A DNA stretch of 64,000 nt, taken from the NCBI RefSeq assembly GCF_034343125.1, contig NZ_CP139957.1:2662001-2726000 (forward strand), read 5' to 3'. Below are positions 1 to 64,000 of the stretch, piece by piece; within the stretch, counting starts at the first letter, position 1; each line of letters begins with the position of its first letter. Source of the stretch: Caldicellulosiruptor danielii (GTDB lineage Bacteria; Bacillota; Thermoanaerobacteria; Caldicellulosiruptorales; Caldicellulosiruptoraceae). The notes under the pieces were generated by a model. It was not told where the DNA came from and did not search any database. It worked only from the letters and a program-made list of their open reading frames with translations. The position numbers and the translations under genes are program-made.

Positions 1-328
1 AGTTAGCGAAGGACAGATTGAAACCCAAGCAATCAACGTTGTGCAGCCTGATATCTCAATCATATGCGACAAAAGAAAACTCTCTGAAAGAGGCTGTGTA
101 GGTGCTCCTGAGATGATAATTGAAGTTGCATCACAAAGCCGCCCAGCTCATGATAAGGTAAAAGAATACTGGATAGTTAATCCCATAAATCAAACCATTT
201 TAGTTTACAGACTTAAAGATAATGAAGACTTCCAAGCACCTGAAAGCTATACCTTTAACAACAAAGTCAAGGTAGGAATTTTCGAAGATCTCATAATAGA
301 CTTTGCCCAAATAAAAGAGGTGTTATAA
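1..328 (+). CDS. Uma2-family (DUF820) protein, C-terminal part; 5' end outside window
   Basis: The frame is open from base 2 and only about the last 108 codons are present. The runs VVQPDISIICDK and VKEYWIVNP are typical of Uma2 proteins, a PD-(D/E)XK nuclease-fold family of unclear function that is common in multicopy in thermophilic Firmicutes. Between EVAS and KVKEYWIV the protein is about a dozen residues shorter than family members usually are, in the segment that normally carries a helix between the nuclease-fold strands. I read this as an in-frame deletion and suspect a decaying gene. The tail after YWIV is normal. Confidence 0.7.
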   Translation, partial: VSEGQIETQAINVVQPDISIICDKRKLSERGCVGAPEMIIEVASQSRPAHDKVKEYWIVNPINQTILVYRLKDNEDFQAPESYTFNNKVKVGIFEDLIIDFAQIKEVL

Positions 329-360
329 AGATCTTCAATAAGAAGAATGGCATAAACAAA

Positions 361-396
361 AAGGGTAACCACCCTTCTTGTGGAGTAGCTACCCTT
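361..396 (+). terminator. Possible terminator hairpin after the Uma2 gene
   Basis: AAGGGTA at 361-367 can pair with TACCCTT at 390-396, with a further CAC/GTG pairing inside, and the plus strand continues into a T-rich stretch. It lies 33 bp past the Uma2 stop. It could equally end the convergent tRNA operon. Confidence 0.35.
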
Positions 397-486
397 ACTT
401 TTCTCATCCTTTTAAAGTAACTATGGATTTACTGTATAAAAATGAACTTGTTATAATCCTTCAACCTCAAAACCCTCAAAAACAAA

Positions 487-563
<77 letters not shown>

Positions 564-572
564 GCATTTAAA

Positions 573-648
<76 letters not shown>

Positions 649-672
649 ACCTGTTATTTTTATTAAATTAAA

Positions 673-748
673 TGGAGCTGGCGATGGGACTCGAACCCGC
701 AACCTGCCGATTACAAGTCGGCTGCTCTACCGATTGAGCTACGCCAGC
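673..748 (-). tRNA. tRNA-Thr (anticodon TGT)
   Basis: Minus-strand cloverleaf; acceptor GCTGGCG (748-742) pairs with CGCCAGC (683-677). The anticodon loop CTTGTAA gives TGT, which reads ACA. CCA is encoded at 675-673. Confidence 0.96.
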
Positions 749-765
749 ACCATTTATAATCTTAG

Positions 766-850
766 TGGTGGAGGGGGTTGGATTCGAACCAACGAAGCCT
801 GCGGCAACAGATTTACAGTCTGCCCCCTTTGACCACTTGGGTACCCCTCC
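766..850 (-). tRNA. tRNA-Tyr (anticodon GTA)
   Basis: Minus-strand class II tRNA of 85 nt with a long variable arm. Acceptor GGAGGGG (850-844) pairs with CCCCTCC (776-770). The anticodon loop CTGTAAA gives GTA, and CCA is encoded at 768-766. Confidence 0.96.
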
Positions 851-945
851 ATTTTTTGCTCTCTTCTTTCTTGAGAGCTGACGTTTTTGTATTTTAGCAC
901 ATGCTTTCCCTTTCTGTCAATACCCTTTTCTACCGTCTATTCTAA

Positions 946-1022
946 TGGTCGGGGTGAGAGGACTTGAACCTCCGGCCCCATGGTCCCAAACCACGTGCTC
1001 TACCAAGCTGAGCTACACCCCG
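946..1022 (-). tRNA. tRNA-Pro (anticodon TGG)
   Basis: Minus-strand cloverleaf; acceptor CGGGGTG (1022-1016) pairs with CACCCCG (956-950). The anticodon loop TTTGGGA gives TGG, and CCA is encoded at 948-946. It is the first tRNA behind the operon promoter. Confidence 0.96.
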
Positions 1023-1036
1023 CCATCAGCATTTAT

Positions 1037-1065
1037 ATAATAGCATCATTTTTTATTTTCGTCAA
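1037..1065 (-). promoter_or_regulatory. Sigma-A type promoter of the tRNA operon
   Basis: On the minus strand TTGACG (1065-1060) is separated by exactly 17 bp from TATTAT (1042-1037), about 15 bp before tRNA-Pro. It is the only good promoter upstream of the five tRNAs. Confidence 0.8.
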
Positions 1066-1194
1066 GAGGTAAAACTTTAGATTTCCTTTTTCGGTCCCAA
1101 TATTATATAATTTTCTTGACTTTCACAAGTTATTCTGACCTTATATTTCCATCACAGCCAAAGACGAATGGTAAAAAAGGAAGGTGAAGCTTTT

Positions 1195-3483
1195 ATGAAA
1201 AAGTTCTTTAGTATTATCTTTATCCTTATATTTCTTTTTAGCCCTGTCAATATCTCATCCTCAGCTGAGAAAAAAACTAATACCTTTGAAGTTCCAGCCA
1301 AAAGCTTTGTAACTGTTGAGCAAGGAATAGCAATTGTTCTCCATGAACTTGGATTTGATAAAAATCTGCAGTCAAATCCACAACCTATCTATGATTCAGC
1401 AGGTCAAAAGCCATCTAAAAATTTCCTTGGGTATGTTGCATTTGCCAAGAAATATTTACCCAAAAGCATACCACCTTTTAATTCAAAAATGACCCGGGTT
1501 TTTGCAGCTAAATTTATCCTCAGCTTACTTAATTGCAACACTTTTGATTCACAAAATCCTTTAGACAACAAAATTGTTCTATCAATCCTTGTTGAAAGCA
1601 AAGTAATATCAAGTACTCAAAAAAATGAATTAGAAAAACCTATCACTGGTGGGGAACTTCAAAAACTGGTAGGAAGAGTTAAAATAAAGATGATTGGAGT
1701 AGATATGGCAAAACCCGCATGGGAAGCATATTCTAAAGGAAAGCTAAAAGATGCAGAATTCATCTTCAAAAGATGCATAAATGCAGGACTTCATTTGGGC
1801 ACAACTCCCTCCTACCTTGCAAATTCTTACTATGGCTTGGGATTAGTTTATGCACATCATAGTAACAAAAGATACTATGAGGCTTATTCTATGTTAATTC
1901 AGGCAATCAAGATTGACAATAACGGCAAAATCGCACAGGCAGCAAAAAAATATTTAGCTGAAAAATTGCCACCTTATCAACTTGATCTTAATTATCAGCC
2001 AACAAAAAATCTTACATATGAAGAGGTTATGGCTCTTGTTGGACATCATCTTTATCTTGATGTAAAAGAAGTTCCATCAAACTTTGCTGCTAAGGACAAA
2101 AACAATAATAATCCTTCTTCGTGGGCTGCACCTTATGTGAGGCTTGCATTCTATAGAAAAAGCGTTCCTTTTGTTCCGTCATCTTTTAAAGATATAGCAC
2201 CAAGATATTGGATTGCAGCTTACCTTTGTAATGTAAAAGGCCTTATGCACTACGATTATGACAAATACTATGATTTTAAGGACATAAAGAGTCTTGATAC
2301 TAACTACAAGATGTTTATAAGTGTTGTAGTTGACAAAGGCATTATGGAACCTACATCAAAGGAAACATTTTCACCTTACGATGGAATAAACCGAATACAG
2401 CTAAGAAAAATCTTGCTCGCTATGAATTCGATCAAAGCTATTTCTACTCCAAAGCCTCCGTCCCAGCAGATCCTAACTGTCAAAACGTCAAAAATTATAG
2501 CCACATATTACAAGGGTGTTGAAGCTGAGCAGATTCAAATCATGACAAAAAGGTCAAAGTTTTTAGATATGATCAACTTTGATGCGGTAATGTTAGGTGT
2601 TGCAAGCACAAAAGAACATACCCAAGCTGTTTCTACTTATTTTTATAATCCAGATTTGGAGGCAGCTTTGCAAAAAGCAAATGAATTGGGAATTTCAACC
2701 TTCTTGTCCTTGAGCAATTTAAATAAAGGCAAATTTGATGCACAACTTGTTCACAACTACATTAAAGACGAAAAAGGACGAAAAACCTTAGTAAATGACC
2801 TGGTGAAACTTGTAAATCTATATAATCTTACGGGTGTCCATATAGATTTTGAACATCTAAACCCTCAAGATAAAGCAAATCTAACTGAGTTTATAAAACT
2901 GCTGTCAGAGAAATTAAAAAGATCAAACAAAAAACTCACAATGGTAATAGGCGCTTACATGAGCGATCTTGAAGCAAATGCAAGTGTCTATGACTTTGAA
3001 AAATTAGCCAAATACGTTGATTATTTTAACCTGATCTTGTACGATGACTTCCCAAAAAGCAAATATCCAATAACTGGCATTGACGGTCCCATTTCGAACA
3101 TAGTCAGAATTGAAAGAGTTTTGAAATACATGACATTGCGCATTCCATCATCAAAAATATTGATGGGTATTGGTGTATATGGCATTGATTTCAATATAAC
3201 AAACAAAACTGCCGAAAATGTTAAATTAAGTGATATACCAAACATTGTCAAAAATGCGATCCAAGGAAGTGTAAAATATTTCTATGATTCAAAATCTCAA
3301 AGTCCATATATTGAATTTAAAAATCCTGATAACACAGTTCATAAAGTTTGGTATGAAAACAAAAAGAGTTTGGAAGAGAGAATGAAGATGGTACACAAAT
3401 ATAATCTTGCAGGAATATGTTTTTACTGGCTTGGCAGTAGTAGTAATGAACTTTATCAGGTATTTGATAAATATTTGAAGTAG
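1195..3483 (+). CDS. Secreted GH18-like (YaaH/chitinase-fold) protein
   Basis: This 762-residue exported protein starts with a signal peptide (MKKFFSIIFILIFLFS). The ATG at 1195 was chosen over a GTG at 1168 because GGAAGGTG precedes it at the proper distance. The N-terminal two thirds contain SLH-like helical segments and a TPR-like stretch around residues 170-240. The C-terminal part, about residue 430 onward, is a TIM-barrel glycoside hydrolase 18-type domain with the strand motif GVHIDFE, where D551 and E553 match the catalytic DxE of the family. The group includes cortex-lytic and peptidoglycan hydrolases such as YaaH as well as chitinases, so the substrate is not settled. It is probably wall-associated. 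Confidence 0.8.
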   Translation: MKKFFSIIFILIFLFSPVNISSSAEKKTNTFEVPAKSFVTVEQGIAIVLHELGFDKNLQSNPQPIYDSAGQKPSKNFLGYVAFAKKYLPKSIPPFNSKMTRVFAAKFILSLLNCNTFDSQNPLDNKIVLSILVESKVISSTQKNELEKPITGGELQKLVGRVKIKMIGVDMAKPAWEAYSKGKLKDAEFIFKRCINAGLHLGTTPSYLANSYYGLGLVYAHHSNKRYYEAYSMLIQAIKIDNNGKIAQAAKKYLAEKLPPYQLDLNYQPTKNLTYEEVMALVGHHLYLDVKEVPSNFAAKDKNNNNPSSWAAPYVRLAFYRKSVPFVPSSFKDIAPRYWIAAYLCNVKGLMHYDYDKYYDFKDIKSLDTNYKMFISVVVDKGIMEPTSKETFSPYDGINRIQLRKILLAMNSIKAISTPKPPSQQILTVKTSKIIATYYKGVEAEQIQIMTKRSKFLDMINFDAVMLGVASTKEHTQAVSTYFYNPDLEAALQKANELGISTFLSLSNLNKGKFDAQLVHNYIKDEKGRKTLVNDLVKLVNLYNLTGVHIDFEHLNPQDKANLTEFIKLLSEKLKRSNKKLTMVIGAYMSDLEANASVYDFEKLAKYVDYFNLILYDDFPKSKYPITGIDGPISNIVRIERVLKYMTLRIPSSKILMGIGVYGIDFNITNKTAENVKLSDIPNIVKNAIQGSVKYFYDSKSQSPYIEFKNPDNTVHKVWYENKKSLEERMKMVHKYNLAGICFYWLGSSSNELYQVFDKYLK

Positions 3484-3596
3484 TTTTGCTAAAGAAATCT
3501 CCCCTTCTTGATTCTTTTTGTCATGCTCGAAAAATGATATAATTTTAAATGTCTACAATTTAAATCAAAATAATTGCAATTGAGGAGGAAAAGAAA

Positions 3597-4304
3597 GTGC
3601 AGCATATATTCAGCAAGGTGAGAAAAGCTGTTGAAGATTTCAATATGATAGAAGACGGCGATAAAATTGCAGTTGGTGTTTCTGCTGGAAAAGACAGCCT
3701 TACAATGCTCTATACTTTGAGCTTTATGAGAAGATTTTATCCAAAAAAATTTGAAGTTATTGCACTTACAGTTGATATGGGATTTGAAGGTATGGATTTT
3801 TCGCCAATAAAAGAATTTTGTGATAAAATAAATGTTGAATTTCATCTTGTGCCATCACAGATAAAACAGATTGTATTCGACATAAGAAAAGAAGAAAATC
3901 CTTGCTCGCTTTGTGCAAATCTTCGCCGTGGAATACTAAACTCAACTGCAAAAAGTCTTGGCTGTAACAAGGTTGCGCTTGGACATCATTTAGACGATGT
4001 GGTTGAGACATTTTTCTTGAGCTTATTTTTTGAAGGAAGGATATATTGTTTTTCACCAAAGACATACCTTGACAGAACTCAAATTACAACAATCAGGCCT
4101 ATGATTTATCTAAAAGAGCATGATTTGAGATCAGCTGCAAGAAAGCTTGAACTCCCTGTTATCACAAACCCATGCCCTGCGAATGGAAAAACTAACAGAC
4201 AAAGAATGAAAGAGTTTGTAAAAAGCTTAAAACAGTTTCATCCTGCCACCAAGGATTTGATCTTCAATGCTATAAAGAGAAATATATGGGGATTAAAAGG
4301 CTAA
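3597..4304 (+). CDS. TtcA/TilS-like PP-loop ATPase, probable tRNA thiolation enzyme
   Basis: The GTG start at 3597 follows GAGGAGG. The 235-aa product has the ATP-pyrophosphatase loop SAGKDS at residues 29-34, a CxxC pair (C103, C106) in PCSLCANLRRG, and the GHHLDD motif. These are the marks of the TtcA group, which adenylates a tRNA base and inserts sulfur using an iron-sulfur cluster held by cysteines; the third ligand is probably the cysteine in NPCPANGK. The family also includes archaeal-type enzymes acting on other tRNA positions, so the modified base is not certain. It appears to be a single-gene unit. Confidence 0.8.
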   Translation: MQHIFSKVRKAVEDFNMIEDGDKIAVGVSAGKDSLTMLYTLSFMRRFYPKKFEVIALTVDMGFEGMDFSPIKEFCDKINVEFHLVPSQIKQIVFDIRKEENPCSLCANLRRGILNSTAKSLGCNKVALGHHLDDVVETFFLSLFFEGRIYCFSPKTYLDRTQITTIRPMIYLKEHDLRSAARKLELPVITNPCPANGKTNRQRMKEFVKSLKQFHPATKDLIFNAIKRNIWGLKG

Positions 4305-4343
4305 ACTCTTGCGATTTTTGATGACAAAAGATTGGAGGCAAGC

Positions 4344-6983
4344 GTGAAGATGAAAAAGTTTTTAAGTTTTATCTCTTTTGCAACAATCTTGTCGCTCGTT
4401 CTATCAGCATTTGCAAAGCCGTATACAGAAATTTTGAGATTTAAAACAACACAGCAAATTGCCCCTCGCACGTATTATGAAAAATATGATCTTTTAACAA
4501 ATGAAGGGTTTGTGGATATAAACTGCATAAAGCTTGACCTAATAGATGGTGGCTTTGACTTTGATGTGCTAAAGTCAAGCGTTGCAAACACAGGCGATTT
4601 TGTCTATAACATGGTTTACAATCAAAACGAGAGAAACCCTGTTGCGGCAATAAACGCAAACTTCTTTTACACAAACACCAAAACAGACTACAATAAAATC
4701 TGGCCAATTGGAATTTCTGTATCAGATAGCAAGATTCTGTCTTCACCAAACAACAAGCAAAATACCTTTCCGGCCTTTGTGTACACAAACTCAAATGAAA
4801 TTCTTTTTGACTATATAAATGGTCTTTCATACAAGCTTGTAAATGTAGATTCTGGCTATGAATTCAAGATTGCACACGTAAACAAGTTCACAGGGGATTT
4901 GACATATCCTATTTTGTTCACAGGCGATTATGTTCGAAAAACCATCGGAAACAAGTACAAGGGAATTGTGGAGCTTATTATAAAAGATGGAATCATCAAA
5001 GATATCAGAGAAGAAGAGCAAGCTGTTGCCTTGGACAAGAGCGAATACCTTTTAGCAGCAACAGGAAACTACGCAAAAAACCTGAAAGCAAACTTCAAAG
5101 TGGGCGATAAGGTGGAAATCAAGATAGATCTTTCCATTCCACTTGAGAAAATTAAAGCTGCGGCATCTGGTAATACATTTTTATTAAAAGACGGCAAAAT
5201 ACCACCTTTTACACATGAGATTGCAGGAAGGCATCCGCGATCTGCAATTGGCATTGACAAAACCGGTCGATTTTTCTTTCTTGTTGCAGTTGATGGGCGA
5301 AATGGAAAGAGCATTGGCCTATCACAAGGTGAGCTTGCAAGCTTTTTGCAAACAATTGGCGTATGGACTGCCATAAACCTTGATGGCGGGTATTCCACAC
5401 AGCTTATCGCAAAGGACAATGATGGAAACCTCAAAGCCTTTTACTACACAGGTGAGACCAGAAAAGTTTTTGATTCAATAGCAGCTTTTTACAAATACAG
5501 AGATGATAAAATTGCCACATTTTATATAGACTGTCCTGACAAGGTCTTTGCAGGTGAAGAGTATCCTATAAAGGTATATGCAAAGGATAGATTCTATAAC
5601 ACAATCACATATGATGCTGTATATTTGAAGGTATACCAAGATGCTTATGAGATAGACATAAAAGATGGCATATTTTCGCCTTACAAAGACGGTGTTGTTA
5701 CAATATCTTGTGTGTATGAAGATGTGTACCAGAAAGTTTTTGCGCAAAAAAAGATTTCGGTGTACAAGCCAGAAATCTTGGACACAGACAAAAAGCAGCT
5801 TTACCTTTTGCCCGGTGAGTCAGCAAGGCTAAGGTTTTATATAAAAGATAAGGTTGGCCACTTTAAAGAGATAGACCCAAGAAAAGTTCAAGCAGAAGAA
5901 AATCCAGCTTATGAGTTCAGAGACGGAAGTTTCATAGCAAAATCTAACTTCCGAGGTTTTGTAACATTTACTTACAAAGACCTAAAATGCAGTCTACCCG
6001 TTGGGATAGGTCAAACCACACAGCTTTTAAGGTCGTTTGATTACCTTGCCTTGAGCTGGCCAAAAGGTGTTTCGATGTTTCTTTCATCCAAGAACAAGAC
6101 ACAGGGAAAATATTCAAACAAGATATATTTCAGTATCCCTTCAACAAAAGGCAAAAGCTTTAAGCTCAATTTTAAAACTCCTGCTAGCCTTACAAATATA
6201 AGTAAAATTTCATTTGACCTTTGCGCAAAGAATGTCAAAGTCTATTTTGGCTTTAAAATGCCAAATGGCACTCAAAAAGAGGTTGAAATAACCCAGCTTA
6301 AAAGTGACAATTTCAAAAGCTATTCCTTGAATGTAGAGAGCTACAAAACCTTAGACTATATTTTGCTTATTCCGCAAAAGACGCAAGGCTACATCTGGAT
6401 TGACAATCTCACAGGCAGTATTGTAAATCTACCTCCTGTTGAAGCTATAAACCAGTATGTTGCAAAGTTCGATACCAATCTTGCAAAGACATCTGTTATT
6501 TTCCTGACAAAAGGTTTTGAAAATCTGCCAAGTGATATCAAGAAAAAAGTAGAATCTAACCTTGGCAGCTATTTGAAATATTACAGTCTTGAAAAAGACA
6601 ACCCACCATATGAAAAGAATGAAAAGTTTAACATAGTATTTTTAAGAACCAAAAGTGGTTCAATTTTAGATTTTTCATTCTATCAGTGGATTAGGATTAA
6701 AAATCTGTCAGCTGAGAAAAAACCGCTGATTGTTGTTTTGGACATCCCCTTTGAAAGCCTCAGGCAAGATGAAAAGGATATACTCATAAGACTTTTAAAA
6801 TCAAGAAAAGCACCATCAATGATTATCTGTACCACGAGCGATTACACCCGTGTAGAAAGATACGATACTCTTTACATCGGATATGCATCATCAAATGACC
6901 TGCTTGCAAAATCAAGTACGAAAAGTGTAAACCTTGCATGTGATGTTGAGAAAGGCTACATTTACCTTGCAAGAGGGTATTAA
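4344..6983 (+). CDS. Secreted phosphodiester glycosidase (NAGPA domain) protein
   Basis: I place the start at GTG 4344, 5 bp behind GGAGG; ATG 4350 is possible and TTG 4332 would lie in the ribosome site. A signal peptide (LSFISFATILSLVLSAFA) is followed by a domain with the motifs HPRSAIGID, LVAVDGRNGKS and AINLDGGYSTQL. These match the NAGPA/DUF2233 phosphodiester glycosidase family, in which the DGG segment lies at the active site. The rest, about residue 370 onward, has beta-rich repeats resembling bacterial Ig-like modules. It probably acts on surface glycans outside the cell. A terminator follows directly. Confidence 0.8.
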   Translation: MKMKKFLSFISFATILSLVLSAFAKPYTEILRFKTTQQIAPRTYYEKYDLLTNEGFVDINCIKLDLIDGGFDFDVLKSSVANTGDFVYNMVYNQNERNPVAAINANFFYTNTKTDYNKIWPIGISVSDSKILSSPNNKQNTFPAFVYTNSNEILFDYINGLSYKLVNVDSGYEFKIAHVNKFTGDLTYPILFTGDYVRKTIGNKYKGIVELIIKDGIIKDIREEEQAVALDKSEYLLAATGNYAKNLKANFKVGDKVEIKIDLSIPLEKIKAAASGNTFLLKDGKIPPFTHEIAGRHPRSAIGIDKTGRFFFLVAVDGRNGKSIGLSQGELASFLQTIGVWTAINLDGGYSTQLIAKDNDGNLKAFYYTGETRKVFDSIAAFYKYRDDKIATFYIDCPDKVFAGEEYPIKVYAKDRFYNTITYDAVYLKVYQDAYEIDIKDGIFSPYKDGVVTISCVYEDVYQKVFAQKKISVYKPEILDTDKKQLYLLPGESARLRFYIKDKVGHFKEIDPRKVQAEENPAYEFRDGSFIAKSNFRGFVTFTYKDLKCSLPVGIGQTTQLLRSFDYLALSWPKGVSMFLSSKNKTQGKYSNKIYFSIPSTKGKSFKLNFKTPASLTNISKISFDLCAKNVKVYFGFKMPNGTQKEVEITQLKSDNFKSYSLNVESYKTLDYILLIPQKTQGYIWIDNLTGSIVNLPPVEAINQYVAKFDTNLAKTSVIFLTKGFENLPSDIKKKVESNLGSYLKYYSLEKDNPPYEKNEKFNIVFLRTKSGSILDFSFYQWIRIKNLSAEKKPLIVVLDIPFESLRQDEKDILIRLLKSRKAPSMIICTTSDYTRVERYDTLYIGYASSNDLLAKSSTKSVNLACDVEKGYIYLARGY

Positions 6984-6989
6984 AACACA

Positions 6990-7020
6990 AAAAGGTCCAG
7001 ACAAAGCGTTTGGACCTTTT
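6990..7020. terminator. Bidirectional intrinsic terminator
   Basis: AAAAGGTCCA (6990-6999) pairs with TGGACCTTTT (7011-7020), with a T-run on either strand. It separates the convergent glycosidase and spoIVA genes. Confidence 0.85.
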
Positions 7021-7024
7021 TGTT

Positions 7025-8500
7025 TTAAAGGATTATGAGAATAAATCCTCCACTTCCTTCATTTATAATCCTCTGCAAAGTCTCTCTGAGCTTTTCTTGG
7101 CTGTCTTCTGGCACTCTTAGAAGCTTATTTTGAAGTCCTTCTTTGACAAGCTCATGAAGCGATTTTCCAAATATGTTTGACTCCCAAATCTTTTTTGGGT
7201 CGTCTTCAAACTCTTTCATCAAAAAGTTCACAAGTTCTTCGCTCTGCTTTTCTGTTCCAACAATTGGCGACACTTCTGTCTCAACTTCAACTCTTATGAT
7301 GTGCAAAGATGGTGCAGAAGCCTTGAGTCTTACACCAAAGCTGTTTCCTCTTTTTACTATTTCAGGCGTTTCAAGCTTGAGCTCATCTAAAGCAGGTGCA
7401 ACAATACCGTATCCTTTCTCTTTTGCGCTATTTAGCGCATCTTTTAGCTTATCATACTCCCTCTTTATTTGCGAAAGCTCGCAAAGAAGCCTTACAAGAT
7501 GATGCTCGCCTTTTATTTCAAACCCGGTTGATTCTTCAATAATCTTGAATAAAAGCCCTTCTTTGAAGTAAATTGAAAGCTCGCTCTTCCCATCTCCCAA
7601 ATTTATTCCTACAACCTCACACCTGTCAATTTGGGGATGTTGTTTTAAAACTTCAAGCTGGTCTGATATATCTCTGATTTTGTCAAGTTTTTCTGCATAT
7701 TCCTTTATCTTTTCGTAAATCTCTTTTTTGAGCCACGACTCATCTTCCAGCTCGTCAAACCATCTGGGCAGGTTAATCTTTACTTCAACAACAGGAAATT
7801 CAAACAGTACTGTCTCTAAAATCCTCTTAACATCCTCAATCTGCATCTGAAGACAGTTGACAATCAAAACTGGCATCTTGTACTTCTCTTCAAGATCTTT
7901 TTTGAGCTCTTGTGTGTCGGGTGAGTAGGGTTTTGCAGTGTTGAGAACAATCACAAAAGGTTTGTTGATTTGCTTTAATTCTTCAATCACTCTTTCTTCT
8001 GCCTTTATGTAGTTTTCTCGCGGTATATCAGTAATTGTGCCATCTGTTGTAACCACAATTCCAATTGTTGAGTGGTCCTGGATGACCTTTTTTGTACCAA
8101 TTTCTGCTGCTTCTTCAAACGGGATTGGGTTTTCAAACCATGGTGTTGTGACCATGCGCGGGTGGTTTTCTTCCAAATGTCCCATTGCCCCTTCAACAAG
8201 GTACCCGACGCAGTCAACAAGCCGTACCTTAAGTCTTGCACCACTTGACAGCAAAACTTCAACAGCTTCATTAGGAACAAACTTTGGTTCTGTTGTCATT
8301 ATGGTTTTGCCCTGCGCACTTTGCGGAAGTTCATCCTTTGTTCTCTCTTTTTTATACTCATCTTCAATGTTTGGAATCACAAAAAGGTCCATGAATCTTT
8401 TAATAAAAGTAGATTTTCCAGTTCTAACCGGTCCAACAACACCAATGTAAATATCGCCATTTGTCCGTTTTGCTATATCTTTATAGATATCAACGTCCAT
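7025..8500 (-). CDS. spoIVA: SpoIVA, spore coat morphogenetic ATPase
   Basis: The 491-aa product matches SpoIVA over its full length: the N-terminal DIYKDIAKRTNGDIYIGVVG, a Walker A loop GPVRTGKST around residues 23-31, and the characteristic glycine-rich C-terminus ending GGFILIIL. SpoIVA polymerises on the forespore outer membrane with ATP hydrolysis and forms the base on which the coat assembles. ATG 8500 is preferred; a TTG lies one codon upstream. In sporulating Firmicutes the gene is expressed from sigma-E in the mother cell. Its ribosome site lies in an inverted repeat, listed separately. It shows that the organism is, or descends from, a spore former. Confidence 0.97.
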   Translation of the reverse strand: MDVDIYKDIAKRTNGDIYIGVVGPVRTGKSTFIKRFMDLFVIPNIEDEYKKERTKDELPQSAQGKTIMTTEPKFVPNEAVEVLLSSGARLKVRLVDCVGYLVEGAMGHLEENHPRMVTTPWFENPIPFEEAAEIGTKKVIQDHSTIGIVVTTDGTITDIPRENYIKAEERVIEELKQINKPFVIVLNTAKPYSPDTQELKKDLEEKYKMPVLIVNCLQMQIEDVKRILETVLFEFPVVEVKINLPRWFDELEDESWLKKEIYEKIKEYAEKLDKIRDISDQLEVLKQHPQIDRCEVVGINLGDGKSELSIYFKEGLLFKIIEESTGFEIKGEHHLVRLLCELSQIKREYDKLKDALNSAKEKGYGIVAPALDELKLETPEIVKRGNSFGVRLKASAPSLHIIRVEVETEVSPIVGTEKQSEELVNFLMKEFEDDPKKIWESNIFGKSLHELVKEGLQNKLLRVPEDSQEKLRETLQRIINEGSGGFILIIL

Positions 8501-8509
8501 CAAACAGCT

Positions 8510-8568
8510 TTCCCCCTACAATCTTTTAATGGACTTGTCAATAAAAATATATTTTGCTGTAGGGGGAA
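8510..8568 (-). promoter_or_regulatory. Inverted repeat that can mask the spoIVA ribosome binding site
   Basis: On the minus strand TTCCCCCTACA (8568-8558) is the perfect complement of TGTAGGGGGAA (8520-8510), and the second arm contains the spoIVA Shine-Dalgarno sequence. The loop is 37 nt. No T-tract follows, so it is not a normal terminator. Confidence 0.6.
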
Positions 8569-8599
8569 TTATTACAAAGATTTAAAGCTAATTAGCCTT

Positions 8600-9307
8600 T
8601 CATTTTATGAGAATATTCGATTTTAAAATTAAGGTTAAAAATACCAATACATATGCAATGCTCAAAGCCCCCGGAATTATTTCATTCTCAAATTTTAAAA
8701 CCTCTTCGAACAGTTCTTCAATTAGGTCTTTCAAAACCTCAGCTGATACAACCACCAAAATTAAAGTTGTGACAATGAAGAACAGTTTAATATTTATTCT
8801 ATGAGAAAGCTCAAGCACAAAGTATCCTAAAACAATAGCGGCAACTATGCCTGAGATAATCCCATAAAACAAAGCAAAAGATTTGTCCCTTGAAAATGAA
8901 GCCAATGAAAATATGACAAGCTCAGCTCCTTCTCGCAAGACATTTACAAAAGATAGTAGAAAAACTCCGTACGAATATGTCTTGAAATTAACAACCTTTT
9001 CATAAGTTTCCCTCTTGAAATCACTTTTTTGAAATTTGATTGCTACTGCTAAAAACCATGTAATTAAAACAACTAAAAGTGCTTTAAGTAATATTTCAAT
9101 GCCTTCAAATGATTCTTCAAGGCTCTGATAAAATGCAAATACAATAACACCAAATACCAAGCTTAAAATAACTCCAAGCACTAAACCAATCTTCATGTTC
9201 TTCATTAAATTCTTTTGTTCAAGTTTTTCAATAACACCTATCATCACAGCAACTATAAGGATTATTTCAAAAACCTCTCGAAAAGCAATTACAAATCCCT
9301 GAAACAT
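8600..9307 (-). CDS. FTR1-family iron permease
   Basis: The 235-aa membrane protein has about seven hydrophobic segments and two copies of the REXXE-type iron motif: REVFE at residues 10-14 and REGAE near residue 125. Those motifs define the FTR1/EfeU family, which carries ferric or ferrous iron across the membrane. A Fur-box-like site lies 26 bp upstream, consistent with iron control. There is no EfeO or EfeB partner beside it, so the transport partner is unknown. Confidence 0.88.
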   Translation of the reverse strand: MFQGFVIAFREVFEIILIVAVMIGVIEKLEQKNLMKNMKIGLVLGVILSLVFGVIVFAFYQSLEESFEGIEILLKALLVVLITWFLAVAIKFQKSDFKRETYEKVVNFKTYSYGVFLLSFVNVLREGAELVIFSLASFSRDKSFALFYGIISGIVAAIVLGYFVLELSHRINIKLFFIVTTLILVVVSAEVLKDLIEELFEEVLKFENEIIPGALSIAYVLVFLTLILKSNILIK

Positions 9308-9332
9308 ACCAAAAACTCCTTTCTGTGTTTTT

Positions 9333-9351
9333 GAAATTGATTTTCATTATC
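9333..9351 (-). promoter_or_regulatory. Fur box upstream of the FTR1 permease
   Basis: On the minus strand GATAATGAAAATCAATTTC matches 16 of the 19 positions of the classical Fur consensus. It is 26 bp before the permease start, where a repressor would block transcription or translation. Confidence 0.72.
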
Positions 9352-9422
9352 AATTATAAAGCAATGTAATAAGAATGTCAAGTATTTCTATATGAATAGT
9401 ATAGTTTGCTTGTATACGCAAA

Positions 9423-9441
9423 AAGGGCTTTTTTAGCCCTT
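9423..9441 (-). terminator. Hairpin with minus-strand T-tract and no visible upstream gene
   Basis: AAGGGCT and AGCCCTT close on a short T loop, and on the minus strand a run of five T follows. No minus-strand gene is visible between it and 9589, so either a short transcript ends here or it is a relic. Confidence 0.45.
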
Positions 9442-9588
9442 CACACTTCAAATCATACTATTGTTATAATTATCAAGTTTAGTCCATAAATTATTTGGAT
9501 ATACCCATATTAGGTATATTGACTTATCTATAACTTTTGCCTATAATATCTAATAGAAATAGATATTTGCATTATGGGGGTATATGGT

Positions 9589-9807
9589 ATGCCATTTTAT
9601 GATTTGAGATGCAAAGAGTGCGGTGAAGAGTTCAATGTTAGGGCATCTATAAAAGAGAGGGAAAACAAAGAAATTGAATGTCCAAACTGTCACAGCCGTG
9701 AGCTTGAAGCGGTTTTTAAAAGCGTGAATATCATCTCATCTTCAAAATCCTCTGACAGCGGATTTTCTTGTACAAGTGGTTGCTGCGGAGGCTCTTGCGG
9801 TTTTTAA
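9589..9807 (+). CDS. FmdB-family zinc ribbon protein
   Basis: The 72-aa protein begins MPFYDLRCKECGEEF, has a second CxxC at CPNC, and ends in a serine-rich stretch with SGCCGGSCGF. This is the FmdB/CxxC_CXXC_SSSS family, small zinc-binding proteins of unproven regulatory role. ATG 9589 follows GGGGGT at good spacing; an earlier in-frame ATG at 9574 lies within the leader. A strong terminator follows the stop. Confidence 0.85.
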   Translation: MPFYDLRCKECGEEFNVRASIKERENKEIECPNCHSRELEAVFKSVNIISSSKSSDSGFSCTSGCCGGSCGF

Positions 9808-9810
9808 CAC

Positions 9811-9858
9811 AGGGGCAGTCCTTGTGTAAAACTTTCCAAGGTTGCCCCTTTATTTTTT
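9811..9858 (+). terminator. Intrinsic terminator after the FmdB-like gene
   Basis: AGGGGCA with CCTTG pairs with CAAGG and TGCCCCT around a short loop, then T-rich sequence follows. Confidence 0.85.
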
Positions 9859-9870
9859 GTGCAGTATAAT
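9842..9870 (+). promoter_or_regulatory. Promoter of the nucleotidyltransferase gene pair
   Basis: TTGCCC (9842-9847), a 17-bp spacer and TATAAT (9865-9870). The -35 box lies inside the right arm of the preceding terminator, so the two elements overlap. Confidence 0.6.
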
Positions 9871-9909
9871 TTAAGATATAGAAAACTTTAAACTTTCTTT
9901 ATTTTCAAA

Positions 9910-10419
9910 ATGCATGAAAGAGAAGAACTTATCAGCCTTTTAAAAGATGCCGAAAAAGTTGCAAAAGCTCTGGAAATAAGACCTTTTTCGTTGTACCTTT
10001 TAGGCGGGTGTGCATGTATTTTAGGTGAATATTTAGATAGAGCTACACGTGATTTTGATATTTTAGATTTGAACTATCCTTCTGAAATTGGAAAAGTCCT
10101 TAGGTTTCTTGGAGATTTTGACCTTCTCGAATATGAAAGCACTCCAATAGCTCCATCATTCAAAGAAAGATCAAAAAGACTTGATGGGTTTGACTATTTG
10201 AGCGTTTATATACTTTCAAAAGAAGATATAGTGGTGAGCAAAATTATTAGGTTTGATGAAAAAGATATTGAAGATATTGACAAATTAATGCCTTCATGCA
10301 ATAAGGAATTAATTAATAAAATCATCGAAGAAATCTTAAACAGGAAAGACTTTTTTGAAATAAAGAAAAAGAGGTTTTCAGAAAACCTCAAAACTTTTAG
10401 GGTGAGATACAATGTATAG
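9910..10419 (+). CDS. DUF6036/AbiEii-like nucleotidyltransferase
   Basis: The 169-aa protein contains LLGGCACILGEYLDRATRDFD, matching the GG...R.T.D(F/I)D core of minimal nucleotidyltransferases, with the two acidic residues in DFD as likely metal ligands. It belongs to the DUF6036/AbiEii-like group, several members of which are toxins or abortive-infection proteins. No clear Shine-Dalgarno site precedes ATG 9910, about 33 nt from the predicted transcript start. It overlaps the next gene by 8 bp, so the two are translationally coupled. A toxin-antitoxin role is inference only. Confidence 0.65.
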   Translation: MHEREELISLLKDAEKVAKALEIRPFSLYLLGGCACILGEYLDRATRDFDILDLNYPSEIGKVLRFLGDFDLLEYESTPIAPSFKERSKRLDGFDYLSVYILSKEDIVVSKIIRFDEKDIEDIDKLMPSCNKELINKIIEEILNRKDFFEIKKKRFSENLKTFRVRYNV

Positions 10420-10759
10420 GATATTCTGTGAAAGCTATTACAACTATTTAAAGAATTTTGAAAATAAAGAGGCAAAGGATGAATACAGATACAAAATTGC
10501 CGGTGTATTTGAGTTGATTGCAAACCCTCAAAGATTTTATGAAGAAAAAAGTAAAAACTCGGATGCTTATCAAAATCTCTGCGACCTTTTACACTACATG
10601 AAAGAAAATATCCACAGATACCCTAAATTCAAAGCTTTTTTGTGGACCTTAGAATCTCGTCAAATTGAGCCAGTTTATTTTGGCAAAACTCCTCAAAATG
10701 TACTTGTAGATCAGGCAAAGCTTGCAAATATGTTTTTAAACCTCATGTACTGGGAATAA
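10412..10759 (+). CDS. Uncharacterised protein coupled to the nucleotidyltransferase
   Basis: I do not recognise this 115-aa, mostly helical, soluble protein (MYRIFCESYYNYLKN ... LMYWE). It has its own ribosome site (AGGGTGAG) inside the end of the preceding gene and overlaps it by 8 bp. Such tight pairs often encode a nucleotidyltransferase and its antagonist or substrate-binding partner. A terminator follows at once, so the two genes form a closed operon. Confidence 0.6.
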   Translation: MYRIFCESYYNYLKNFENKEAKDEYRYKIAGVFELIANPQRFYEEKSKNSDAYQNLCDLLHYMKENIHRYPKFKAFLWTLESRQIEPVYFGKTPQNVLVDQAKLANMFLNLMYWE

Positions 10760-10778
10760 TCTTCTGTCTTTCAAATTT

Positions 10779-10819
10779 AAAAAAGGACCTCATCGGTTTT
10801 TCCCGAATCAGTCCTTTTT
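10779..10819. terminator. Bidirectional intrinsic terminator
   Basis: AAAAAGGAC pairs with GTCCTTTTT, with an additional CGG/CCG pairing inside and T-runs on both sides. It separates two convergent units. Confidence 0.8.
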
Positions 10820-11689
10820 CTCTGCACCTTCTTTTATTCTCTTTACATAGGTTGAAGCAGAAAGACCTGCAATCTGTCCTTCTCCAACTGCCTTTGCAAC
10901 CTGATAAGGACGTCCTGTACAGTCTCCTGCTGCAAAAAGCCCTTCAATTGAAGTTTGCATCTTGTTGTCAACTTTTATGTGTCCGTCTTCTGTAAACTCA
11001 AGTCCGTAAATTAGCTGGTCAGCCGGCATTGTCTTTCTTATTATAAATATTCCGTCAACATTCAATATCCTGTCTTCAAGTTCTAATGCATTTACAAAGT
11101 CTTCCCCATAAACGCCTTTTGGGCGTGATAAGATAACTTCAACATTGTCTTTAAAATGAAATTCATTCTTTTTGTAAAGTGGCACGTAATAAAGTTTTTT
11201 TGCAAGCTCAGACAAGTACTCAGCTTCTTCTTCAGCTTCAATAGCCTCTCCAATAACTGCGATGGTTCTTCCCTTGTACAGCATCCCATCGCAAACAGCA
11301 CAGTAAGAAATTCCTCTACCTACAAACTCAGCCTCATTTTCCAATAAAGTTTTCTTTGGTGTACCGATTGCTAAAATGACAGAATATGCCTCAAAAAACT
11401 CGTTGTTTGCATTTATGGTAAAAATGTCACCTGATTTGTAGAAGTTTATAACCTTCTTGTGTACAATCTCAATGCCCATCTTTTTGGCATGGTTATAAAA
11501 CGCCTGCAAAAGCTCTTTTCCGGACATATCATGAAACCCAAGATAGTTTTTCACCTCAGGTGCTCTGTAAATACTTGAGTCTTCTTCCTTTGTTGCAAAC
11601 ACAACAACACTTCTGTTTGTCTGAGCAAGATTTATAGCAGCAGATAAGCCTGCCGGCCCTGCTCCAATCACCGCACAATCATAAATCAT
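10808..11689 (-). CDS. Thioredoxin-reductase-like FAD/NAD(P) oxidoreductase
   Basis: The protein of about 293 aa starts MIYDCAVIGAGPAGLSAA, an FAD-binding GxGxxG motif. It has the redox-active CxxC in SYCAVCDG, a second Rossmann segment (IAVIGEAIEAEEEAEYLS) and the C-terminal FAD motif GLFAAGDCTGRPYQ. This is the thioredoxin reductase fold. The second nucleotide motif is less canonical than in TrxB, so it may be a relative such as a ferredoxin-dependent or flavin-type reductase. ATG 11689 follows AGGGGTG; the longer upstream frame lacks a good start. The c-di-AMP receptor gene ends 58 bp upstream and may be cotranscribed. Confidence 0.82.
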   Translation of the reverse strand: MIYDCAVIGAGPAGLSAAINLAQTNRSVVVFATKEEDSSIYRAPEVKNYLGFHDMSGKELLQAFYNHAKKMGIEIVHKKVINFYKSGDIFTINANNEFFEAYSVILAIGTPKKTLLENEAEFVGRGISYCAVCDGMLYKGRTIAVIGEAIEAEEEAEYLSELAKKLYYVPLYKKNEFHFKDNVEVILSRPKGVYGEDFVNALELEDRILNVDGIFIIRKTMPADQLIYGLEFTEDGHIKVDNKMQTSIEGLFAAGDCTGRPYQVAKAVGEGQIAGLSASTYVKRIKEGAEKKD

Positions 11690-11747
11690 CTTCAACATCA
11701 CCCCTACATTATTATACCCATACAGGGTATATTTTAAAACTATCATT

Positions 11748-12074
11748 TCAAACTTTCAAGAAGTTTTCAATGTCCAAAACAAAAATCACCGCTCCACCCT
11801 GTTCAATCTTCTGCTTGCTCACAAAAAACAGACTCTGAAGAGCAGGTGGCAAAGTAGACTTTGAAACCTCTTTCCTTTCTGAGACATTCTTTTTTATAAG
11901 CTCAATCACCTCGTCAAGCCTATCATCTTCAGCACCTATCATGAATGTAACAGTACCCCTGTTCAAAAATCCGCCCGTTGAATGAATAATTGTTACAGGA
12001 ACACCATTTTCAATAAGCGCAAGGTTTACCTTGTTTTTGTCAACTTCTGACACAATAGCCAAAACTAATTTCAT
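11748..12074 (-). CDS. DarA/YaaQ-family cyclic-di-AMP receptor (PII-like)
   Basis: The 108-aa protein has the signature TGGFLNRGTVTFMIGAED and the C-terminal GGAVIFVLDIENF of the YaaQ/DarA (DUF970) family. These are PII-like trimers that bind cyclic di-AMP in Firmicutes; the downstream target is unknown in general. ATG 12074 is the only sensible start. It is transcribed toward the flavoprotein gene. Confidence 0.88.
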   Translation of the reverse strand: MKLVLAIVSEVDKNKVNLALIENGVPVTIIHSTGGFLNRGTVTFMIGAEDDRLDEVIELIKKNVSERKEVSKSTLPPALQSLFFVSKQKIEQGGAVIFVLDIENFLKV

Positions 12075-12185
12075 TTTTTACATTCACCCTTTATAAAAAA
12101 TCAATTATGATATTATTTTACCACAATTTTCTTAAGTTGATTTAAATTTATGTAAAATCTTTGTTGTTAGCAAATGCAATTTTGG

Positions 12186-12194
12186 TGGTATAAT
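12186..12194 (+). promoter_or_regulatory. Extended -10 promoter of sufCB
   Basis: TGG directly before TATAAT (12189-12194) makes an extended -10 element. The best -35 candidate, TTGTTA at 12164-12169, is 19 bp away. SufC starts 50 bp downstream. Confidence 0.6.
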
Positions 12195-12244
12195 TAATAA
12201 GTTAGATGATTCTAAATCCACTTTGACAAGGAGATGTCACAAAA

Positions 12245-12985
12245 ATGCTTGAAATCGTTGACCTTCACGTTGAAGTTGGCTCAAAAGAGATTTTAAAAGG
12301 TGTTTCGCTCACAATCCCTGATGGAGAGACACACATTTTGTTTGGTCCAAATGGAAGTGGAAAGACAACACTTATGATGAGCATAATGGGGCTTCCAAAA
12401 TACAAAATAACGTCAGGCAAGATAATTTTCAATGGCATTGACATCACATACATGCCAACACATGAGAGAGCAAAACTCGGGATTGGAATGATGTTCCAAA
12501 AACCACCGGCAATAAGAGGTGTTGAGCTTCAAAAACTATCTGAGATTATAAAGTCTATAAGACATACTGATGCTGATATCCAAGAATATGCAAAAATTTT
12601 AAATTTAGGAGAGCATCTATCAAGAGAAGTAAACTATGGGTTTTCTGGCGGTGAGATGAAAAGGTCTGAGCTTTTGCAGCTGTTGTGTCAAAAACCAAGC
12701 CTTGTACTTTTAGATGAGCCAGAGTCAGGTGTTGACCTTGACAATATAACCCTTTTGGGAAATGTAATAAAAAAGCTTTTAAAAGGCGAAAAAGTTAGGA
12801 AGCGACACACCTCCGGCCTGATTGTCACACACACAGGGTATATTTTGGAATATGTTAATGCAGACAAAGGACACATTCTGATGGATGGAAAGCTTGTATG
12901 TTCAGGTTCTGCAGAAGACCTCTTTGAAGAGATAAGACAAAACGGGTTTGGGAGGTGTGAAAATTGTTTGCAAGACACTATGTAG
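12245..12985 (+). CDS. sufC: SufC, Fe-S assembly ABC ATPase
   Basis: The 246-aa ABC ATPase has Walker A GPNGSGKTT, signature FSGGEMKRSE and Walker B LVLLDEPESGVD. FSGGE.KR and DEPESGVD are characteristic of SufC rather than of transport ATPases. With SufB it forms the scaffold on which iron-sulfur clusters are built. The C-terminus carries two cysteines (GRCENC), which is unusual for SufC but seen in SmsC-like members. It overlaps the next gene by 22 bp. Confidence 0.9.
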   Translation: MLEIVDLHVEVGSKEILKGVSLTIPDGETHILFGPNGSGKTTLMMSIMGLPKYKITSGKIIFNGIDITYMPTHERAKLGIGMMFQKPPAIRGVELQKLSEIIKSIRHTDADIQEYAKILNLGEHLSREVNYGFSGGEMKRSELLQLLCQKPSLVLLDEPESGVDLDNITLLGNVIKKLLKGEKVRKRHTSGLIVTHTGYILEYVNADKGHILMDGKLVCSGSAEDLFEEIRQNGFGRCENCLQDTM

Positions 12986-14214
12986 ATGAAAAGATTTTGG
13001 AGCTTGCAAAGTCAGCTTTAAATAAAAAAGCCTCTTTTGGCACAGACATTGACCTTTCCCAGTTTGAAGAGGCAGAGGAAAAAGACCAGATTTCAGAACT
13101 TTCTAAACTTCCAGAAGAGATTCAAAAAACAATCCTAAATGCTGGAATAGAAGTATCTGAAGAAGGTCGGTCGGCAAGCTTTTTGCAACTTGATCACTCT
13201 GTTGTATACAGACGGCTTCAACAAAGGTACCAAGGCCAGCTTGAGATTCTTGATATAAATGAAGCTTTGGAAAAGTATCCAGAGGTTCGTGAAAAATATT
13301 TCTGGAAAGCGGTAAAGCCTGACAGGGACAAATACACAGCATTTTCGGCAACACACCCTGTTCATGGGTATTTTATAAGAGTGTTCAAAGGGCAGAAGGT
13401 TGAAAAACCAATACAGGCATGCTTACTTTTACAAGAAAATGCAAGGATACAAAACGTGCACAACATCGTCATCTTGGAAGAAGGAGCAGAGGTTCAGATA
13501 ATAAACGGGTGTGCAACGGCGCCAAAGGTAAAAGAAGGACTTCATATTGGAATTTCTGAGTTTTATCTTGAAAAGGGAAGCAGGCTAACATTCACAATGG
13601 TTCACAACTGGGCAGAGGATTTTTATGTAAGACCAAGGGGAGTGACGGTTGTTGAGGATGATGCTGTGTTTATTTCAAACTATGTTCTTTTAAAACCTGT
13701 GAAATCCATACAATCGTTCCCCATTGCAATCTTGAAAGGTAAAAACTCGGTTGCGTCCTTTAACTCGCTCTTGTATGGGCTAAAAGATTCTGAGATTGAC
13801 ATGGGATCACATATAATATTGGAAGGTGAAAATTCAAGCGGTCAAGCAATATCAAGGGCAATTGTAAAAGACAGCGCTAAGATTTACTCACGCGGAATTT
13901 TAGAGGCACGTCAAAACCTCTCAAAAGCGCACCTTGACTGCCGCGGAATACTTCTATCAAGCACTGGAATGATGTATGCTGTGCCAGAGCTACTGTCAGC
14001 CGGTGCGCCACAGAGCCACCTTTCACATGAGGCTGCAATTGGTCCTATTGCCGAAGAAGAGGTAGAATACCTGATGGCAAGAGGACTTTCAAAAGACGAG
14101 GCAATATCTCTTATAACCCAAGGGTTTATGGATGTAAAAATACTTGGGCTTCCAAAACAGCTTGAAAATTATATTCAGGAGCTTATTTTGCAGACCCAGG
14201 AGGAGAATATGTAA
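12964..14214 (+). CDS. sufB: SufB/SufD-family Fe-S scaffold protein
   Basis: The 416-aa product starts at TTG 12964, with GGGAGG 8-9 bp upstream inside sufC. The C-terminal half shows the SufBD beta-helix core: SYVLLKPVKS-like strands, ILEARQNLSKAHLDCRGILLS, and the closing segment LLSAGAPQSHLSHEAAIGPI. SufB accepts sulfur and iron and nucleates the cluster. It is shorter than the SufB of full SUF operons. The locus lacks sufD, sufS and sufU and so fits the minimal two-gene SufCB (SmsCB) arrangement considered ancestral. The cysteine desulfurase must be elsewhere. Confidence 0.85.
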   Translation: MFARHYVDEKILELAKSALNKKASFGTDIDLSQFEEAEEKDQISELSKLPEEIQKTILNAGIEVSEEGRSASFLQLDHSVVYRRLQQRYQGQLEILDINEALEKYPEVREKYFWKAVKPDRDKYTAFSATHPVHGYFIRVFKGQKVEKPIQACLLLQENARIQNVHNIVILEEGAEVQIINGCATAPKVKEGLHIGISEFYLEKGSRLTFTMVHNWAEDFYVRPRGVTVVEDDAVFISNYVLLKPVKSIQSFPIAILKGKNSVASFNSLLYGLKDSEIDMGSHIILEGENSSGQAISRAIVKDSAKIYSRGILEARQNLSKAHLDCRGILLSSTGMMYAVPELLSAGAPQSHLSHEAAIGPIAEEEVEYLMARGLSKDEAISLITQGFMDVKILGLPKQLENYIQELILQTQEENM

Positions 14215-14252
14215 ATATTCTAATTATAGATGGTTTGCAAAATTTAAAACAG

Positions 14253-14280
14253 TTGACTATTACTCATTTAGAGGTATAAT
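14253..14280 (+). promoter_or_regulatory. Strong sigma-A promoter driving an intergenic RNA
   Basis: TTGACT (14253-14258), a 16-bp spacer and TATAAT (14275-14280), with no coding region downstream on this strand before the convergent permease gene. Confidence 0.75.
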
Positions 14281-14286
14281 GATGTT

Positions 14287-14435
14287 GTAAAAAGGAAAAG
14301 TTAATAATAGACAGGGGAACTGTCATTGAAAGAGGCAAGGTGGTCAACCCGAAACACTATCCGTTTATTTTGGATAGTTAAGGCTTCTTTTGGGTTAAAG
14401 TTTTAAGGGTTTGCTGCCTTGCCCATTATTTTTTA
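14287..14435 (+). ncRNA. Structured small RNA of unknown family
   Basis: A predicted transcript of about 145 nt contains, in order: a hairpin GACAG/CTGTC (14310-14324 region); an outer stem GGCAAGG (about 14335-14341) pairing with CCTTGCC (about 14417-14423); inside it AACCC pairing with GGGTT; and a terminal hairpin ACTATCC/GGATAGT. A T-rich end (ATTATTTTTT) follows the outer stem as an intrinsic terminator. There is no open reading frame. It lacks the SRP tetraloop domain, and I could not fit it to known riboswitch consensus patterns. The function is unknown. Confidence 0.6.
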
Positions 14436-15620
14436 TTCGTATCTTAGCGCCTCTATAGGATTTAAGCGGGCAGCTTTTTCTGCCGGAAGCATTCCAAAAA
14501 TTACTCCTATCAAAACCGAAATTCCAAAAGCCACAAAAGCCCACTTTAGCGAATACACAGGCTCAACCCCAGGAATTCTTGAAATCCCCACTGCAATTAT
14601 AAAAAATCCAAGCAATATACCAATTATACCACCAACACCTGTTATTACCATCGACTCTATGAGAAACTGAACTCTGATATCGCTTCTCTTTGCTCCAATT
14701 GCCTTTCTAATTCCAATCTCTCTTGTTCTCTCTGTGACAGACACAAGCATTATATTCATAATCCCAATGCCGCCCACCACAAGAGAGATTGTTGCAATTC
14801 CACCAAGTATTATCATCAAAAGATATGTTATTCGATTGAGAGCCGACATAAGCTCTGACATATCATAGACTGAGTAGTTTTCTTGCTTTTTTATAATATT
14901 GCTCAAATATGCTTTGATTCTCTTTTTAACCTCATTATTCTTATCAGCAGAAACTGTGCGCACCAGAAAATTTTTTACAAGCGCATAGTTCTCTGTGGAC
15001 ATACTGCTTAGTGCAAATAAAGGCACTATGACACTATCATCAACAGTGTTGTCTCTACCTCCCTGCTCTTCTGTCAAAACTCCAACTACCTTAAAAACTT
15101 GACCATTTACGTTTATCTCTTGTCCTACTGGATTTTGATTATCAAATAGCTTTTTTTGAATTCTTGAGCCTATCACAGTAACTTTTTGTCTAAAATCACT
15201 ATCAACTGGGCTTATAAACCTTCCTTTCGAAAGTGCAAGGTTTTGTATCATCATATACTCGGCTGTTGCACCAATAATCTGGCACTCCTCTTTTTTACCT
15301 CTGAAAAGTGCCTGAGCAGGATATTGAACATAAGGGCTTACACTCAGGATAACATCGTTATTTTTTCTTGCAAACTTTAAAAATTCATCAACCGAAACAT
15401 CTTCGCTCTTTGAAGCGGGATTTATAAAAACATACACAAGGTTTGTACCAAGCTTTTCTATCTCTTTTGTAATACCAGCTGTGGTGCCCTCAGCCAGCCC
15501 CACAGCCGCAACTACCGCTCCAACACCTATAACAACACCAAGAAGAGTTAAAAACGACCTTAGCCTGTTTAGAAAAATGCTCTGGATTGCCATCTTACAA
15601 GAAAGCAAAAACTTTTCCAT
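14433..15620 (-). CDS. MacB/FtsX-like ABC transporter permease
   Basis: The 395-aa protein has one N-terminal membrane segment, a MacB-type periplasmic core domain of about 200 residues and three C-terminal membrane segments, including MNIMLVSVTERTREIGIRKAIGA, a hallmark of the MacB/FtsX permease family. It normally works with an ATPase and an adaptor in efflux or stress export. The adaptor gene lies 24 bp upstream, but no ATPase gene is in the operon; either one encoded elsewhere is shared or it was lost. Confidence 0.9.
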   Translation of the reverse strand: MEKFLLSCKMAIQSIFLNRLRSFLTLLGVVIGVGAVVAAVGLAEGTTAGITKEIEKLGTNLVYVFINPASKSEDVSVDEFLKFARKNNDVILSVSPYVQYPAQALFRGKKEECQIIGATAEYMMIQNLALSKGRFISPVDSDFRQKVTVIGSRIQKKLFDNQNPVGQEINVNGQVFKVVGVLTEEQGGRDNTVDDSVIVPLFALSSMSTENYALVKNFLVRTVSADKNNEVKKRIKAYLSNIIKKQENYSVYDMSELMSALNRITYLLMIILGGIATISLVVGGIGIMNIMLVSVTERTREIGIRKAIGAKRSDIRVQFLIESMVITGVGGIIGILLGFFIIAVGISRIPGVEPVYSLKWAFVAFGISVLIGVIFGMLPAEKAARLNPIEALRYE

Positions 15621-15644
15621 CTTACAACATCTTCCCCTTTTTTG

Positions 15645-17285
15645 CTAAAAAAGACTCTGACCCTGTTTTTCGCTATCAAACTTTGGAAGAACTACTTCTT
15701 CGCCTTCTTTAAGCCCATCTAAGATTTCTACGTACTTATCAGTGGTCATTCCAAGTTTGACCTGTCTTTTTTCTGCATCTTTATAGTAAGAGCTGTCAAG
15801 TCCGTATTCATCTGTTTTCTGGCTGGCTTTTGGTTCTTTGTTTTTCTCAGAAGTTTTAGCTTTTTGTGTGTAAACATACACATAATATTTTCCATCTTCT
15901 TTATGCACTGCTTCAACTGGTACAACCAGTGCATCTTCTTTGGACTTTAAAACAATTTCTGCCTCTGCATGCATCCCAATTTTTATATTGCTGTTATTTT
16001 CAAATTCTATTTTAACAACAAACTTTGAGATGCTGCTACTATCTGCTTGAGCCTTTTCGGAAATCTCTGCAACATACCCTTCTATAGGGTTATTCTTGGT
16101 GCTTTCCACCGCATCAACCTTTATGTTAACCTTCTGCCCAGGCTTTACCTTCAAAATGTCAAGCTCTTCCACCTGAGCACTTATCACAAGGTGTTTCGGG
16201 TCATACACCGAGCATATTAACTGGCCGGCAGTGACAACATCACCTTCCTGGAAATTCAAATCAGCTATTTTGCCACTAATTGGTGCAAAAATTTTATAGT
16301 TTTTCAAATCATCTTCGGCTGCTTTTATCTGGGATTCCATATCCTCTATTTTTAAATCAAGCTGTTTCATTTGCATTTCAATATCATCCAAAACAAATTT
16401 TAAAAGCAAATCGCCTGTTTTTACCTTCTGTCCATTTTCAACAAAAACCTTTTCTATTCTGCCAGAAACAGGGCTTACAATGCTCTTTTTTGAAAATGCT
16501 CCCAAAATCCCTTCACTAAGTGATGTCACTTTTTTGCCATTTGAAAGCATAAAACTTACATTTGCCCTCATACCTTCAGTCAAACTGCTATTTTTGTTTG
16601 AAACTACTATCTTTGCATCAAACACTATTGCTCCATCCTGATTTTTATATATCCTGCTTCCCAAGCTTTCAACAACACCACCGACACTGTCCATAAGGTC
16701 AGATACTACAACCTCTACCTTCTGTCCCCTTTTTACCTTTCCATAGCACCAGGCAGGAAACTGGACACTTAGCTTCATTCTTGAGTCATCAACAATGGTC
16801 ATCATTTGCATCCCCTGGCTTGCAAGCATACCTTCACCGGCAGAAATGTTTTGCACAAACCCATCCTGTGGCGATTTTAAAATTGAGTTTTGAAGCTGTC
16901 TTTGAAGATTTTCTTTTTGAAGTTGAAGATCAAGAAGCTGTCTTTTCAAAGATTCTATTTTGAAAGATGCCTGATTATCATCTATCAGAGCTATTATATC
17001 GCCTTTTTTCACAAACTGCCCATTTTTGACAAAAAGTTTTTTAACCTCACCATTTACTTTGGATAAAACATTCCTTGTGGTGCTACTTTGAATAGTGCCG
17101 GATACCAAAAGTGTTTGCTTTATAAAAATTCTCTTTGCTTTTGCAGTTTTTGGCTTTGATGAGGTAGTTTTTTTAACCCCGGATGGCATTGTAAAAACAA
17201 GTGTCAAAACAAAACCAACTGATATAAGTAAAATTACAATAACAGCTTTCTGCCAGTCCTTAAGTCCTTTTTTGGCATTCTGCAT
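15645..17285 (-). CDS. HlyD/MacA-type membrane fusion adaptor, duplicated lipoyl modules
   Basis: The 546-aa protein starts with a membrane anchor (VIVILLISVGFVLTLVF). It then has two successive lipoyl/barrel-sandwich units, around residues 65-160 and 265-360, each with the half-motifs GEVKKLFVKNGQFVKKGD or GRIEKVFVENGQKVKTGD and a short coiled coil. The family usually has one such unit, so this is a tandem form about 150 aa longer than MacA. It links the MacB-like permease (24 bp downstream) to the outside face of the membrane. The low-complexity lysine-rich insert near residue 475 is probably a linker. Confidence 0.88.
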   Translation of the reverse strand: MQNAKKGLKDWQKAVIVILLISVGFVLTLVFTMPSGVKKTTSSKPKTAKAKRIFIKQTLLVSGTIQSSTTRNVLSKVNGEVKKLFVKNGQFVKKGDIIALIDDNQASFKIESLKRQLLDLQLQKENLQRQLQNSILKSPQDGFVQNISAGEGMLASQGMQMMTIVDDSRMKLSVQFPAWCYGKVKRGQKVEVVVSDLMDSVGGVVESLGSRIYKNQDGAIVFDAKIVVSNKNSSLTEGMRANVSFMLSNGKKVTSLSEGILGAFSKKSIVSPVSGRIEKVFVENGQKVKTGDLLLKFVLDDIEMQMKQLDLKIEDMESQIKAAEDDLKNYKIFAPISGKIADLNFQEGDVVTAGQLICSVYDPKHLVISAQVEELDILKVKPGQKVNIKVDAVESTKNNPIEGYVAEISEKAQADSSSISKFVVKIEFENNSNIKIGMHAEAEIVLKSKEDALVVPVEAVHKEDGKYYVYVYTQKAKTSEKNKEPKASQKTDEYGLDSSYYKDAEKRQVKLGMTTDKYVEILDGLKEGEEVVLPKFDSEKQGQSLF

Positions 17286-17304
17286 GTTAAAATACTCTCC
17301 TTTG

Positions 17305-17967
17305 TTAACTGCCTCTAAACTTTGTAAAATTATTTACAACAATTGAAATTATCGGCATAATGAGTGTTACTACACTATAGATAAGTGTAACAATCGCACT
17401 TTTTAATTTACTCAGTTCGCAGACTGCAAATACTCCAATGCCAATTAGAACATACCGCCAAATAGCAAATACATTCAGGTATGTACTTACAAAATATTTA
17501 AAATCCATCTTAACATCTAACATGTTCAGATTTGTCGATCTGACATAAATAACATAGAAGATGAAATATGGAATCATTACAAGGTTTGCCACTGCCACAA
17601 TTGTAAGTGATCTTCTGTAATCAATCTCGCCACCTGCAAGCCTGACAATTATGAGTAAAACAAAGGAGGCAATTAAAAAAGAAATAAGGTAATGTAAAAA
17701 TGTCGTTCCTGCCAAATAGATAGGTGATTTTGTGAATTTCAAAGTTTTTAAAGTAGCTTCCTGTACCTGAGGGTCTTCAGTTATTTTTTTTATATACTCT
17801 AATATAGCTTCATCTGAGATTTTTGGCAAAAACAGCATAGACAGTCCTGCTATCAATGGTATGAAAATTAACAAAACTAAAAAATCCGGTTTTTCTTTAA
17901 TTTTTTGAAAAACCTTTGTTGGTGATATAATAAGATTTAAAAGATTCGAAGGTTTTAAATACTCCAT
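17305..17967 (-). CDS. Yip1-domain membrane protein
   Basis: The 220-aa protein has five predicted membrane segments and the N-terminal pattern of bacterial Yip1 (DUF1282-like) proteins, in which a short cytoplasmic stretch (LIISPTKVFQKIKEKP) precedes the first helix. The role of these proteins in bacteria is not established. It is the first gene of the operon Yip1-adaptor-permease and is spaced 19 bp from the adaptor, which suggests it helps that export system. Confidence 0.75.
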   Translation of the reverse strand: MEYLKPSNLLNLIISPTKVFQKIKEKPDFLVLLIFIPLIAGLSMLFLPKISDEAILEYIKKITEDPQVQEATLKTLKFTKSPIYLAGTTFLHYLISFLIASFVLLIIVRLAGGEIDYRRSLTIVAVANLVMIPYFIFYVIYVRSTNLNMLDVKMDFKYFVSTYLNVFAIWRYVLIGIGVFAVCELSKLKSAIVTLIYSVVTLIMPIISIVVNNFTKFRGS

Positions 17968-18078
17968 ACCCCAAAATCCTCCTTCTGAACTTACTCAAAA
18001 TTCACAAAGTAACTTATTTAGTATATCTATCTTATAAATGTTAATACCGGATGTCTATATTATAATCCAAGTTTTATT

Positions 18079-18258
18079 TTAAAGCAACAATGTTTTATGA
18101 ACTTTGAGTTCATTGCATAAAAATAATGTCAATGATACACATACTAACAATATTGGAATTACAATTGCAATTTTACTCACTTTCTTTTTGCTTTTGACAA
18201 TCGCTAATACAAAGAAAAAAGCTAAAACAGAATTTATTACAAAAAAAATTATGATCAT
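18079..18258 (-). CDS. Small hydrophobic protein at the end of the circular bacteriocin cluster
   Basis: This 59-aa frame (MIIIFFVINSVLAFF ... KTLLL) contains two membrane-spanning segments separated by a basic loop (KSKKK). AAGG lies 9 nt before its ATG at 18258. It begins 18 bp past the stop of the preceding small membrane gene on the same strand. Circular bacteriocin loci usually end in one or more small cationic hydrophobic immunity proteins, so an immunity or accessory role is inferred from size and place. There is no sequence recognition beyond that. Confidence 0.55.
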   Translation of the reverse strand: MIIIFFVINSVLAFFFVLAIVKSKKKVSKIAIVIPILLVCVSLTLFLCNELKVHKTLLL

Positions 18259-18276
18259 AAACTACTGCCTTCATTA

Positions 18277-18459
18277 TTATTTTGCTTTTCCTATTTTCAA
18301 CAATTCCTTTTGAAATAATCCATGCCATATAATCAATAAAATAGAAAATATTATTGCTACTTTAAAACCCTTAATATTAAAAAATACTTTTGCAACCACG
18401 GCACCCAGAACAATTGCTATAATCCCGATAATATATAACAATATCTTTTTGTTGCTCAT
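18277..18459 (-). CDS. Small cationic membrane protein, probable bacteriocin immunity protein
   Basis: The 60-aa protein (MSNKKILLYIIGII ... LLKIGKAK) has two hydrophobic helices and excess lysine. That fits the immunity proteins of circular bacteriocin clusters, which protect the producer by an unclear membrane mechanism. GGGAGG lies upstream of ATG 18459. It follows the ABC ATPase gene by 18 bp. Assignment rests on context and composition. Confidence 0.68.
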   Translation of the reverse strand: MSNKKILLYIIGIIAIVLGAVVAKVFFNIKGFKVAIIFSILLIIWHGLFQKELLKIGKAK

Positions 18460-18477
18460 TTTAAAATCCTCCCTGCC

Positions 18478-19119
18478 CTAATTAATTGTTTTTTGTAAAA
18501 GTCCAAAGTCAATAATTTTATCATACATTAACTTATCATCATCTGAATGCGAAACAATTAAAAATGATTTATCCTGTTTTTTCATTTCAAATATAATATT
18601 TGTCAAAGCTACTTTACTTTCTTTATCTAAGCTATTAAAAGGTTCATCCAAAAGATACAATTCAGCATTTTTAGCCAGCATCAAGGCTATAAACAATTTT
18701 TGTTTCATTCCTGCTGAATATTCTGAAATAGGTTGTTTCAGATATATATCTATATTTAATAAACCGCAAAATTCATACACTTTTTTAGTGTACTCGTTTT
18801 CATTAAAAATATATGAGAAAAACTTTATATTTTTAAAGCCAGAAAGATTTTCAAGCAAATATATTTTATCAGGAACATATGAAAACTTGAATTTTATATC
18901 AGAAAATCTTACTTGTTTACCATTCAAATATGCTGAGTAAGAAAGATTTTCGTCTTCAATAATTCCCATTAAAATTTTTAGTAATGTGGTCTTTCCACTT
19001 CCATTCGGTCCTATAATTTTTATCACTTCACTCTTATTAATAGACAAATTTAAATCTCTTAATATATACTTCTTCCCATCATAGCTGTATCTGAGATTTT
19101 CTATTTGCAGATAAGCCAT
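18478..19119 (-). CDS. ABC transporter ATPase of the circular bacteriocin cluster
   Basis: The 213-aa ATPase has Walker A GPNGSGKTT, signature YSAGMKQKL and Walker B LYLLDEPFNSLD, the usual length for a stand-alone nucleotide-binding subunit. In circular bacteriocin loci such an ATPase works with the membrane proteins in export or self-protection. It lies 37 bp after the SpoIIM-like gene and before the small immunity candidate. The bacteriocin role is inferred from the cluster. Confidence 0.88.
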   Translation of the reverse strand: MAYLQIENLRYSYDGKKYILRDLNLSINKSEVIKIIGPNGSGKTTLLKILMGIIEDENLSYSAYLNGKQVRFSDIKFKFSYVPDKIYLLENLSGFKNIKFFSYIFNENEYTKKVYEFCGLLNIDIYLKQPISEYSAGMKQKLFIALMLAKNAELYLLDEPFNSLDKESKVALTNIIFEMKKQDKSFLIVSHSDDDKLMYDKIIDFGLLQKTIN

Positions 19120-19156
19120 TTTATTTCACCTCAATAATGAGTAAGTTAATAATTTT

Positions 19157-19705
19157 TTATGCGTAATAAGATACAAGAGATTCGATAATTGCGGCACAAG
19201 CTACAAGAACAGTTGCTAAAAAAATTAAAAAAAGAATTCCTCTTAAATACATGTATGAGTGTCTTTCTTGGTTCATTGAATTTTTTGAAATTACATAAAT
19301 AACTTTCAAAGGATAATAACCTAAGGATGAAAAAAGTAAAAACCCGGTAATCTCAAATATAGCATGTGGTAATATGTATCTTAAAATTGGTAGCCACCCA
19401 TAACTATTATAAACACTTGCAAGAATATAGCCTAAAGTAATTCCATTATATATAACGTAAAACGTTGTCCCTATCCCAAATGATATAATACCAAAAAGTA
19501 AGGTCTTTAAGCAAGTTAATATATTATTTTCAAATATTTTAAAAAACGGCAATTTAGTTAAATTTATTTTAATATCCTTATTATAACCTATAAAAATTCC
19601 TATACTCAAAGCCAATATATAAAACATAAGTGATATTAAAAATAAAGGTTTAATTTCTTTAAAAGTTTTTATTATAACTACTTTTAACTTTTCTTCCTTT
19701 TGCAT
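19157..19705 (-). CDS. SpoIIM/DUF95-family membrane protein of the bacteriocin cluster
   Basis: The 182-aa protein has about five membrane segments and the SpoIIM/DUF95 features GIISFGIGTTFYVIYNGI and YILPHAIFEITGFLL. DUF95 proteins are a standard part of circular bacteriocin operons (carnocyclin, circularin, AS-48), where they are needed for production or immunity. ATG 19705 is preferred, but no strong ribosome site is seen; an upstream TTG at 19723 is possible. Either start lies inside the end of the 584-aa gene, so the two overlap and are probably coupled. Confidence 0.82.
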   Translation of the reverse strand: MQKEEKLKVVIIKTFKEIKPLFLISLMFYILALSIGIFIGYNKDIKINLTKLPFFKIFENNILTCLKTLLFGIISFGIGTTFYVIYNGITLGYILASVYNSYGWLPILRYILPHAIFEITGFLLFSSLGYYPLKVIYVISKNSMNQERHSYMYLRGILFLIFLATVLVACAAIIESLVSYYA

Positions 19706-21413
19706 AATTATCAACTTTCCCAACCCCTATACATAGACTAGAAATAAAGCAAAAACAAACAGTTAAATAACAATACAACCATTCCATACCTCTAAGTAAA
19801 GAAAATATTGTGTTAACTACCAAAAAACCAGTTGGTATAAATAATAAATAGTATCTTACAATTGCAATTGGAGCTTTAATGATAGTCATAATAGACTCAT
19901 CATTTTCTATTTCACTATATATTAGTAAATGTTGTATATTTCTTGTGAAGTACAAGTAATAAGGTTTTACTCTTTGAATTATTGCATACTTCATTGTTAT
20001 CAAAATTATTAAAATGTTAAACAAAAGAAAAACTGTTTTTAATTTTAAACTATACGAAAATATTAGTGTTATTAATAACGAACTAATCAGTATCGGTAAA
20101 GCAGAAAAAGTAATTAGAACTTTAATCTTTGGTATCATTAGCCCATCCCAAAATCTAAAATCTTCGCTACAGTATAATGCTAAACTAACTTTTTTATCAT
20201 AATTAAATTTAAATAAGTCTTCCATCATGAAATTGCACGTTCCAATATATCCATACATAATGAGATAAATACATATAAAATGAATAATTACAGAAACATA
20301 AAAGCTTTGAATTGTTCCTGCTACTGCTATACTTAAACCTATTGCAAAGAATAATTCATATGGGAAAAGACATTCTAAAATTTTATTTGGCTCTAAATTT
20401 TTGAGATAATTTATAAACAAGCATATATCCTTATAAAATCCGGCTTTCAATGAATTGTTATTTACTATTTTTGGTTTAGTATATCTACTAAATAAAAAAC
20501 AAAATATGTTTTTTACTGTGGCATTAATGCTTCTTCCTTTTTTATAATGGAAAAACCTTTTAGATTTACTAATGTTCTTTCTCAATATATAAAATGTTAT
20601 AAAGCAAATAGCAATTTCTATTATTACAGCCACAATATATGTTTTATTATTTTCCAACATGTTATTAACCATATTAGATAGTTTTTCTACTTTATGAATC
20701 CAGTAATAATACTTTCTGTTAAAATGATTATTTGTAATATTATCGAGGCTATTCAATATTTTATCAAAGGGTATTTTTAAAGCTTTATATTTATTTATAA
20801 CTGCACGTAGATCAAAGAGAAATTGTATCACAAATTTAGTTATAAAAAATATAATTAACGTTGCACAACCTCTCGAAAAAAGAAATGAAAAATAAATTCT
20901 CGATGTAGCATTACTGTTTAAAATATATTTTAAACAGTAAATTAACAACAAAAACACTTCAATAAATACATAAAACATTAAAAGCCCACTCATATTATGT
21001 AATAACGTCAAAATTATTATCAGAAATTTAATTAAAACAATTTCAACTTGTCTTGAAAAGTAGGAATACAAAAAAATCATTCTAAATGCTATTTCTTTGT
21101 TTGGTAAATATATATACAATAACTCAAATTCTGGCTTTTGTTGTAACTTACTTACGCTAACGTTATAAAACAAATTTAGGTTTATCAATAAATAAACTAA
21201 CAAAAAAATTAAGCATACCATATTTTTGTTATAATTATTTGAAATCTTTAACACAATACTTATTACGTAATATAAAACTACAAGCTCTAATATTTTTAAT
21301 GGTATATAAATAGTCTCCCACCTTTTCAAATTGAAAAATTTAGCAATTTTGTTATATCTTCTGTATAATTCTTCTTGTATAAACAAAAAATATATTTTCA
21401 AAAACCTTGTCAA
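19659..21413 (-). CDS. Large multispanning membrane protein of the bacteriocin cluster
   Basis: The 584-aa product starts at TTG 21413 with GAGGGG six bases upstream. It has about ten to twelve hydrophobic segments, is very rich in Ile, Leu, Tyr and Lys, and has no catalytic motif I recognise. In size, topology and position, directly after the precursor gene, it corresponds to the large membrane protein of circular bacteriocin loci (CclB/CirB/As-48B type), thought to take part in maturation and secretion. It is more AT-rich than the flanking housekeeping genes, which suggests transfer of the cluster. Confidence 0.7.
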   Translation of the reverse strand: MTRFLKIYFLFIQEELYRRYNKIAKFFNLKRWETIYIPLKILELVVLYYVISIVLKISNNYNKNMVCLIFLLVYLLINLNLFYNVSVSKLQQKPEFELLYIYLPNKEIAFRMIFLYSYFSRQVEIVLIKFLIIILTLLHNMSGLLMFYVFIEVFLLLIYCLKYILNSNATSRIYFSFLFSRGCATLIIFFITKFVIQFLFDLRAVINKYKALKIPFDKILNSLDNITNNHFNRKYYYWIHKVEKLSNMVNNMLENNKTYIVAVIIEIAICFITFYILRKNISKSKRFFHYKKGRSINATVKNIFCFLFSRYTKPKIVNNNSLKAGFYKDICLFINYLKNLEPNKILECLFPYELFFAIGLSIAVAGTIQSFYVSVIIHFICIYLIMYGYIGTCNFMMEDLFKFNYDKKVSLALYCSEDFRFWDGLMIPKIKVLITFSALPILISSLLITLIFSYSLKLKTVFLLFNILIILITMKYAIIQRVKPYYLYFTRNIQHLLIYSEIENDESIMTIIKAPIAIVRYYLLFIPTGFLVVNTIFSLLRGMEWLYCYLTVCFCFISSLCIGVGKVDNYAKGRKVKSSYNKNF

Positions 21414-21490
21414 TTTTATCCCCTCTTATCAAGTTCGAGCTCCTGAAAAATGTTAATTAAAAAATTTAATTTTGTGATAAAATTATTAAT

Positions 21491-21527
21491 GCAAGGGGTC
21501 GTTTTTTGACTTAACCGGACCCCTTGC
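21491..21527 (-). promoter_or_regulatory. Stem-loop between bacteriocin precursor gene and export genes
   Basis: GCAAGGGGTC (21491-21500) pairs perfectly over 10 bp with GACCCCTTGC (21518-21527). No T-tract follows on the minus strand. It lies between the precursor stop and the start of the 584-aa gene, a place where such stems commonly reduce read-through or protect the precursor mRNA. Confidence 0.75.
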
Positions 21528-21558
21528 AAAAGAGTTTGAAAAATCAAACACTAAAACT

Positions 21559-21783
21559 TTACCATAATATAGCTCCTCTCAAACCAAGTTGGGCAACCTT
21601 ACTTTTAACTAAATTAACAAAAGCTACCCAACCACCTTCAGCTAAAATTGCACTAATTCCAGCTGTAAGAATAGATGTTAAAGCTATTATAATTGAGACT
21701 ATCGTGGAACCAGTAAGTATAATATTTACGACAGTTGTAGCAATAGTTTCAGGAATTCCTAATGTTGCAGCTACAAGTAGCAT
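21559..21783 (-). CDS. Circular bacteriocin precursor, circularin A/AS-48 type
   Basis: The 74-aa, almost wholly hydrophobic peptide aligns by eye with circularin A and AS-48. The start MLLVAATLGIPE parallels the MFL leader plus VAGALGV of circularin A, followed by ATTVVNIIL, TSILTAGISAIL and a C-terminal RGAILW. Known members are cut after a short leader and joined head to tail. Here a three-residue leader (MLL) would give a ring of 71 residues closed between V4 and W74; this cut is inferred by analogy. GGGGAGGTG lies before ATG 21783. The ring would act by making the membrane of target cells permeable. It leads a minus-strand cluster with matching accessory genes. Confidence 0.88.
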   Translation of the reverse strand: MLLVAATLGIPETIATTVVNIILTGSTIVSIIIALTSILTAGISAILAEGGWVAFVNLVKSKVAQLGLRGAILW

Positions 21784-22357
21784 TTTCTATTCACCTCCCC
21801 TCTTTTTGATTTTTAAAATTTTGGGCTAAACGCTCCAAATGGAGCGTTTAATAAGCTTTCTAAGTTTTTAAAATCAAAGAGTATGTTTTTCTTAAATTAA
21901 AATGACTAAATAGGTATAGCTCTAAAATAAACTAATACTCATTAGTAATATAAATTTAGAACTACTATAGACAAACAATAATATCTTTTCCTCATTTCTC
22001 TAACACAGCTGATATTTTTGTATCTCAGTTTCTTTATTCTCTTATTTAGAGCATTTTATTCTCGAACTAGTTTTTTTGTAAACTTCTTCTTGGAATTTCT
22101 ATTGCAAATTTTATTTTATACATTTTCACTCTGTCAATCTCGTTTTTTTAGTTTTTAGTTTATTTTCAGCCAAATTTTAGGCTGAAGATACATTTTTCTT
22201 TAAATAGCTTAAAATTTCTCTAATTTTCTTGAGTTTGAAAAGCCAAGTCTGCAAATAGTTAAAATATATGGTTTTTGCTTTTAGAAACAAAAAGTCATAA
22301 GTCAACTTGTTCAGTAATCTTTATAAGTTTTAGCCTTCAATTTTCAAATTCAAAATT
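21784..22357. other. Noncoding upstream region of the bacteriocin cluster
   Basis: About 570 bp of very AT-rich DNA with no gene. Two features stand out. A 9-bp hairpin AAACGCTCC/GGAGCGTTT at 21828-21849 lies in the leader of the precursor gene. An inverted repeat ACTAATACTCATTAGT at 21931-21946 could be a regulator site. I could not choose a promoter with confidence. Confidence 0.6.
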
Positions 22358-24202
22358 CTACACCACCGCAAACTGGCTCATATAGAGGTTGTAGTAAAAT
22401 CCTCTCTTTTGCAAAAGCTCTTCATGCGTCCCTTGTTCAACAATTTGGCCATTGTTTATGACAAGAATCAAGTCAGCATTTCTGATTGTAGAGAGTCTGT
22501 GAGCTATGACAAAGCTTGTTCGACCTTGCATAAGCTTTAGCATCGCTTCCCCTACAAGCTTTTCTGTCCTTGTGTCGATGTTGCTTGTTGCCTCATCCAA
22601 AATCAAGATTGCCGGGTCAGACAAGATTGCCCGTGCTAAAGCCAAAAGCTGTCTTTGTCCTTGGCTAAGGTCTGCCCCGCCATCTGTCAGCACTGTTTTG
22701 TAGCCGTGTGGCAAGTGTTTTATAAACTCATGAGCATTTGCAATTTTGGCTGCTTTTATCACCTCATCATCTTTTGCCGTGAGCTTTCCATAGCGAATAT
22801 TCTCCATCACAGGTTCAGAGAAAAGATATGTGTCCTGAAGTACAATCCCAAGGCTTTTTCTCAAAGACTCTCTTTTTATCTTCCTTATATCTATTCCATC
22901 AATGAGAATCTCACCTTTGTCAATGTCATAAAACCTTGTAAGCAAATTGACAATTGTAGTTTTGCCAGCACCAGTTGGACCAACCAAGGCTATCATCTGC
23001 CCAGGCTTTGCGTGAAAGCTTATGTTTTTTAAAACAGGCTCACCTTCTTTGTATGAAAACCACACATTCCTAAACTCAACCTCACCCTTGATATTTGTAA
23101 GCTCAATTGCATCTTTTTCATCTTCTTTTTCTTCTTCCTCATCCATTATTTCAAATACTCTTTCTGCTGCAGCAAAGGCAGATTGAAGCTGGTTGAACTG
23201 GTTTGCAAGCTCATTCAAAGGACGTACAAACTGTCTTGCATATTGGACAAAGCTTGCAATCACGCCCACTGATATGCTACCTTTTAAAGCTAAATACCCA
23301 CCTGTTGCTGCAACAATTATAAAAGCAAAGTTGTTGAGCATATTCATAAGCGGCGGAATTACACCAGATAGAATTTGAGCTTTTGTGCCAACCTGAGTCA
23401 AATCCTTGTTTATCTCAATAAACTTATTTATTTCTTTTTCCTCTCTTGTAAACACCTTAATAACCTTTTGACCTGTGATGTCCTCTTCAATAATCCCATT
23501 GAGTTTCCCAAGCAGTTTTTGGTTTTGTGAAAAGTATTTTCTTGTATTTTTAGCAATCAGGTTTGTCAAAAAGAACATAAGCGGCACAACCAAAAGTGTA
23601 CAAGCTGTCAAGATAGGACTTATCAAAAGCATTACAATGGCTGAACCAAAAAGTGTAATTGTGCTTGAGAAAATTGAAGTTACACTTGCATTGACTGTGT
23701 TGTTAACAACATCAATGTCGTTTGTAAGCCTGCTCATCAAATCACCATGAGCGCGTGTATCAAATATCTTTACAGGAAGTCTCTGGAGCTTTGAAAACAT
23801 GTCATTTCGCATATTAAAAACAACTCTTTGAGAAATCTTCATCATTCCATATCCCTGAAGATAAGCAAAAAGAGAGTTTAGAATATACAGCATAGCCATT
23901 GCAAAGACGATATTTACAAGCCCTGTAAATTTCCTGGGCACTATATAGTCATCTATAGCTTTTTTTATCAAAAGGGGGGAGATTATTGAGATAAATGAAC
24001 TAACTGTTATTAGCAAAAACACACTCAATAGTGATAATTTATAGCTGCTAAAATACCTCCAAAGCCTTTTTAGTGTATTTTTCAAATCTTTTGGCTTTGC
24101 AGAAGGATGAGAAAACCTGTGCCCCGGTCCTCTGCCGGGTGCAGGACCAGGTCCAAAGGCATGTGGCAGTGTTTGAACCTCTTTTCTTCTTTCATCAGGC
24201 AA
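22358..24202 (-). CDS. Heterodimeric ABC exporter subunit (canonical Walker B)
   Basis: The 614-aa half-transporter has six membrane segments and a C-terminal ATPase: Walker A GPTGAGKTT, signature LSQGQRQLLALARA, Walker B ILILDEATSNID with the catalytic glutamate. The signature has Q where G is usual (LSGGQ). The N-terminus carries a Pro/Gly-rich extension (GPGPAPGRGPGHR). Together with the partner gene, which overlaps by 8 bp, it forms a BmrCD/LmrCD-like heterodimer, a multidrug or lipid exporter. A MarR-type gene directly upstream in the operon suggests drug-responsive control. Confidence 0.9.
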   Translation of the reverse strand: MPDERRKEVQTLPHAFGPGPAPGRGPGHRFSHPSAKPKDLKNTLKRLWRYFSSYKLSLLSVFLLITVSSFISIISPLLIKKAIDDYIVPRKFTGLVNIVFAMAMLYILNSLFAYLQGYGMMKISQRVVFNMRNDMFSKLQRLPVKIFDTRAHGDLMSRLTNDIDVVNNTVNASVTSIFSSTITLFGSAIVMLLISPILTACTLLVVPLMFFLTNLIAKNTRKYFSQNQKLLGKLNGIIEEDITGQKVIKVFTREEKEINKFIEINKDLTQVGTKAQILSGVIPPLMNMLNNFAFIIVAATGGYLALKGSISVGVIASFVQYARQFVRPLNELANQFNQLQSAFAAAERVFEIMDEEEEKEDEKDAIELTNIKGEVEFRNVWFSYKEGEPVLKNISFHAKPGQMIALVGPTGAGKTTIVNLLTRFYDIDKGEILIDGIDIRKIKRESLRKSLGIVLQDTYLFSEPVMENIRYGKLTAKDDEVIKAAKIANAHEFIKHLPHGYKTVLTDGGADLSQGQRQLLALARAILSDPAILILDEATSNIDTRTEKLVGEAMLKLMQGRTSFVIAHRLSTIRNADLILVINNGQIVEQGTHEELLQKRGFYYNLYMSQFAVV

Positions 24203-25943
24203 TTTCCTTCTCCCCCTCTCCCATCTGAGTCTGGTAAATCTCTTGGTAAATTGGGCAGCTTTTCAAAAGCTCTTCATGCCTGCCTTGTGCCACAATTCTT
24301 CCACCATCCATAACCAAAATCTTATCTGCATGTTTTATAGAAGATATTCTCTGAGCAATTATAAATGTTGTAGTGCCTTTGATATACTCTTTCAAGGCTG
24401 CTTGAATTCTCTTTTCTGTCGCCATGTCAACAGCTGATGTGCAGTCGTCTAAGATGAGTATCTTTGGCTTTTTTAAGATAGCCCTTGCAATAGAGATTCT
24501 CTGTTTTTGTCCTCCGGAAAGATTCACACCTCGCTCAGATACTTCTGTGTCATAGCCCTTTTGAAAGCTCATTATAAAGTCATGAGCCTGGGCAGCTTTT
24601 GCTGCTTCAATTATCTCTTCCATTGATGCATCTTCATCTCCCCATGCAATATTATCCTTTATAGTTCCTGTAAAAAGAATGGTGTCCTGCAATACCATGC
24701 TGATACTTTTCCTTAAAACGGTCACATCATAGTCTTTAACATTTATTCCGTCAATCAAAACCTCACCTTCTGTAGCATCGTAAAGTCTTGGAATAAGACT
24801 TACTAAAGTTGATTTTCCTGAACCTGTGGTGCCGATTATCCCAATAACTTCACCGGGCTCTGCAACAAAAGAGATTCCCTCAAGAGCAGGGCTGTTTTCT
24901 TTTTCATTGTAATAGAATGTGACATTCCTAAACTCTACCCTTCCTTCTTTTATCGGAGTTGTAATTGCCCCATCTTTGTTTTTGATGTCAACCTCACAGC
25001 TCAAAACCTCATTTATTCTCTCAGCAGACGCGCTTGCCCTTGTAATGAACAAAAAGATATTGCCTATCATCATCAACGAAAATAGAATTTGCAATGTGTA
25101 GTTTATAAATGCCATAAGCTCACCAACCTGCATATTTGCTGCTTTTATCTGAACTGCCCCAAACCATACAACCCCTACCATGCTCATGTTCATGACAAGC
25201 ATAAAAAGTGGCATTGTAATCACAATCAGCCCGAAGGCCTGGAGTGATATATCTAAAAGGTCTTGATTTGCCTTTAAAAACCTTGACTTTTCATGTTCAT
25301 GCCTGACAAATGCTTTTACAAGTCGAGCTCCCAGCAAATTTTCACGCATAACTGCATTGACCCTATCTATTTTCTTTTGAAGAGTTGAAAACAGTGGAAA
25401 ACTCTTTTTGACCATAAAGTAAAATATTAAAATTACAAAGGGAATTGCAATAAATAAAATGATGGAAAGCTTTGGATTTATCAAAACTGCCATTACAAGC
25501 CCACCGATGAAAAGAAGTGGAGCTCTTACAACAATTCTCAAAGACATCATGACAATATTTTGCATCTGCATGACATCATTTGTAAGCCTTGTGATTAAAG
25601 TTTCTGGCTTAAACCTGTCAATGTTTTTGAACGAAAAAGCCATAACTTTCTTGAACAGATCATTTCTTAAATCAAATGCAAAGTTTTGGCTTGCAATGCT
25701 TGAAAACACAACACAGCCGCCACCGCCTATCATTCCAATTAACGCTGCCAAAATCATCAAAAGCCCGGTTTTGAAAATATATGCCATATTCCCGTTTTTG
25801 ATCCCAACATCTATTATTCTCTCCAAAAACCTTGGCTGCATGAGGTCCATCACAACCTCTAAAAGCATAAAAAGCGGAGCTAATACCACCGCCCATGTGT
25901 AGGGTTTTAAATATCTAAAAAGCTTAAACATTAATTTCCTCAT
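24195..25943 (-). CDS. Heterodimeric ABC exporter subunit (degenerate Walker B)
   Basis: The 582-aa half-transporter has six membrane segments and an ATPase domain with Walker A GTTGSGKST, a canonical signature LSGGQKQRISIARA and Walker B ILILDDCTSAVD, in which the catalytic Glu is Asp. This Asp, together with the LSQGQ signature of the partner, makes one ATP site non-canonical, as in BmrC/BmrD. Its start lies inside the end of the MarR-like gene, overlapping by about 20 bp. Substrate not predictable. Confidence 0.9.
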   Translation of the reverse strand: MRKLMFKLFRYLKPYTWAVVLAPLFMLLEVVMDLMQPRFLERIIDVGIKNGNMAYIFKTGLLMILAALIGMIGGGGCVVFSSIASQNFAFDLRNDLFKKVMAFSFKNIDRFKPETLITRLTNDVMQMQNIVMMSLRIVVRAPLLFIGGLVMAVLINPKLSIILFIAIPFVILIFYFMVKKSFPLFSTLQKKIDRVNAVMRENLLGARLVKAFVRHEHEKSRFLKANQDLLDISLQAFGLIVITMPLFMLVMNMSMVGVVWFGAVQIKAANMQVGELMAFINYTLQILFSLMMIGNIFLFITRASASAERINEVLSCEVDIKNKDGAITTPIKEGRVEFRNVTFYYNEKENSPALEGISFVAEPGEVIGIIGTTGSGKSTLVSLIPRLYDATEGEVLIDGINVKDYDVTVLRKSISMVLQDTILFTGTIKDNIAWGDEDASMEEIIEAAKAAQAHDFIMSFQKGYDTEVSERGVNLSGGQKQRISIARAILKKPKILILDDCTSAVDMATEKRIQAALKEYIKGTTTFIIAQRISSIKHADKILVMDGGRIVAQGRHEELLKSCPIYQEIYQTQMGEGEKEIA

Positions 25944-26411
25944 CCCCCTTTTGCTGGCCTGTGCTTATCATTTTCACAACAAGCTTTTTCAGCCTTTTTA
26001 GCAAATACCAGAGTTCTTCAACTTCATCCTCAGAAAGCTTTTCAAGACTTTTTCCCAGGTTTTGATTTACCCATTGCATATGAAGTTCAAGCAACCATTT
26101 GCCTTTTTCTGTGGTTTTAATTATGGAAATTCTTCTGTCTGATTCATCTTTTATCCTATCTATATACCCTTCCGAAATAAGTTTGTCTAAAACTGGTGTC
26201 ATGTTGGGTGCAGAGATAGAAAGCCTTCTTGCAAGCTCAGATATACTCATTGGTCCAAAACTATCTACGACATGCAAAATATGGATAAATCGTGGCGGAA
26301 GCCCATACTTTTCAGTAAATTCGTCCTTTTTAAAATATTTTTTGTTATCATCGGAAATATAGATAACATATTTTCAGCTATCTGACCTAAAATTTTTTTA
26401 GAGAGAGTCAA
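25924..26411 (-). pseudogene. MarR-family regulator with an apparent frameshift
   Basis: From a TTG at 26411, behind AGGTGG, the frame reads MTLSKKILGQIAENMLSIF, then runs out of frame. One missing base in the short A/T tract at about 26354-26357 restores a continuous MarR protein through SDDNKKYFKKDEFTEKYGLPPRF into the winged-helix part (SISELARRLSISAPNMTPVLDKL and the wing DESDRRISI). As written, only a 117-aa piece from TTG 26277 without the N-terminal dimer helix could be made. It could be a real mutation, which would derepress the ABC exporter, or a sequencing error. The gene overlaps the exporter gene, so it was the autoregulated head of this operon. Confidence 0.65.
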
Positions 26412-26559
26412 GCTTGTGCACCACCTTTTTAAAAAAATTTGAAATTGCAATTTAAAAATAATATAATATCCTAAAAAAAGTTATTTTAGCATAAAGAAGT
26501 TTTAAAAATTGTTATAAAAATATAATCGACTTTTATTGAAACCTTTATGATTAATATGA

Positions 26560-26583
26560 AATAGTTATTTTTACATAACTATT
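26560..26583. promoter_or_regulatory. MarR-type palindromic operator candidate
   Basis: AATAGTTAT (26560-26568) and ATAACTATT (26575-26583) are perfect 9-bp inverted arms with a 6-bp centre, the usual shape of MarR sites. It lies between the divergent marR-like gene and the DUF554 gene. Confidence 0.5.
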
Positions 26584-26634
26584 ATAGCACACTTACATGA
26601 CTATCAGCAAAACTTTTATAAAGGAGCTAGCAAA

Positions 26635-27372
26635 ATGATAGGACTTGGAACTATTGTAAACACTGCTGCCGTGATCATAGGCTCGATTTTAGGACTGGTG
26701 TTAAAGTTTGGTATCCCGGAAAGGTTTAAATCCACAATTATGCAGGCAATATCGCTATCTGTCATCTTCATTGGAATATCGGGGGTGCTTCAGGGCATAT
26801 TCAAAGTTTTAAATAGCGGCAGAATCGACAGGCAGTACATAATGCTGATGATATTCTCGCTTGTAATTGGCGGGCTTGCAGGTGAAATATTGAAAATTGA
26901 AGACTTTTTGGACAGGCTGGGTGAAAGAATAAAAAAGGCAGTATCGAAGGTGATAAAATCAGAAAATTCTACATTTACAGAAGGGTTTGTGACAGCAAGT
27001 CTTGTGTTCTGTGTTGGAGCTATGGCAATTGTAGGCAGCCTTGAGGATGGGCTGAATCGCAACTTTTCTATCCTCTTTGCAAAGTCTATTTTAGATGGCG
27101 TGACCTCTGTGATATTTTCTGCAACACTTGGAATAGGCGTTATGTTCTCAAGCGTTGCAGTGCTTATATACCAAGGCAGTATAACGCTTTTGGCAGGCTT
27201 GATAAAACCATTTTTGACAGACACAGTTGTTTTGCAGATGTCAATGGTAGGTTCTGTCTTGATATTTGCAATAGGTCTTAACATGCTTGGAGTATCTAAA
27301 ATTAAAGTTGGCAATCTTCTTCCTGCAATATTTGTACCTGCTGTATACTATGCAATAACCTGCTTGATATGA
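26635..27372 (+). CDS. DUF554-family membrane protein
   Basis: The 245-aa protein has about seven membrane segments and the DUF554 pattern: MIGLGTIVNTAAVIIGSILG at the start, then FCVGAMAIVGSLEDG and a C-terminal GLNMLGVSKIKVGNLLPA. This YdfK-like family is widespread, and its function is unknown although a transporter role is often suggested. GGAGCTAG-type ribosome sequence lies before ATG 26635. The stop codon overlaps the promoter of the next transcript. Confidence 0.88.
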   Translation: MIGLGTIVNTAAVIIGSILGLVLKFGIPERFKSTIMQAISLSVIFIGISGVLQGIFKVLNSGRIDRQYIMLMIFSLVIGGLAGEILKIEDFLDRLGERIKKAVSKVIKSENSTFTEGFVTASLVFCVGAMAIVGSLEDGLNRNFSILFAKSILDGVTSVIFSATLGIGVMFSSVAVLIYQGSITLLAGLIKPFLTDTVVLQMSMVGSVLIFAIGLNMLGVSKIKVGNLLPAIFVPAVYYAITCLI

Positions 27373-27392
27373 AATGAGAAAAAGGGTATAAT
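27364..27392 (+). promoter_or_regulatory. Strong promoter overlapping the DUF554 stop codon
   Basis: TTGATA (27364-27369), 17 bp, TATAAT (27387-27392). The predicted start is near 27399. Confidence 0.75.
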
Positions 27393-27398
27393 TATCAA

Positions 27399-27510
27399 TA
27401 GAAGTGCATATTTTTCTCAAGTAAGTTTTGTCGGTAACCGGCACCCGACTAATAAAATACCGGCTCGTAAGTTCTCAAAAAAGAGCCCTCTATTTTGAGG
27501 GCTCTTATTC
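27399..27510 (+). ncRNA. Short terminated leader RNA or small RNA
   Basis: From the promoter above, a transcript of about 110 nt would carry a small hairpin GTCGG/CCGAC (near 27430-27449), a second CCGGC segment downstream that could compete with it, and a perfect 10-bp terminator AAGAGCCCTC/GAGGGCTCTT (27481-27506). The layout resembles an attenuator or riboswitch expression platform ahead of the ABC transporter operon. No known riboswitch consensus was recognised. Confidence 0.5.
27481..27510 (+). terminator. Intrinsic terminator
   Basis: Perfect 10-bp stem AAGAGCCCTC/GAGGGCTCTT with a 6-base loop, followed by ATTCTATAT. It ends DUF554 and the short leader RNA. Confidence 0.8.
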
Positions 27511-27535
27511 TATATATTCTAAAAAAGGGGAAATA

Positions 27536-27712
27536 ATGTGTGAAACCTCAACTCCACTTTTTATTCAAACTCCTCAACAAAGAAAGGGGCGGTGGCAAAG
27601 GAAATTAGCCCTTTGCTCGTATGCCGCCCCTTCCAAAATCTATTCTAAAAGGAGGAGTCTCTTGTTGGCATCTTTTGTTCTTTTCTCGTTAGCCTTTCTA
27701 CTTAATATTTAA
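27536..27712 (+). CDS. Possible 58-aa leader protein with nested micro-ORF
   Basis: AGGGG precedes ATG 27536, and the frame encodes a basic N-terminal part ending in a hydrophobic tail (LLLASFVLFSLAFLLNI). The same frame contains a second, very strong ribosome site (GGAGGAG, 27651-27657) before TTG codons at 27662 and 27665, which would give only the hydrophobic 15-16 residues. The RNA between can fold: GGGGCGG (27586-27592) with CCGCCCC (27624-27630), GCAAAGG with CCTTTGC inside it, and an outer ACTCCTC (27569-27575) with GAGGAGT (27652-27658), which hides the second ribosome site. The function is unknown; a leader peptide or type I toxin-like message are options. Confidence 0.4.
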   Translation: MCETSTPLFIQTPQQRKGRWQRKLALCSYAAPSKIYSKRRSLLLASFVLFSLAFLLNI

Positions 27713-27873
27713 CCCAAAATTTTTTAAAAAAGTATAAAGAAATATTTAAAAATTTGTAAACAATTTTTAAACAAAAACATGACAAATATCACTACAAAAA
27801 TTTTCTTCAATAGTATAACTTAATATTGATAAGAAAAGTCCTATTTAAATATTTAAAGAGGTGATAAAAAGTT

Positions 27874-28839
27874 ATGATTGCACTTGAAGTCAAAAATCTT
27901 GTAAAAAGATACGCAAATGTCCTGGCTCTTGACAATCTTTCACTGACAGTCAAAGAAGGCGAAGTCTTTGGCCTTTTAGGTCCAAATGGCGCAGGAAAAA
28001 CTACTTTTATAAACTGCATACTGGGACTCACAAACATTGACAGAGGCGAAATTTATATATTCGGAAAACCTTTAAACAAAGCATTAAAAAAATTAAAATC
28101 CCAGATTGGAATTGTTCCGCAGGAAATTGCTCTCTACAACAACTTAACTGTGTATGAGAATTTGAGCTTTTTTGGTTCGCTCTATAACCTTTATGGAAAG
28201 CTTTTGAAAGAGAGAATAGAGTTTGCCTTGGAGTTTGTCCAGATGCAGGACTTTATCAAAAAACAGGTAAAAACCCTTTCTGGCGGAATGAAAAGAAGAG
28301 TAAACATTGCAGCAGCTCTTATCAACAACCCCAAACTTCTTATAATGGATGAGCCTACTGTTGGAATTGACATATACTCAAGAAAGCTAATTTTGGACTC
28401 TGTTCAGAAACTCTCTGAAAGCGGCATTACAATAATTTACACAACCTATTACATCGAAGAAGTTGACAGAATCTGTTCATCTGTTGCGTTCATAAATAAA
28501 GGAACAATCATCGAATATGGCTCAAAAGAATTTTTATTAAAAAAACTCTCAGATACAAATATTATTAGGATAAAATTTAGCAAGACTTTAGATGAGGTTT
28601 TGATAAAAATCAAAAACTTAGATGGAGTTGAAAGTGTAGCTGTTGCCGGAAATGAGCTTACAGTTTCTGTTGAAAAGTCAAAAAATCTTATAAAAGAGAT
28701 TGTCGAAATTTTGTCTCAGGATGGATGTGAAATACTTTCCATATCTTATGAAAAGCCCACAATGGAAGAGCTCTATTTTGCAGTGATGGGCTATACCATA
28801 AATGAAAAAGGAGAGATTGTCCATGAGAGCAGCAGTTAA
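27874..28839 (+). CDS. DrrA-type ABC transporter ATPase
   Basis: The 321-aa protein has Walker A GPNGAGKTT, signature LSGGMKRRV, Walker B LLIMDEPTVGID and an extra C-terminal domain of about 90 residues, as in ATPases of ABC-2 exporters for drugs and antimicrobial peptides (DrrA/CcmA group). AGAGGTGA lies before ATG 27874. The walker motifs are intact. It heads an operon with two ABC-2 permeases and a histidine kinase/response regulator pair. Confidence 0.9.
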   Translation: MIALEVKNLVKRYANVLALDNLSLTVKEGEVFGLLGPNGAGKTTFINCILGLTNIDRGEIYIFGKPLNKALKKLKSQIGIVPQEIALYNNLTVYENLSFFGSLYNLYGKLLKERIEFALEFVQMQDFIKKQVKTLSGGMKRRVNIAAALINNPKLLIMDEPTVGIDIYSRKLILDSVQKLSESGITIIYTTYYIEEVDRICSSVAFINKGTIIEYGSKEFLLKKLSDTNIIRIKFSKTLDEVLIKIKNLDGVESVAVAGNELTVSVEKSKNLIKEIVEILSQDGCEILSISYEKPTMEELYFAVMGYTINEKGEIVHESSS

Positions 28840-29968
28840 AGCCTTTTTATATACTTTAAAAGAAAATGCCATAAGTATTCCTCTTCTTTCTATAATGCTA
28901 ATTTTCCCAATCATCATGATTTTCATCCTTGGAAATGCACTATCTGGATATTTTAAGCAAGCCAACATTCCAAAAATGAATATAATCATTATTGAAGAAA
29001 ATTTAAAACCAAGCATTTATGATACCGTTTTGAAATATGATAAAACTTTTTTAAAATTATTCAATGCAGAAATTTTATCTTCCAAGTCAGCTGCACTGAA
29101 AAAGCTTTCAGCCTCTAATAAATACATTGCTGTTGTGACTTTCAAAGAGTATCAAAGGAATAACCATTCAAATTATAGCTCTTTTGGAAATTTTGACATA
29201 GAAATTACCTCAAAAGAAGGTTCACAGGAAGCTGGATTTTTGAAAGTGTATTTTAACATATATTCAAACTACTATAAATTCGCAAGAAGTATTTACTCAC
29301 CTTCTGACATACCAAAATCGATAGACTTTGAATCTGCATTTTCGGGCCACTTCCCAAGAGCTCTTGATTATTATGCTGTTGCAATGGTTGTTATGATGGC
29401 ACTGTATGGAAGCTTTGGCGGCATTGCTGTCATTGAAGAAGAAAGAAAGCAGAACACTTTAATCAGACTTTTTGCATCACCAAGAAATCCGCAAATCATA
29501 TTTGTTTCAAAAGCATTTGCCCAGATGGTATTTTTGTATATTCAGCTTTGCCTAATAGTTCTTTTTTCAAAATATATTTATCGTGCTAACTGGAGTGAAA
29601 ATCTTTGGCTTATATTTTTGCTTCTCTTTATCTACAGCATATTTGCCATACTATTGGGAATTATTATTGCTCTTTTCTCTAAAAACTATATACTTTCAAA
29701 TGTTATAGTTAGCTCATTTGCTGTAATATCTACCTTTCTGGCAGGAGGATATGTAAGAATTGATATCAGTACAAAATTTTTAAGTTCTGTAAGAGACATT
29801 CTGCCAAACTATGCTGTACAGTCTGCATTTTTTACCATAATCTATAACCCAAGTGAAATAGCATATGTCAAAAATATTTTTGTATATCTTACTCTTCTTT
29901 GTTTAATTATTGCTTCTATTTGCATACTTTTAATGAGGAAGGTGAAACTATGGCAGTTTTCAAGATAA
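28823..29968 (+). CDS. ABC-2 type permease
   Basis: Starting at ATG 28823 (AAGGAGAG seven bases upstream), the 381-aa protein has one N-terminal membrane segment, an extracytoplasmic stretch of about 140 residues and five C-terminal membrane segments with the EEERKQNTLIRLFASP motif typical of ABC-2 permeases. It overlaps the ATPase gene by 17 bp and the next permease gene by 19 bp, so the three are translated together. Confidence 0.88.
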   Translation: MRAAVKAFLYTLKENAISIPLLSIMLIFPIIMIFILGNALSGYFKQANIPKMNIIIIEENLKPSIYDTVLKYDKTFLKLFNAEILSSKSAALKKLSASNKYIAVVTFKEYQRNNHSNYSSFGNFDIEITSKEGSQEAGFLKVYFNIYSNYYKFARSIYSPSDIPKSIDFESAFSGHFPRALDYYAVAMVVMMALYGSFGGIAVIEEERKQNTLIRLFASPRNPQIIFVSKAFAQMVFLYIQLCLIVLFSKYIYRANWSENLWLIFLLLFIYSIFAILLGIIIALFSKNYILSNVIVSSFAVISTFLAGGYVRIDISTKFLSSVRDILPNYAVQSAFFTIIYNPSEIAYVKNIFVYLTLLCLIIASICILLMRKVKLWQFSR

Positions 29969-31062
29969 ACATAAAACGTCTTTTGAAAGACAAATTTAAT
30001 CTATTTTTGATGATTATACTTCCTTCAATTGCAGTTGCTCTTTCAACCTTTCTTACATTAACCGTTGAATCTTCTTATAAAATTGGAATTATTACAGACA
30101 AAGAAAAAAGCAAGGTTGTAAAACTAATTGAAAAAGAGCTCAAAAAATGTTTTGATGTTAAAACCTTTGACCCTACCAAATCAATTGTAAGCCAGATGGT
30201 TCAAAGCGGTATTGACTGCGTTGTTGTTTTAAATAACAAGTCAGTTGATGATATTGTTAATGAAAAACAGAAAAATATAAAAATATACACATTTGGAAAG
30301 TCTGAGACGCATATTATTTTGAAGGAATATCTAAACAGTGTGTTTAAAATACTTGCTGCTCAAAAGCGCATAAACAGCTCTAAATTTATAGAGTCTTCAA
30401 AGTATATTTTTGAGCATTCTCCAATTGTATTAAATAAAATTTTTCAGCACCAGTCAAATTCTATTTCAATTGCTTTTGCCTCAGGATTTTTTGTAATGTC
30501 TCTGTTTTGGCTTGCACTTAATGGTTCTAATATAATATTAAAAGATTATCAAGAAAGAGTTATTCTGCGAATTTTATGCTCACCAATTTCAAAGCAAAGC
30601 TATATTCTGCAGTCTATCTTGAGCATATTTTCCATTACATTTTTACAGCTAATCTTTTTTGTACTGCTATGTTCGTATGCATTTAGACTTACTTTTGGAA
30701 CTAACATACTTATTGTTATTTCAGTTCTTTCCATTTGTAGCTTTATGTTTGTTGCTTTTGCTGTAATGTTTATAAGCATAGTTAATGACATGAGAAAACT
30801 TGCAAGTTTGAATTCAATGGTGGTAACAATAATGTGCATGCTTGGTGGATGCTACTGGCCGCTCAGCATTATGCCAAAGTTTCTTCAAAAGACTGCATTG
30901 TTTTTCCCAACAACATACGCAGTAAATCTAACAAAGAGTATGCTCACTGGCAAATCCATAGAAAGTATGACGGTTGACATTGCAGTTGTGATGGCATTTT
31001 GTCTGTTTTTTATGCTTGTGGGTATAAAGCAGCTTTCTAAAAATGTAATGTCAAAATTATGA
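29950..31062 (+). CDS. ABC-2 type permease, second subunit
   Basis: ATG 29950 follows GGAAGGTG inside the previous gene; the longer frame from 29899 has no good start. The 370-aa protein has the same topology as its neighbour and the equivalent motif DYQERVILRILCSPIS, so it arose by duplication and probably forms a heterodimer with it. The external loop lies at about residues 40-170. Confidence 0.87.
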   Translation: MAVFKINIKRLLKDKFNLFLMIILPSIAVALSTFLTLTVESSYKIGIITDKEKSKVVKLIEKELKKCFDVKTFDPTKSIVSQMVQSGIDCVVVLNNKSVDDIVNEKQKNIKIYTFGKSETHIILKEYLNSVFKILAAQKRINSSKFIESSKYIFEHSPIVLNKIFQHQSNSISIAFASGFFVMSLFWLALNGSNIILKDYQERVILRILCSPISKQSYILQSILSIFSITFLQLIFFVLLCSYAFRLTFGTNILIVISVLSICSFMFVAFAVMFISIVNDMRKLASLNSMVVTIMCMLGGCYWPLSIMPKFLQKTALFFPTTYAVNLTKSMLTGKSIESMTVDIAVVMAFCLFFMLVGIKQLSKNVMSKL

Positions 31063-31105
31063 TAAAATAAATTTTAGCAATAACAACTTTTTCGGGGAAA
31101 AGAAA

Positions 31106-32239
31106 ATGCTTTCATTCATTATAAGCGTCTATACTCTTTGGAGTTTATATGAGAATGGCAAGATTTCCAAAATAGCCATTTTGTTTTTACTTCTATTTTT
31201 GTCATTAGAATTCTTAAAAACTGAATATCTAAAATCCATATACCATACAGCAGCGGCAGTCTTTGCAGAGCTGATTATAATATTCTTTGCTATTTTTCTT
31301 TGTAGATGGGAATTTTTCTTTTTAATACCAACTACTGTGTGCACATTTTTACAGCATAAAAACAAGTTATCAATTTACTCAATTGCCTCTATACTCTTTA
31401 TCAGCCTTTTTCTTATCCCTCCAAAGATGGTAAGGGAATATGTCTTTGTCTGCGTTTTTGTTTTCTCTTTAAAATTAGCCATACAGATGCTGCAGGATAG
31501 TAAGAACGAATACTTAGAAAAAATTGACCATTTAAGACTTTTAAATTTGCAGCTGAGCAAGCTAAAAACACAGCTTTTAGAGTCACAGCAGACAATAGAA
31601 CGTCTTGCTGCACAAAACCAGCAGATGAAAATAGCAACTTCTTTGCACGACACAGTTGGTCACAACTTGGCAGCACTGAATATCCAGCTCAATGCCATAA
31701 AGAGCTTGCTGGAGAAAAAAGGAGTACTTAAAGATGCGCAAATAAGCCAAATCATATCTTCATGTTTGCAGCAGACTCAAATATCTTACGAAAGTTTGAG
31801 AAAATTTGTCTATTCAATGAAAAACTCTTTTGAAACCAAAGAAAAGTACTTATCTCAATTGATAGAAAATTTTAACTTCTGCAACATAACATTAAACCGC
31901 ATTGGAGACATCGAAAACATTCCATCACACGTATTTGAAAATCTAATGGCAATCCTCAAAGAAGCTCTCTTAAATGTTGCAAAACACTCAGATGCTACAC
32001 AAGTAGCTGTATCTTTGGAATCAAAACCAACATATGTGCGTCTTGCTGTGCATGACAACGGCAAGAAAAAAGGAGAAATAAAAGAGGGCGTTGGGCTCAT
32101 GAGCATAAAACTTCGAGCAAAGTCTATGGGATCAACAGTCAACATTGACAACCATGCTGGATTTTCAATAGTGGTATTTGTCCCATTAAAAAGCAGGAGG
32201 GAAGATTACTTTGAAAAAACCCAAGGTCTTAATTGTTGA
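31106..32239 (+). CDS. NarL-type (HisKA_3) sensor histidine kinase
   Basis: The 377-aa protein has five to six membrane segments in its first 130 residues, a coiled coil (about 145-175), and the dimerisation motif SLHDTVGHNLAALNIQL, with the phosphorylated His in the second position of LHD. The ATPase end has an N box near EALLNVAKHSDAT and a G box GVGLMSIKLRAKSMGS. Kinases with short loops between membrane helices (DesK/LiaS-like) often sense membrane damage. It overlaps the regulator gene by 29 bp. Confidence 0.9.
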   Translation: MLSFIISVYTLWSLYENGKISKIAILFLLLFLSLEFLKTEYLKSIYHTAAAVFAELIIIFFAIFLCRWEFFFLIPTTVCTFLQHKNKLSIYSIASILFISLFLIPPKMVREYVFVCVFVFSLKLAIQMLQDSKNEYLEKIDHLRLLNLQLSKLKTQLLESQQTIERLAAQNQQMKIATSLHDTVGHNLAALNIQLNAIKSLLEKKGVLKDAQISQIISSCLQQTQISYESLRKFVYSMKNSFETKEKYLSQLIENFNFCNITLNRIGDIENIPSHVFENLMAILKEALLNVAKHSDATQVAVSLESKPTYVRLAVHDNGKKKGEIKEGVGLMSIKLRAKSMGSTVNIDNHAGFSIVVFVPLKSRREDYFEKTQGLNC

Positions 32240-32846
32240 TGATAACCTTGCCGTTTTGGACGGTCTTAAAATCATCCTTGAGCTTGAAAATTTTGAGGTT
32301 ATAAGCCTTTGCACTAATGCAAAAGAGGCAATAGAGTTTCTCGAAAAGAAGCATGCTGACGTTGTTCTTATGGATATTAGAATGCCTGTTATGGATGGTA
32401 TTGAGGGAACTTTTAATATAAAAACCAAATTTCCAAATGTCAAAGTGATAATATTAACAACATTTTGTGAAGAGGATTACATAGAAAAGAGCCTGAGCTT
32501 TGGCGCAGATGGGTACATCCTTAAAAGCTCTGATGCAAAGCATATTGTGAATTCTATTTTGTCTGTCCTTGACGGTAAGGTTGTTATGGACAAAGAAATT
32601 GCTCTATACATTTCAGATGTATTGAAAAGGACCAGTAAGCAGCTGCTTGAAAAAACACAAAACCTTTCTGAAAGAGAGTTTGAAATTGCAAAGCTCATAT
32701 CACAAGGATACTCAAATAAGGAAATTGCAAGGATGCTTTTCATCTCTGAAGGTACAGTGAGAAACTACATAACATCCATTCTTCAAAAGTTAAATCTTAA
32801 AAATAGAACCCAAATTGCAGTATACTATCTTACCAAATTTTCTTAA
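32211..32846 (+). CDS. NarL/LuxR-family response regulator
   Basis: The start is TTG 32211, with GGAGGG 9 bases upstream inside the kinase gene. The 211-aa protein has a receiver domain with phosphorylatable Asp in VVLMDIRMPVMDG and a C-terminal LuxR-type helix-turn-helix (LSEREFEIAKLISQGYSNKEIA ... EGTVRNYITSIL). It probably controls this transporter operon in response to cell-envelope stress; that target is inferred from linkage. Confidence 0.92.
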   Translation: MKKPKVLIVDDNLAVLDGLKIILELENFEVISLCTNAKEAIEFLEKKHADVVLMDIRMPVMDGIEGTFNIKTKFPNVKVIILTTFCEEDYIEKSLSFGADGYILKSSDAKHIVNSILSVLDGKVVMDKEIALYISDVLKRTSKQLLEKTQNLSEREFEIAKLISQGYSNKEIARMLFISEGTVRNYITSILQKLNLKNRTQIAVYYLTKFS

Positions 32847-32943
32847 TCTTACTTTTTGTGTTTGCCGGAGTAAAGATGTTATCCAAAAATGTACCTTCGA
32901 AGGTGTTAATTAAAGTTTTTTCTTGTGATAATATTTTAATTCA

Positions 32944-33090
32944 TTAATGCAAAATATCGTAAATTAGTCTGCCAACAAATTTTCCAATTATAAAGGCTAA
33001 AAGAGATAATAATCCAAAACCAATAAAAATCAACGATACTTTTATTATAGGTGGGAATTTCTCCAATTTTGCAATCATCTGTTTTAGCAT
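32944..33090 (-). CDS. Small single-pass membrane protein, 48 aa
   Basis: ATG 33090 stands eight bases behind GGAGG. The product begins MLKQMIAKLEKFPPIIK, then has one hydrophobic helix (VSLIFIGFGLLSLLAFIIG) and ends KFVGRLIYDILH. An amphipathic, basic N-terminus before a membrane helix is seen in small modulators of kinases or transporters and in type I toxins, but there is no family match that I can name. It converges on the two-component system genes. Confidence 0.6.
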   Translation of the reverse strand: MLKQMIAKLEKFPPIIKVSLIFIGFGLLSLLAFIIGKFVGRLIYDILH

Positions 33091-33284
33091 TTACCAAACC
33101 TCCAGTTCTATATCGGAGATGATTAATGGCATTTTTTTTAATAATTATATCACAGCAATTTTTTTGCAAAATGTAAAATTAATAAAAATATTAATTGCAA
33201 ATCAAAGTGGGCAGAAAGAGAAATAAAAGTATGATTTAGGTTATTGCATATGCCTTTGTTAAAGGTAAAAACTGAGCTAAAAGT

Positions 33285-33470
33285 TCAAATACAGTTTGGT
33301 TTTACTTTTGCGCCTATCAAAAGCGATGTTACAAACTCGCCTGCTGTGATGTAGTCTATTTTGTTTATCGCTGTTTTAACTGCCTGTGTGATTGTCCCAG
33401 CCCGTGCTACCGGGAAGGCAAGGGTCAATAGCAGGCTCAGGATTACAATAAAGCTTATAAACTTTTTCAT
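33285..33470 (-). CDS. Short secreted protein, possible truncated SLH-domain protein
   Basis: AAGGAGTGA precedes ATG 33470. The 61-aa product has a clear signal peptide (MKKFISFIVILSLLLTLAFPVARA) and a mature part of about 35 residues with ITAGEFVTSLLIGAKVKP, which resembles the start of an SLH repeat (ITRAEFV). The sequence stops after one half-repeat, so it is probably a truncated remnant of a surface protein. Confidence 0.55.
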   Translation of the reverse strand: MKKFISFIVILSLLLTLAFPVARAGTITQAVKTAINKIDYITAGEFVTSLLIGAKVKPNCI

Positions 33471-33568
33471 GGTCAATCACTCCTTTTTTGTTTTTTTAAA
33501 CCTCTCATTATTGTTATACCACGCTTTTAGAAAAACAGGCACAGAAATTCTGCCTGCTAAAAAATAAA

Positions 33569-33608
33569 AGCCACGGTCAGGTTTTCCCTGCAAACCTATA
33601 CCGTGGCT
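33569..33608 (-). terminator. Nested hairpin upstream of the truncated secreted protein gene
   Basis: AGCCACGGT pairs with ACCGTGGCT and inside it AGGTTT pairs with AAACCT; on the minus strand a T-rich stretch follows. It precedes rather than follows a gene, so it may be an attenuator or end a short transcript. Confidence 0.55.
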
Positions 33609-33654
33609 AACTTCCTTTTGATTTACTCATTTGTGTTTTACTCATCTAAATTTT

Positions 33655-33788
33655 TTGACATTCTGTATAAACACCTAAAAGTTGCATTTGTGGTAATTAT
33701 TTCTGAATATATTATACCACTGTAGTTTGAAATTGCAACAACAAAAAATTTGACACTCTATATAAACACCTATAAGCTACACTTCTGG
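33655..33788. repeat. Two imperfect 39-bp direct repeats
   Basis: Copies at 33655-33693 and 33750-33788 both begin TTGACA and share TATAAACACCTA and related blocks. They lie downstream of a small membrane gene in a decayed area. Function unknown. Confidence 0.5.
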
Positions 33789-33837
33789 CAAATCTTTTAA
33801 GTATATTGTAGCAGGTTTTTGCCTGTTTTGCAAGAGC

Positions 33838-33972
33838 TCAGTACGGCAAAGCAACGAGAATTCGAATTGCAAGCACTGAAAGCATGAAGAGAAAGATGAT
33901 AACTTCTGGCAGGAGAAGTTTTAGAGTTTGAAGTTCTTTTTGAATACAAAACCTTGATGGTCTTTTTGGCAT
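33838..33972 (-). CDS. Small membrane peptide, 44 aa
   Basis: GAGGGGTG lies before ATG 33972. The product (MPKRPSRFCIQKELQTLK ... LVALPY) has a basic amphipathic N-terminus and one strongly hydrophobic helix. Its leader carries the first copy of the promoter-hairpin module. No family is recognised; size and make-up would fit a type I toxin or a small membrane regulator. Confidence 0.5.
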   Translation of the reverse strand: MPKRPSRFCIQKELQTLKLLLPEVIIFLFMLSVLAIRILVALPY

Positions 33973-33985
33973 TTTGAACACCCCT

Positions 33986-34106
33986 CAAAAAACAAAAACC
34001 GCAGAAAATCTGCGGTTTGGTTTTTATTTTTACATTTTTGTAGACAGATTTTGAACGTAGTCTTCCCACATGAATTTATTGTACACCAAAATTTCAGTTT
34101 TTGCAA
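33986..34106 (-). repeat. Promoter-hairpin module, copy 1
   Basis: On the minus strand: TTGCAA (34106-34101), 17 bp, TACAAT (34083-34078), a conserved leader containing CTACAAAAATGTAAAAAT, then a perfect 10-bp hairpin AAACCGCAGA/TCTGCGGTTT (34018-33996) followed by T-runs. It would give a transcript of about 80 nt. Copy 2 lies 0.6 kb away. It stands just before the 44-aa gene. Confidence 0.6.
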
Positions 34107-34134
34107 CGATGAAACTGCTGGGGATTGAGAAAAC

Positions 34135-34358
34135 TTAAAGGAGTTTCAAAAACTCTTCCAGACTTATTCCTGCTTGTTCCAAAATACTTTTTAGTGTTCC
34201 TCTTGCGACTTCTTCATGCATTGGGATAATTACGATCCTTGTTGGATTTTCTTTTTTGAGCTTGAGATGATTGCCTTTTTGTGCCACTTCCCTGAATCCA
34301 GCTTTTTAAGCGCTCCTATTATTTCCTGTGGCTTTAGTATAGGATACCTGGAAGACAT
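34135..34358 (-). pseudogene. hicA: HicA toxin gene with a one-base frameshift
   Basis: Starting at ATG 34358, directly after the hicB stop, the frame reads MSSRYPILKPQEIIGALKKL and then fails. Adding one base near 34300 restores a normal 74-aa HicA: GFREVAQKGNHLKLKKENP, VIIPMHEEVARGTLKSILEQAGI and EEFLKLL, including the catalytic His in the KGNH motif. HicA is an mRNA-cleaving double-stranded-RNA-binding toxin. As given the toxin is dead, although a sequencing error cannot be excluded. Confidence 0.8.
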
Positions 34359-34559
34359 TTACATAGCCACCTCTATGGTAGTTATCAGCGGTGGCATTTG
34401 TGGTTTTTGTATTTCTTCTCCTTCGTAGTAAAGTTCAAGAGCTTCTTTTAAGTTAGCTATTGCTTCTTCGATGGTTTTTCCTTGTGAAGCTACACTGTTT
34501 TCTACGCATTTAGCTATATACCAGTTGTCCTCTTTGCTTACTACTACTGTAAACAACAT
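34359..34559 (-). CDS. hicB: HicB antitoxin
   Basis: The 66-aa protein (MLFTVVVSKEDNWYIAKCVENSVASQGKT ...) shows the HicB fold signature, in which a W/Y-IAKC strand leads to S-Q-G-KTIEEAIANLKEALELYYE. It neutralises HicA and usually represses its own promoter, but this short form has no C-terminal DNA-binding domain. AAGGTGA precedes ATG 34559. It is directly abutted by the broken hicA (TAAATG junction). It appears intact while the toxin is not. Confidence 0.85.
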   Translation of the reverse strand: MLFTVVVSKEDNWYIAKCVENSVASQGKTIEEAIANLKEALELYYEGEEIQKPQMPPLITTIEVAM

Positions 34560-34616
34560 AACAAAATCACCTTTTTCGTTTGAAAGTTTTTGGCTTACAA
34601 CTTTTATTATACCACA

Positions 34617-34741
34617 CAAAAAACAAAAACCACAGCTTAAAAGCTGCGGTTTGATTTTTATTTTTACATTTTTGTAGATAGATTTTGAATACAATTTCCC
34701 TTGCAGTTTTTTATTATACACTCAGCTTTCAGTTTTTGCAA
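34617..34741 (-). repeat. Promoter-hairpin module, copy 2, upstream of hicB
   Basis: On the minus strand: TTGCAA (34741-34736), 17 bp, TATAAT (34718-34713), the same leader block as copy 1, then the hairpin AAACCGCAGCTT/AAGCTGTGGTTT (with a G-U pair on the minus strand) and T-runs at 34617-34625. The hairpin lies between the promoter and hicB, so it may act as an attenuator or end a small RNA. Confidence 0.6.
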
Positions 34742-34760
34742 TATAACCCTTTTAATTATT

Positions 34761-34995
34761 CTCGAATAGGTGTAAAGACATTTACCACAGCGAAAAATAG
34801 TGCAAAAACACTAAGGAGAAGGTTATAAAAAGAACTGAGGCTGCCTACATCCTGAATGAATATAATTAAAAAGTGTAATGTGCTATTCAAAGGAGACACC
34901 AAAAACTGTCAGAATGGGAGTGTAGTCTACTATGAATATTTATAATAATCACGAAATAAGAATCTTCCCAAAAAATCAAGAGTACAAAAAGTGAA
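34761..34995 (+). mobile_element. Solo IS end, related to the IS remnant at 47.9-49.1 kb
   Basis: About 190 bp match, in reverse orientation, bases 48880-49070: the shared run starts TCGAATAGGTGTRAAGA and includes AGAAGGTTATAAAAAGAA and the first codons of the transposase. Here the reading frame is MNIYNNHEIRIFPKNQE, against MNIITYHEL.NLPEKARE in the other copy. Only the end and the first codons remain, so it is a deletion remnant. Confidence 0.75.
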
Positions 34996-35068
34996 CTTGA
35001 ATTTTTTTGTTTATTAGTTTATTATATAATTAAATGCTTATAAACTAAATAAAAGAGAGGTGCAAAAG

Positions 35069-35110
35069 GCACAACTCTTTCTTTTAAAACTGAAAAAAGA
35101 AAGATTGTGC
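35069..35110 (+). promoter_or_regulatory. Long stem-loop next to the arsR start codon
   Basis: GCACAACTCTTTCTTTT (35069-35085) can pair with the complementary stretch at 35093-35110 with one bulge. It ends 7 bp before ATG 35118, which has no other clear ribosome site. Confidence 0.5.
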
Positions 35111-35117
35111 GAAAAAT

Positions 35118-35414
35118 ATGTCTATGGAAGAAAGGCTTGCAAAGGTGTTCAAAGCGCTTTCTCACCCAATTAGAATAAAGATAGTTCAAAATCTTTTGAG
35201 TGGCGAAAAGTGCGTATGTGAACTTTTACAGTTTGTAGAATTTTCTCAGCCAAACTTATCTCAACATTTGAAAATCTTAAAAGAGGCTGGTTTGCTTGAA
35301 CATCGCAAAGTGGGTGCAAATATGCACTACAGGATTAAAAATGAATATGTCAAGGATCTGTTGAATATAGCAAAAACCTTTATAATTGAAAGTCAAAAGA
35401 CTGAAAGGGTGTGA
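35118..35414 (+). CDS. ArsR/SmtB-family transcriptional regulator
   Basis: The 98-aa winged-helix protein contains FKALSHPIRIKIVQNLLSGEKCVCELL and the recognition helix SQPNLSQHLKILKEAGL. The ECVCEL-type pair (here KCVCEL) resembles the metal/metalloid-binding cysteines of ArsR, so arsenite, antimonite or a related inducer is plausible. It is the first gene of an operon with the permease and small thioredoxin-like protein, and the spacing to the permease is 6 bp. It probably represses its own operon. Confidence 0.9.
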   Translation: MSMEERLAKVFKALSHPIRIKIVQNLLSGEKCVCELLQFVEFSQPNLSQHLKILKEAGLLEHRKVGANMHYRIKNEYVKDLLNIAKTFIIESQKTERV

Positions 35415-35420
35415 TACCAT

Positions 35421-36392
35421 TTGTTTGAGCCAGTCCAGAAATTTGCTGATATTGTGACTTACAATATTTTTAAAATCCCACAGGATTCAAAGCTTGCAAG
35501 TGCTGTGAATTTTTTTATATTCGACACAATCAAGATTTTTATCCTGTTATTTTTGATTGTATTTGTGATAACTTTTATAAGAAGCTTTTTCTCTCCTGAA
35601 AAGACAAGAGAAATTCTTTCACACAAAAAACAGAATATATTTCTTGCCCATATTTTAGCAGCACTTTTGGGAATTGTAACACCGTTTTGCTCATGCTCCG
35701 CGGTGCCGCTTTTTATTGGCTTTGTTGAAGCAGGAATACCCTTAGGGGTTACATTTTCGTACTTGATTGCAGCGCCAATGGTAAATGAGGTTGCACTTGG
35801 ACTTCTTTATGCAAATTTTGGTCTTAAAATTGCTCTTATTTACGTGCTGTCGGGTGAGATAATTGCAATTGCAAGTGGAATTGTAATTGGAAAGCTTAAG
35901 CTTGAAAAGTATGTTGAGGATTATGTTTTTAAAATAAAAGTTGGAAATCTCCAAATTGCTGAGGACAAAAAATCTTTAAAGCAGCGCCTAAAAGAGACTC
36001 TTGAATTTACCATTGAGCTTATAAAAAAGGTATGGGTATTTGTTGTTGTGGGAATTGGCATTGGTGCTTTTCTTCACGGCTACATCCCAACAGGTGCACT
36101 TGCAAAGATTGCCGGAAAGAACAATCCTTTTGCTGTAATTTTTGCAACAGCCCTTGGAATACCTCTTTACTCAAACGCAGCAGGGATTATTCCGCTTGTA
36201 AGTGAGTTCAGACGCCTTGGAGTTTCAATGGGAACATCGCTTTCTTTCATGATGAGTGTAACAGCCCTGTCACTCCCTGAGATGATACTTCTTCGAAGGG
36301 TGCTAAAACCAAAACTTCTTGGGATATTTGTGGTTATTGTGGGCTGTGGAATAATTATCACTGGGTATCTGTTTAACTTTATTCTTGGATAA
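35421..36392 (+). CDS. UPF0718 (DUF318) permease
   Basis: The start is TTG 35421 with AAAGGGTG upstream. The 323-aa protein has eight to nine membrane segments and the family motifs GIVTPFCSCSAVPLFIGF near residue 85 and FATALGIPLYSNAAGIIPL near residue 245. The paired cysteines in PFCSCS are conserved in this group, which is often linked to ArsR genes and to the thioredoxin-like small protein; arsenic or other thiophilic export is suspected, not proven. Confidence 0.88.
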   Translation: MFEPVQKFADIVTYNIFKIPQDSKLASAVNFFIFDTIKIFILLFLIVFVITFIRSFFSPEKTREILSHKKQNIFLAHILAALLGIVTPFCSCSAVPLFIGFVEAGIPLGVTFSYLIAAPMVNEVALGLLYANFGLKIALIYVLSGEIIAIASGIVIGKLKLEKYVEDYVFKIKVGNLQIAEDKKSLKQRLKETLEFTIELIKKVWVFVVVGIGIGAFLHGYIPTGALAKIAGKNNPFAVIFATALGIPLYSNAAGIIPLVSEFRRLGVSMGTSLSFMMSVTALSLPEMILLRRVLKPKLLGIFVVIVGCGIIITGYLFNFILG

Positions 36393-36423
36393 AATTTTTA
36401 AGAAGGGAAGGTGTATTAAACAA

Positions 36424-36669
36424 ATGGTTATTAAAGTTCTTGGTGGTGGATGTGCAAATTGCAAAAGGCTGATGGAAAATGCTAAAAAGGCATCTGAGGA
36501 GCTTGGGATTGAAGCTCAGTTTGAAGAGGTCAAAGACTATGAGAAAATCCTTGGATATGGTGTTATGAGAACACCGGCACTTGTCGTAAATGAAAAAGTA
36601 ATTTTTTCCGGAAGAGTTGCAGGTGTTGAGGAGATAAAAGAGGTTTTAAAAAAAGAGGCAGGAAAGTAA
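36424..36669 (+). CDS. Small thioredoxin-family disulfide protein
   Basis: ATG 36424 lies behind GGGAAGGTG; the frame from 36385 has no site of its own. The 81-aa protein reads MVIKVLGGGCANCKRLMENAKKA, a thioredoxin fold with an active CxxC (residues 10 and 13) and a cis-proline at TPALVVNEK. These miniature thioredoxins (MTH895-like) regularly accompany UPF0718 permeases, probably keeping metal-binding cysteines reduced. Confidence 0.88.
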   Translation: MVIKVLGGGCANCKRLMENAKKASEELGIEAQFEEVKDYEKILGYGVMRTPALVVNEKVIFSGRVAGVEEIKEVLKKEAGK

Positions 36670-36856
36670 AAGGCATTATATGAACTTGTATTAAAAAACA
36701 AAACTTTGAATTTTGTTTCAAAAAACTTTTTTATGTAAGGAGTTATTGATTCAATTTACTTTCGGTAAAACATTTTTAATTTTTGTAATTATTGCAGGTT
36801 AAATAAAAATAAGATATAATTTAAGCAAATATTGCAATTGGAGTGAGGGGAATTTC

Positions 36857-37606
36857 ATGGAACTGGCACTTGAACAAAGTAGATCTAAATTTATGTCTAA
36901 GGTTATGTTTCATATGAGTGGAGGGCTTTTTGTTACTTTTATTTTAGGATATCTAATGGCAAATGTTCAGGCTTTTTTAGTTATTCCTGCTCTCATTTTT
37001 TCATCTAAATTAACAATGTTAATTTACTTCTTCATATTATTATTTTTAGTAGGCAGGCTTTCAGCTAAGATCTGGTCTATGAGTTTACCGGCAGCATATT
37101 TCTGGTATTACTTATATGCTGCTTTAAACGCAACAACATTTGCAATTGTATTCTTTGTTTTTGATCTAAAATCAATAATTTATGTATTTTTAGTAGCAAC
37201 AATTATGTTCTTTTCTATGGGTATAATTGGAGTAGCAACTAACAAAGATTTGACAACGTTTGGTTCAATTTTTTTAATGGCTTTAATTGGTTTAATTGTT
37301 GCTATTCTCCTAAATATATTTTTCATAAAATCGTCGCAATTAGATTTTATTACAAGCATAATAGGAGTTATCGTTTTTTGTGGACTAACCGTATATGATA
37401 TGAATAAATTAAAAAACATTCATTTATCTTTGTTTAATAAAATTTATAAGCCTGAAAACTTTATGACTGAAGATGGAACAGTTGCTACAATAGACATTGA
37501 AAGTGGAATAATTGAAAAATTTGCTATTCTGGGTGCTCTAACCTTATACCTTGATTTCATAAATCTTTTTACATTTCTTCTTAGAATATTAGGCAAGAAA
37601 AAATAA
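36857..37606 (+). CDS. Bax inhibitor-1/YccA-family membrane protein
   Basis: The 249-aa protein has seven membrane segments, with MSGGLFVTFILGY at the start, MGIIGVATNKDLTTFGSIFLMALIGLI in the middle and GALTLYLDFINLFTFLLRILG at the end. These are hallmarks of the BI-1 (TMBIM) family, in which the last segment carries acidic residues of a pH-dependent calcium leak. There is an insert of about 25 residues before the last helix (IYKPENFMTEDGTVA). It is transcribed alone, with GTGAGGGG in front of its start. Confidence 0.88.
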   Translation: MELALEQSRSKFMSKVMFHMSGGLFVTFILGYLMANVQAFLVIPALIFSSKLTMLIYFFILLFLVGRLSAKIWSMSLPAAYFWYYLYAALNATTFAIVFFVFDLKSIIYVFLVATIMFFSMGIIGVATNKDLTTFGSIFLMALIGLIVAILLNIFFIKSSQLDFITSIIGVIVFCGLTVYDMNKLKNIHLSLFNKIYKPENFMTEDGTVATIDIESGIIEKFAILGALTLYLDFINLFTFLLRILGKKK

Positions 37607-37629
37607 ATTTTGAAATATATAACAAGCCA

Positions 37630-37667
37630 AAGCTGGGCTACTTTCTCTTGGTTTCGTAGCCCAGCTT
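37630..37667. terminator. Bidirectional terminator
   Basis: AAGCTGGGCTAC (37630-37641) pairs with GTAGCCCAGCTT (37656-37667) between the convergent BI-1 and AraC genes. Confidence 0.8.
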
Positions 37668-37670
37668 CCA

Positions 37671-38585
37671 TTATTGTGCTCCCTTTTTCCTGAACTCCAG
37701 TGCGCTCATACCTTTGTATTTGTGAAAAACTCTTGCAAATGTTGAATACGAATCAAACCCAACCTCAAGAGCAATGTCTGTCACCGGCTTGTCGGTTGAA
37801 AGAAGCAGGCTGCATGCGTGCTGAAGCCTCACTTCATTCAAAAAGTTGTGAAAGTTGCTTCCAACAAGCTTTTTAAAAAGCTGGCTTATGTAAGATGGGC
37901 TCAAGTGAAACTCTTTCGACAAGGTTTTTAGGTCTATGTTCTGGTTATAATTCTTATGCACATAGTATACAAGCTGCCAGTAATCTGTCGGCACAAAAAA
38001 GCTTTCTTTTTGGTCTTTGTTGGTTAAGTTCTTAGAATCAGAATTTTGAAAGTTTTCCCCACATGCCAAATTCCTGCACCTGTCAAAGTACGCAACTATC
38101 TCTAAAATCTTTGCCTTGAGTATTATCTCTGCCCACACATCCTGCTGGTTATAATATATCCACGCTTCTTTAAAAAGCCTGTCCATCATCTCTTTTTCCT
38201 TGCCTTCAAAGTAGTAATAAGGAAAAACATTTTCGTCATAGCTCAAAAGAAGCTGACCTATTCTGTAAAAAATGCTCGATGGTGCTAAAAGCTCCTCAAA
38301 CGAAATTGCAACAACATAGATTGAAAGAGGGTTTTGTTCTGAATACTCTATCCTGTGAATCTGGTACGGCATTACAATTGAGAATGTACCGGGTTTTAGA
38401 CTGTAGCTGATTGAATTTATATGTTCTGTTCCCTCGCCTTTGACAACATACATGAACTCAACAAAATTGTGCCTGTGAAGCTTAAAATATCTTGGGTCTT
38501 CCCAGAAATTCAGGGCAAACTTTTGTGGTCGCTGGCTAACATAGTCAAAAATCTCTTCTATGTAAAGAGGCTCTTTTTCTGGCAT
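37671..38585 (-). CDS. AraC-family transcriptional regulator with cupin sensor
   Basis: The 304-aa protein has an N-terminal cupin domain (HRHNFVEFMYVVKGEGTEH, about residues 33-110) and a C-terminal pair of helix-turn-helix motifs: LKTLSKEFHLSPSYISQLFKKLVG and VTDIALEVGFDSYSTFARVFHKYKG. Such regulators usually respond to sugars in polysaccharide-degrading Firmicutes. GAGGGG precedes ATG 38585. No sugar operon is adjacent, so the target is unknown. Confidence 0.9.
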   Translation of the reverse strand: MPEKEPLYIEEIFDYVSQRPQKFALNFWEDPRYFKLHRHNFVEFMYVVKGEGTEHINSISYSLKPGTFSIVMPYQIHRIEYSEQNPLSIYVVAISFEELLAPSSIFYRIGQLLLSYDENVFPYYYFEGKEKEMMDRLFKEAWIYYNQQDVWAEIILKAKILEIVAYFDRCRNLACGENFQNSDSKNLTNKDQKESFFVPTDYWQLVYYVHKNYNQNIDLKTLSKEFHLSPSYISQLFKKLVGSNFHNFLNEVRLQHACSLLLSTDKPVTDIALEVGFDSYSTFARVFHKYKGMSALEFRKKGAQ

Positions 38586-38642
38586 ATATCATTTCCCCTC
38601 AATATTTTTAAATTCTCGTGCTAATTTTCATTATACCCCAAT

Positions 38643-38671
38643 TTGCAATGCAAATTAAAGTGTGATAAAAT
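38643..38671 (+). promoter_or_regulatory. Promoter of the preQ1 riboswitch-queF transcript
   Basis: TTGCAA (38643-38648), 17 bp, TAAAAT (38666-38671); the predicted start at about 38678 gives a leader containing the riboswitch. Confidence 0.75.
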
Positions 38672-38698
38672 CTTTTTTGCAGGTACTTCAAAGCGCTG

Positions 38699-38735
38699 CC
38701 CGGGTCGCGGCAAACCCCGGTCAAAAAAACAAGGC
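38699..38735 (+). promoter_or_regulatory. PreQ1-I riboswitch
   Basis: The stem CCGGG (38700-38704) closes with CCCGG (38716-38720) over an 11-base loop TCGCGGCAAAC, and an A-rich tail ends in ACAAGG. This follows, position by position, the Thermoanaerobacter tengcongensis preQ1-I aptamer (CYGGGUCGC, CCCCRG, ACAAGG). The tail adjoins the queF ribosome site, so ligand binding probably hides it and lowers translation. It lies directly ahead of queF, a preQ1 synthesis gene. Confidence 0.93.
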
Positions 38736-38750
38736 AAAGGAGTGTTTCTT

Positions 38751-39146
38751 ATGGCCGACAAATACCAGCAAAGAAGATTTGACATCTATGGCTATGAAAA
38801 GATAGACACCGACGTTTTAGAAGCAATTGACTATGAATACCCAGAAAAAAATACAGTTGTTGAGTATATCACAGACGAATTTTCATCAGTTTGTCCATGG
38901 ACAGGTCTTCCTGATACAGCAAAGCTCACAATTCGATATATCCCTCACCAAAAACTTGTTGAGCTAAAATCTCTTAAGTATTATCTTACCTCATACAGAA
39001 ACGTTGGGATACTGCAGGAGCATGCAGTAAATAGAATCCTTGATGACCTTGTAAAACTGCTTGAGCCAAAGTTTATGGAAGTGATTGGAGAGTTCCATGA
39101 GCGTGGGGGAATATCAACAAAAGTAGTGGCAAGGTATGAAAAATAA
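38751..39146 (+). CDS. queF: QueF, NADPH-dependent 7-cyano-7-deazaguanine reductase
   Basis: ATG 38751 follows AAAGGAG; the longer upstream frame runs through the riboswitch and is not coding. The 131-aa product is the short, unimodular QueF type: catalytic Cys in [11 protein letters not shown], the [12 protein letters not shown] motif and the C-terminal HERGGI. It reduces preQ0 to preQ1 in queuosine synthesis. It stands alone here, without queC, queD or queE. Confidence 0.96.
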
Positions 39147-39165
39147 CACCTTGCCACTTTTTTTG
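39126..39165 (+). terminator. Terminator overlapping the end of queF
   Basis: AGTGGCAAGGT (39126-39136) pairs with ACCTTGCCACT (39149-39159), then T6. The left arm is within the last codons of queF. Confidence 0.85.
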
Positions 39166-39203
39166 CTTATACACCATAAAAATTCTGCCAGTCCAGCTTC
39201 TTT

Positions 39204-39854
39204 CTATTCAGCCCCTTCAAAGATATTCACCACAAACTGCAGATTGTCAAGCCGAAAGAGTGAAAAGTTATCCCAGAAGATGCAACTTCCGCATACAATG
39301 AGCCTGCCACCATTTTCAAATCTTTTTTGAGCAACAAGAACAGGCGATTTTTGGCCACTATCTGTGCGGCTTGTCTTCCTTGCCCTGAGCACAACCTCAG
39401 AACCTTTTCCCACCTCAAGAGGAGCTGAGTACGGAAATACAACCTCTTTTACACCTTCGCGGTAAAGTTTTACTTCATCTGTTGTTATTATAAAAAGGTC
39501 GTCTTCTAAATGGTGAACCTCATCCTTTATACCTTCTGGCAATATGTTTATTTCGTATTCTCTTGTTACGTTGTTGCAAATCTCAGATACACCATCTTTG
39601 TTTTTAAAATGTGCTGTGAAGATTATTTTCTTGCACTTTTGTACCAAGGCTTCTCTTATTTTTTCCTTCTCATCATTGCTGAAAGGATTTTCTGGATAGT
39701 TGAAAACTATGACATCATACTCAAAAAGTCTATCAAAATCCTCTACTTCCTCAATTAACACCCCTCTTTTTGAAAGCTCTTTGTAAATCCCTGAAAAATA
39801 GTACCCGTCAGAGAGCAAAAATTCCTGGTGAGTCGCACTCCACGCAACCTTCAT
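39204..39854 (-). CDS. Uncharacterised protein with a ThuA/DUF4350-like fold
   Basis: I do not recognise a definite family for this 216-aa soluble protein (MKVAWSATHQEFLLSDGYYFSG ...). The order of beta-strand/helix pieces (YDVIVFNYPENPFSNDEKEKI, KKIIFTAHF, GGRLIVCGSCIFWDN) resembles glutamine-amidotransferase-like domains seen in DUF4350 and IFT52-type proteins, which bind but often do not hydrolyse. It converges on queF and is otherwise unlinked. Confidence 0.6.
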   Translation of the reverse strand: MKVAWSATHQEFLLSDGYYFSGIYKELSKRGVLIEEVEDFDRLFEYDVIVFNYPENPFSNDEKEKIREALVQKCKKIIFTAHFKNKDGVSEICNNVTREYEINILPEGIKDEVHHLEDDLFIITTDEVKLYREGVKEVVFPYSAPLEVGKGSEVVLRARKTSRTDSGQKSPVLVAQKRFENGGRLIVCGSCIFWDNFSLFRLDNLQFVVNIFEGAE

Positions 39855-40090
39855 TTTTCTTTCTCACCCTGTGCACTTTGGTTTTTCAAATATGTGAACG
39901 GACAACTTTTATTTAAATGCTTTATATAATTTATTTTACCACCCTCAAAATTTTTCTCAAAAGCGTCAAAATGTGCAAAATTATTCATCATAGTGTATTT
40001 ATTTTTTGTCATAAAGTGATATTATTATATTTGTACTCCTGAAAAATTCAAGGCACATAAAAATTTTGAAGGGAGTGACTGATAGGACCA

Positions 40091-41503
40091 ATGCACACTC
40101 AAGAAGACATAAAAATAAACAAAAACATACTCATTGCTACAACACTTTCTTCCTTTTTGGTACCGTTTATGTCAAGCGCAGTAAACATTGCCGCACCAGA
40201 TATAGCAAAAAGTTTTAAGCTTAACGCTGAAGAGCTTAACCTTGTAATAAGCATATTCTTGATATTCTCTGCAGCCTTCATTCTTCCCATGGGAAAGCTC
40301 TCTGACACATTTGACAGGACAAAGATTTTCAAAACAGGGCTTTTGTTGTTTACATTTTCGACATTGATGTGTGCACTTTCAAACACGGTAGAACTTCTTT
40401 TTGTCTTTCGTAGCCTTCAGGGATTTTTCTCAGCATTCACATTTGTGACATCAATGGCAATATTGATTGAAGAACACTTGCCACAAATTAGAGGAAGACT
40501 TTTAGGGATAAACACAGCAGTTGTGTACTTGGGAACATCCTTAGGACCTTTTCTGGGCGGCGTGCTTGTAAGGTTGTGGGGATACAGGAGCATATTTTTG
40601 TTTGGATTTGCCATAGGGCTTGTTGGTTCATTTGTGAGTTTATTTTTGCTTCAAAAAGAAGTTAAAAATACAAGACAGGCAAAACTACTCGACAGCCTCA
40701 AATCGCTTGACAAAACCGGCAGTATTCTGTCGATGATAGGGCTTTTTCTTTTGATGTACGGTGCATCTACATTTGAGCTTAGTAATACCTCTAAATTTAT
40801 GTTCTTAGCAGGGCTAATTTTTATGGTAATATTTGTTGTTGCAGAAGCAAAACTCCAAAATCCCGTTTTGGACGTAAAACTGTTTGTAAAAATCCCGCAG
40901 TTTGGATTTTCAAACCTGGCAGCACTCATAAACTACAGCTGTACGTTTTCTGCATCTTACCTTCTGTCACTGTACCTTCAGCTTGTAAAAGCTCTGCCTC
41001 CCCAGGTTGCAGGTTCTATTTTAATTGTCCAGCCACTTTCACAGGTTATAACCTCATTGATTTCTGGCAGAGCATCTGAAAAGATAGAACCGCGAAAACT
41101 TGCAACAGCCGGTATGGTCCTTACAACCATAGGACTTTTTGTTTTTTCATTTTTTGATAGCAATACAAGTTTTGTTCTGGTAGTGCTAAACCTTCTTTTG
41201 ATGGGAATTGGTTTTGGACTTTTTTCATCGCCAAACACAAATGTTGTCATGAGCTGTGTGCCAAAATCCCTCTATGGCACAGCATCATCAACAATATCTG
41301 TCATGAGAGTTGTAGGTCAGGCATTCTCAATGGCAATTGTCTCGTTTATATCAATTATGTTTTTAAAAGGTGTAAAGCTTTCACACGAAAACTATCTTCT
41401 TATTCTAAAGAGCATGAAAACAAGCTTTCTTGTGTTTGCAAGTCTTTCTATTCTGGGAATTGTTGCATCATACAAGAGAGGGAATATATACAGTGAAAAA
41501 TAG
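40091..41503 (+). CDS. MFS drug efflux transporter, DHA2 (EmrB/QacA) type
   Basis: The 470-aa protein has about 14 membrane segments. The motif GKLSDTFDRTKIF corresponds to MFS motif A after helix 2, and LGTSLGPFLGGVLV to the antiporter motif C of helix 5. These place it in the proton-coupled DHA2 multidrug group. No regulator gene is linked. A strong terminator follows. Confidence 0.88.
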   Translation: MHTQEDIKINKNILIATTLSSFLVPFMSSAVNIAAPDIAKSFKLNAEELNLVISIFLIFSAAFILPMGKLSDTFDRTKIFKTGLLLFTFSTLMCALSNTVELLFVFRSLQGFFSAFTFVTSMAILIEEHLPQIRGRLLGINTAVVYLGTSLGPFLGGVLVRLWGYRSIFLFGFAIGLVGSFVSLFLLQKEVKNTRQAKLLDSLKSLDKTGSILSMIGLFLLMYGASTFELSNTSKFMFLAGLIFMVIFVVAEAKLQNPVLDVKLFVKIPQFGFSNLAALINYSCTFSASYLLSLYLQLVKALPPQVAGSILIVQPLSQVITSLISGRASEKIEPRKLATAGMVLTTIGLFVFSFFDSNTSFVLVVLNLLLMGIGFGLFSSPNTNVVMSCVPKSLYGTASSTISVMRVVGQAFSMAIVSFISIMFLKGVKLSHENYLLILKSMKTSFLVFASLSILGIVASYKRGNIYSEK

Positions 41504-41514
41504 CTCAATTAATG

Positions 41515-41553
41515 AAAAGGGGCAGCACTTTGAAAAGTAAACTGCCCCCTTTT
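41515..41553. terminator. Bidirectional terminator
   Basis: AAAAGGGGCAG pairs with CTGCCCCCTTTT, with A- and T-rich flanks, between the convergent MFS gene and the next minus-strand gene. Confidence 0.85.
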
Positions 41554-41579
41554 GATTTTGCTTTAAAATTATATCTTTT

Positions 41580-42269
41580 TTATTTTAGAACCTTTATATC
41601 CTCAACAACCGGATTGGATTGAGGACTTTGCGGATTTGTTTTGAAAGTAACCTCAACATCGGCATTTTCATCAAGATAAGAGACCTTGTCTGCAACATTG
41701 CTTATCTGAAGCACAATATGTTTTTGGTCAAAAACAAACTCTGCAAAGTTGTTGTCCGCAAGCCCCACAAACTTGCCTTTTAGAGTCACCCTGTCAGGCT
41801 TTTTTATGCTCAAAATTCGGGGGTTACCACCATCTTGAGGCTTTTCAAACTCAATTTCAACAATCTCACCCTCTGAAAGGTTTTGCTTTACCTTCTCATC
41901 AACCTCAAATTCCTTGTAGTCAAATTCAGTATTAAGAAGTGAAAACTGTATAGTATGTGCATCAACACCGCCATAAAATCTTGCAAAAGCTCTGTAAACC
42001 TCTGAAGAAACTGTTGTATCCTGCTGCTTAGCTTGCTGCGAGTTTGTAGCCTTATCCTGCTGTGCTTGGCTTGAGCTATTTTGTTCATTTTCACCTTGTA
42101 ATTGCTGCAAAGAGTTACCATTCTGCAAAGTTTGGTCGACAACAGCAGGTTTTTTAGCAAAATACCCTGCCATGTAATATCCAGCCAAAATACCAAGAGA
42201 TATTGCTGCCACAGTCAAAACTACAACCCAAACTTTTCTGGCAGTGTTTTTACCCTTTTTTATAGACAT
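41580..42269 (-). CDS. Uncharacterised membrane-anchored exoprotein
   Basis: The 229-aa protein has a basic N-terminus, one membrane anchor (VWVVVLTVAAISLGILAGYY), a Gln/Ser/Asn-rich linker (about residues 45-90) and a beta-rich C-terminal domain of about 140 residues with paired segments (VEIEFEKPQDGG and VEVTFKTNPQSP) that suggest two related modules. No family was recognised. It lies upstream of nothing on its strand and is 94 bp from hydE, so it could be cotranscribed with hydE. Confidence 0.6.
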   Translation of the reverse strand: MSIKKGKNTARKVWVVVLTVAAISLGILAGYYMAGYFAKKPAVVDQTLQNGNSLQQLQGENEQNSSSQAQQDKATNSQQAKQQDTTVSSEVYRAFARFYGGVDAHTIQFSLLNTEFDYKEFEVDEKVKQNLSEGEIVEIEFEKPQDGGNPRILSIKKPDRVTLKGKFVGLADNNFAEFVFDQKHIVLQISNVADKVSYLDENADVEVTFKTNPQSPQSNPVVEDIKVLK

Positions 42270-42363
42270 CTTTTAATACTTCCTTTCGGACATTTAAAAC
42301 AAATCCACATTCTATTTTATATTTATAAGTCTACAGCAAAGCAAAACCAAAATCAATGGAATT

Positions 42364-43419
42364 TTAAGACGCCGAAACTTTCATGTAGTGCCTGCTTCTT
42401 CCTTTTCCCTGTCCCACTTTTCTGCCAAGTGAAACAATGATTGACTCAATGCATCCTCTGCACTTTGTTGCATCTTCATTTATGCAAATCTTACCAGGAT
42501 ATAGCTCATATTTGAGCTTGTACTGAAGGTGGTTTACATTTGGCATCACAATGTTCGCACCACACATAAGTCCCTTTTGTCTTCCGAGAGGATCTAATGT
42601 ACCAAGCGCAGTTGTTGCTGGAATATTGCTATCTGGAATCAAAAGCCTTAAAATGGCAATGCTCTTGAGGGTCAAATCCACCGAACCTTCCTTTGCATCT
42701 TTTAGAGGCGTCTGTGGATGAGGAATAAAAGGTCCGATGCCTATCATATCTGCATCCAGTTCTTTAACAAGAAGTATGTCCTGTGCCAAATCATCTACAG
42801 TCTGCCCCGGAAGGCCTATCAAAAAACCTGTTCCAAGCTCATATCCAAGATTTTTGATTATTTTAAGACACTCTATCCTGTTTTCAAAACTCATGCCAGG
42901 ATGATATTTTTCATATAGCTGCCTGTTTGAAGTTTCAAACCTCATCAAAAACCTGTCAGCACCGGCATCTTTAAAAGCTTTGTACTCATCGAACGGCCTT
43001 TCACCAATCGAAAGTGTTATAGCAACATCCACGCTGCTTTTTATCTTTTTTATGATTGAACACAGCATGTCTTTATTGTAATACATATCCTCACCAGACT
43101 GCAAAACTACCGTTCGATATCCCATTTGATATGCTCTTTTTGCAACCTCAACTATCTCATCTTCCTGCATTCTGTATCTCTGAGCACTCAGATTGCTTCG
43201 TCTCAGTCCACAGTAAAAACAGTCGTTTTTGCAGTAGCTTGAAAACTCAATAAGTCCTCTTAAAAAGACCTCGTCACCCACATGCTCTTTCCTTACCCTG
43301 TCAGCTGTCTTAAAAAGAAGTTCTTTATCCTCACCCTCTGCCATCAGCAAAAGCTTTATCTCATCCTTTGTAAGAATATTATCATTGAGCACTTTTTCTA
43401 AGATATCTCTTACCTTCAT
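42364..43419 (-). CDS. hydE: HydE, [FeFe]-hydrogenase maturase (radical SAM)
   Basis: The 351-aa protein has the radical SAM CxxxCxxC motif at C63, C67 and C70 (SYCKNDCFYCGLRRSN), followed by YRMQEDEIVEVAKRA, VVLQSGEDMYY and GIGPFIPHPQTPL, all typical of HydE rather than BioB or HydG. A second cysteine cluster at the C-terminus (CINEDATKCRGCIES) fits the optional extra cluster. HydE makes the precursor of the active-site iron centre of hydrogenase. HydF, HydG and the hydrogenase genes are not in the window. Confidence 0.93.
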   Translation of the reverse strand: MKVRDILEKVLNDNILTKDEIKLLLMAEGEDKELLFKTADRVRKEHVGDEVFLRGLIEFSSYCKNDCFYCGLRRSNLSAQRYRMQEDEIVEVAKRAYQMGYRTVVLQSGEDMYYNKDMLCSIIKKIKSSVDVAITLSIGERPFDEYKAFKDAGADRFLMRFETSNRQLYEKYHPGMSFENRIECLKIIKNLGYELGTGFLIGLPGQTVDDLAQDILLVKELDADMIGIGPFIPHPQTPLKDAKEGSVDLTLKSIAILRLLIPDSNIPATTALGTLDPLGRQKGLMCGANIVMPNVNHLQYKLKYELYPGKICINEDATKCRGCIESIIVSLGRKVGQGKGRSRHYMKVSAS

Positions 43420-43603
43420 TTTATATAATCTCTCCTGTCAAAATGTAAATTTGAGTATTTCTATCTACTTTGCTGATATTGATTTAATTATATCACATTT
43501 CATAAAGGTTTAAAAGTCAATTGTTATCCATCCTTTCCCAGAATGGTATACATATTTATTTTTGTGGTATAATTGAATAAGGGAAAGAGGGGAGGAATAT
43601 TAA

Positions 43604-46081
43604 TTGCAAAGCAAAAATAAAAAAATAAAAAAACAGACGCCGGTTAGGCTTTTTCTTAAAAGCTTTGTTAAAACTTTACTTGCGCTCTTGATTGCAAGCA
43701 TGGCAGTTTTAATCGGTGCTGGTTTTGGAATGGTCACAGGATACATAAAGGCAATACCGGCAAATGCTCTTGAGATAATAACTTCTTCTGTAGAAACCCA
43801 AACAACTATTGTCTACGACCAGAGCGGAAACGAAATTGCCCGGCTTCATGGCAATGAGAACAGGATAAGAGTGCCATACAGCAAGATTCCTAAAAATCTT
43901 ATCAACGCTTTTGTTGCAATTGAAGATGAGAGGTTCTGGCAGCACAACGGAATTGACATAAAAAGAATATTCGGTGCAATATTTAAAAATATAAAAACCG
44001 GCTCTCTTTCAGAAGGTGCAAGTACAATAACCCAGCAGCTTGTAAGAAACAAACTTTTGACCTTCGAAAAATCCTTTAAACGAAAGATTCAAGAGCAGTA
44101 CCTTGCCATTCAGCTCGAAAAAAGATGGACAAAAGAGCAGATTTTGGAAGAGTATCTTAACACAATTAACCTTGGAAGTGGTGCCTACGGTGTTGGTGCA
44201 GCGGCCTACACCTATTTTGGAAAGGATGTATCGCAGCTGACACTGGCAGAGTGTGCTTTGATTGCCGGAATTACTCAAAACCCTTCATATTACAACCCTT
44301 ATGTATTCCCGGACCATGCAAAGAAGAAACAAGAAATTGTTCTGAAAAAGATGCTTGAGCTTGGATATATAACCGAACAAGAGTACATTGAGGCAAAAAA
44401 TCAGCCACTTGTTTATGTTAAAAAAGATATATCTGATCAAAATGTATACAAACATCCTTATTTTGTTGATTCTGTGATTGACGAGGCTATCGAAATTCTA
44501 TCTGAAAAGAAAAAAATTTCTGAGGATGAGGCAGAAAACTTAATTTATGGCGGCGGGCTTAAAATCTACACAACAATGGATGAAACTGTGCAAAGCATAA
44601 TGGAAGAGGTCTTCTCAGACAAATCAATCATGCCAAAGATAAGGCACTACGACCAATCAGGTATTCCTCAGCCACAGGCAGCAGCTGTTTTGATTGATTT
44701 TAGCACAGGTGCTGTCAAAGGCATTATGGGCGGAAGAGGAAACTTGAAAGGTGTGCGGCTTTTAAACCGCGCGACAATGTCTGTGCGCCAGCCAGGTTCT
44801 GCTATAAAGCCAATTGCAGATTATAGCTTGGCGCTTGAAAATGGTTATACTGCTGCAACTGTGATTGACGATATTCCTTTTTCAATTGGTGGTTATACTC
44901 CTCGAAACTGGTATAAAAGCAATGTGGTGCCTGGCAAGCGTGGATACAAAGGGTTTATGACAGTAAGAGAAGCTCTGCAGTGGTCGGCAAACGTCCCTGC
45001 CGTAAAGGTTGCATACAATTTGGGAATTCAAAATGTCTACAGAAACCTAAAAAGGTTTGGTTTTACAACTCTTGCACCACAGGATATGAACAGTCTTTCG
45101 ATTGCAATTGGTGGATTTACCTATGGAGTAAAACCCATTGAACTGACAGCTGCGTTTGCTGCAGTTGCAAATGGTGGGATATATATAAAGCCTTATTTTA
45201 TTACTAAGATTGAAGATAAAAATGGTGTTACTTTGTTTGAAAGAATACCCTATAAAAGAAAAGTAATGGATGAGAAAAACGCTTATATTTTGACAAATAT
45301 ATTACAAAGCGTTGTCACAGCAAGGATAACTGTAGGTGTCAGATTCTCATACCCTGTTGCAGGGAAAACAGGTACTACTGATGATAGTAAAGATAGGTGG
45401 TTTGTAGGATACACTCCAAACTATGCTCTTGGCGTGTGGGTTGGAGAAGACAAGCCTGTTGCCCTGAACTATCTTACCGGTACAAACCCGGCTTTGAAAA
45501 TCTTTAAGGGAATAATGGATAAAGTTGTGAGCAAAAAAGGAGTTAGCCCTGAGTTTTTAAGACCTGCCGGGATTGTCGAAAGATACATCTGCAAGGAGTC
45601 CGGCAAACTTGCAACAAGCCTTTGCAAACAAGACCCTCGCGGAAGTCAGGTTATAAAAGAGATTTTTGCTGAGGGTACAGAACCAACAGAGTACTGCGAC
45701 AGGCATGTAAAACTTAAAATATGCACAGAGTCAAATAAACTTGCAACACAGTACTGCCCAACAACAATCGAAAAGGTGTTTATAAAAAGAGATAATCCTA
45801 TTTGGTCAGGCAAAAACTCAAGCGTGGTGCCGCCAGATGATTATATGTATCAGGCACCGACACAATACTGTGATATTCACAAAGCACCGCAAAAACCTGT
45901 GCAGGAGCAAAAGCCGCCGCAGGATGCCAGTGAAAATGATCTTTTGCAGCAAGAATCACAGTCACAGTCTGTAAATAGCTTGCAGCAGAATCAAGAAAAT
46001 GCTACCACACCATCTTCCGTGCCAGAAAATGTTACAGATAACACAACCCAGTCGCAGGTTTACTCCGGAGACAATCAGTAG
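43604..46081 (+). CDS. Class A penicillin-binding protein (PBP1A family)
   Basis: The TTG start at 43604 follows GGGGAGG. The 825-aa protein has a cytoplasmic basic tail, one membrane anchor (about 20-45), a glycosyltransferase domain with EDERFWQHNGID and GASTITQQLVRN, and a transpeptidase domain whose motifs are SAIK (Ser399), SAN (Ser461) and KTGTT (Lys588). It polymerises and cross-links peptidoglycan. The C-terminal 160 residues are cysteine-bearing repeats, then a Gln/Pro-rich tail that probably sits in the wall. Confidence 0.93.
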   Translation: MQSKNKKIKKQTPVRLFLKSFVKTLLALLIASMAVLIGAGFGMVTGYIKAIPANALEIITSSVETQTTIVYDQSGNEIARLHGNENRIRVPYSKIPKNLINAFVAIEDERFWQHNGIDIKRIFGAIFKNIKTGSLSEGASTITQQLVRNKLLTFEKSFKRKIQEQYLAIQLEKRWTKEQILEEYLNTINLGSGAYGVGAAAYTYFGKDVSQLTLAECALIAGITQNPSYYNPYVFPDHAKKKQEIVLKKMLELGYITEQEYIEAKNQPLVYVKKDISDQNVYKHPYFVDSVIDEAIEILSEKKKISEDEAENLIYGGGLKIYTTMDETVQSIMEEVFSDKSIMPKIRHYDQSGIPQPQAAAVLIDFSTGAVKGIMGGRGNLKGVRLLNRATMSVRQPGSAIKPIADYSLALENGYTAATVIDDIPFSIGGYTPRNWYKSNVVPGKRGYKGFMTVREALQWSANVPAVKVAYNLGIQNVYRNLKRFGFTTLAPQDMNSLSIAIGGFTYGVKPIELTAAFAAVANGGIYIKPYFITKIEDKNGVTLFERIPYKRKVMDEKNAYILTNILQSVVTARITVGVRFSYPVAGKTGTTDDSKDRWFVGYTPNYALGVWVGEDKPVALNYLTGTNPALKIFKGIMDKVVSKKGVSPEFLRPAGIVERYICKESGKLATSLCKQDPRGSQVIKEIFAEGTEPTEYCDRHVKLKICTESNKLATQYCPTTIEKVFIKRDNPIWSGKNSSVVPPDDYMYQAPTQYCDIHKAPQKPVQEQKPPQDASENDLLQQESQSQSVNSLQQNQENATTPSSVPENVTDNTTQSQVYSGDNQ

Positions 46082-46090
46082 AATAAACAA

Positions 46091-46154
46091 AAAGGGCTGG
46101 CAGCAAAATTCCTTTTTGAAGCAGGTAGAACATCTTATTTATTGCCAGCCCTTT
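46091..46154. terminator. Bidirectional terminator
   Basis: AAAGGGCTGGCA pairs with TGCCAGCCCTTT over 12 bp with a 40-base loop, between the convergent PBP and CARF genes. Confidence 0.75.
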
Positions 46155-46178
46155 GATTTTTAAGCTCAGCAGGTTTTA

Positions 46179-47486
46179 TCATGACAAATCTGCTCTTTGC
46201 ACAAGTCTTTCAAAAAGGTTAGACGCACTACTAAAGAGCTGTTTGAACTGGTCAATATTTTCAAGGTAGTTCTGGTCACAGCGCGGTGCTGACCCATGCA
46301 CGGCTGCATTTCTTACATATTCCAAGGTTTTGAACAGTTTTGCTTCATCCTTTGATTTGAAAAGTTTGTTTAGGGAAGGATTTTTGTCCAGATTTTCAAT
46401 CTCATCTAATACCTTTTTCCTACTCTTTTCTCTTGAGTCATAGTCCATATTGTTGAATCTGTAAACATCAGCAAACAAAATAATAAACGACTCATACAAA
46501 AGCACAAGCGCTTTGAGATACTGATTTCTTTCAAAGAAAAACTGCGACCTTTTGTACATCCTCAGATGAAGTCTGCTGCGGTTGTTAATATCAGAAAACT
46601 CCTCAAGTAAATAGTCAGACAGTTCTTTCAAATATGCATTGCTGGATAATCTCTTTTTGTCTTCGAGCATTTCTATAATAGCCTTTATCTCTCTTTTTGG
46701 CTGTCTGTTCATCTCGAGTTTAAAATATGTTGTCTCAAATCTTTGTCTGCATAAAGCTTCAAGCAAATCAGGAAAATATCCTGAATTTTCAAAACTTGCA
46801 AGAGATTCTATCAAACTGACAGCCTCATTTACAAATCCAATTTCTATGGCAGGGCTTTTCCCTTCCGGATAAGAATATAGACTCTTCATTTCATAAGCAC
46901 CGTAAAATAGTCTTATATCCTTAACTTTCCTTAGATACTTTGAAAGCATAAGAACATATGTGAAGATTATCGGGATGTGCCTGAATGCATGTGTGCAGTC
47001 ATAAATTATGTTGTACTCTTCATCTTTTTCAAGTTCTTTTAAAATGGCATCCATGTATGCTCTTGAATCAAGAGGGTCTATAATCTCAAGCTTGATATTT
47101 GAAATGTACTTTTGAAGATATTCCTGCCACTTTTTCAAATCATCACAAGTTACTGCTTTACCATGCGAATTTTCAAGGTCATAAAGGTGAGAATAGATTT
47201 CTAAAAGCTTTTCGTCACTCTGGCAGTTGTCTGGTACAAGGTATAGAAGTTCTGACCATGCAGACTTTTCTGTACCAAAGATTATAAACTTGTCAATCTG
47301 CAGTTTCTGCCTTTGAGTCAAATATTCGTAGAGCGCAACACCAAAAAACGCCGTCTGCCGACAGATATACTCTTTTTGCGTCCCCGGCTCAAATATATAT
47401 TCAGTTTTGCGATAACCTATGGAGTTACCATTTCTGTCAATTGTTCCTTTGCCAATTGCAGAAATAAGTATATTTTTACTGTTCAT
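46179..47486 (-). CDS. CARF-HEPN protein, TM1812/Csx2-type CRISPR effector
   Basis: The 435-aa protein has an N-terminal CARF domain: NILISAIGKG at the start and YDCTHAFRHIP in the ligand-binding strand-turn. Its C-terminal HEPN domain has the RNase motif RNAAVH (R392 to H397). Such proteins (Csx1 superfamily, TIGR02221/TM1812 branch) are cut loose by cyclic oligoadenylate from Cas10 and degrade RNA. AAAGG precedes ATG 47486. It is about 50% identical by eye to the protein at the window end, so the two are recent paralogues. The gene stands apart from the csm operon, with its own upstream element. Confidence 0.87.
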   Translation of the reverse strand: MNSKNILISAIGKGTIDRNGNSIGYRKTEYIFEPGTQKEYICRQTAFFGVALYEYLTQRQKLQIDKFIIFGTEKSAWSELLYLVPDNCQSDEKLLEIYSHLYDLENSHGKAVTCDDLKKWQEYLQKYISNIKLEIIDPLDSRAYMDAILKELEKDEEYNIIYDCTHAFRHIPIIFTYVLMLSKYLRKVKDIRLFYGAYEMKSLYSYPEGKSPAIEIGFVNEAVSLIESLASFENSGYFPDLLEALCRQRFETTYFKLEMNRQPKREIKAIIEMLEDKKRLSSNAYLKELSDYLLEEFSDINNRSRLHLRMYKRSQFFFERNQYLKALVLLYESFIILFADVYRFNNMDYDSREKSRKKVLDEIENLDKNPSLNKLFKSKDEAKLFKTLEYVRNAAVHGSAPRCDQNYLENIDQFKQLFSSASNLFERLVQRADLS

Positions 47487-47615
47487 AAGCCTTTAAACCC
47501 CCATTGGAATATCTGAAAATATTTTGCAAGTCTTATTGGTAAAATTTCATCAAAATTTTGAGTTGTTTTTCATCTCTCGCTTAATTATTTTACCTGTTGA
47601 TAACCCCAAAAACAA

Positions 47616-47634
47616 TTCAAAAAATATGCGAAGT
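47616..47634 (-). promoter_or_regulatory. 19-bp element shared by two CARF-effector operons, copy 1
   Basis: TTCAAAAAATATGCGAAGT on the plus strand is repeated exactly at 52879-52897. It lies 130 bp upstream of the CARF-HEPN start. No other copy was seen in the window. Confidence 0.6.
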
Positions 47635-47810
47635 TAATTAAATGTATCCTTAGAACAGAATCAATTTTTGTCTTGCCATTTCTGGATTTCGTATGCTAAA
47701 AGCAGTGGATGATTAACAGGTTTATTATGTATATTTTGTCATGGTAATTATTGCTTGTTGTTTGTTTTAAATTTATTTTAAAAGATGTTGTTATATTTTT
47801 CCTTGGTAAT

Positions 47811-47857
47811 TGCTGTCGACCTATGATGGGTGTCAAAACCCCAGGGGGTCGACAGCA
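47811..47857 (+). other. CRISPR-leader-like inverted repeat without an array
   Basis: TGCTGTCGACC (47811-47821) and GGTCGACAGCA (47847-47857) are perfect 11-bp arms around a loop with CCCCAGGG. GTCGACC, a C-rich centre and GTCGAC are seen in leaders of clostridial CRISPR arrays from my recollection, and the functional leader here has GTCGACC at 53054 and GCAGCAGCTGGA at 53136, the latter also present beside this copy. No repeats follow; an IS begins about 20 bp to the right. Confidence 0.5.
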
Positions 47858-47877
47858 GCTGGAAATTTTCATTTGGC

Positions 47878-49065
47878 ACGTGGTGAAGACATATTTACCA
47901 CCTAATTTATTACAGAACAGAGAATAAAAAGTTCCAATCGAATGGTGTCCTCCCATTCATTCCTTTACCGTTATGAGGTCTGAAGAAATTCCATGTATCC
48001 TGCCATCTCTGGGCTGGAAAAATAAATTCATCTTTTGTTTTGCATACCATCAAGCATGAATCATTAAGAAATATTCATCATCTGCTTCTTCTTGGTGAAT
48101 TTTCAACTATGCCCATCGGGTGTTTTGCTTTTAGTGGAATAGGATTTAGCTCTCCTCCCAAAAATGATAGCATCCCATTCCACTCCTTTAGCTTTCTTTC
48201 GCTTCCTCCACAAAATTCTGCTCCATTATTCTGAACGGATTTTTATTTGGTTTCTTACATTATGAGCTCTTAACCATAATGCAATTAAAGATATGAACAT
48301 AAAGCCAAAAGTGGATGAAAGTTCATAAAAGTCCGCTGTAAATCTTGTTCTTGTTGCAACATCTATCATGTTCCACTCATAACACGGAAGATTGTATTTT
48401 TTAATGTGCTAATATACTTCTTTTGTAAGACTATCTTTGTTCTGCAAAATACTTTGTATCAAGCTGGAATTCAGAAAACGGAATAAGAGCTTCGCAGTTA
48501 TACAAGCTTCTCTCTCCCTTTTTTTGTCTTCCTTGTTTTTCCCAGGTAAACAGCATTTCTTTTGAGAATTGATTTTATCATGTTTTCGCTTATTTTAACC
48601 CCGTATTTTTTGAACAAATAAAGGGAAAGACGTCTATGCTTTGAGACCTGTTCTCTTAGCCTCTTGGGAATAGAATTTTCAAGTTTAGACGAAAGTTTTT
48701 TGGGGCAAGTTTTAGGCCTCCTTAGCTTATCCTCAAGAGGACCATATATTGCTCTTCTTACAGTATGTCTTGATACACCTAATATTTTAGCAGTTTTTGA
48801 TACGTTTTTGTTATTTGCTATCTGTCACTTTTCGGATTAATTCTCTTGCTTTTTCAGGCAGATTCTAAAGCTCATGGTATGTTATAATATTCATAGTGGG
48901 CTGCCCTCCCATCCTGGTAGTTTTTTGATGTTTCTTTTAAACGGGAGATTACACTTTTTAATTATATTCATGTCAGGATGGAGGCAGCCTCAATTCTTTT
49001 TATAACCTTCTCTTCACTATTTTCGCACATTCTTTCGCTGTGGTAAATATCTTCACACCTATTCG
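47878..49065 (-). mobile_element. Degenerate insertion sequence, about 1.2 kb, transposase broken
   Basis: The ends carry imperfect terminal inverted repeats: TGGTGAAGACATATTTACCACC at 47881-47902 (first 20 bases given fully by position) and its counterpart GTGTGAAGATATTTACCAC at about 49037-49056. Inside, the minus strand holds a DDE transposase broken by stops and frame changes: MNIITYHEL, KTAKILGVSRHTVRRAIYGP near 48770, and integrase-core pieces GAEFCGGSERKLKEWN near 48200 and QRWQDTWNFFRPH near 47970. I would place it near IS481-like elements, without certainty. Confidence 0.75.
47930..48895 (-). pseudogene. IS transposase (integrase-core, DDE) pseudogene
   Basis: This is the coding remnant inside the IS above. 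Reading pieces in several frames gives a helix-turn-helix part (AKILGVSRHTVRR), a linker with ISENMIKSILKRN, and a catalytic part with GAEFCGG and VENS. Stops interrupt each frame, so no product is expected. Confidence 0.75.
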
Positions 49066-49086
49066 AGGTTAAACCAATTTTTTAGT

Positions 49087-49140
49087 TTGTTGAACACATT
49101 CTGATGTGGTATACTATTAAGTAGATAAACTAATCTACTT
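49087..49140 (+). promoter_or_regulatory. Promoter and palindromic operator of the mazEF-like pair
   Basis: TTGTTG (49087-49092), 17 bp, TATACT (49110-49115), followed by perfect 8-bp arms AAGTAGAT (49119-49126) and ATCTACTT (49133-49140), directly before the antitoxin start. The spot is right for autorepression by the antitoxin. Confidence 0.75.
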
Positions 49141-49153
49141 GGTGATAATTGCG

Positions 49154-49402
49154 ATGAACAGAACCACAACAGTAAGAGTGGATATTGAAACGTATGAAGG
49201 CTTAAAGAAACTGTCTACAGAGCTCAATCAACCAATGCAAAAAATAATTCAGGAAGCTCTTGCAGAGTACAAAAGGAAAGTTATACTTTCTAAAACTGCA
49301 GAAGCTTTTGCTGCTCTTAAAAAAAACAACGAACTGTGGGAGGAGGAAACTGAAGAAAGGAAACTGTGGGAAAACACATTGCAGGATGGGATTGAACAAT
49401 GA
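49154..49402 (+). CDS. MazE-like ribbon-helix-helix antitoxin
   Basis: The 82-aa protein reads MNRTTTVRVDIETYEGLKKLSTELNQPMQKIIQEAL, a ribbon-helix-helix DNA-binding start, then an acidic tail rich in Glu and Trp that would bind the toxin. ATG 49154 is used rather than a TTG at 49139, which lies in the operator. Its stop overlaps the toxin start (ATGA), as in coupled toxin-antitoxin pairs. Confidence 0.85.
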   Translation: MNRTTTVRVDIETYEGLKKLSTELNQPMQKIIQEALAEYKRKVILSKTAEAFAALKKNNELWEEETEERKLWENTLQDGIEQ

Positions 49403-49737
49403 GTGCAAAAAGGGGAGAAATATGGCTTGTAGATTTAAATCCAACACGGGGGCATGAACAGAGCGGCATTCGACCAGCGGTAATAGTTTCAGTTGATGAA
49501 TTCAATTCATGCCCTGCTGATTTGGTGGTTGTTGTGCCAATCACAAGCAAGAACAAAAATATACCCCTGCATGCAGAAATACAGCCTGAAAACAGTGGAC
49601 TTGCTAAAGTATCATTTGCAAAACCGGAAGAAATACGGTCAATTTCAAAAGAAAGACTTGTAAAGAAGATTGGAGAACTACCAAATGAAAAATTAAAAGA
49701 ACTGGAAGAGAAAATAACGATTCTACTGGGATTGTAG
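49399..49737 (+). CDS. mazF: MazF/PemK-family mRNA interferase toxin
   Basis: The 112-aa protein has the MazF start KRGEIWLVDLNPTRGHEQSGIRPAVIVSVD with the conserved GxEQxGxRPA segment, ITSKNKNIPLHAEI and a C-terminal helix ELEEKITILLGL. The arginine and threonine/serine residues needed for RNA cleavage appear present. It cuts single-stranded RNA at short sites and is held by the antitoxin encoded just upstream. The system is adjacent to CRISPR effector genes. Confidence 0.9.
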   Translation: MSAKRGEIWLVDLNPTRGHEQSGIRPAVIVSVDEFNSCPADLVVVVPITSKNKNIPLHAEIQPENSGLAKVSFAKPEEIRSISKERLVKKIGELPNEKLKELEEKITILLGL

Positions 49738-50219
49738 AAACAAGTTGCAGCCAACAAATGTTCGCTATTTAAAATGCTCAAATCCAATTGCGAAGGGTCT
49801 TGGGATTATGTGAGCAAAAAGGCCGAATCAAAAGCCCGGACATGGCATTGTGGTACTGCAAAATCCCAGACAACAACTTGATTTGCAAGTAGCAGCCAAT
49901 TATGTAAGGAGTTTTCGAGGTAGGGATAAAGTTTTAGAAGGGATAAAATCAGCATGGAAAGATTGCAAACAGTTGCATTTAAAATAGCAAACAAGTGTTT
50001 GCTGAAAGCTGAGTTTTTTGCCCGCCCAGTAACAAAGCTGTTACAAAAATAGAAGTTTAAGTGTATAATAAAATAAGTTAACAAAACTGTATTCTGAAAG
50101 TATCCTGCAAGAATATTATAAAAAATAAAACCATCACAGCCAAAGCTTGGTTTTTGTTTTTCTGAAGTGGTATAATAAAAGCGTAAGTACAAAGAGTTAT
50201 CTAAAACCTTTTTAGCACT
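49738..50219. other. Intergenic region, no gene recognised
   Basis: The minus strand has a long open frame here, but it lacks codon bias and a start site. On the plus strand a short frame (NYVRSFRGRDKVLEG ...) may be a relic. A promoter TTGGTT (50147-50152), 18 bp, TATAAT (50171-50176) serves the next pair. Confidence 0.5.
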
Positions 50220-50594
50220 ATGTCGAAAAAGATTGCAATTAAAAAAACAGATAGGGAGATAGAGCATAAAACAATGGGATTGACCATGAACGAGATAAGA
50301 AAACTTGTTAAAGAAAGGAAAATAAAATGGCAAAATCATATGATACAAAGAATGAGAGAACGTAACATAACAAGAACAGATGTATTGGAATGTATACAAA
50401 ATGGAGAAATTATAGAAGAGTATGAGAAAGATTATCCTTATCCAAGCTGCTTAATATTAGGAAGAGCAAAAAATGGGAATGCGCTGCATGTTGTCTGCGC
50501 TGTTGGGGAAGGATGGTTATGGCTTAAAACTGCTTATCATCCTTTTGAAGACGAATGGTGTGACGATTTCAAAACAAGGAGGAAGAAAATATGA
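50220..50594 (+). CDS. DUF4258 protein, probable RelE-like toxin
   Basis: The core from residue 23 (MNEIRKLVKERKIKWQNHMIQRMRERNITRTDVLECI) and the end (LHVVCAVGEGWLWLKTAYHP) match DUF4258, small RelE-fold proteins usually paired with YgiT-type antitoxins. Start uncertain: ATG 50220 would add a basic extension, while ATG 50286 gives the usual family length. The next gene overlaps by 4 bp. Confidence 0.8.
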   Translation: MSKKIAIKKTDREIEHKTMGLTMNEIRKLVKERKIKWQNHMIQRMRERNITRTDVLECIQNGEIIEEYEKDYPYPSCLILGRAKNGNALHVVCAVGEGWLWLKTAYHPFEDEWCDDFKTRRKKI

Positions 50595-50821
50595 AATGTT
50601 CATTATGCGGTGCAAATATGGTGGAAGGCAAAATTAAACATATCGTAGATTTAGGAAAACAAACAATTATTATTAAGGATGTCCCTGCCCTTGTATGCCA
50701 TCAATGCGGAGCGTCATTTCTTGATGACAAAGTTGTTGAAAAACTTGAAAAGGTAGTAGATGAACTATCAAAAAGTAAGACTGAAATTGTTATTGCAAAT
50801 TATTCAGAAATAGCTGCATAA
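50591..50821 (+). CDS. YgiT-type zinc-finger antitoxin
   Basis: The 76-aa protein has two CxxC pairs, CSLCGANMVEGK and CHQCGASFLDDKVV, which bind zinc in YgiT/MqsA-like antitoxins. It lacks the C-terminal DNA-binding domain of full MqsA. The ATGA junction with the DUF4258 gene shows translational coupling. It completes a type II toxin-antitoxin pair with the toxin gene first. Confidence 0.88.
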   Translation: MKCSLCGANMVEGKIKHIVDLGKQTIIIKDVPALVCHQCGASFLDDKVVEKLEKVVDELSKSKTEIVIANYSEIAA

Positions 50822-50841
50822 AAAGCCTCTATCCAAACAAA

Positions 50842-50886
50842 AAAGGCTTGCGGAGCAGTCTTTAAAAAACTTTCACGCAAGCCTTT
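50842..50886. terminator. Bidirectional terminator
   Basis: AAAGGCTTGCG (50842-50852) pairs with CGCAAGCCTTT (50876-50886) between the convergent toxin-antitoxin and csx1 genes. Confidence 0.85.
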
Positions 50887-50917
50887 CAATCTTTCTATTG
50901 TAACAAAACGTTGTATT

Positions 50918-52339
50918 TTACACTCTTTCTTTCAGCCAGCAATCTATCACGCCCTGTGGAAGCACCTGAATATATCTTACATACACTTTTTGACCATCGT
51001 ACCTTACTTCTGTAACATTCCCTTCAAGCCCTGAATGTGCAAAGAAATTTCTCTTGTCAGGCTCATCTGCGATTGGCTTTGTCGGGTCGATAATCTTTCT
51101 CAGCCTTGTCCACTGCTGTATTTCGCCGAGTTCTTGTATTTTTTCAGTATCGTTCGAAATCTCATTTCCAAGCATTGTCCAGTTCATTGGAACACCAAAT
51201 ATTGTATAAATCTCTGCAAAAGTCCTTCCAAGGCTTTCTAAATCAAAACCAGTTTCTTGGCAAAACATTGTAATGTTGTACCTCTCCAAAACCTCAACAA
51301 TACCCATGTAAAAACAAAGGCTCAAAATTGCATCCAAGTATGCTTTTTTGTCAAGCTTTGGAGAGGTTTTAAAGTCTTTCAAAAGCTGTTCCTTTGCATG
51401 ACCAATGAGATTTTTAAGTTCATTTTTAATCTCATCTATCGAATGGTATGGATGGTAGTACAAGTACAGCGGAGCGTTGTTTTTGATTGCTGAAAATAAA
51501 ATGGTAAACATTTCTATCTTTTCTTTCAAAGACTTCCTTTTCTGTCGTATCTGCTGTTTTTGCAAAACCTTGTTGTTGCCTTTCTGGTCATTCTGCGGTT
51601 CTTGATAGATATTTCTCAAAAACGAAAAGTTGTGGTCGCAGGCTTCTTTTTTGCTGATTGGGGATGAGAAAAAGGCTGTATAACTTTGCGGCTGAATATG
51701 TATTTCAAAAGATTTTGCCGTGCTGCCTATAATAGGGTCTGAAAATGTAAGGTATATCTTTGGGCGCTTTTCTTCATGAATCCAGTGCATAAGCCTCGTT
51801 AAAACAGCAAAATGCCTTGATGCTTCTATCATCGCTGAGATATATATGTTGTGCCCGCTTGAGATGTCAAGATAAATCTCATCAACCCCTTCATCCATGT
51901 ACTTTTCTATCATGTCAAACAAAATCTCAAGAACTATATCATCATAGCTGCCATCAAGTTCTATGTTGTTTAGATATGTCCCAAGAGAATGAATCACAAG
52001 AGCTTCATCTCTTTGCTTTTCAAGCTCAAGCCTGTTTATTATGTCAAAAGGGGATTTAAGGTATTCTGCAGGATTTTCGCAGATGCTTTTGAGCTCTTCT
52101 TTCAAAGCCTCATCCTCTACGTACTCTTTGAGTCTTTCGTTCAAAACAATGCTGACAGGATAAATCAAAACTGCTTTCGCCTCATGCCCTTGCTGTCTTA
52201 AAAAATCTCTTAAAACAAAGCTGGAAAGCTCTGAAACTTTTGAAAAGCCTGCAGTCTCATCTTTGAATCTGGTTATGAAAAACTCTTTCTGTGCTGACTT
52301 TGGATTGTCAAACCGTCCAATCTGGTAAACAATCTTCAC
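50918..52339 (-). CDS. csx1: Csx1-family CARF-HEPN ribonuclease
   Basis: The start is GTG 52339, with AAGGGG upstream. The 473-aa protein has a CARF domain, about residues 1-230, with LDISSGHNIYISAMIEASRHF, and a HEPN domain with RNFFAH (R430 to H435). Csx1 RNases are activated by cyclic tetra- or hexa-adenylate from Cas10 and then degrade RNA nonspecifically. The CARF part differs strongly from the other two CARF-HEPN proteins in the window. It is cotranscribed with csx20, 46 bp upstream. Confidence 0.88.
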   Translation of the reverse strand: MKIVYQIGRFDNPKSAQKEFFITRFKDETAGFSKVSELSSFVLRDFLRQQGHEAKAVLIYPVSIVLNERLKEYVEDEALKEELKSICENPAEYLKSPFDIINRLELEKQRDEALVIHSLGTYLNNIELDGSYDDIVLEILFDMIEKYMDEGVDEIYLDISSGHNIYISAMIEASRHFAVLTRLMHWIHEEKRPKIYLTFSDPIIGSTAKSFEIHIQPQSYTAFFSSPISKKEACDHNFSFLRNIYQEPQNDQKGNNKVLQKQQIRQKRKSLKEKIEMFTILFSAIKNNAPLYLYYHPYHSIDEIKNELKNLIGHAKEQLLKDFKTSPKLDKKAYLDAILSLCFYMGIVEVLERYNITMFCQETGFDLESLGRTFAEIYTIFGVPMNWTMLGNEISNDTEKIQELGEIQQWTRLRKIIDPTKPIADEPDKRNFFAHSGLEGNVTEVRYDGQKVYVRYIQVLPQGVIDCWLKERV

Positions 52340-52385
52340 CTATAAAAACCCCTTTCTTCTTAAAAAGGTTTGCAGCTGCATATTT

Positions 52386-52784
52386 TTAGCTGCAAAGGAT
52401 ATATCTTCTAAACCTCTCATGCTTGAAGACCTTTATAAGTTCAACAGAACCGTCTGGCTTTACAACTTCTTGAGCTGTTCTTTTTGTTGTTGCGTAAATG
52501 GGAATAAATCCGTTTTTAAAACACCAACTGACAAGATATACAGTTGCCCCAAAATCGCCTTGAATAAGGCAGTAGTTGAGGTTTTGGCTTTTGTTTTCAC
52601 TTAAGAATGAAACAATGGGCTCGAACATCTCCTCATTTAAATCAACATCCGGCGGTATATTGCTCCAAAAATTCTGAAGGTCCTGAGGAAGTGAAATTAT
52701 CTCCTCAACTTCAAGTACATCTCTTGCTTCTTTTTCCTGCTCTTTCGTGAGAGTGTGGTTAAATATCAAAAACATCCTATTCAA
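52386..52784 (-). CDS. csx20: Csx20-family CRISPR-associated protein, possible ring nuclease
   Basis: The 132-aa protein reads MFLIFNHTLTKEQEKEARDVL, NYCLIQGDFGATVYLVSW, IPIYATTKR and KVFKHERFRRYI, the pattern of Csx20. Csx20 has been proposed to be related to ring nucleases that destroy cyclic oligoadenylate. Its pairing with csx1 would then provide an off-switch. TTG 52784 sits 10 bp behind AAAGGAG. Confidence 0.82.
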   Translation of the reverse strand: MNRMFLIFNHTLTKEQEKEARDVLEVEEIISLPQDLQNFWSNIPPDVDLNEEMFEPIVSFLSENKSQNLNYCLIQGDFGATVYLVSWCFKNGFIPIYATTKRTAQEVVKPDGSVELIKVFKHERFRRYILCS

Positions 52785-52878
52785 TTTTTCTCAACTCCTT
52801 TGATTTAGATTATATACTACAGTGCCAAAAAATTGAATATCAATTTTGTATTTTATCCATTTTTTTGTTTTTTATCAG

Positions 52879-52897
52879 TTCAAAAAATATGCGAAGT
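52879..52897 (-). promoter_or_regulatory. 19-bp element shared by two CARF-effector operons, copy 2
   Basis: Identical to 47616-47634 and 95 bp before the csx20 start. On the minus strand it reads ACTTCGCATATTTTTTGAA. Confidence 0.6.
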
Positions 52898-53231
52898 CTA
52901 TTTTTTGTCAAATTTTTCGGTTGGATTATTTAAATTCAAATTTTTATTTTGCTTAATATAACTTTGCAAAAATTATACATGGTGCGACAGGTAGCTTGAA
53001 TTTTTATAATACTCAGATTAAATATAATTTCATTTTGACCAAAAGTCATATCTGTCGACCTGCGGTAGCAAAATTTTGAGGTTTGATTTGTATACGATTT
53101 CATATTTGCGGTGAGTGGGATTGCATGGTTTTCTGGCAGCAGCTGGATAGACGGAAGAGTTTAAGAGGCTTTAATCCTTTGATTTTTCTGGACTCTTTTG
53201 AGTTTTCCACAGATGTTTTAAAATAAAAACA

Positions 53232-53260
53232 TTGACATGGGTGTATAAAGTTGATATAAT
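53232..53260 (+). promoter_or_regulatory. Consensus promoter of the CRISPR array
   Basis: TTGACA (53232-53237), exactly 17 bp, TATAAT (53255-53260): a perfect sigma-A consensus. A start near 53267 would be 14 bp before the first repeat. Confidence 0.88.
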
Positions 53261-53280
53261 AAAACTAAGCTTTCGAACGT

Positions 53281-56200
53281 GTTTGTAGCCTTCCCTTTGG
53301 GGATTGAAACGTCAAGAACATTGCGGTATAAGCTAACCAACTTTTTAGGTTTGTAGCCTTCCCTTTGGGGATTGAAACGTCCTATAGATTGTTGCTCCGA
53401 TACTTTTTAACTTGTTTGTAGCCTTCCCTTTGGGGATTGAAACCAAAGTATATAAACTCTTCTTATTTCTTTGCATGCTCGTTTGTAGCCTTCCCTTTGG
53501 GGATTGAAACGCGTCTTGTTCCGTCAGCATGTCAAAGTTTGTCCAAAGTTTGTAGCCTTCCCTTTGGGGATTGAAACCTGTTCAATTCCTCATTTGGAGA
53601 GTCAGTTAAACCAAGGTTTGTAGCCTTCCCTTTGGGGATTGAAACATTTTCCTTTGGGCAATGTATTAAGCCGAGTAATTTGTTTGTAGCCTTCCCTTTG
53701 GGGATTGAAACTTCCATGCTGTATAGCTGTTTTGAACCTCGTCTATGGTTTGTAGCCTTCCCTTTGGGGATTGAAACTTGCAGAAACATTAATAGTCAAA
53801 GCCTGTGCCGATTGTTTGTAGCCTTCCCTTTGGGGATTGAAACAATCGTCCACACGAATTGCACTTCAAACAAACCTCAGTTTGTAGCCTTCCCTTTGGG
53901 GATTGAAACATGCTACTTCATATGCCTTTTTAGCCTCAATTATTTCTGTTTGTAGCCTTCCCTTTGGGGATTGAAACTAACAAATATCATGCAAGCAAGG
54001 AGTAGGGGGATGTGTTTGTAGCCTTCCCTTTGGGGATTGAAACCACTCTCTATTATTAAGATACACCCCCGCTTCATCCAGTTTGTAGCCTTCCCTTTGG
54101 GGATTGAAACCTTTTTAGATTATATTCTTTGTAAAACTGTTTAGCTGTTTGTAGCCTTCCCTTTGGGGATTGAAACAGCACATTCTTTTCTGGTGGCTTA
54201 TAACCAGCTCTATCGTTTGTAGCCTTCCCTTTGGGGATTGAAACTGACATATCTAATTTTCTGGGTTTTGGTTTTACGAATTGTTTGTAGCCTTCCCTTT
54301 GGGGATTGAAACTTCTCTTTCGGCAATTTACTTCACCTCCACTTTGGCAAGTTTGTAGCCTTCCCTTTGGGGATTGAAACATGCTTCTTATCCTTCTAAC
54401 TATTAGTTTGAGCTTTGTTTGTAGCCTTCCCTTTGGGGATTGAAACACATTACTCATTATCAAGCACCTCAACAGCTTCTATGTTTGTAGCCTTCCCTTT
54501 GGGGATTGAAACACCAGACACAATTGATTCAAGCTTCAATTCTAACACCGTTTGTAGCCTTCCCTTTGGGGATTGAAACTGTAATGCAAGATATTTTGCG
54601 GGTTATTTTAGTTGTGGGTTTGTAGCCTTCCCTTTGGGGATTGAAACATTAATATATCAAAATCTTTTCCTTTACATACTCTGTTTGTAGCCTTCCCTTT
54701 GGGGATTGAAACAGATAATTCTAAATTTGGTGGCGGTTCAACACGTGGGTTTGTAGCCTTCCCTTTGGGGATTGAAACACTTTTTCTTCTACATCTTCAA
54801 TTTTTTCTTCTACCTGTTTGTAGCCTTCCCTTTGGGGATTGAAACCCAGCTACAACATTAGAGAACTCTGCTATTGTTGATGGTTTGTAGCCTTCCCTTT
54901 GGGGATTGAAACATCACATAGCTTAGCTGATAGGGAGATAATTTAAGAGTTTGTAGCCTTCCCTTTGGGGATTGAAACAGTTTGCTTGTTTTAAAACGTG
55001 TTTTACTTAATTAGTTTGTAGCCTTCCCTTTGGGGATTGAAACCAAGATAAAGATTTATTGCTAAAGGTTTTTCAGAGTGTTTGTAGCCTTCCCTTTGGG
55101 GATTGAAACCCCTTAAGCATTTTTGGAGGTGATTTTATGAGAACTTTGTTTGTAGCCTTCCCTTTGGGGATTGAAACCTAAGTTGCCCTGCAATATACAT
55201 AGAACTACTCGACCGTTTGTAGCCTTCCCTTTGGGGATTGAAACATATATCTAACTAACCGCAATACCCACCTAACAGCATAGTTTGTAGCCTTCCCTTT
55301 GGGGATTGAAACTGCAAAGACACATTTGAGCCGTTGAACTTAATTGTGGTTTGTAGCCTTCCCTTTGGGGATTGAAATGGCTCAACAAAGTAGACATTGA
55401 CATACAAAGTTTTAGTTTGTAGCCTTCCCTTTGGGAATTGAAACGAACAATATATGAACTATCTGTTGCAAATTTCCCCAGTTTGTAGCCTTCCCTTTGG
55501 GGATTGAAACGACTTCTGAAGTATAAACTACGCTTTCAATAGTGTTGGTTTGTAGCCTTCCCTTTGGGGATTGAAACCAGATAATTAGTGCAAGTGCAAC
55601 AGGTTTGGCAAACGTTTGTAGCCTTCCCTTTGGGGATTGAAACATTAACTTGTTTTGTACATATGATGCTAATTTTCCTGGTTTGTAGCCTTCCCTTTGG
55701 GGATTGAAACATGATTTTTGTCGCTTTTTTGTCTTCTTTTTGTCGCTTGTTTGTAGCCTTCCCTTTGGGGATTGAAACAACAATCTATTCAATGCACTTA
55801 CCAGCCATTCAAACATCGTTTGTAGCCTTCCCTTTGGGGATTGAAACAAATAGAAAAAGGCTTGAAAATCCAGCAGGATTTATACGTTTGTAGCCTTCCC
55901 TTTGGGGATTGAAACTATTTTTTCCCAACATCAACCCAAAAATTAGCTACAACGTTTGTAGCCTTCCCTTTGGGGATTGAAACATGATTTTTGTCGCTTT
56001 TTTGTCTTCTTTTTGTCGCTTGTTTGTAACCTTCCCTTTGGGGATTGAAACTCCCCTTCGCACACTGTAAAAGAGATGATCCCCTTGGTTTGTAGCCTTC
56101 CCTTTGGGGATTGAAACCCGCCATACTTCAATGCACTCTTGTCAGCTAATTCCAAAGTTTGTAGCCCTCCCTTTGGGGATTGAAACGAAGCTGCTATGCG

Positions 56201-56293
56201 AAAAGAAGCCCCAGGTTGGGGAGTTTGTAGCCTTCCCGTTGGAGATTGAGGTTGGAAAAGGGTTTGAGGCCTTCCTCTTTTGGGGATTAAAAC
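53281..56293 (+). CRISPR. CRISPR array, 45 repeats plus one vestige, 44 spacers
   Basis: The 30-bp repeat starts GTTTGTAGCCTT and ends GGGGATTGAAAC. The spacers are 35-39 bp. Forty repeats are identical; those at 55349, 55415, 56022 and 56157 have one change each, and that at 56223 has several. A last, broken unit with two extra bases lies at 56262-56293 after only 9 bp. Decay at the right end and the promoter at the left show that transcription runs on the plus strand. Spacers 37 (55711-55748) and 41 (55984-56021) are identical. The array converges on the csm operon. Confidence 0.98.
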
Positions 56294-56333
56294 TTGGTTT
56301 AGAGGATGAAGAAAAATCTTAAAAACAAAAAAA

Positions 56334-56414
56334 TAGCGCCCTGAATCCTATCATCCTCTTTTTGAGGATGTTCCTCACCTATCTGGTGAGAATTTTCGGA
56401 TATCAGTGGCGCTA
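56334..56414 (-). terminator. Three-way-junction terminator of the csm operon
   Basis: TAGCGCC (56334-56340) pairs with GGCGCTA (56408-56414), enclosing two hairpins, CATCCTC/GAGGATG and CTCACC/GGTGAG. On the minus strand the outer stem is followed by T7. It lies 29 bp past csm5, between that gene and the array. Confidence 0.7.
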
Positions 56415-56442
56415 ATGCCTTGTGAATAGGTTTCAAAACTGT

Positions 56443-57630
56443 TTATACTACAGTTACTTTTATCCACCCAGGAACTGTCCAAACCTGACCGTTCTTGAAC
56501 ACAAGCCGTCTTGTTTTTGGAAAAAGATCTGAATAGATTTTCAACTTAGTATTTATTTTTGAAAGTTTTTCAAAATGGTTCTTATTGAAAAATATACCCA
56601 CTGTTTTTGAAAGATAACCCGTCGAAAATCCTATCTGAACCAAAAACTGATTTTCTTTAAGGGAGTCTAAGATAGTTAGAAGCTTTTGATATTCAGAAAC
56701 AATCTGCTTTTGGTTATATCTGGAGTAAAAAGCTATCTCTTTTTGGATATAATACTTTGCAACAAATTTTATAACCTGCGCCAAAAATTCATACGGAGAA
56801 TATGATGATATACCAGCTATTTCAATTCTTTCTTTTAAGCCTTTTACTGCGTTATTTCCTTCAATAAAGTTTTTTCCAATTTTAATGGTTCCATCAAGCT
56901 TTGTACCCGGGTTTAACCCTTCAGCAACAATGGCAGTTGCTTTCGCCGGGTCATCCATATTACCATTTTTAGAATACCATTTTGGCTGTCCTGCACATAT
57001 ATTTAAAATTTTTATTTCATAGATACTTGCACTCTCATGGTCTACAAAGCCACTGTCACTTACCTTCAGGTACTTAAAGGGTGATTCATAAGGTGATCCA
57101 AAAATCTTTTCATCTGCTTCACGACTTAGAAACTTTGGATCAATTTTGCTTCTCTGTCCGGTAGAATTCTGTGTCTTTTTGTAAGCATTTTCAAGTGCAT
57201 CTTCATAATGCTGCAAAAGACTTTTCGAAAGAGCTTTTGTTATAAAAGACCTCATTGCACCTTTTAACGATGAACCGGGGATGTAAAATCTACCTGCACT
57301 TTTTACAAAACCAAATACTTCTCTGTAAGAACTTGTAACACCCTCAAGTTTAACCCTGTACTTTGCTACTTCATTAAAGTTTATGTTATATTTTCCCAAA
57401 ACATCTTTTATATTAAAATCCCTTTCGCCTGACAAAAACCCTCTTGAAATCTCTTCAATGAAACTTTCTTTAAAAAGGTTTTTCTCAATTATTTTATCAA
57501 AGTTCAAAAAGTACAAGTAATCTCCTTCGCTTACAAACTCAAAGATTTGAATTCTATCCTGTCCACATATAATTGTAGGAGTTAGAACTTCAACTTCATA
57601 TTTTCTGGTTTCAAGGCTATCAACAGCCAA
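56443..57630 (-). CDS. csm5: Csm5, type III-A RAMP protein
   Basis: The 395-aa RAMP protein has the glycine-rich loop YIPGSSLKGAMRSFITKAL near residue 116 and an N-terminal ferredoxin-like start (YEVEVLTPTIICGQDRIQIFEF). Csm5 caps the crRNA 3' end in the Csm complex and helps crRNA maturation. TTG 57630 follows GGGGTGA and lies 11 bp inside the end of csm4. It is the last gene of the operon. Confidence 0.9.
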   Translation of the reverse strand: MAVDSLETRKYEVEVLTPTIICGQDRIQIFEFVSEGDYLYFLNFDKIIEKNLFKESFIEEISRGFLSGERDFNIKDVLGKYNINFNEVAKYRVKLEGVTSSYREVFGFVKSAGRFYIPGSSLKGAMRSFITKALSKSLLQHYEDALENAYKKTQNSTGQRSKIDPKFLSREADEKIFGSPYESPFKYLKVSDSGFVDHESASIYEIKILNICAGQPKWYSKNGNMDDPAKATAIVAEGLNPGTKLDGTIKIGKNFIEGNNAVKGLKERIEIAGISSYSPYEFLAQVIKFVAKYYIQKEIAFYSRYNQKQIVSEYQKLLTILDSLKENQFLVQIGFSTGYLSKTVGIFFNKNHFEKLSKINTKLKIYSDLFPKTRRLVFKNGQVWTVPGWIKVTVV

Positions 57631-58624
57631 ACAGCATCACCCCTTCCGGCAGAGGAACCAAAAAGGCAAGACCAAAACAGTACACCCTGTGACTTGAAAA
57701 CTTTTCAGGTGTGACATCAACCACTCTGCCCTGTATTTTGTTTGAAAACACTGTGCCCTCGCCAAACACACTGACAGTTTTTCTTTTTATCCCAAGCCCT
57801 GCTTTTGAGTAGATATACCCGCTTCTTGTCAAAATCTCGTAAAATACAACGCTTTTTATTTCATCTTCATCCTTTGGATTGATTATGGACAAGCTCATGT
57901 AATATCCTGATTGAATGTTTTTAAACTCTGGTACATCATCTTTAAAATCAACTTTGAAACTTCCAAGACCACAAGTCCTATCACCGCCAAGTCCTTCATC
58001 ACCTAAAAGCCTTATTGCTGCTTTGACTTTATTTTCTACCTTCTCATTGTTAATCTTAAGATAGAACCACAAACCAGATTCTTTTTCAAACTCAAAATGA
58101 GAAAAGTAATATATGTTAGAGGATGATGTCTGCCTGTCGATGAAAACTCTTGCTCTTTCCTTTGTTCTGCCAAGAGAAAAGCTCTTTTTATTATCATTTT
58201 CAAACTCATTTTGCGGTATTAAAAAGCTCCCTACTGGCTTGTATTTTGATTGAAAACCTTCAAACAAGTCTTTTTCTCTTACAAACTTAATTTTTTTAAG
58301 TTCTTTTTGGTGTTCGGCATTTATTATTCCTCTATTTTTATATTCTTCCATGTTCAAACCAAGTGGAACTGGCATAAAATACTGTAAATTGACATAAGGC
58401 ATGGTAGATGAAACTTCAAACGGTGCTGTTCCTTTTAGGAATTCTTCTAATAACTTATCAGTTTCGTCTTTGCCGTAAAGAAGCGAATATGCATTTATTA
58501 TGCCAGACATTAGCGTATCTGAATGCGCAAATACTCGGGTGATATTGTATAGCTTCTCCTTTTCGCCAATGTGTACAGGTGCTATAAAGTTCATCACAAC
58601 CCTATAAATCCTATTTTTGTCCAT
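57620..58624 (-). CDS. csm4: Csm4, type III-A RAMP protein (5'-handle cap)
   Basis: The 334-aa protein starts RIYRVVMNFIAPVHIGEKEKLYN, the Csm4 pattern, has the glycine-rich stretch GDEGLGGDRTCGLGSF, and ends in VYCFGLAFLVPLPEGV. Csm4 binds the 5' handle of crRNA and holds Cas10. AAAGGTGAT precedes ATG 58624. Confidence 0.9.
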   Translation of the reverse strand: MDKNRIYRVVMNFIAPVHIGEKEKLYNITRVFAHSDTLMSGIINAYSLLYGKDETDKLLEEFLKGTAPFEVSSTMPYVNLQYFMPVPLGLNMEEYKNRGIINAEHQKELKKIKFVREKDLFEGFQSKYKPVGSFLIPQNEFENDNKKSFSLGRTKERARVFIDRQTSSSNIYYFSHFEFEKESGLWFYLKINNEKVENKVKAAIRLLGDEGLGGDRTCGLGSFKVDFKDDVPEFKNIQSGYYMSLSIINPKDEDEIKSVVFYEILTRSGYIYSKAGLGIKRKTVSVFGEGTVFSNKIQGRVVDVTPEKFSSHRVYCFGLAFLVPLPEGVMLFGC

Positions 58625-58652
58625 TTTCTATCACCTTTAAAAAACATATTTG

Positions 58653-59474
58653 CTATGAAAGCTTTAGTTCATCAAGGCTTTTCGCCGTCGCTATTGGTTT
58701 TAGTTTACCTGATTCTTTTTCATAATCGCTCGAATCCTTGTAGAATATCTCTATATCAACAAACCTAACTTTTCCATTTCCTCTTGAACCCTGCCCACCA
58801 AGGTAGTCATCTTCTAATAATTTCATTGCTTTCAAAAATTTTTTAAGATAATAATCATTGTCATCTTTGCTATCAATTTCGTATCTATTTATGACAAACT
58901 CAGCTGAAAACTGTGCGCCTGCAGGAACTCTTTCACTCTGTCTTGGATTTGCCTTTGAGGTTATTCTATCTATATTATTTTCGAACTTCACTTCGGTCCA
59001 TTCAAGATCCAAATTCTCTCTTATTTCTGGAGGAATTGAACTTTCTATTAGTTTTGCATCCCGAGCAATTAATCTTGTGGGAATCACCGCATCGGAAAAA
59101 TCTTCACCTTCTGCTTGGGGATTTTCTATAAGATTCTTCTTGGTAACATGTTTCCCATGATTTCTACCAAAAAGTCCACAAACAGGGCAATCTTTTTCTT
59201 TACACATATGAATACATATTTCTGGCTTGTCATTTTTCCTGACTGTTACAACAAGCAGGTTGTCTCTCACCTTACCCTCGGCAAATTCCATCAACGCTCT
59301 CATCTTACCCTTGAGTGATGAACCGGGTATATATGGTTTTCCTTCTGCATCCTTCACAACTGCATTGTCAATTCCACCTATCTCAAGACTGTTATTACCC
59401 TCACCAATGTGTAGACCTGTTACAGTTTCTATTTTACATTTTATAATGTATTTTCCTTTTAAGATTATATCCAT
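58653..59474 (-). CDS. csm3: Csm3, backbone RNase subunit
   Basis: The 273-aa RAMP protein has LHIGEGNNSLEIGGIDNAVVKD, with D36 as the likely catalytic Asp that cuts target RNA every six nucleotides, then YIPGSSLKGKMRALMEFAEG and four cysteines in a zinc site (CIHMCKEKDCPVCG). Several copies form the backbone of the complex. It lies 28 bp ahead of csm4. Confidence 0.95.
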   Translation of the reverse strand: MDIILKGKYIIKCKIETVTGLHIGEGNNSLEIGGIDNAVVKDAEGKPYIPGSSLKGKMRALMEFAEGKVRDNLLVVTVRKNDKPEICIHMCKEKDCPVCGLFGRNHGKHVTKKNLIENPQAEGEDFSDAVIPTRLIARDAKLIESSIPPEIRENLDLEWTEVKFENNIDRITSKANPRQSERVPAGAQFSAEFVINRYEIDSKDDNDYYLKKFLKAMKLLEDDYLGGQGSRGNGKVRFVDIEIFYKDSSDYEKESGKLKPIATAKSLDELKLS

Positions 59475-59498
59475 AGCAACATTCTCCCCCTTCTGTGA

Positions 59499-59957
59499 TT
59501 ATTGTTCTCTTCCACCGTGATACCGGTAATATGCTATAATTGCCTCAAAAAAGTTTTTATAATCATCAAATGTCCATTTATTCTGGATAACCATCTCACT
59601 TGCTTTTTTAACAACCTTGAAAAATGACTGCCAATCACTTTTGCTTTTGCTACTACTAAACCTTCCAACAGTGTATGCCATCATTACTTCTATTCGTTTT
59701 ACTTCAAGTACGGGATTAATCTTTTCTTTTTGCTTGCTCTTTTTTTGAATCTCAGAGAAAATCTTTCTTATTTGAGTCATGGTAATATTTTTTACAAGCT
59801 TTTTGCCTACCTCTTCTGCGATTTCATAAAACAACAGCCCATCCTTGTCTTTTTCCCTATCCTTAAGCTGATTCATTCTTTCAACCACATAGTCACCCCA
59901 TATTCTATTTTGTTCCATGTCACGTACGTCCTTGTGTTTACTTTCTTTTTGATTCAT
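59499..59957 (-). CDS. csm2: Csm2, small subunit
   Basis: The protein of about 152 aa is helical and basic, with TQIRKIFSEIQK and AYTVGRFSSSKSK, the Csm2 pattern (small subunit of type III-A complexes). It makes the inner spiral that contacts target RNA. ATG 59957 or the TTG just before it is used, behind GGAGGAG. It lies between csm1 and csm3, as usual. Confidence 0.88.
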   Translation of the reverse strand: MNQKESKHKDVRDMEQNRIWGDYVVERMNQLKDREKDKDGLLFYEIAEEVGKKLVKNITMTQIRKIFSEIQKKSKQKEKINPVLEVKRIEVMMAYTVGRFSSSKSKSDWQSFFKVVKKASEMVIQNKWTFDDYKNFFEAIIAYYRYHGGREQ

Positions 59958-59991
59958 CAACTTTTTCTCCTCCTTCCCGAATATTAATTTT

Positions 59992-62460
59992 TTATTTTCT
60001 CAGCTCAAGTTCAGCCCAGCGTGCCGCAAGATATGAATGTTTATATAAAGAGTTAGTATTTTGGTCAATAATTCTTTTAAAAATATCATCAAGTTGCTTT
60101 GAGCAATTTTTGTATCTCTCTTTTAGCCTTGCTATGAAATATACAAACCTCCATGATTTAAAGAGATCATCAAAAGACTCCCTTTTCAGATTGCAAACGG
60201 CGTAAATGCCGTTTATAAGCACTTTTGAAACGTTTTTGTCACCAATTAAATCAGTAATTGTCTCTTTCAATCTTGCCAAATCCTCATAATCTTTCCAGTC
60301 TACAAAATTGCCGCTAAACGCAAAGCAGTCTTTTTTCCTTCCATCTTCTCTTTCGTACTCTTTAGCTTTGTCCAGATGTTCTCCGCACACAACCGCAACT
60401 CTGTAAATTGGATATTTCTTGTCTGGTGCTATTTCAAAACCCATTGAAAGTGTAATATCTGGATTATTGCATGAGTAACTTCTAAATTCAGTGTAAATTT
60501 TATGTGCAGTATAAGGTAGCACATTCCACTGACCAAGTATGCAAAAGTCATCCCCACCTGAATAAATAACGGCAATATCGCCCTGCTCATCATTTACAAG
60601 CCTGTTGAAATAATAGCCGAAAAACAATGAAAACTCCTCAGATAATGTCATAACTCTTGAAATTGAACTGTCCTCGCCAAGCCCTTCTTTGAAAATCCTG
60701 CCCAGATTGTCAACATCGCCGCGGACGATTCCCCATGACTTTACTCCTTTTGAAGAATTCGATATCTCTTCTATTGTTTTTGGAGTACCTTCATCTTTGA
60801 AAGGAACATGTGTTGAAATATCAAGAGCCTCGAAAAAATCAAGATTAAATTTTAATTTGTTTCTTTTGTCATCTTTTTCAGTATTTTCATCCCTATCTAA
60901 AAAATTTTCAAGTCGGTTTCTGTCAATCACAATTGTAGATGCAATGTTTTCATAATTGTTTGAAAATAAAATCTTTCTCCCAAATGCCGCAAAAAAGTTT
61001 TCTACTTTATTAAAATCTGAAGATTCTTCTTCTCCCCATGAATCTATAATATAGTAACTTTTTATAAGCCTGTCGCCAAGCGTTACAAAACTTTCACAAA
61101 ATTCGCAAAAATCAGGGTCATCCTGTTTGGGTTTTAGCTGCCTTGAACAGTGAGGACATTTTTGTTCATAGTCCTCATGCGGCTCAAAAAACTTTAATTT
61201 TTCTTCTTCAATAATACTTTTGAACTTGGAAATTTTCTTCCTGTGGATTTTCGATGAAACTCTGTCAAAGCAATCTCCAAAATTCCCTGCAAAATCGTAA
61301 AGGTCGATTATTTCTGCATCAAGAAGAATACTAATTGTGCTCCTGTGTGCTTTAAATAATAGTCTATCTACTTTTTTCTGATACTGATCAAGTTTTTCAG
61401 CAAAGTACGCAGGCATCAAAAGATAGAAATGTCCTCCACCATTGAAAATTAGATTGCAAACAGGCATTTCTTCCTGTTTCAAAATATATTTTGCAACGGT
61501 GTCAAGAAGAAATGAAATATAAAAAGATTTTGCTTTGAGTGCTTTTAAAGCACCATCCATTTTTGTATCAAAAACGAAATCCTGTATCCCTGATACATCC
61601 CCTTTGACAAGACAAAAATATGGAAAATCCCCACGTTTTATTGAATACTCATTGCCAGGCAAAAGTTTTGTGGCCATAGTTTCAAGAACTTTTACTCGGT
61701 CATTTTCTTGTGAATATACTTTTTTCAGCTGCCTATCTAAACAAAATGCAATAGCTGCAGTTGATTTGCTGTGCGCCCAGAGGGATATATCAGGTATTGA
61801 ATAGTAAAAAGCAGACGGAATGTTGTATGTATAGTTTCTAATCAGATTATAAATGGCAGTTGCAAAGTCTTCCAAATCAAAAGAGCTGCCAAAGCTATTT
61901 TTCAAAGCCAATATTTTCTCTGAAAATTCCATCCATAGCTTTTGATAGTCATCTTTTGCATTTTTTTCAAAATCCTCAGTCGGAGGCTCAACTTCATATC
62001 TTTTTTTCAATTTTTTGTAAAAAATCTTTTTCTCACTTTTCTTACTTCCTTCAAGATTTATCTGGGAAAGAATTGAAATTAGGTATTTGGATTTGTTTCC
62101 TCCAGCTTCTTCCTCAACTATTTCTTTTCTGTCGGCTTTTGCTGAAATTTTGTCAGCAACACTTATCAAAAACTGACTGTACGATGTTGGTCTGTGGTGA
62201 AATAATACAAGATTTGTTATATCTTTTAAACTCTCAGGCAAAAAATTTTCGACAAAAAACGCACTCCACTCTTGATGACGCGGGGAAGATTTGCCTTCCT
62301 CCTTGTAAAACACATCATACTCTTTTGAAATATTCCTTTTGGCATCTTGGTTTTCTGTTCTCATATAAAATTTGCCAATATCATGTAAGATAGCCCCAAG
62401 AAAGAGATTATAGTCAAAGTTTCTGTCTTCTTCTCTTTGATGAGCATAGTAAAAAATCAT
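59992..62460 (-). CDS. csm1: Cas10 (Csm1), cyclic oligoadenylate synthase and DNase
   Basis: The 822-aa protein has an HD nuclease motif at H26-D27 (LGAILHDIGKF), a first Palm domain, a four-cysteine zinc finger CPHCSRQ ... CEFC, and a second Palm domain with GGDD at residues 635-638. Both activities look intact: single-stranded DNA cutting and making of cyclic oligoadenylate on target recognition. AGGTGG lies before ATG 62460. It is the first gene of the csm operon. Confidence 0.96.
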   Translation of the reverse strand: MIFYYAHQREEDRNFDYNLFLGAILHDIGKFYMRTENQDAKRNISKEYDVFYKEEGKSSPRHQEWSAFFVENFLPESLKDITNLVLFHHRPTSYSQFLISVADKISAKADRKEIVEEEAGGNKSKYLISILSQINLEGSKKSEKKIFYKKLKKRYEVEPPTEDFEKNAKDDYQKLWMEFSEKILALKNSFGSSFDLEDFATAIYNLIRNYTYNIPSAFYYSIPDISLWAHSKSTAAIAFCLDRQLKKVYSQENDRVKVLETMATKLLPGNEYSIKRGDFPYFCLVKGDVSGIQDFVFDTKMDGALKALKAKSFYISFLLDTVAKYILKQEEMPVCNLIFNGGGHFYLLMPAYFAEKLDQYQKKVDRLLFKAHRSTISILLDAEIIDLYDFAGNFGDCFDRVSSKIHRKKISKFKSIIEEEKLKFFEPHEDYEQKCPHCSRQLKPKQDDPDFCEFCESFVTLGDRLIKSYYIIDSWGEEESSDFNKVENFFAAFGRKILFSNNYENIASTIVIDRNRLENFLDRDENTEKDDKRNKLKFNLDFFEALDISTHVPFKDEGTPKTIEEISNSSKGVKSWGIVRGDVDNLGRIFKEGLGEDSSISRVMTLSEEFSLFFGYYFNRLVNDEQGDIAVIYSGGDDFCILGQWNVLPYTAHKIYTEFRSYSCNNPDITLSMGFEIAPDKKYPIYRVAVVCGEHLDKAKEYEREDGRKKDCFAFSGNFVDWKDYEDLARLKETITDLIGDKNVSKVLINGIYAVCNLKRESFDDLFKSWRFVYFIARLKERYKNCSKQLDDIFKRIIDQNTNSLYKHSYLAARWAELELRK

Positions 62461-62528
62461 CTTTCTTGCCCACCTTCTTTTTTGTTGTGAATTCGACAGA
62501 TTCAGTTATAAAATTACACTTTATACCA

Positions 62529-62790
62529 TTATACTACAAAACCTTTTTTAAGAAAAGATTTACTGGCAAAACTATTGCAGACAACCAACCAGTTTCCGTG
62601 CATGAACATTGAACATATTATTGGCCATATGGAATAGATAATTCCTGTTATAAGTCCATCAGATAAAGCCCTTGAAAACTTTTCTGGAATAAATCCGTAC
62701 CTGTAAACAAATTCCTGTGCTGCCTCAGGTGGAATAGAGACCTGAAATAAAAAAATAAGCACATTTACATGATTATAAACTAAAATTCAT
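62529..62790 (-). pseudogene. Rhomboid protease fragment
   Basis: The frame reads NHVNVLIFLFQ, PPEAAQEFVYRYGFIPEKFS and IICSMFMHGNWLVV, matching the N-terminal third of bacterial rhomboid intramembrane proteases (usual PPELL.EFVYRYGL.P and SMFLHGNWLHL). The catalytic Ser and His helices are missing, so the piece is inactive. It lies between the last CARF gene and csm1, where it was probably left by an earlier rearrangement. Confidence 0.7.
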
Positions 62791-62814
62791 ATTTCTTATC
62801 AAATTTTATTAATT

Positions 62815-64000
62815 CTAATTTCTCCTTTGTAACATTTTTTCAAACAAATTCATGGCCGAATTTAATAATAGTTTGAATTTTTCCACATTCTCCAAATATT
62901 CCTGATTACCTCGCGGGGATGAACCGTGCACTGCAGCATTCCTTACATATTCCAGCTCTTCTACTGTATCTGCTTCGTCCTGTTCCTTGATTAGTTTGTT
63001 TAAATCTGGCTTTTTGTTTTTAACATTCTGTATCTCTGATTTTAGTTTAGCCCTTGCATCTTCACGTGAAATATAATTCATATTGTCTTTTATGTTATAC
63101 ACATCTGCAAAAAGTACAATCATTGCTTCATAAAGAAGGACCAATGCTTTGAGATACTGCCTTCTTTCATAGAAAAACTGCGACCTTTTGTACATCCTTT
63201 GAAAAAGTTTTTCCTGCCTGTTCATTTCAGAAAACTCTCCGTACAATATCTCTATTATTTCCTTTTCAAAAGCATAATTAGCTGATTTTTGTTTGTGTTC
63301 AAGTTCTTTTATTATCTCTTCAATTTCTCTTCGCGGCTGGCGGTTCATCTCAAGTTTGAAATAAGTCTTTTCTCTGTCGCCAAGACCTATTTGCTTAAGC
63401 AGCGGCACAAAATAACCTGAGTTTTGGAATGTCGCCATAGATTCTATTAATCTGACAAGCTTGTCAATGAAAGGTATCTCAATAACTGGAGATTGCCCAT
63501 TCTCAAGCCCTGAAAAATAACCTGCCATTTCATGTGCACCATAGAATATTCTTATGCTGTTTATTCTTCTCAAATATTTCAAAAGCATTATACCATATGA
63601 AAAAACTACAGGAATGTTCCTAAATGCATGCGTCATGTCAAAGATTACGTTGTAGTCACCATCTTTATCAAGCTCTTCTAAAAGTATATCAATACCTCTG
63701 CCAAGTTCAAGCGGCTTTATTTTGTAAAACTTCAGCTGTGGCACGTACTTTGTTAAAGTATTCTGCCACGCTGAAAGTGTATTGTCTTGAATACCTTTCT
63801 TTTCTTCTTCATATACTTTTAAGCACATCGCAGTTATATCTTCTGAGTTTTGTACATCACGAGGTAATATCTGGTAAAGCTCTGACCATGCTGACTGGTC
63901 AGTACCAATTAAAATAAACTTGTCAATTTGCATTTTCTCTACTTCCTTAAGATATTTATAAAGTGCAATCCCAAAAAAAGCTGTTTTTGAGGCTACGTAC
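62815..64000 (-). CDS. CARF-HEPN protein, TM1812/Csx2-type, 5' end outside window
   Basis: The frame stays open to the window edge and begins YVASKTAFFGIALYKYLKE, which aligns with YICRQTAFFGVALYEYL of the 46-47 kb paralogue, so an internal TTG at 63933 is not the start. It has the CARF motif FDMTHAFRNIP and the HEPN RNase motif RNAAVHG 42 residues from the end. The two are similar through their whole length. It lies upstream of the rhomboid fragment and csm1, perhaps in the same transcript. Confidence 0.88.
   Translation of the reverse strand, partial: YVASKTAFFGIALYKYLKEVEKMQIDKFILIGTDQSAWSELYQILPRDVQNSEDITAMCLKVYEEEKKGIQDNTLSAWQNTLTKYVPQLKFYKIKPLELGRGIDILLEELDKDGDYNVIFDMTHAFRNIPVVFSYGIMLLKYLRRINSIRIFYGAHEMAGYFSGLENGQSPVIEIPFIDKLVRLIESMATFQNSGYFVPLLKQIGLGDREKTYFKLEMNRQPRREIEEIIKELEHKQKSANYAFEKEIIEILYGEFSEMNRQEKLFQRMYKRSQFFYERRQYLKALVLLYEAMIVLFADVYNIKDNMNYISREDARAKLKSEIQNVKNKKPDLNKLIKEQDEADTVEELEYVRNAAVHGSSPRGNQEYLENVEKFKLLLNSAMNLFEKMLQRRN

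What the first reader, a model, noticed from the sequence alone, without database searches (positions are those of the whole stretch)
18079..21783. Complete circular bacteriocin cluster in a probable thermophile
The 74-aa peptide has the leader length, strand order and C-terminal aromatic residue of circularin A/AS-48 peptides, and the same strand holds a large membrane protein, a SpoIIM/DUF95 protein, an ABC ATPase and one or two small cationic membrane proteins, the full set known from such loci. The predicted product is a 71-residue ring closed V4 to W74. A member from a thermophile would be of interest for heat-stable ring peptides. No strain data were available, so novelty cannot be stated.
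Basis: partly seen in the sequence, partly recalled or inferred. Interest (0 to 1): 0.85.

Follow-up and report, generated by a model that had tools for sequence, protein, structure and literature searches.

The report
Circular bacteriocin cluster in Caldicellulosiruptor
A heat-loving bacterium carries a compact, apparently working set of genes for a ring-shaped antibacterial peptide; this cluster type was already predicted in its sister species, and the less expected part is that its promoter belongs to a genus-wide repeated promoter that also precedes many of the genus's other antimicrobial-peptide operons.

Summary
The minus strand at 18277-21783 encodes a circularin A/uberolysin-type circular bacteriocin precursor (74 aa; TIGR03651, 82 bits against a cut-off of 30.7; PF09221 above cut-off; sequence match to the solved AS-48), a large membrane protein, a SpoIIM/DUF95 protein, an ABC ATPase and a 60-aa cationic membrane protein, probably the immunity protein. 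All five genes are under purifying selection. The genome is a Caldicellulosiruptor species. Predicted product: a V4-W74 ring of 71 residues, average mass 7167.5 Da, net charge about +1.

Letzel et al. 2014 (PMC4289311) already reported circularin A-like clusters in C. bescii and C. saccharolyticus, the 85-86% identical orthologues of this one. Thermophile circular bacteriocins are known too (pallidocyclin, thermocin 458).

One correction: the 59-aa gene at 18079 is probably a decaying remnant; it is broken in all three sister clusters.

Beyond the finding: the operon's promoter (about 22085-22229) is one copy of a roughly 145-bp element with 10 copies in this genome, about 115 across 12 genomes of the genus, and none found in 25 other genomes of the class. 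It often precedes class II bacteriocin, lanthipeptide or radical-SAM peptide operons.

The parts
21559..21783 (-). Circular bacteriocin precursor, 74 aa (leader MLL, predicted mature ring V4-W74, 71 residues)
   Evidence: TIGR03651 82.3 bits, PF09221 53.7 bits, AS-48 structure match; orthologues 85-86% identical in C. bescii and C. saccharolyticus; dN/dS 0.33; the leader/ring boundary is inferred from the family
19659..21413 (-). Large polytopic membrane protein, 584 aa, TTG start with GAGGGG ribosome-binding site; inferred role in maturation/secretion
   Evidence: No family hit; about 12 predicted membrane segments; 80% identical in sister clusters; weak match to the same-position protein of the Anoxybacillus cluster (E 1e-5); dN/dS 0.35-0.37
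19157..19723 (-). SpoIIM/DUF95 membrane protein (188 aa from TTG 19723, or 182 aa from ATG 19705); transporter/secretion partner
   Evidence: PF01944 73.6 bits, cut-off 26.9; 87-89% identical in sister clusters
18478..19119 (-). ABC transporter ATPase, 213 aa, no membrane domain
   Evidence: PF00005 87 bits; 90-92% identical in sister clusters; dN/dS 0.15
18277..18459 (-). Small cationic membrane protein, 60 aa, pI 10.4, two predicted membrane segments; probable immunity protein
   Evidence: pI and hydropathy, membrane segments, intact in all four clusters, 69-71% identity, dN/dS about 0.2; family expectation of a short cationic hydrophobic immunity protein (PMC11409674)
18079..18258 (-). 59-aa remnant related to the 73-aa last gene of class II bacteriocin loci; probably not a functional part
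   Evidence: Broken by stop and frameshift in three sister clusters; intact 73-aa homologues in L013, L016, L017
22085..22229 (-). Core of the genus-wide promoter element; contains the best promoter of the region (TTGACA-18-TAAAAT, 22137-22108)
   Evidence: Model R1, E 8e-27 here, 10 copies in the genome; promoter scan 11 of 12 matches; alignment
21930..21983 (-). Short reading-frame remnant MRKRYYCLSIVVLNLYY-stop, matching the first codons of C39-peptidase bacteriocin exporters elsewhere in the genus
   Evidence: Alignment of element copies with downstream MRKRYYCVKQHDITDC starts
21831..21852 (-). 5' leader hairpin AAACGCTCC-ATTT-GGAGCGTTT upstream of the ribosome-binding site
   Evidence: Folding z about -2.5 to -3.3; stem kept with a changed loop in C. 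bescii (AAGT) and C. saccharolyticus (ACTT)
21490..21528 (-). Hairpin between the precursor and biosynthesis genes (GCAAGGGGTC ... GACCCCTTGC); likely partial terminator or mRNA stabiliser
   Evidence: Folding -19.8 kcal/mol, z -4.6; stem conserved in C. saccharolyticus

Best explanation
This is a compact, probably functional circular bacteriocin operon of the circularin A/uberolysin family in a Caldicellulosiruptor species, orthologous to the C. bescii (Athe_2617) and C. saccharolyticus (Csac_0526) clusters. Proposed steps: (1) transcription starts in the genus-wide promoter element at about 22108 and runs through a long leader; the hairpin after the precursor gene lets precursor mRNA exceed biosynthesis mRNA (inferred); (2) the 74-aa precursor loses MLL and the backbone is joined V4 to W74, with the membrane proteins of the cluster required (inferred from the family; to my knowledge the enzyme is not established even for studied members); (3) the ring is exported by the ATPase together with SpoIIM/DUF95 and the large membrane protein (inferred from leucocyclicin Q work cited in PMC7132975); (4) the ring, a hydrophobic helical peptide of the AS-48 type, permeabilises membranes of related Gram-positive competitors at high temperature (inferred); (5) the 60-aa cationic membrane protein, helped by the transporter, protects the producer (inferred). 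Shown here: gene content, homology, conservation, purifying selection, promoter-element homology.
For: Precursor profile hits well above curated cut-offs; AS-48 structure match by sequence; SpoIIM and ABC hits; same gene order with 80-92% identical main proteins in C. bescii and C. saccharolyticus and dN/dS 0.15-0.37 in all five genes; published prediction of the orthologous clusters (PMC4289311); same order precursor - large membrane protein - SpoIIM - ATPase on an Anoxybacillus plasmid annotated as uberolysin/carnocyclin family; low G+C island (25% against 36-37%) flanked by conserved genes, with an empty site in G009.
Against: No experimental evidence of ring formation or activity in this genus was found in the library searched. 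Net charge is only about +1 (two Lys, one Arg, two Glu) against about +6 for AS-48, so there is almost no polybasic region. The structure model from one sequence is weak (pLDDT 75, pTM 0.41). The precursor is already broken in one sister species, G003 (start and first 17 residues deleted), so the system can be lost.
Confidence: 0.92

Rival explanations
1. The cluster is a decaying or silent relic: homologous to circular bacteriocin loci but no longer producing an active ring.
For: The sister cluster in G003 has lost the start of the precursor; the 59-aa gene is a remnant in all four clusters; a C. kronotskyensis-sized genome (G006) retains only ATPase and 60-aa homologues, the ATPase lacking a clear start codon.
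Against: In this genome all five core genes are open, with ribosome-binding sites seen for the precursor and the large membrane protein, and all show purifying selection against C. bescii and C. saccharolyticus; leader hairpin and promoter are conserved.
Confidence: 0.08
2. The 74-aa peptide is not an antibiotic but a conserved small membrane protein whose SpoIIM/ABC partners export something else.
For: SpoIIM and ABC ATPase are generic families; the peptide has little positive charge.
Against: The family model is specific to circular bacteriocins and its cut-off is exceeded by 50 bits; no such gene in 14 control genomes; the promoter is shared with bacteriocin operons.
Confidence: 0.02

Closest known systems
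Circularin A-like clusters of C. bescii DSM 6725 (Athe_2615-2617) and C. saccharolyticus DSM 8903 (Csac_0523-0526), predicted in Letzel et al. 2014 (PMC4289311)
   Same: Same genus; precursor 85-86% identical; same gene order and position next to the YknW-like gene
   Different: About 10-11 residue changes in the precursor; the other two have a small change in the leader region; the 59-aa gene is in a different state of decay. That L007/L008 hold these locus tags is inferred from genome identity and size
Circular bacteriocin cluster on Anoxybacillus amylolyticus plasmid NZ_CP015440.1 (thermophile)
   Same: Precursor 56% identical; same order of large membrane protein, SpoIIM, ATPase
   Different: On a plasmid, in the class Bacilli, large membrane protein hardly alike
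Enterocin AS-48 (PDB 1e68, 1o82-1o84)
   Same: Full-length alignment, C-terminal Trp, DUF95 and ABC partners (PMC3942455)
   Different: AS-48 is far more basic (about +6) and has a second EFGH immunity transporter inside the cluster
Pallidocyclin (Aeribacillus pallidus PI8) and thermocin 458 (Geobacillus stearothermophilus)
   Same: Circular bacteriocins of thermophiles
   Different: Other peptides; pallidocyclin ends in Ala (PMC11409674)

Membership tests
Circularin A/uberolysin circular bacteriocins (TIGR03651, PF09221) | Precursor scores above the curated family cut-off | tested here: met
   82.3 against 30.7 bits; 53.7 against 23.6 bits
Circularin A/uberolysin circular bacteriocins (TIGR03651, PF09221) | Hydrophobic first mature residue and (usually) aromatic last residue | tested here: met
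   V4 and W74 by alignment to AS-48 and the Anoxybacillus peptide; rule from PMC11409674
Circularin A/uberolysin circular bacteriocins (TIGR03651, PF09221) | SpoIIM/DUF95 protein and a soluble ABC ATPase in the cluster | tested here: met
   PF01944 and PF00005
Circularin A/uberolysin circular bacteriocins (TIGR03651, PF09221) | Short cationic hydrophobic immunity protein | tested here: met
   60 aa, pI 10.4, GRAVY 1.28; protection itself not testable
Circularin A/uberolysin circular bacteriocins (TIGR03651, PF09221) | Polybasic region in the mature peptide | tested here: inconclusive
   Only K60, K62 and R69; common but not universal in the family (PMC7132975: two subfamilies have 1-2 basic residues)
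Circularin A/uberolysin circular bacteriocins (TIGR03651, PF09221) | Saposin-like bundle of 4-5 helices | tested here: inconclusive
   All-helical single-sequence model, pTM 0.41; AS-48 matched by sequence
Circularin A/uberolysin circular bacteriocins (TIGR03651, PF09221) | Head-to-tail backbone ring | not testable with these tools
   Needs mass spectrometry: ring 7167.5 Da average, 7163.18 Da monoisotopic
Circularin A/uberolysin circular bacteriocins (TIGR03651, PF09221) | Antibacterial activity | not testable with these tools
   Needs an activity assay

The most novel reading that the evidence does not exclude
The circular bacteriocin is one member of a genus-wide antimicrobial-peptide regulon: a roughly 145-bp promoter element so far seen only in Caldicellulosiruptor, with 1-19 copies per genome, drives circular, class II, lanthipeptide and radical-SAM peptide operons together under one unidentified regulator. 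Peptide operons are swapped in and out behind it, which is how the circular operon came to sit between the promoter and tail gene of a former class II bacteriocin operon.
Probability: 0.5. Interest if true: 0.5.

Novelty: new member of a known kind. Interest (0 to 1): 0.3.

Why it matters
As a bacteriocin it adds one more orthologue of a cluster already predicted in this genus. It would be a candidate for an unusually heat-stable, nearly uncharged peptide ring, from a genus for which no purified example was found in the library searched. The shared promoter element matters more: if it is a common switch for peptide warfare in Caldicellulosiruptor, it makes the regulation of many antimicrobial-peptide operons testable at once, and it gives a sequence tag for finding new peptide loci whose precursors are too small or too odd to be recognised by homology.

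Tried and rejected
Single-sequence structure prediction gave two long helices with low pTM; it was not used for a fold search because a low-confidence model gives meaningless matches. Rfam scan of 17900-22400: only sub-threshold chance hits, so the leader is no known RNA family. The genome-contig scan with the precursor found one distant relative only (Lactobacillales MAG, 39%). No match among phage records. The idea that the 59-aa gene is a second immunity gene was rejected: it is broken in three of four clusters. The idea that G006 carries a clean orphan immunity locus was weakened: its ATPase copy lacks a normal start codon next to what looks like a transposase fragment. The idea that the neighbouring YknW/adaptor/MacB-like genes (14433-17967) belong to the cluster as an AS-48EFGH-like immunity transporter was not adopted: strong matches occur in 11 of 12 genomes of the genus with or without the bacteriocin and no ATPase gene is adjacent. 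The large membrane protein could not be assigned to any family.

Full report
CHECK OF THE OBSERVATION. The minus strand of 18079-21783 holds six small-to-medium ORFs as described. The 74-aa ORF at 21559-21783 follows a strong ribosome-binding site and scores 82.3 bits against TIGR03651, circularin A/uberolysin family (cut-off 30.7), and 53.7 bits against PF09221 (cut-off 23.6). It aligns end to end with the solved AS-48 (E 6e-6). No control genome out of 14 has a TIGR03651 match. The companion genes are a 584-aa protein with about 12 predicted membrane segments and no family, a SpoIIM/DUF95 protein, an ABC ATPase and a 60-aa protein of pI 10.4. This is not chance.

THE ORGANISM. The window is part of a single 2,822,094-bp contig. 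One of the other genomes of its genus, G002, carries an 8291-bp plasmid identical over the 3000 bases compared to NC_012036.1 of Caldicellulosiruptor bescii DSM 6725, so the genus is Caldicellulosiruptor and the thermophile guess is right. The species itself was not named. G011 (2,970,275 bp) and G006 (2,843,785 bp) have the sizes I remember for C. saccharolyticus DSM 8903 and C. kronotskyensis; these two names are from memory.

RELATIVES. Of 12 genomes in the genus, four have a TIGR03651 precursor. The clusters in C. bescii (L007) and G011 (L008) have the same gene order, with precursor 86/85% identical, large membrane protein 80%, SpoIIM 87-88%, ATPase 90-92% and 60-aa protein 69-71%. Nei-Gojobori dN/dS is 0.33 for the precursor, 0.35-0.37 for the membrane protein, 0.34-0.35 for SpoIIM, 0.15 for the ATPase and about 0.2 for the 60-aa gene: all are being kept. 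In G003 a deletion of roughly 180 bp has removed the start and first 17 residues of the precursor, so that copy is broken. Outside the genus the best relative found is a cluster on a plasmid of the thermophile Anoxybacillus amylolyticus (56% identical precursor, same order of genes).

PRIOR ART. Letzel et al. 2014 (PMC4289311) list head-to-tail cyclised peptide clusters similar to circularin A in C. bescii (Athe_2615/2617) and C. saccharolyticus (Csac_0523/0526), with identical gene order. The window's cluster is their orthologue in another species. Circular bacteriocins of thermophiles are also known: thermocin 458 of G. stearothermophilus (table in PMC7132975) and pallidocyclin of A. pallidus PI8 (PMC11409674 citing Kita 2023). 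The finding is therefore a new member of a known kind, close to already known.

HOW IT PROBABLY WORKS. By analogy to the family: MLL is removed, V4 is joined to W74, the ATPase with SpoIIM/DUF95 exports the ring (in leucocyclicin Q, removing the DUF95 protein left circular peptide inside cells; PMC7132975), the ring permeabilises competitor membranes and the 60-aa cationic membrane protein protects the producer. None of these steps is shown here. The computed ring has an average mass of 7167.5 Da, GRAVY 1.37 and net charge about +1, much less basic than AS-48 (about +6 from the sequence shown).

CORRECTION. The 59-aa gene (18079-18258) is interrupted by a stop and a frameshift in all three sister clusters. 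Its intact homologues are 73-78 aa and lie at the end of class II bacteriocin loci (L013, L016, L017). It is best read as a remnant, so the cluster has one small cationic membrane protein, not two.

THE ISLAND AND ITS PROMOTER. The cluster is 25% G+C against 36-37% on both sides and sits between a YknW-like gene (17305-17967) and an ABC exporter pair (22358-25943). In G009 the same flanks are about 240 bp apart, an empty site; in G008 and G010 a different gene encoding a 553-aa protein lies between them. A DNA search showed that about 300 bp upstream of the precursor recur at many places in the genus. Aligned copies share an A+T-rich upstream half, then TTGACA-18-TAAAAT, which is the best promoter in the region. 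A sequence model of the 145-bp core finds 10 copies in this genome and about 115 in the 12 genomes of the genus (1-19 each), and none in 25 other genomes of the class. Of 66 distinct copies with enough downstream DNA, 20 lead straight into a C39-peptidase bacteriocin exporter and 4 into the circular bacteriocin cluster. Others precede a LanM with a plantaricin C-family lantibiotic precursor (L065), radical-SAM maturases including an AlbA-like one (L012, L014), ABC transporters, secreted proteins and genes I could not name. The exporter copy in this genome (L010) is TIGR01193, bacteriocin ABC, and is followed by two small proteins with double-glycine-like leaders. In the window the element ends in MRKRYYCLS..., the first codons of that exporter, followed by a stop; and the 59-aa remnant at the far end resembles the last gene of those loci. 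The simplest reading is that the circular operon replaced the body of a class II bacteriocin operon and kept its promoter. Shared ancestry of the element copies is shown; a shared regulator is inferred. The 66 copies are not a random sample, so enrichment was not tested statistically.

LEADER RNA. A perfect hairpin lies between promoter and start codon and keeps its stem with different loops in C. bescii and C. saccharolyticus. A second strong hairpin (-19.8 kcal/mol, z -4.6) follows the precursor gene. Both are likely to shape the ratio of precursor to biosynthesis mRNA; this is inferred.

VERDICT. Observation confirmed, interpretation supported, novelty low. The promoter element is the part that deserves a second look.

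Noticed in passing
window 21975-22275 (core 22085-22229), plus L010-L020, L028-L077: Genus-specific repeated promoter element (10 copies in this genome, about 115 in 12 genomes, none in 25 other genomes of the class), often upstream of antimicrobial-peptide operons of several classes; no Rfam match..
   Followed up: partly
L010 5257-9390 (own genome 1,408,256-1,412,389): Class II bacteriocin locus: C39-peptidase ABC exporter (TIGR01193), HlyD-like protein and two small glycine-rich peptides with double-glycine-like leaders, behind the same promoter element.
   Followed up: partly
L012 (own genome 965,000-984,000): About five copies of the promoter element within 15 kb, around two radical-SAM proteins (one AlbA-like, with a Cys-rich 49-52-aa peptide just upstream) and several secreted or membrane proteins; a possible sactipeptide region.
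   Followed up: partly
window 14433-17967: YknW-, adaptor- and MacB-permease-like genes next to the bacteriocin island, without an adjacent ATPase gene; strong DNA matches in 11 of 12 genomes of the genus. B. subtilis YknWXYZ protects against a peptide toxin (Yamada 2012, cited in PMC10598978), so a role in accessory immunity is possible.
   Followed up: partly
window 18277-18459 compared with L007 and L008: Synonymous divergence of the 60-aa gene (0.75-0.81) is about three times that of its neighbours (0.17-0.29), which may mean a separate history or fast change of the immunity gene; the gene is short, so this may be noise.
   Followed up: no
L016 (G006) 13127-14548: Promoter element followed by homologues of the ATPase (83% identical, no clear start codon) and the 60-aa protein but no precursor: a deletion remnant or an immunity-only locus.
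   Followed up: partly
L022 and L023 (G008, G010): At the same chromosomal site where this genome has the bacteriocin island, two sister species carry a different gene for a 553-aa protein with two hydrophobic N-terminal stretches, so the site is variable.
   Followed up: no
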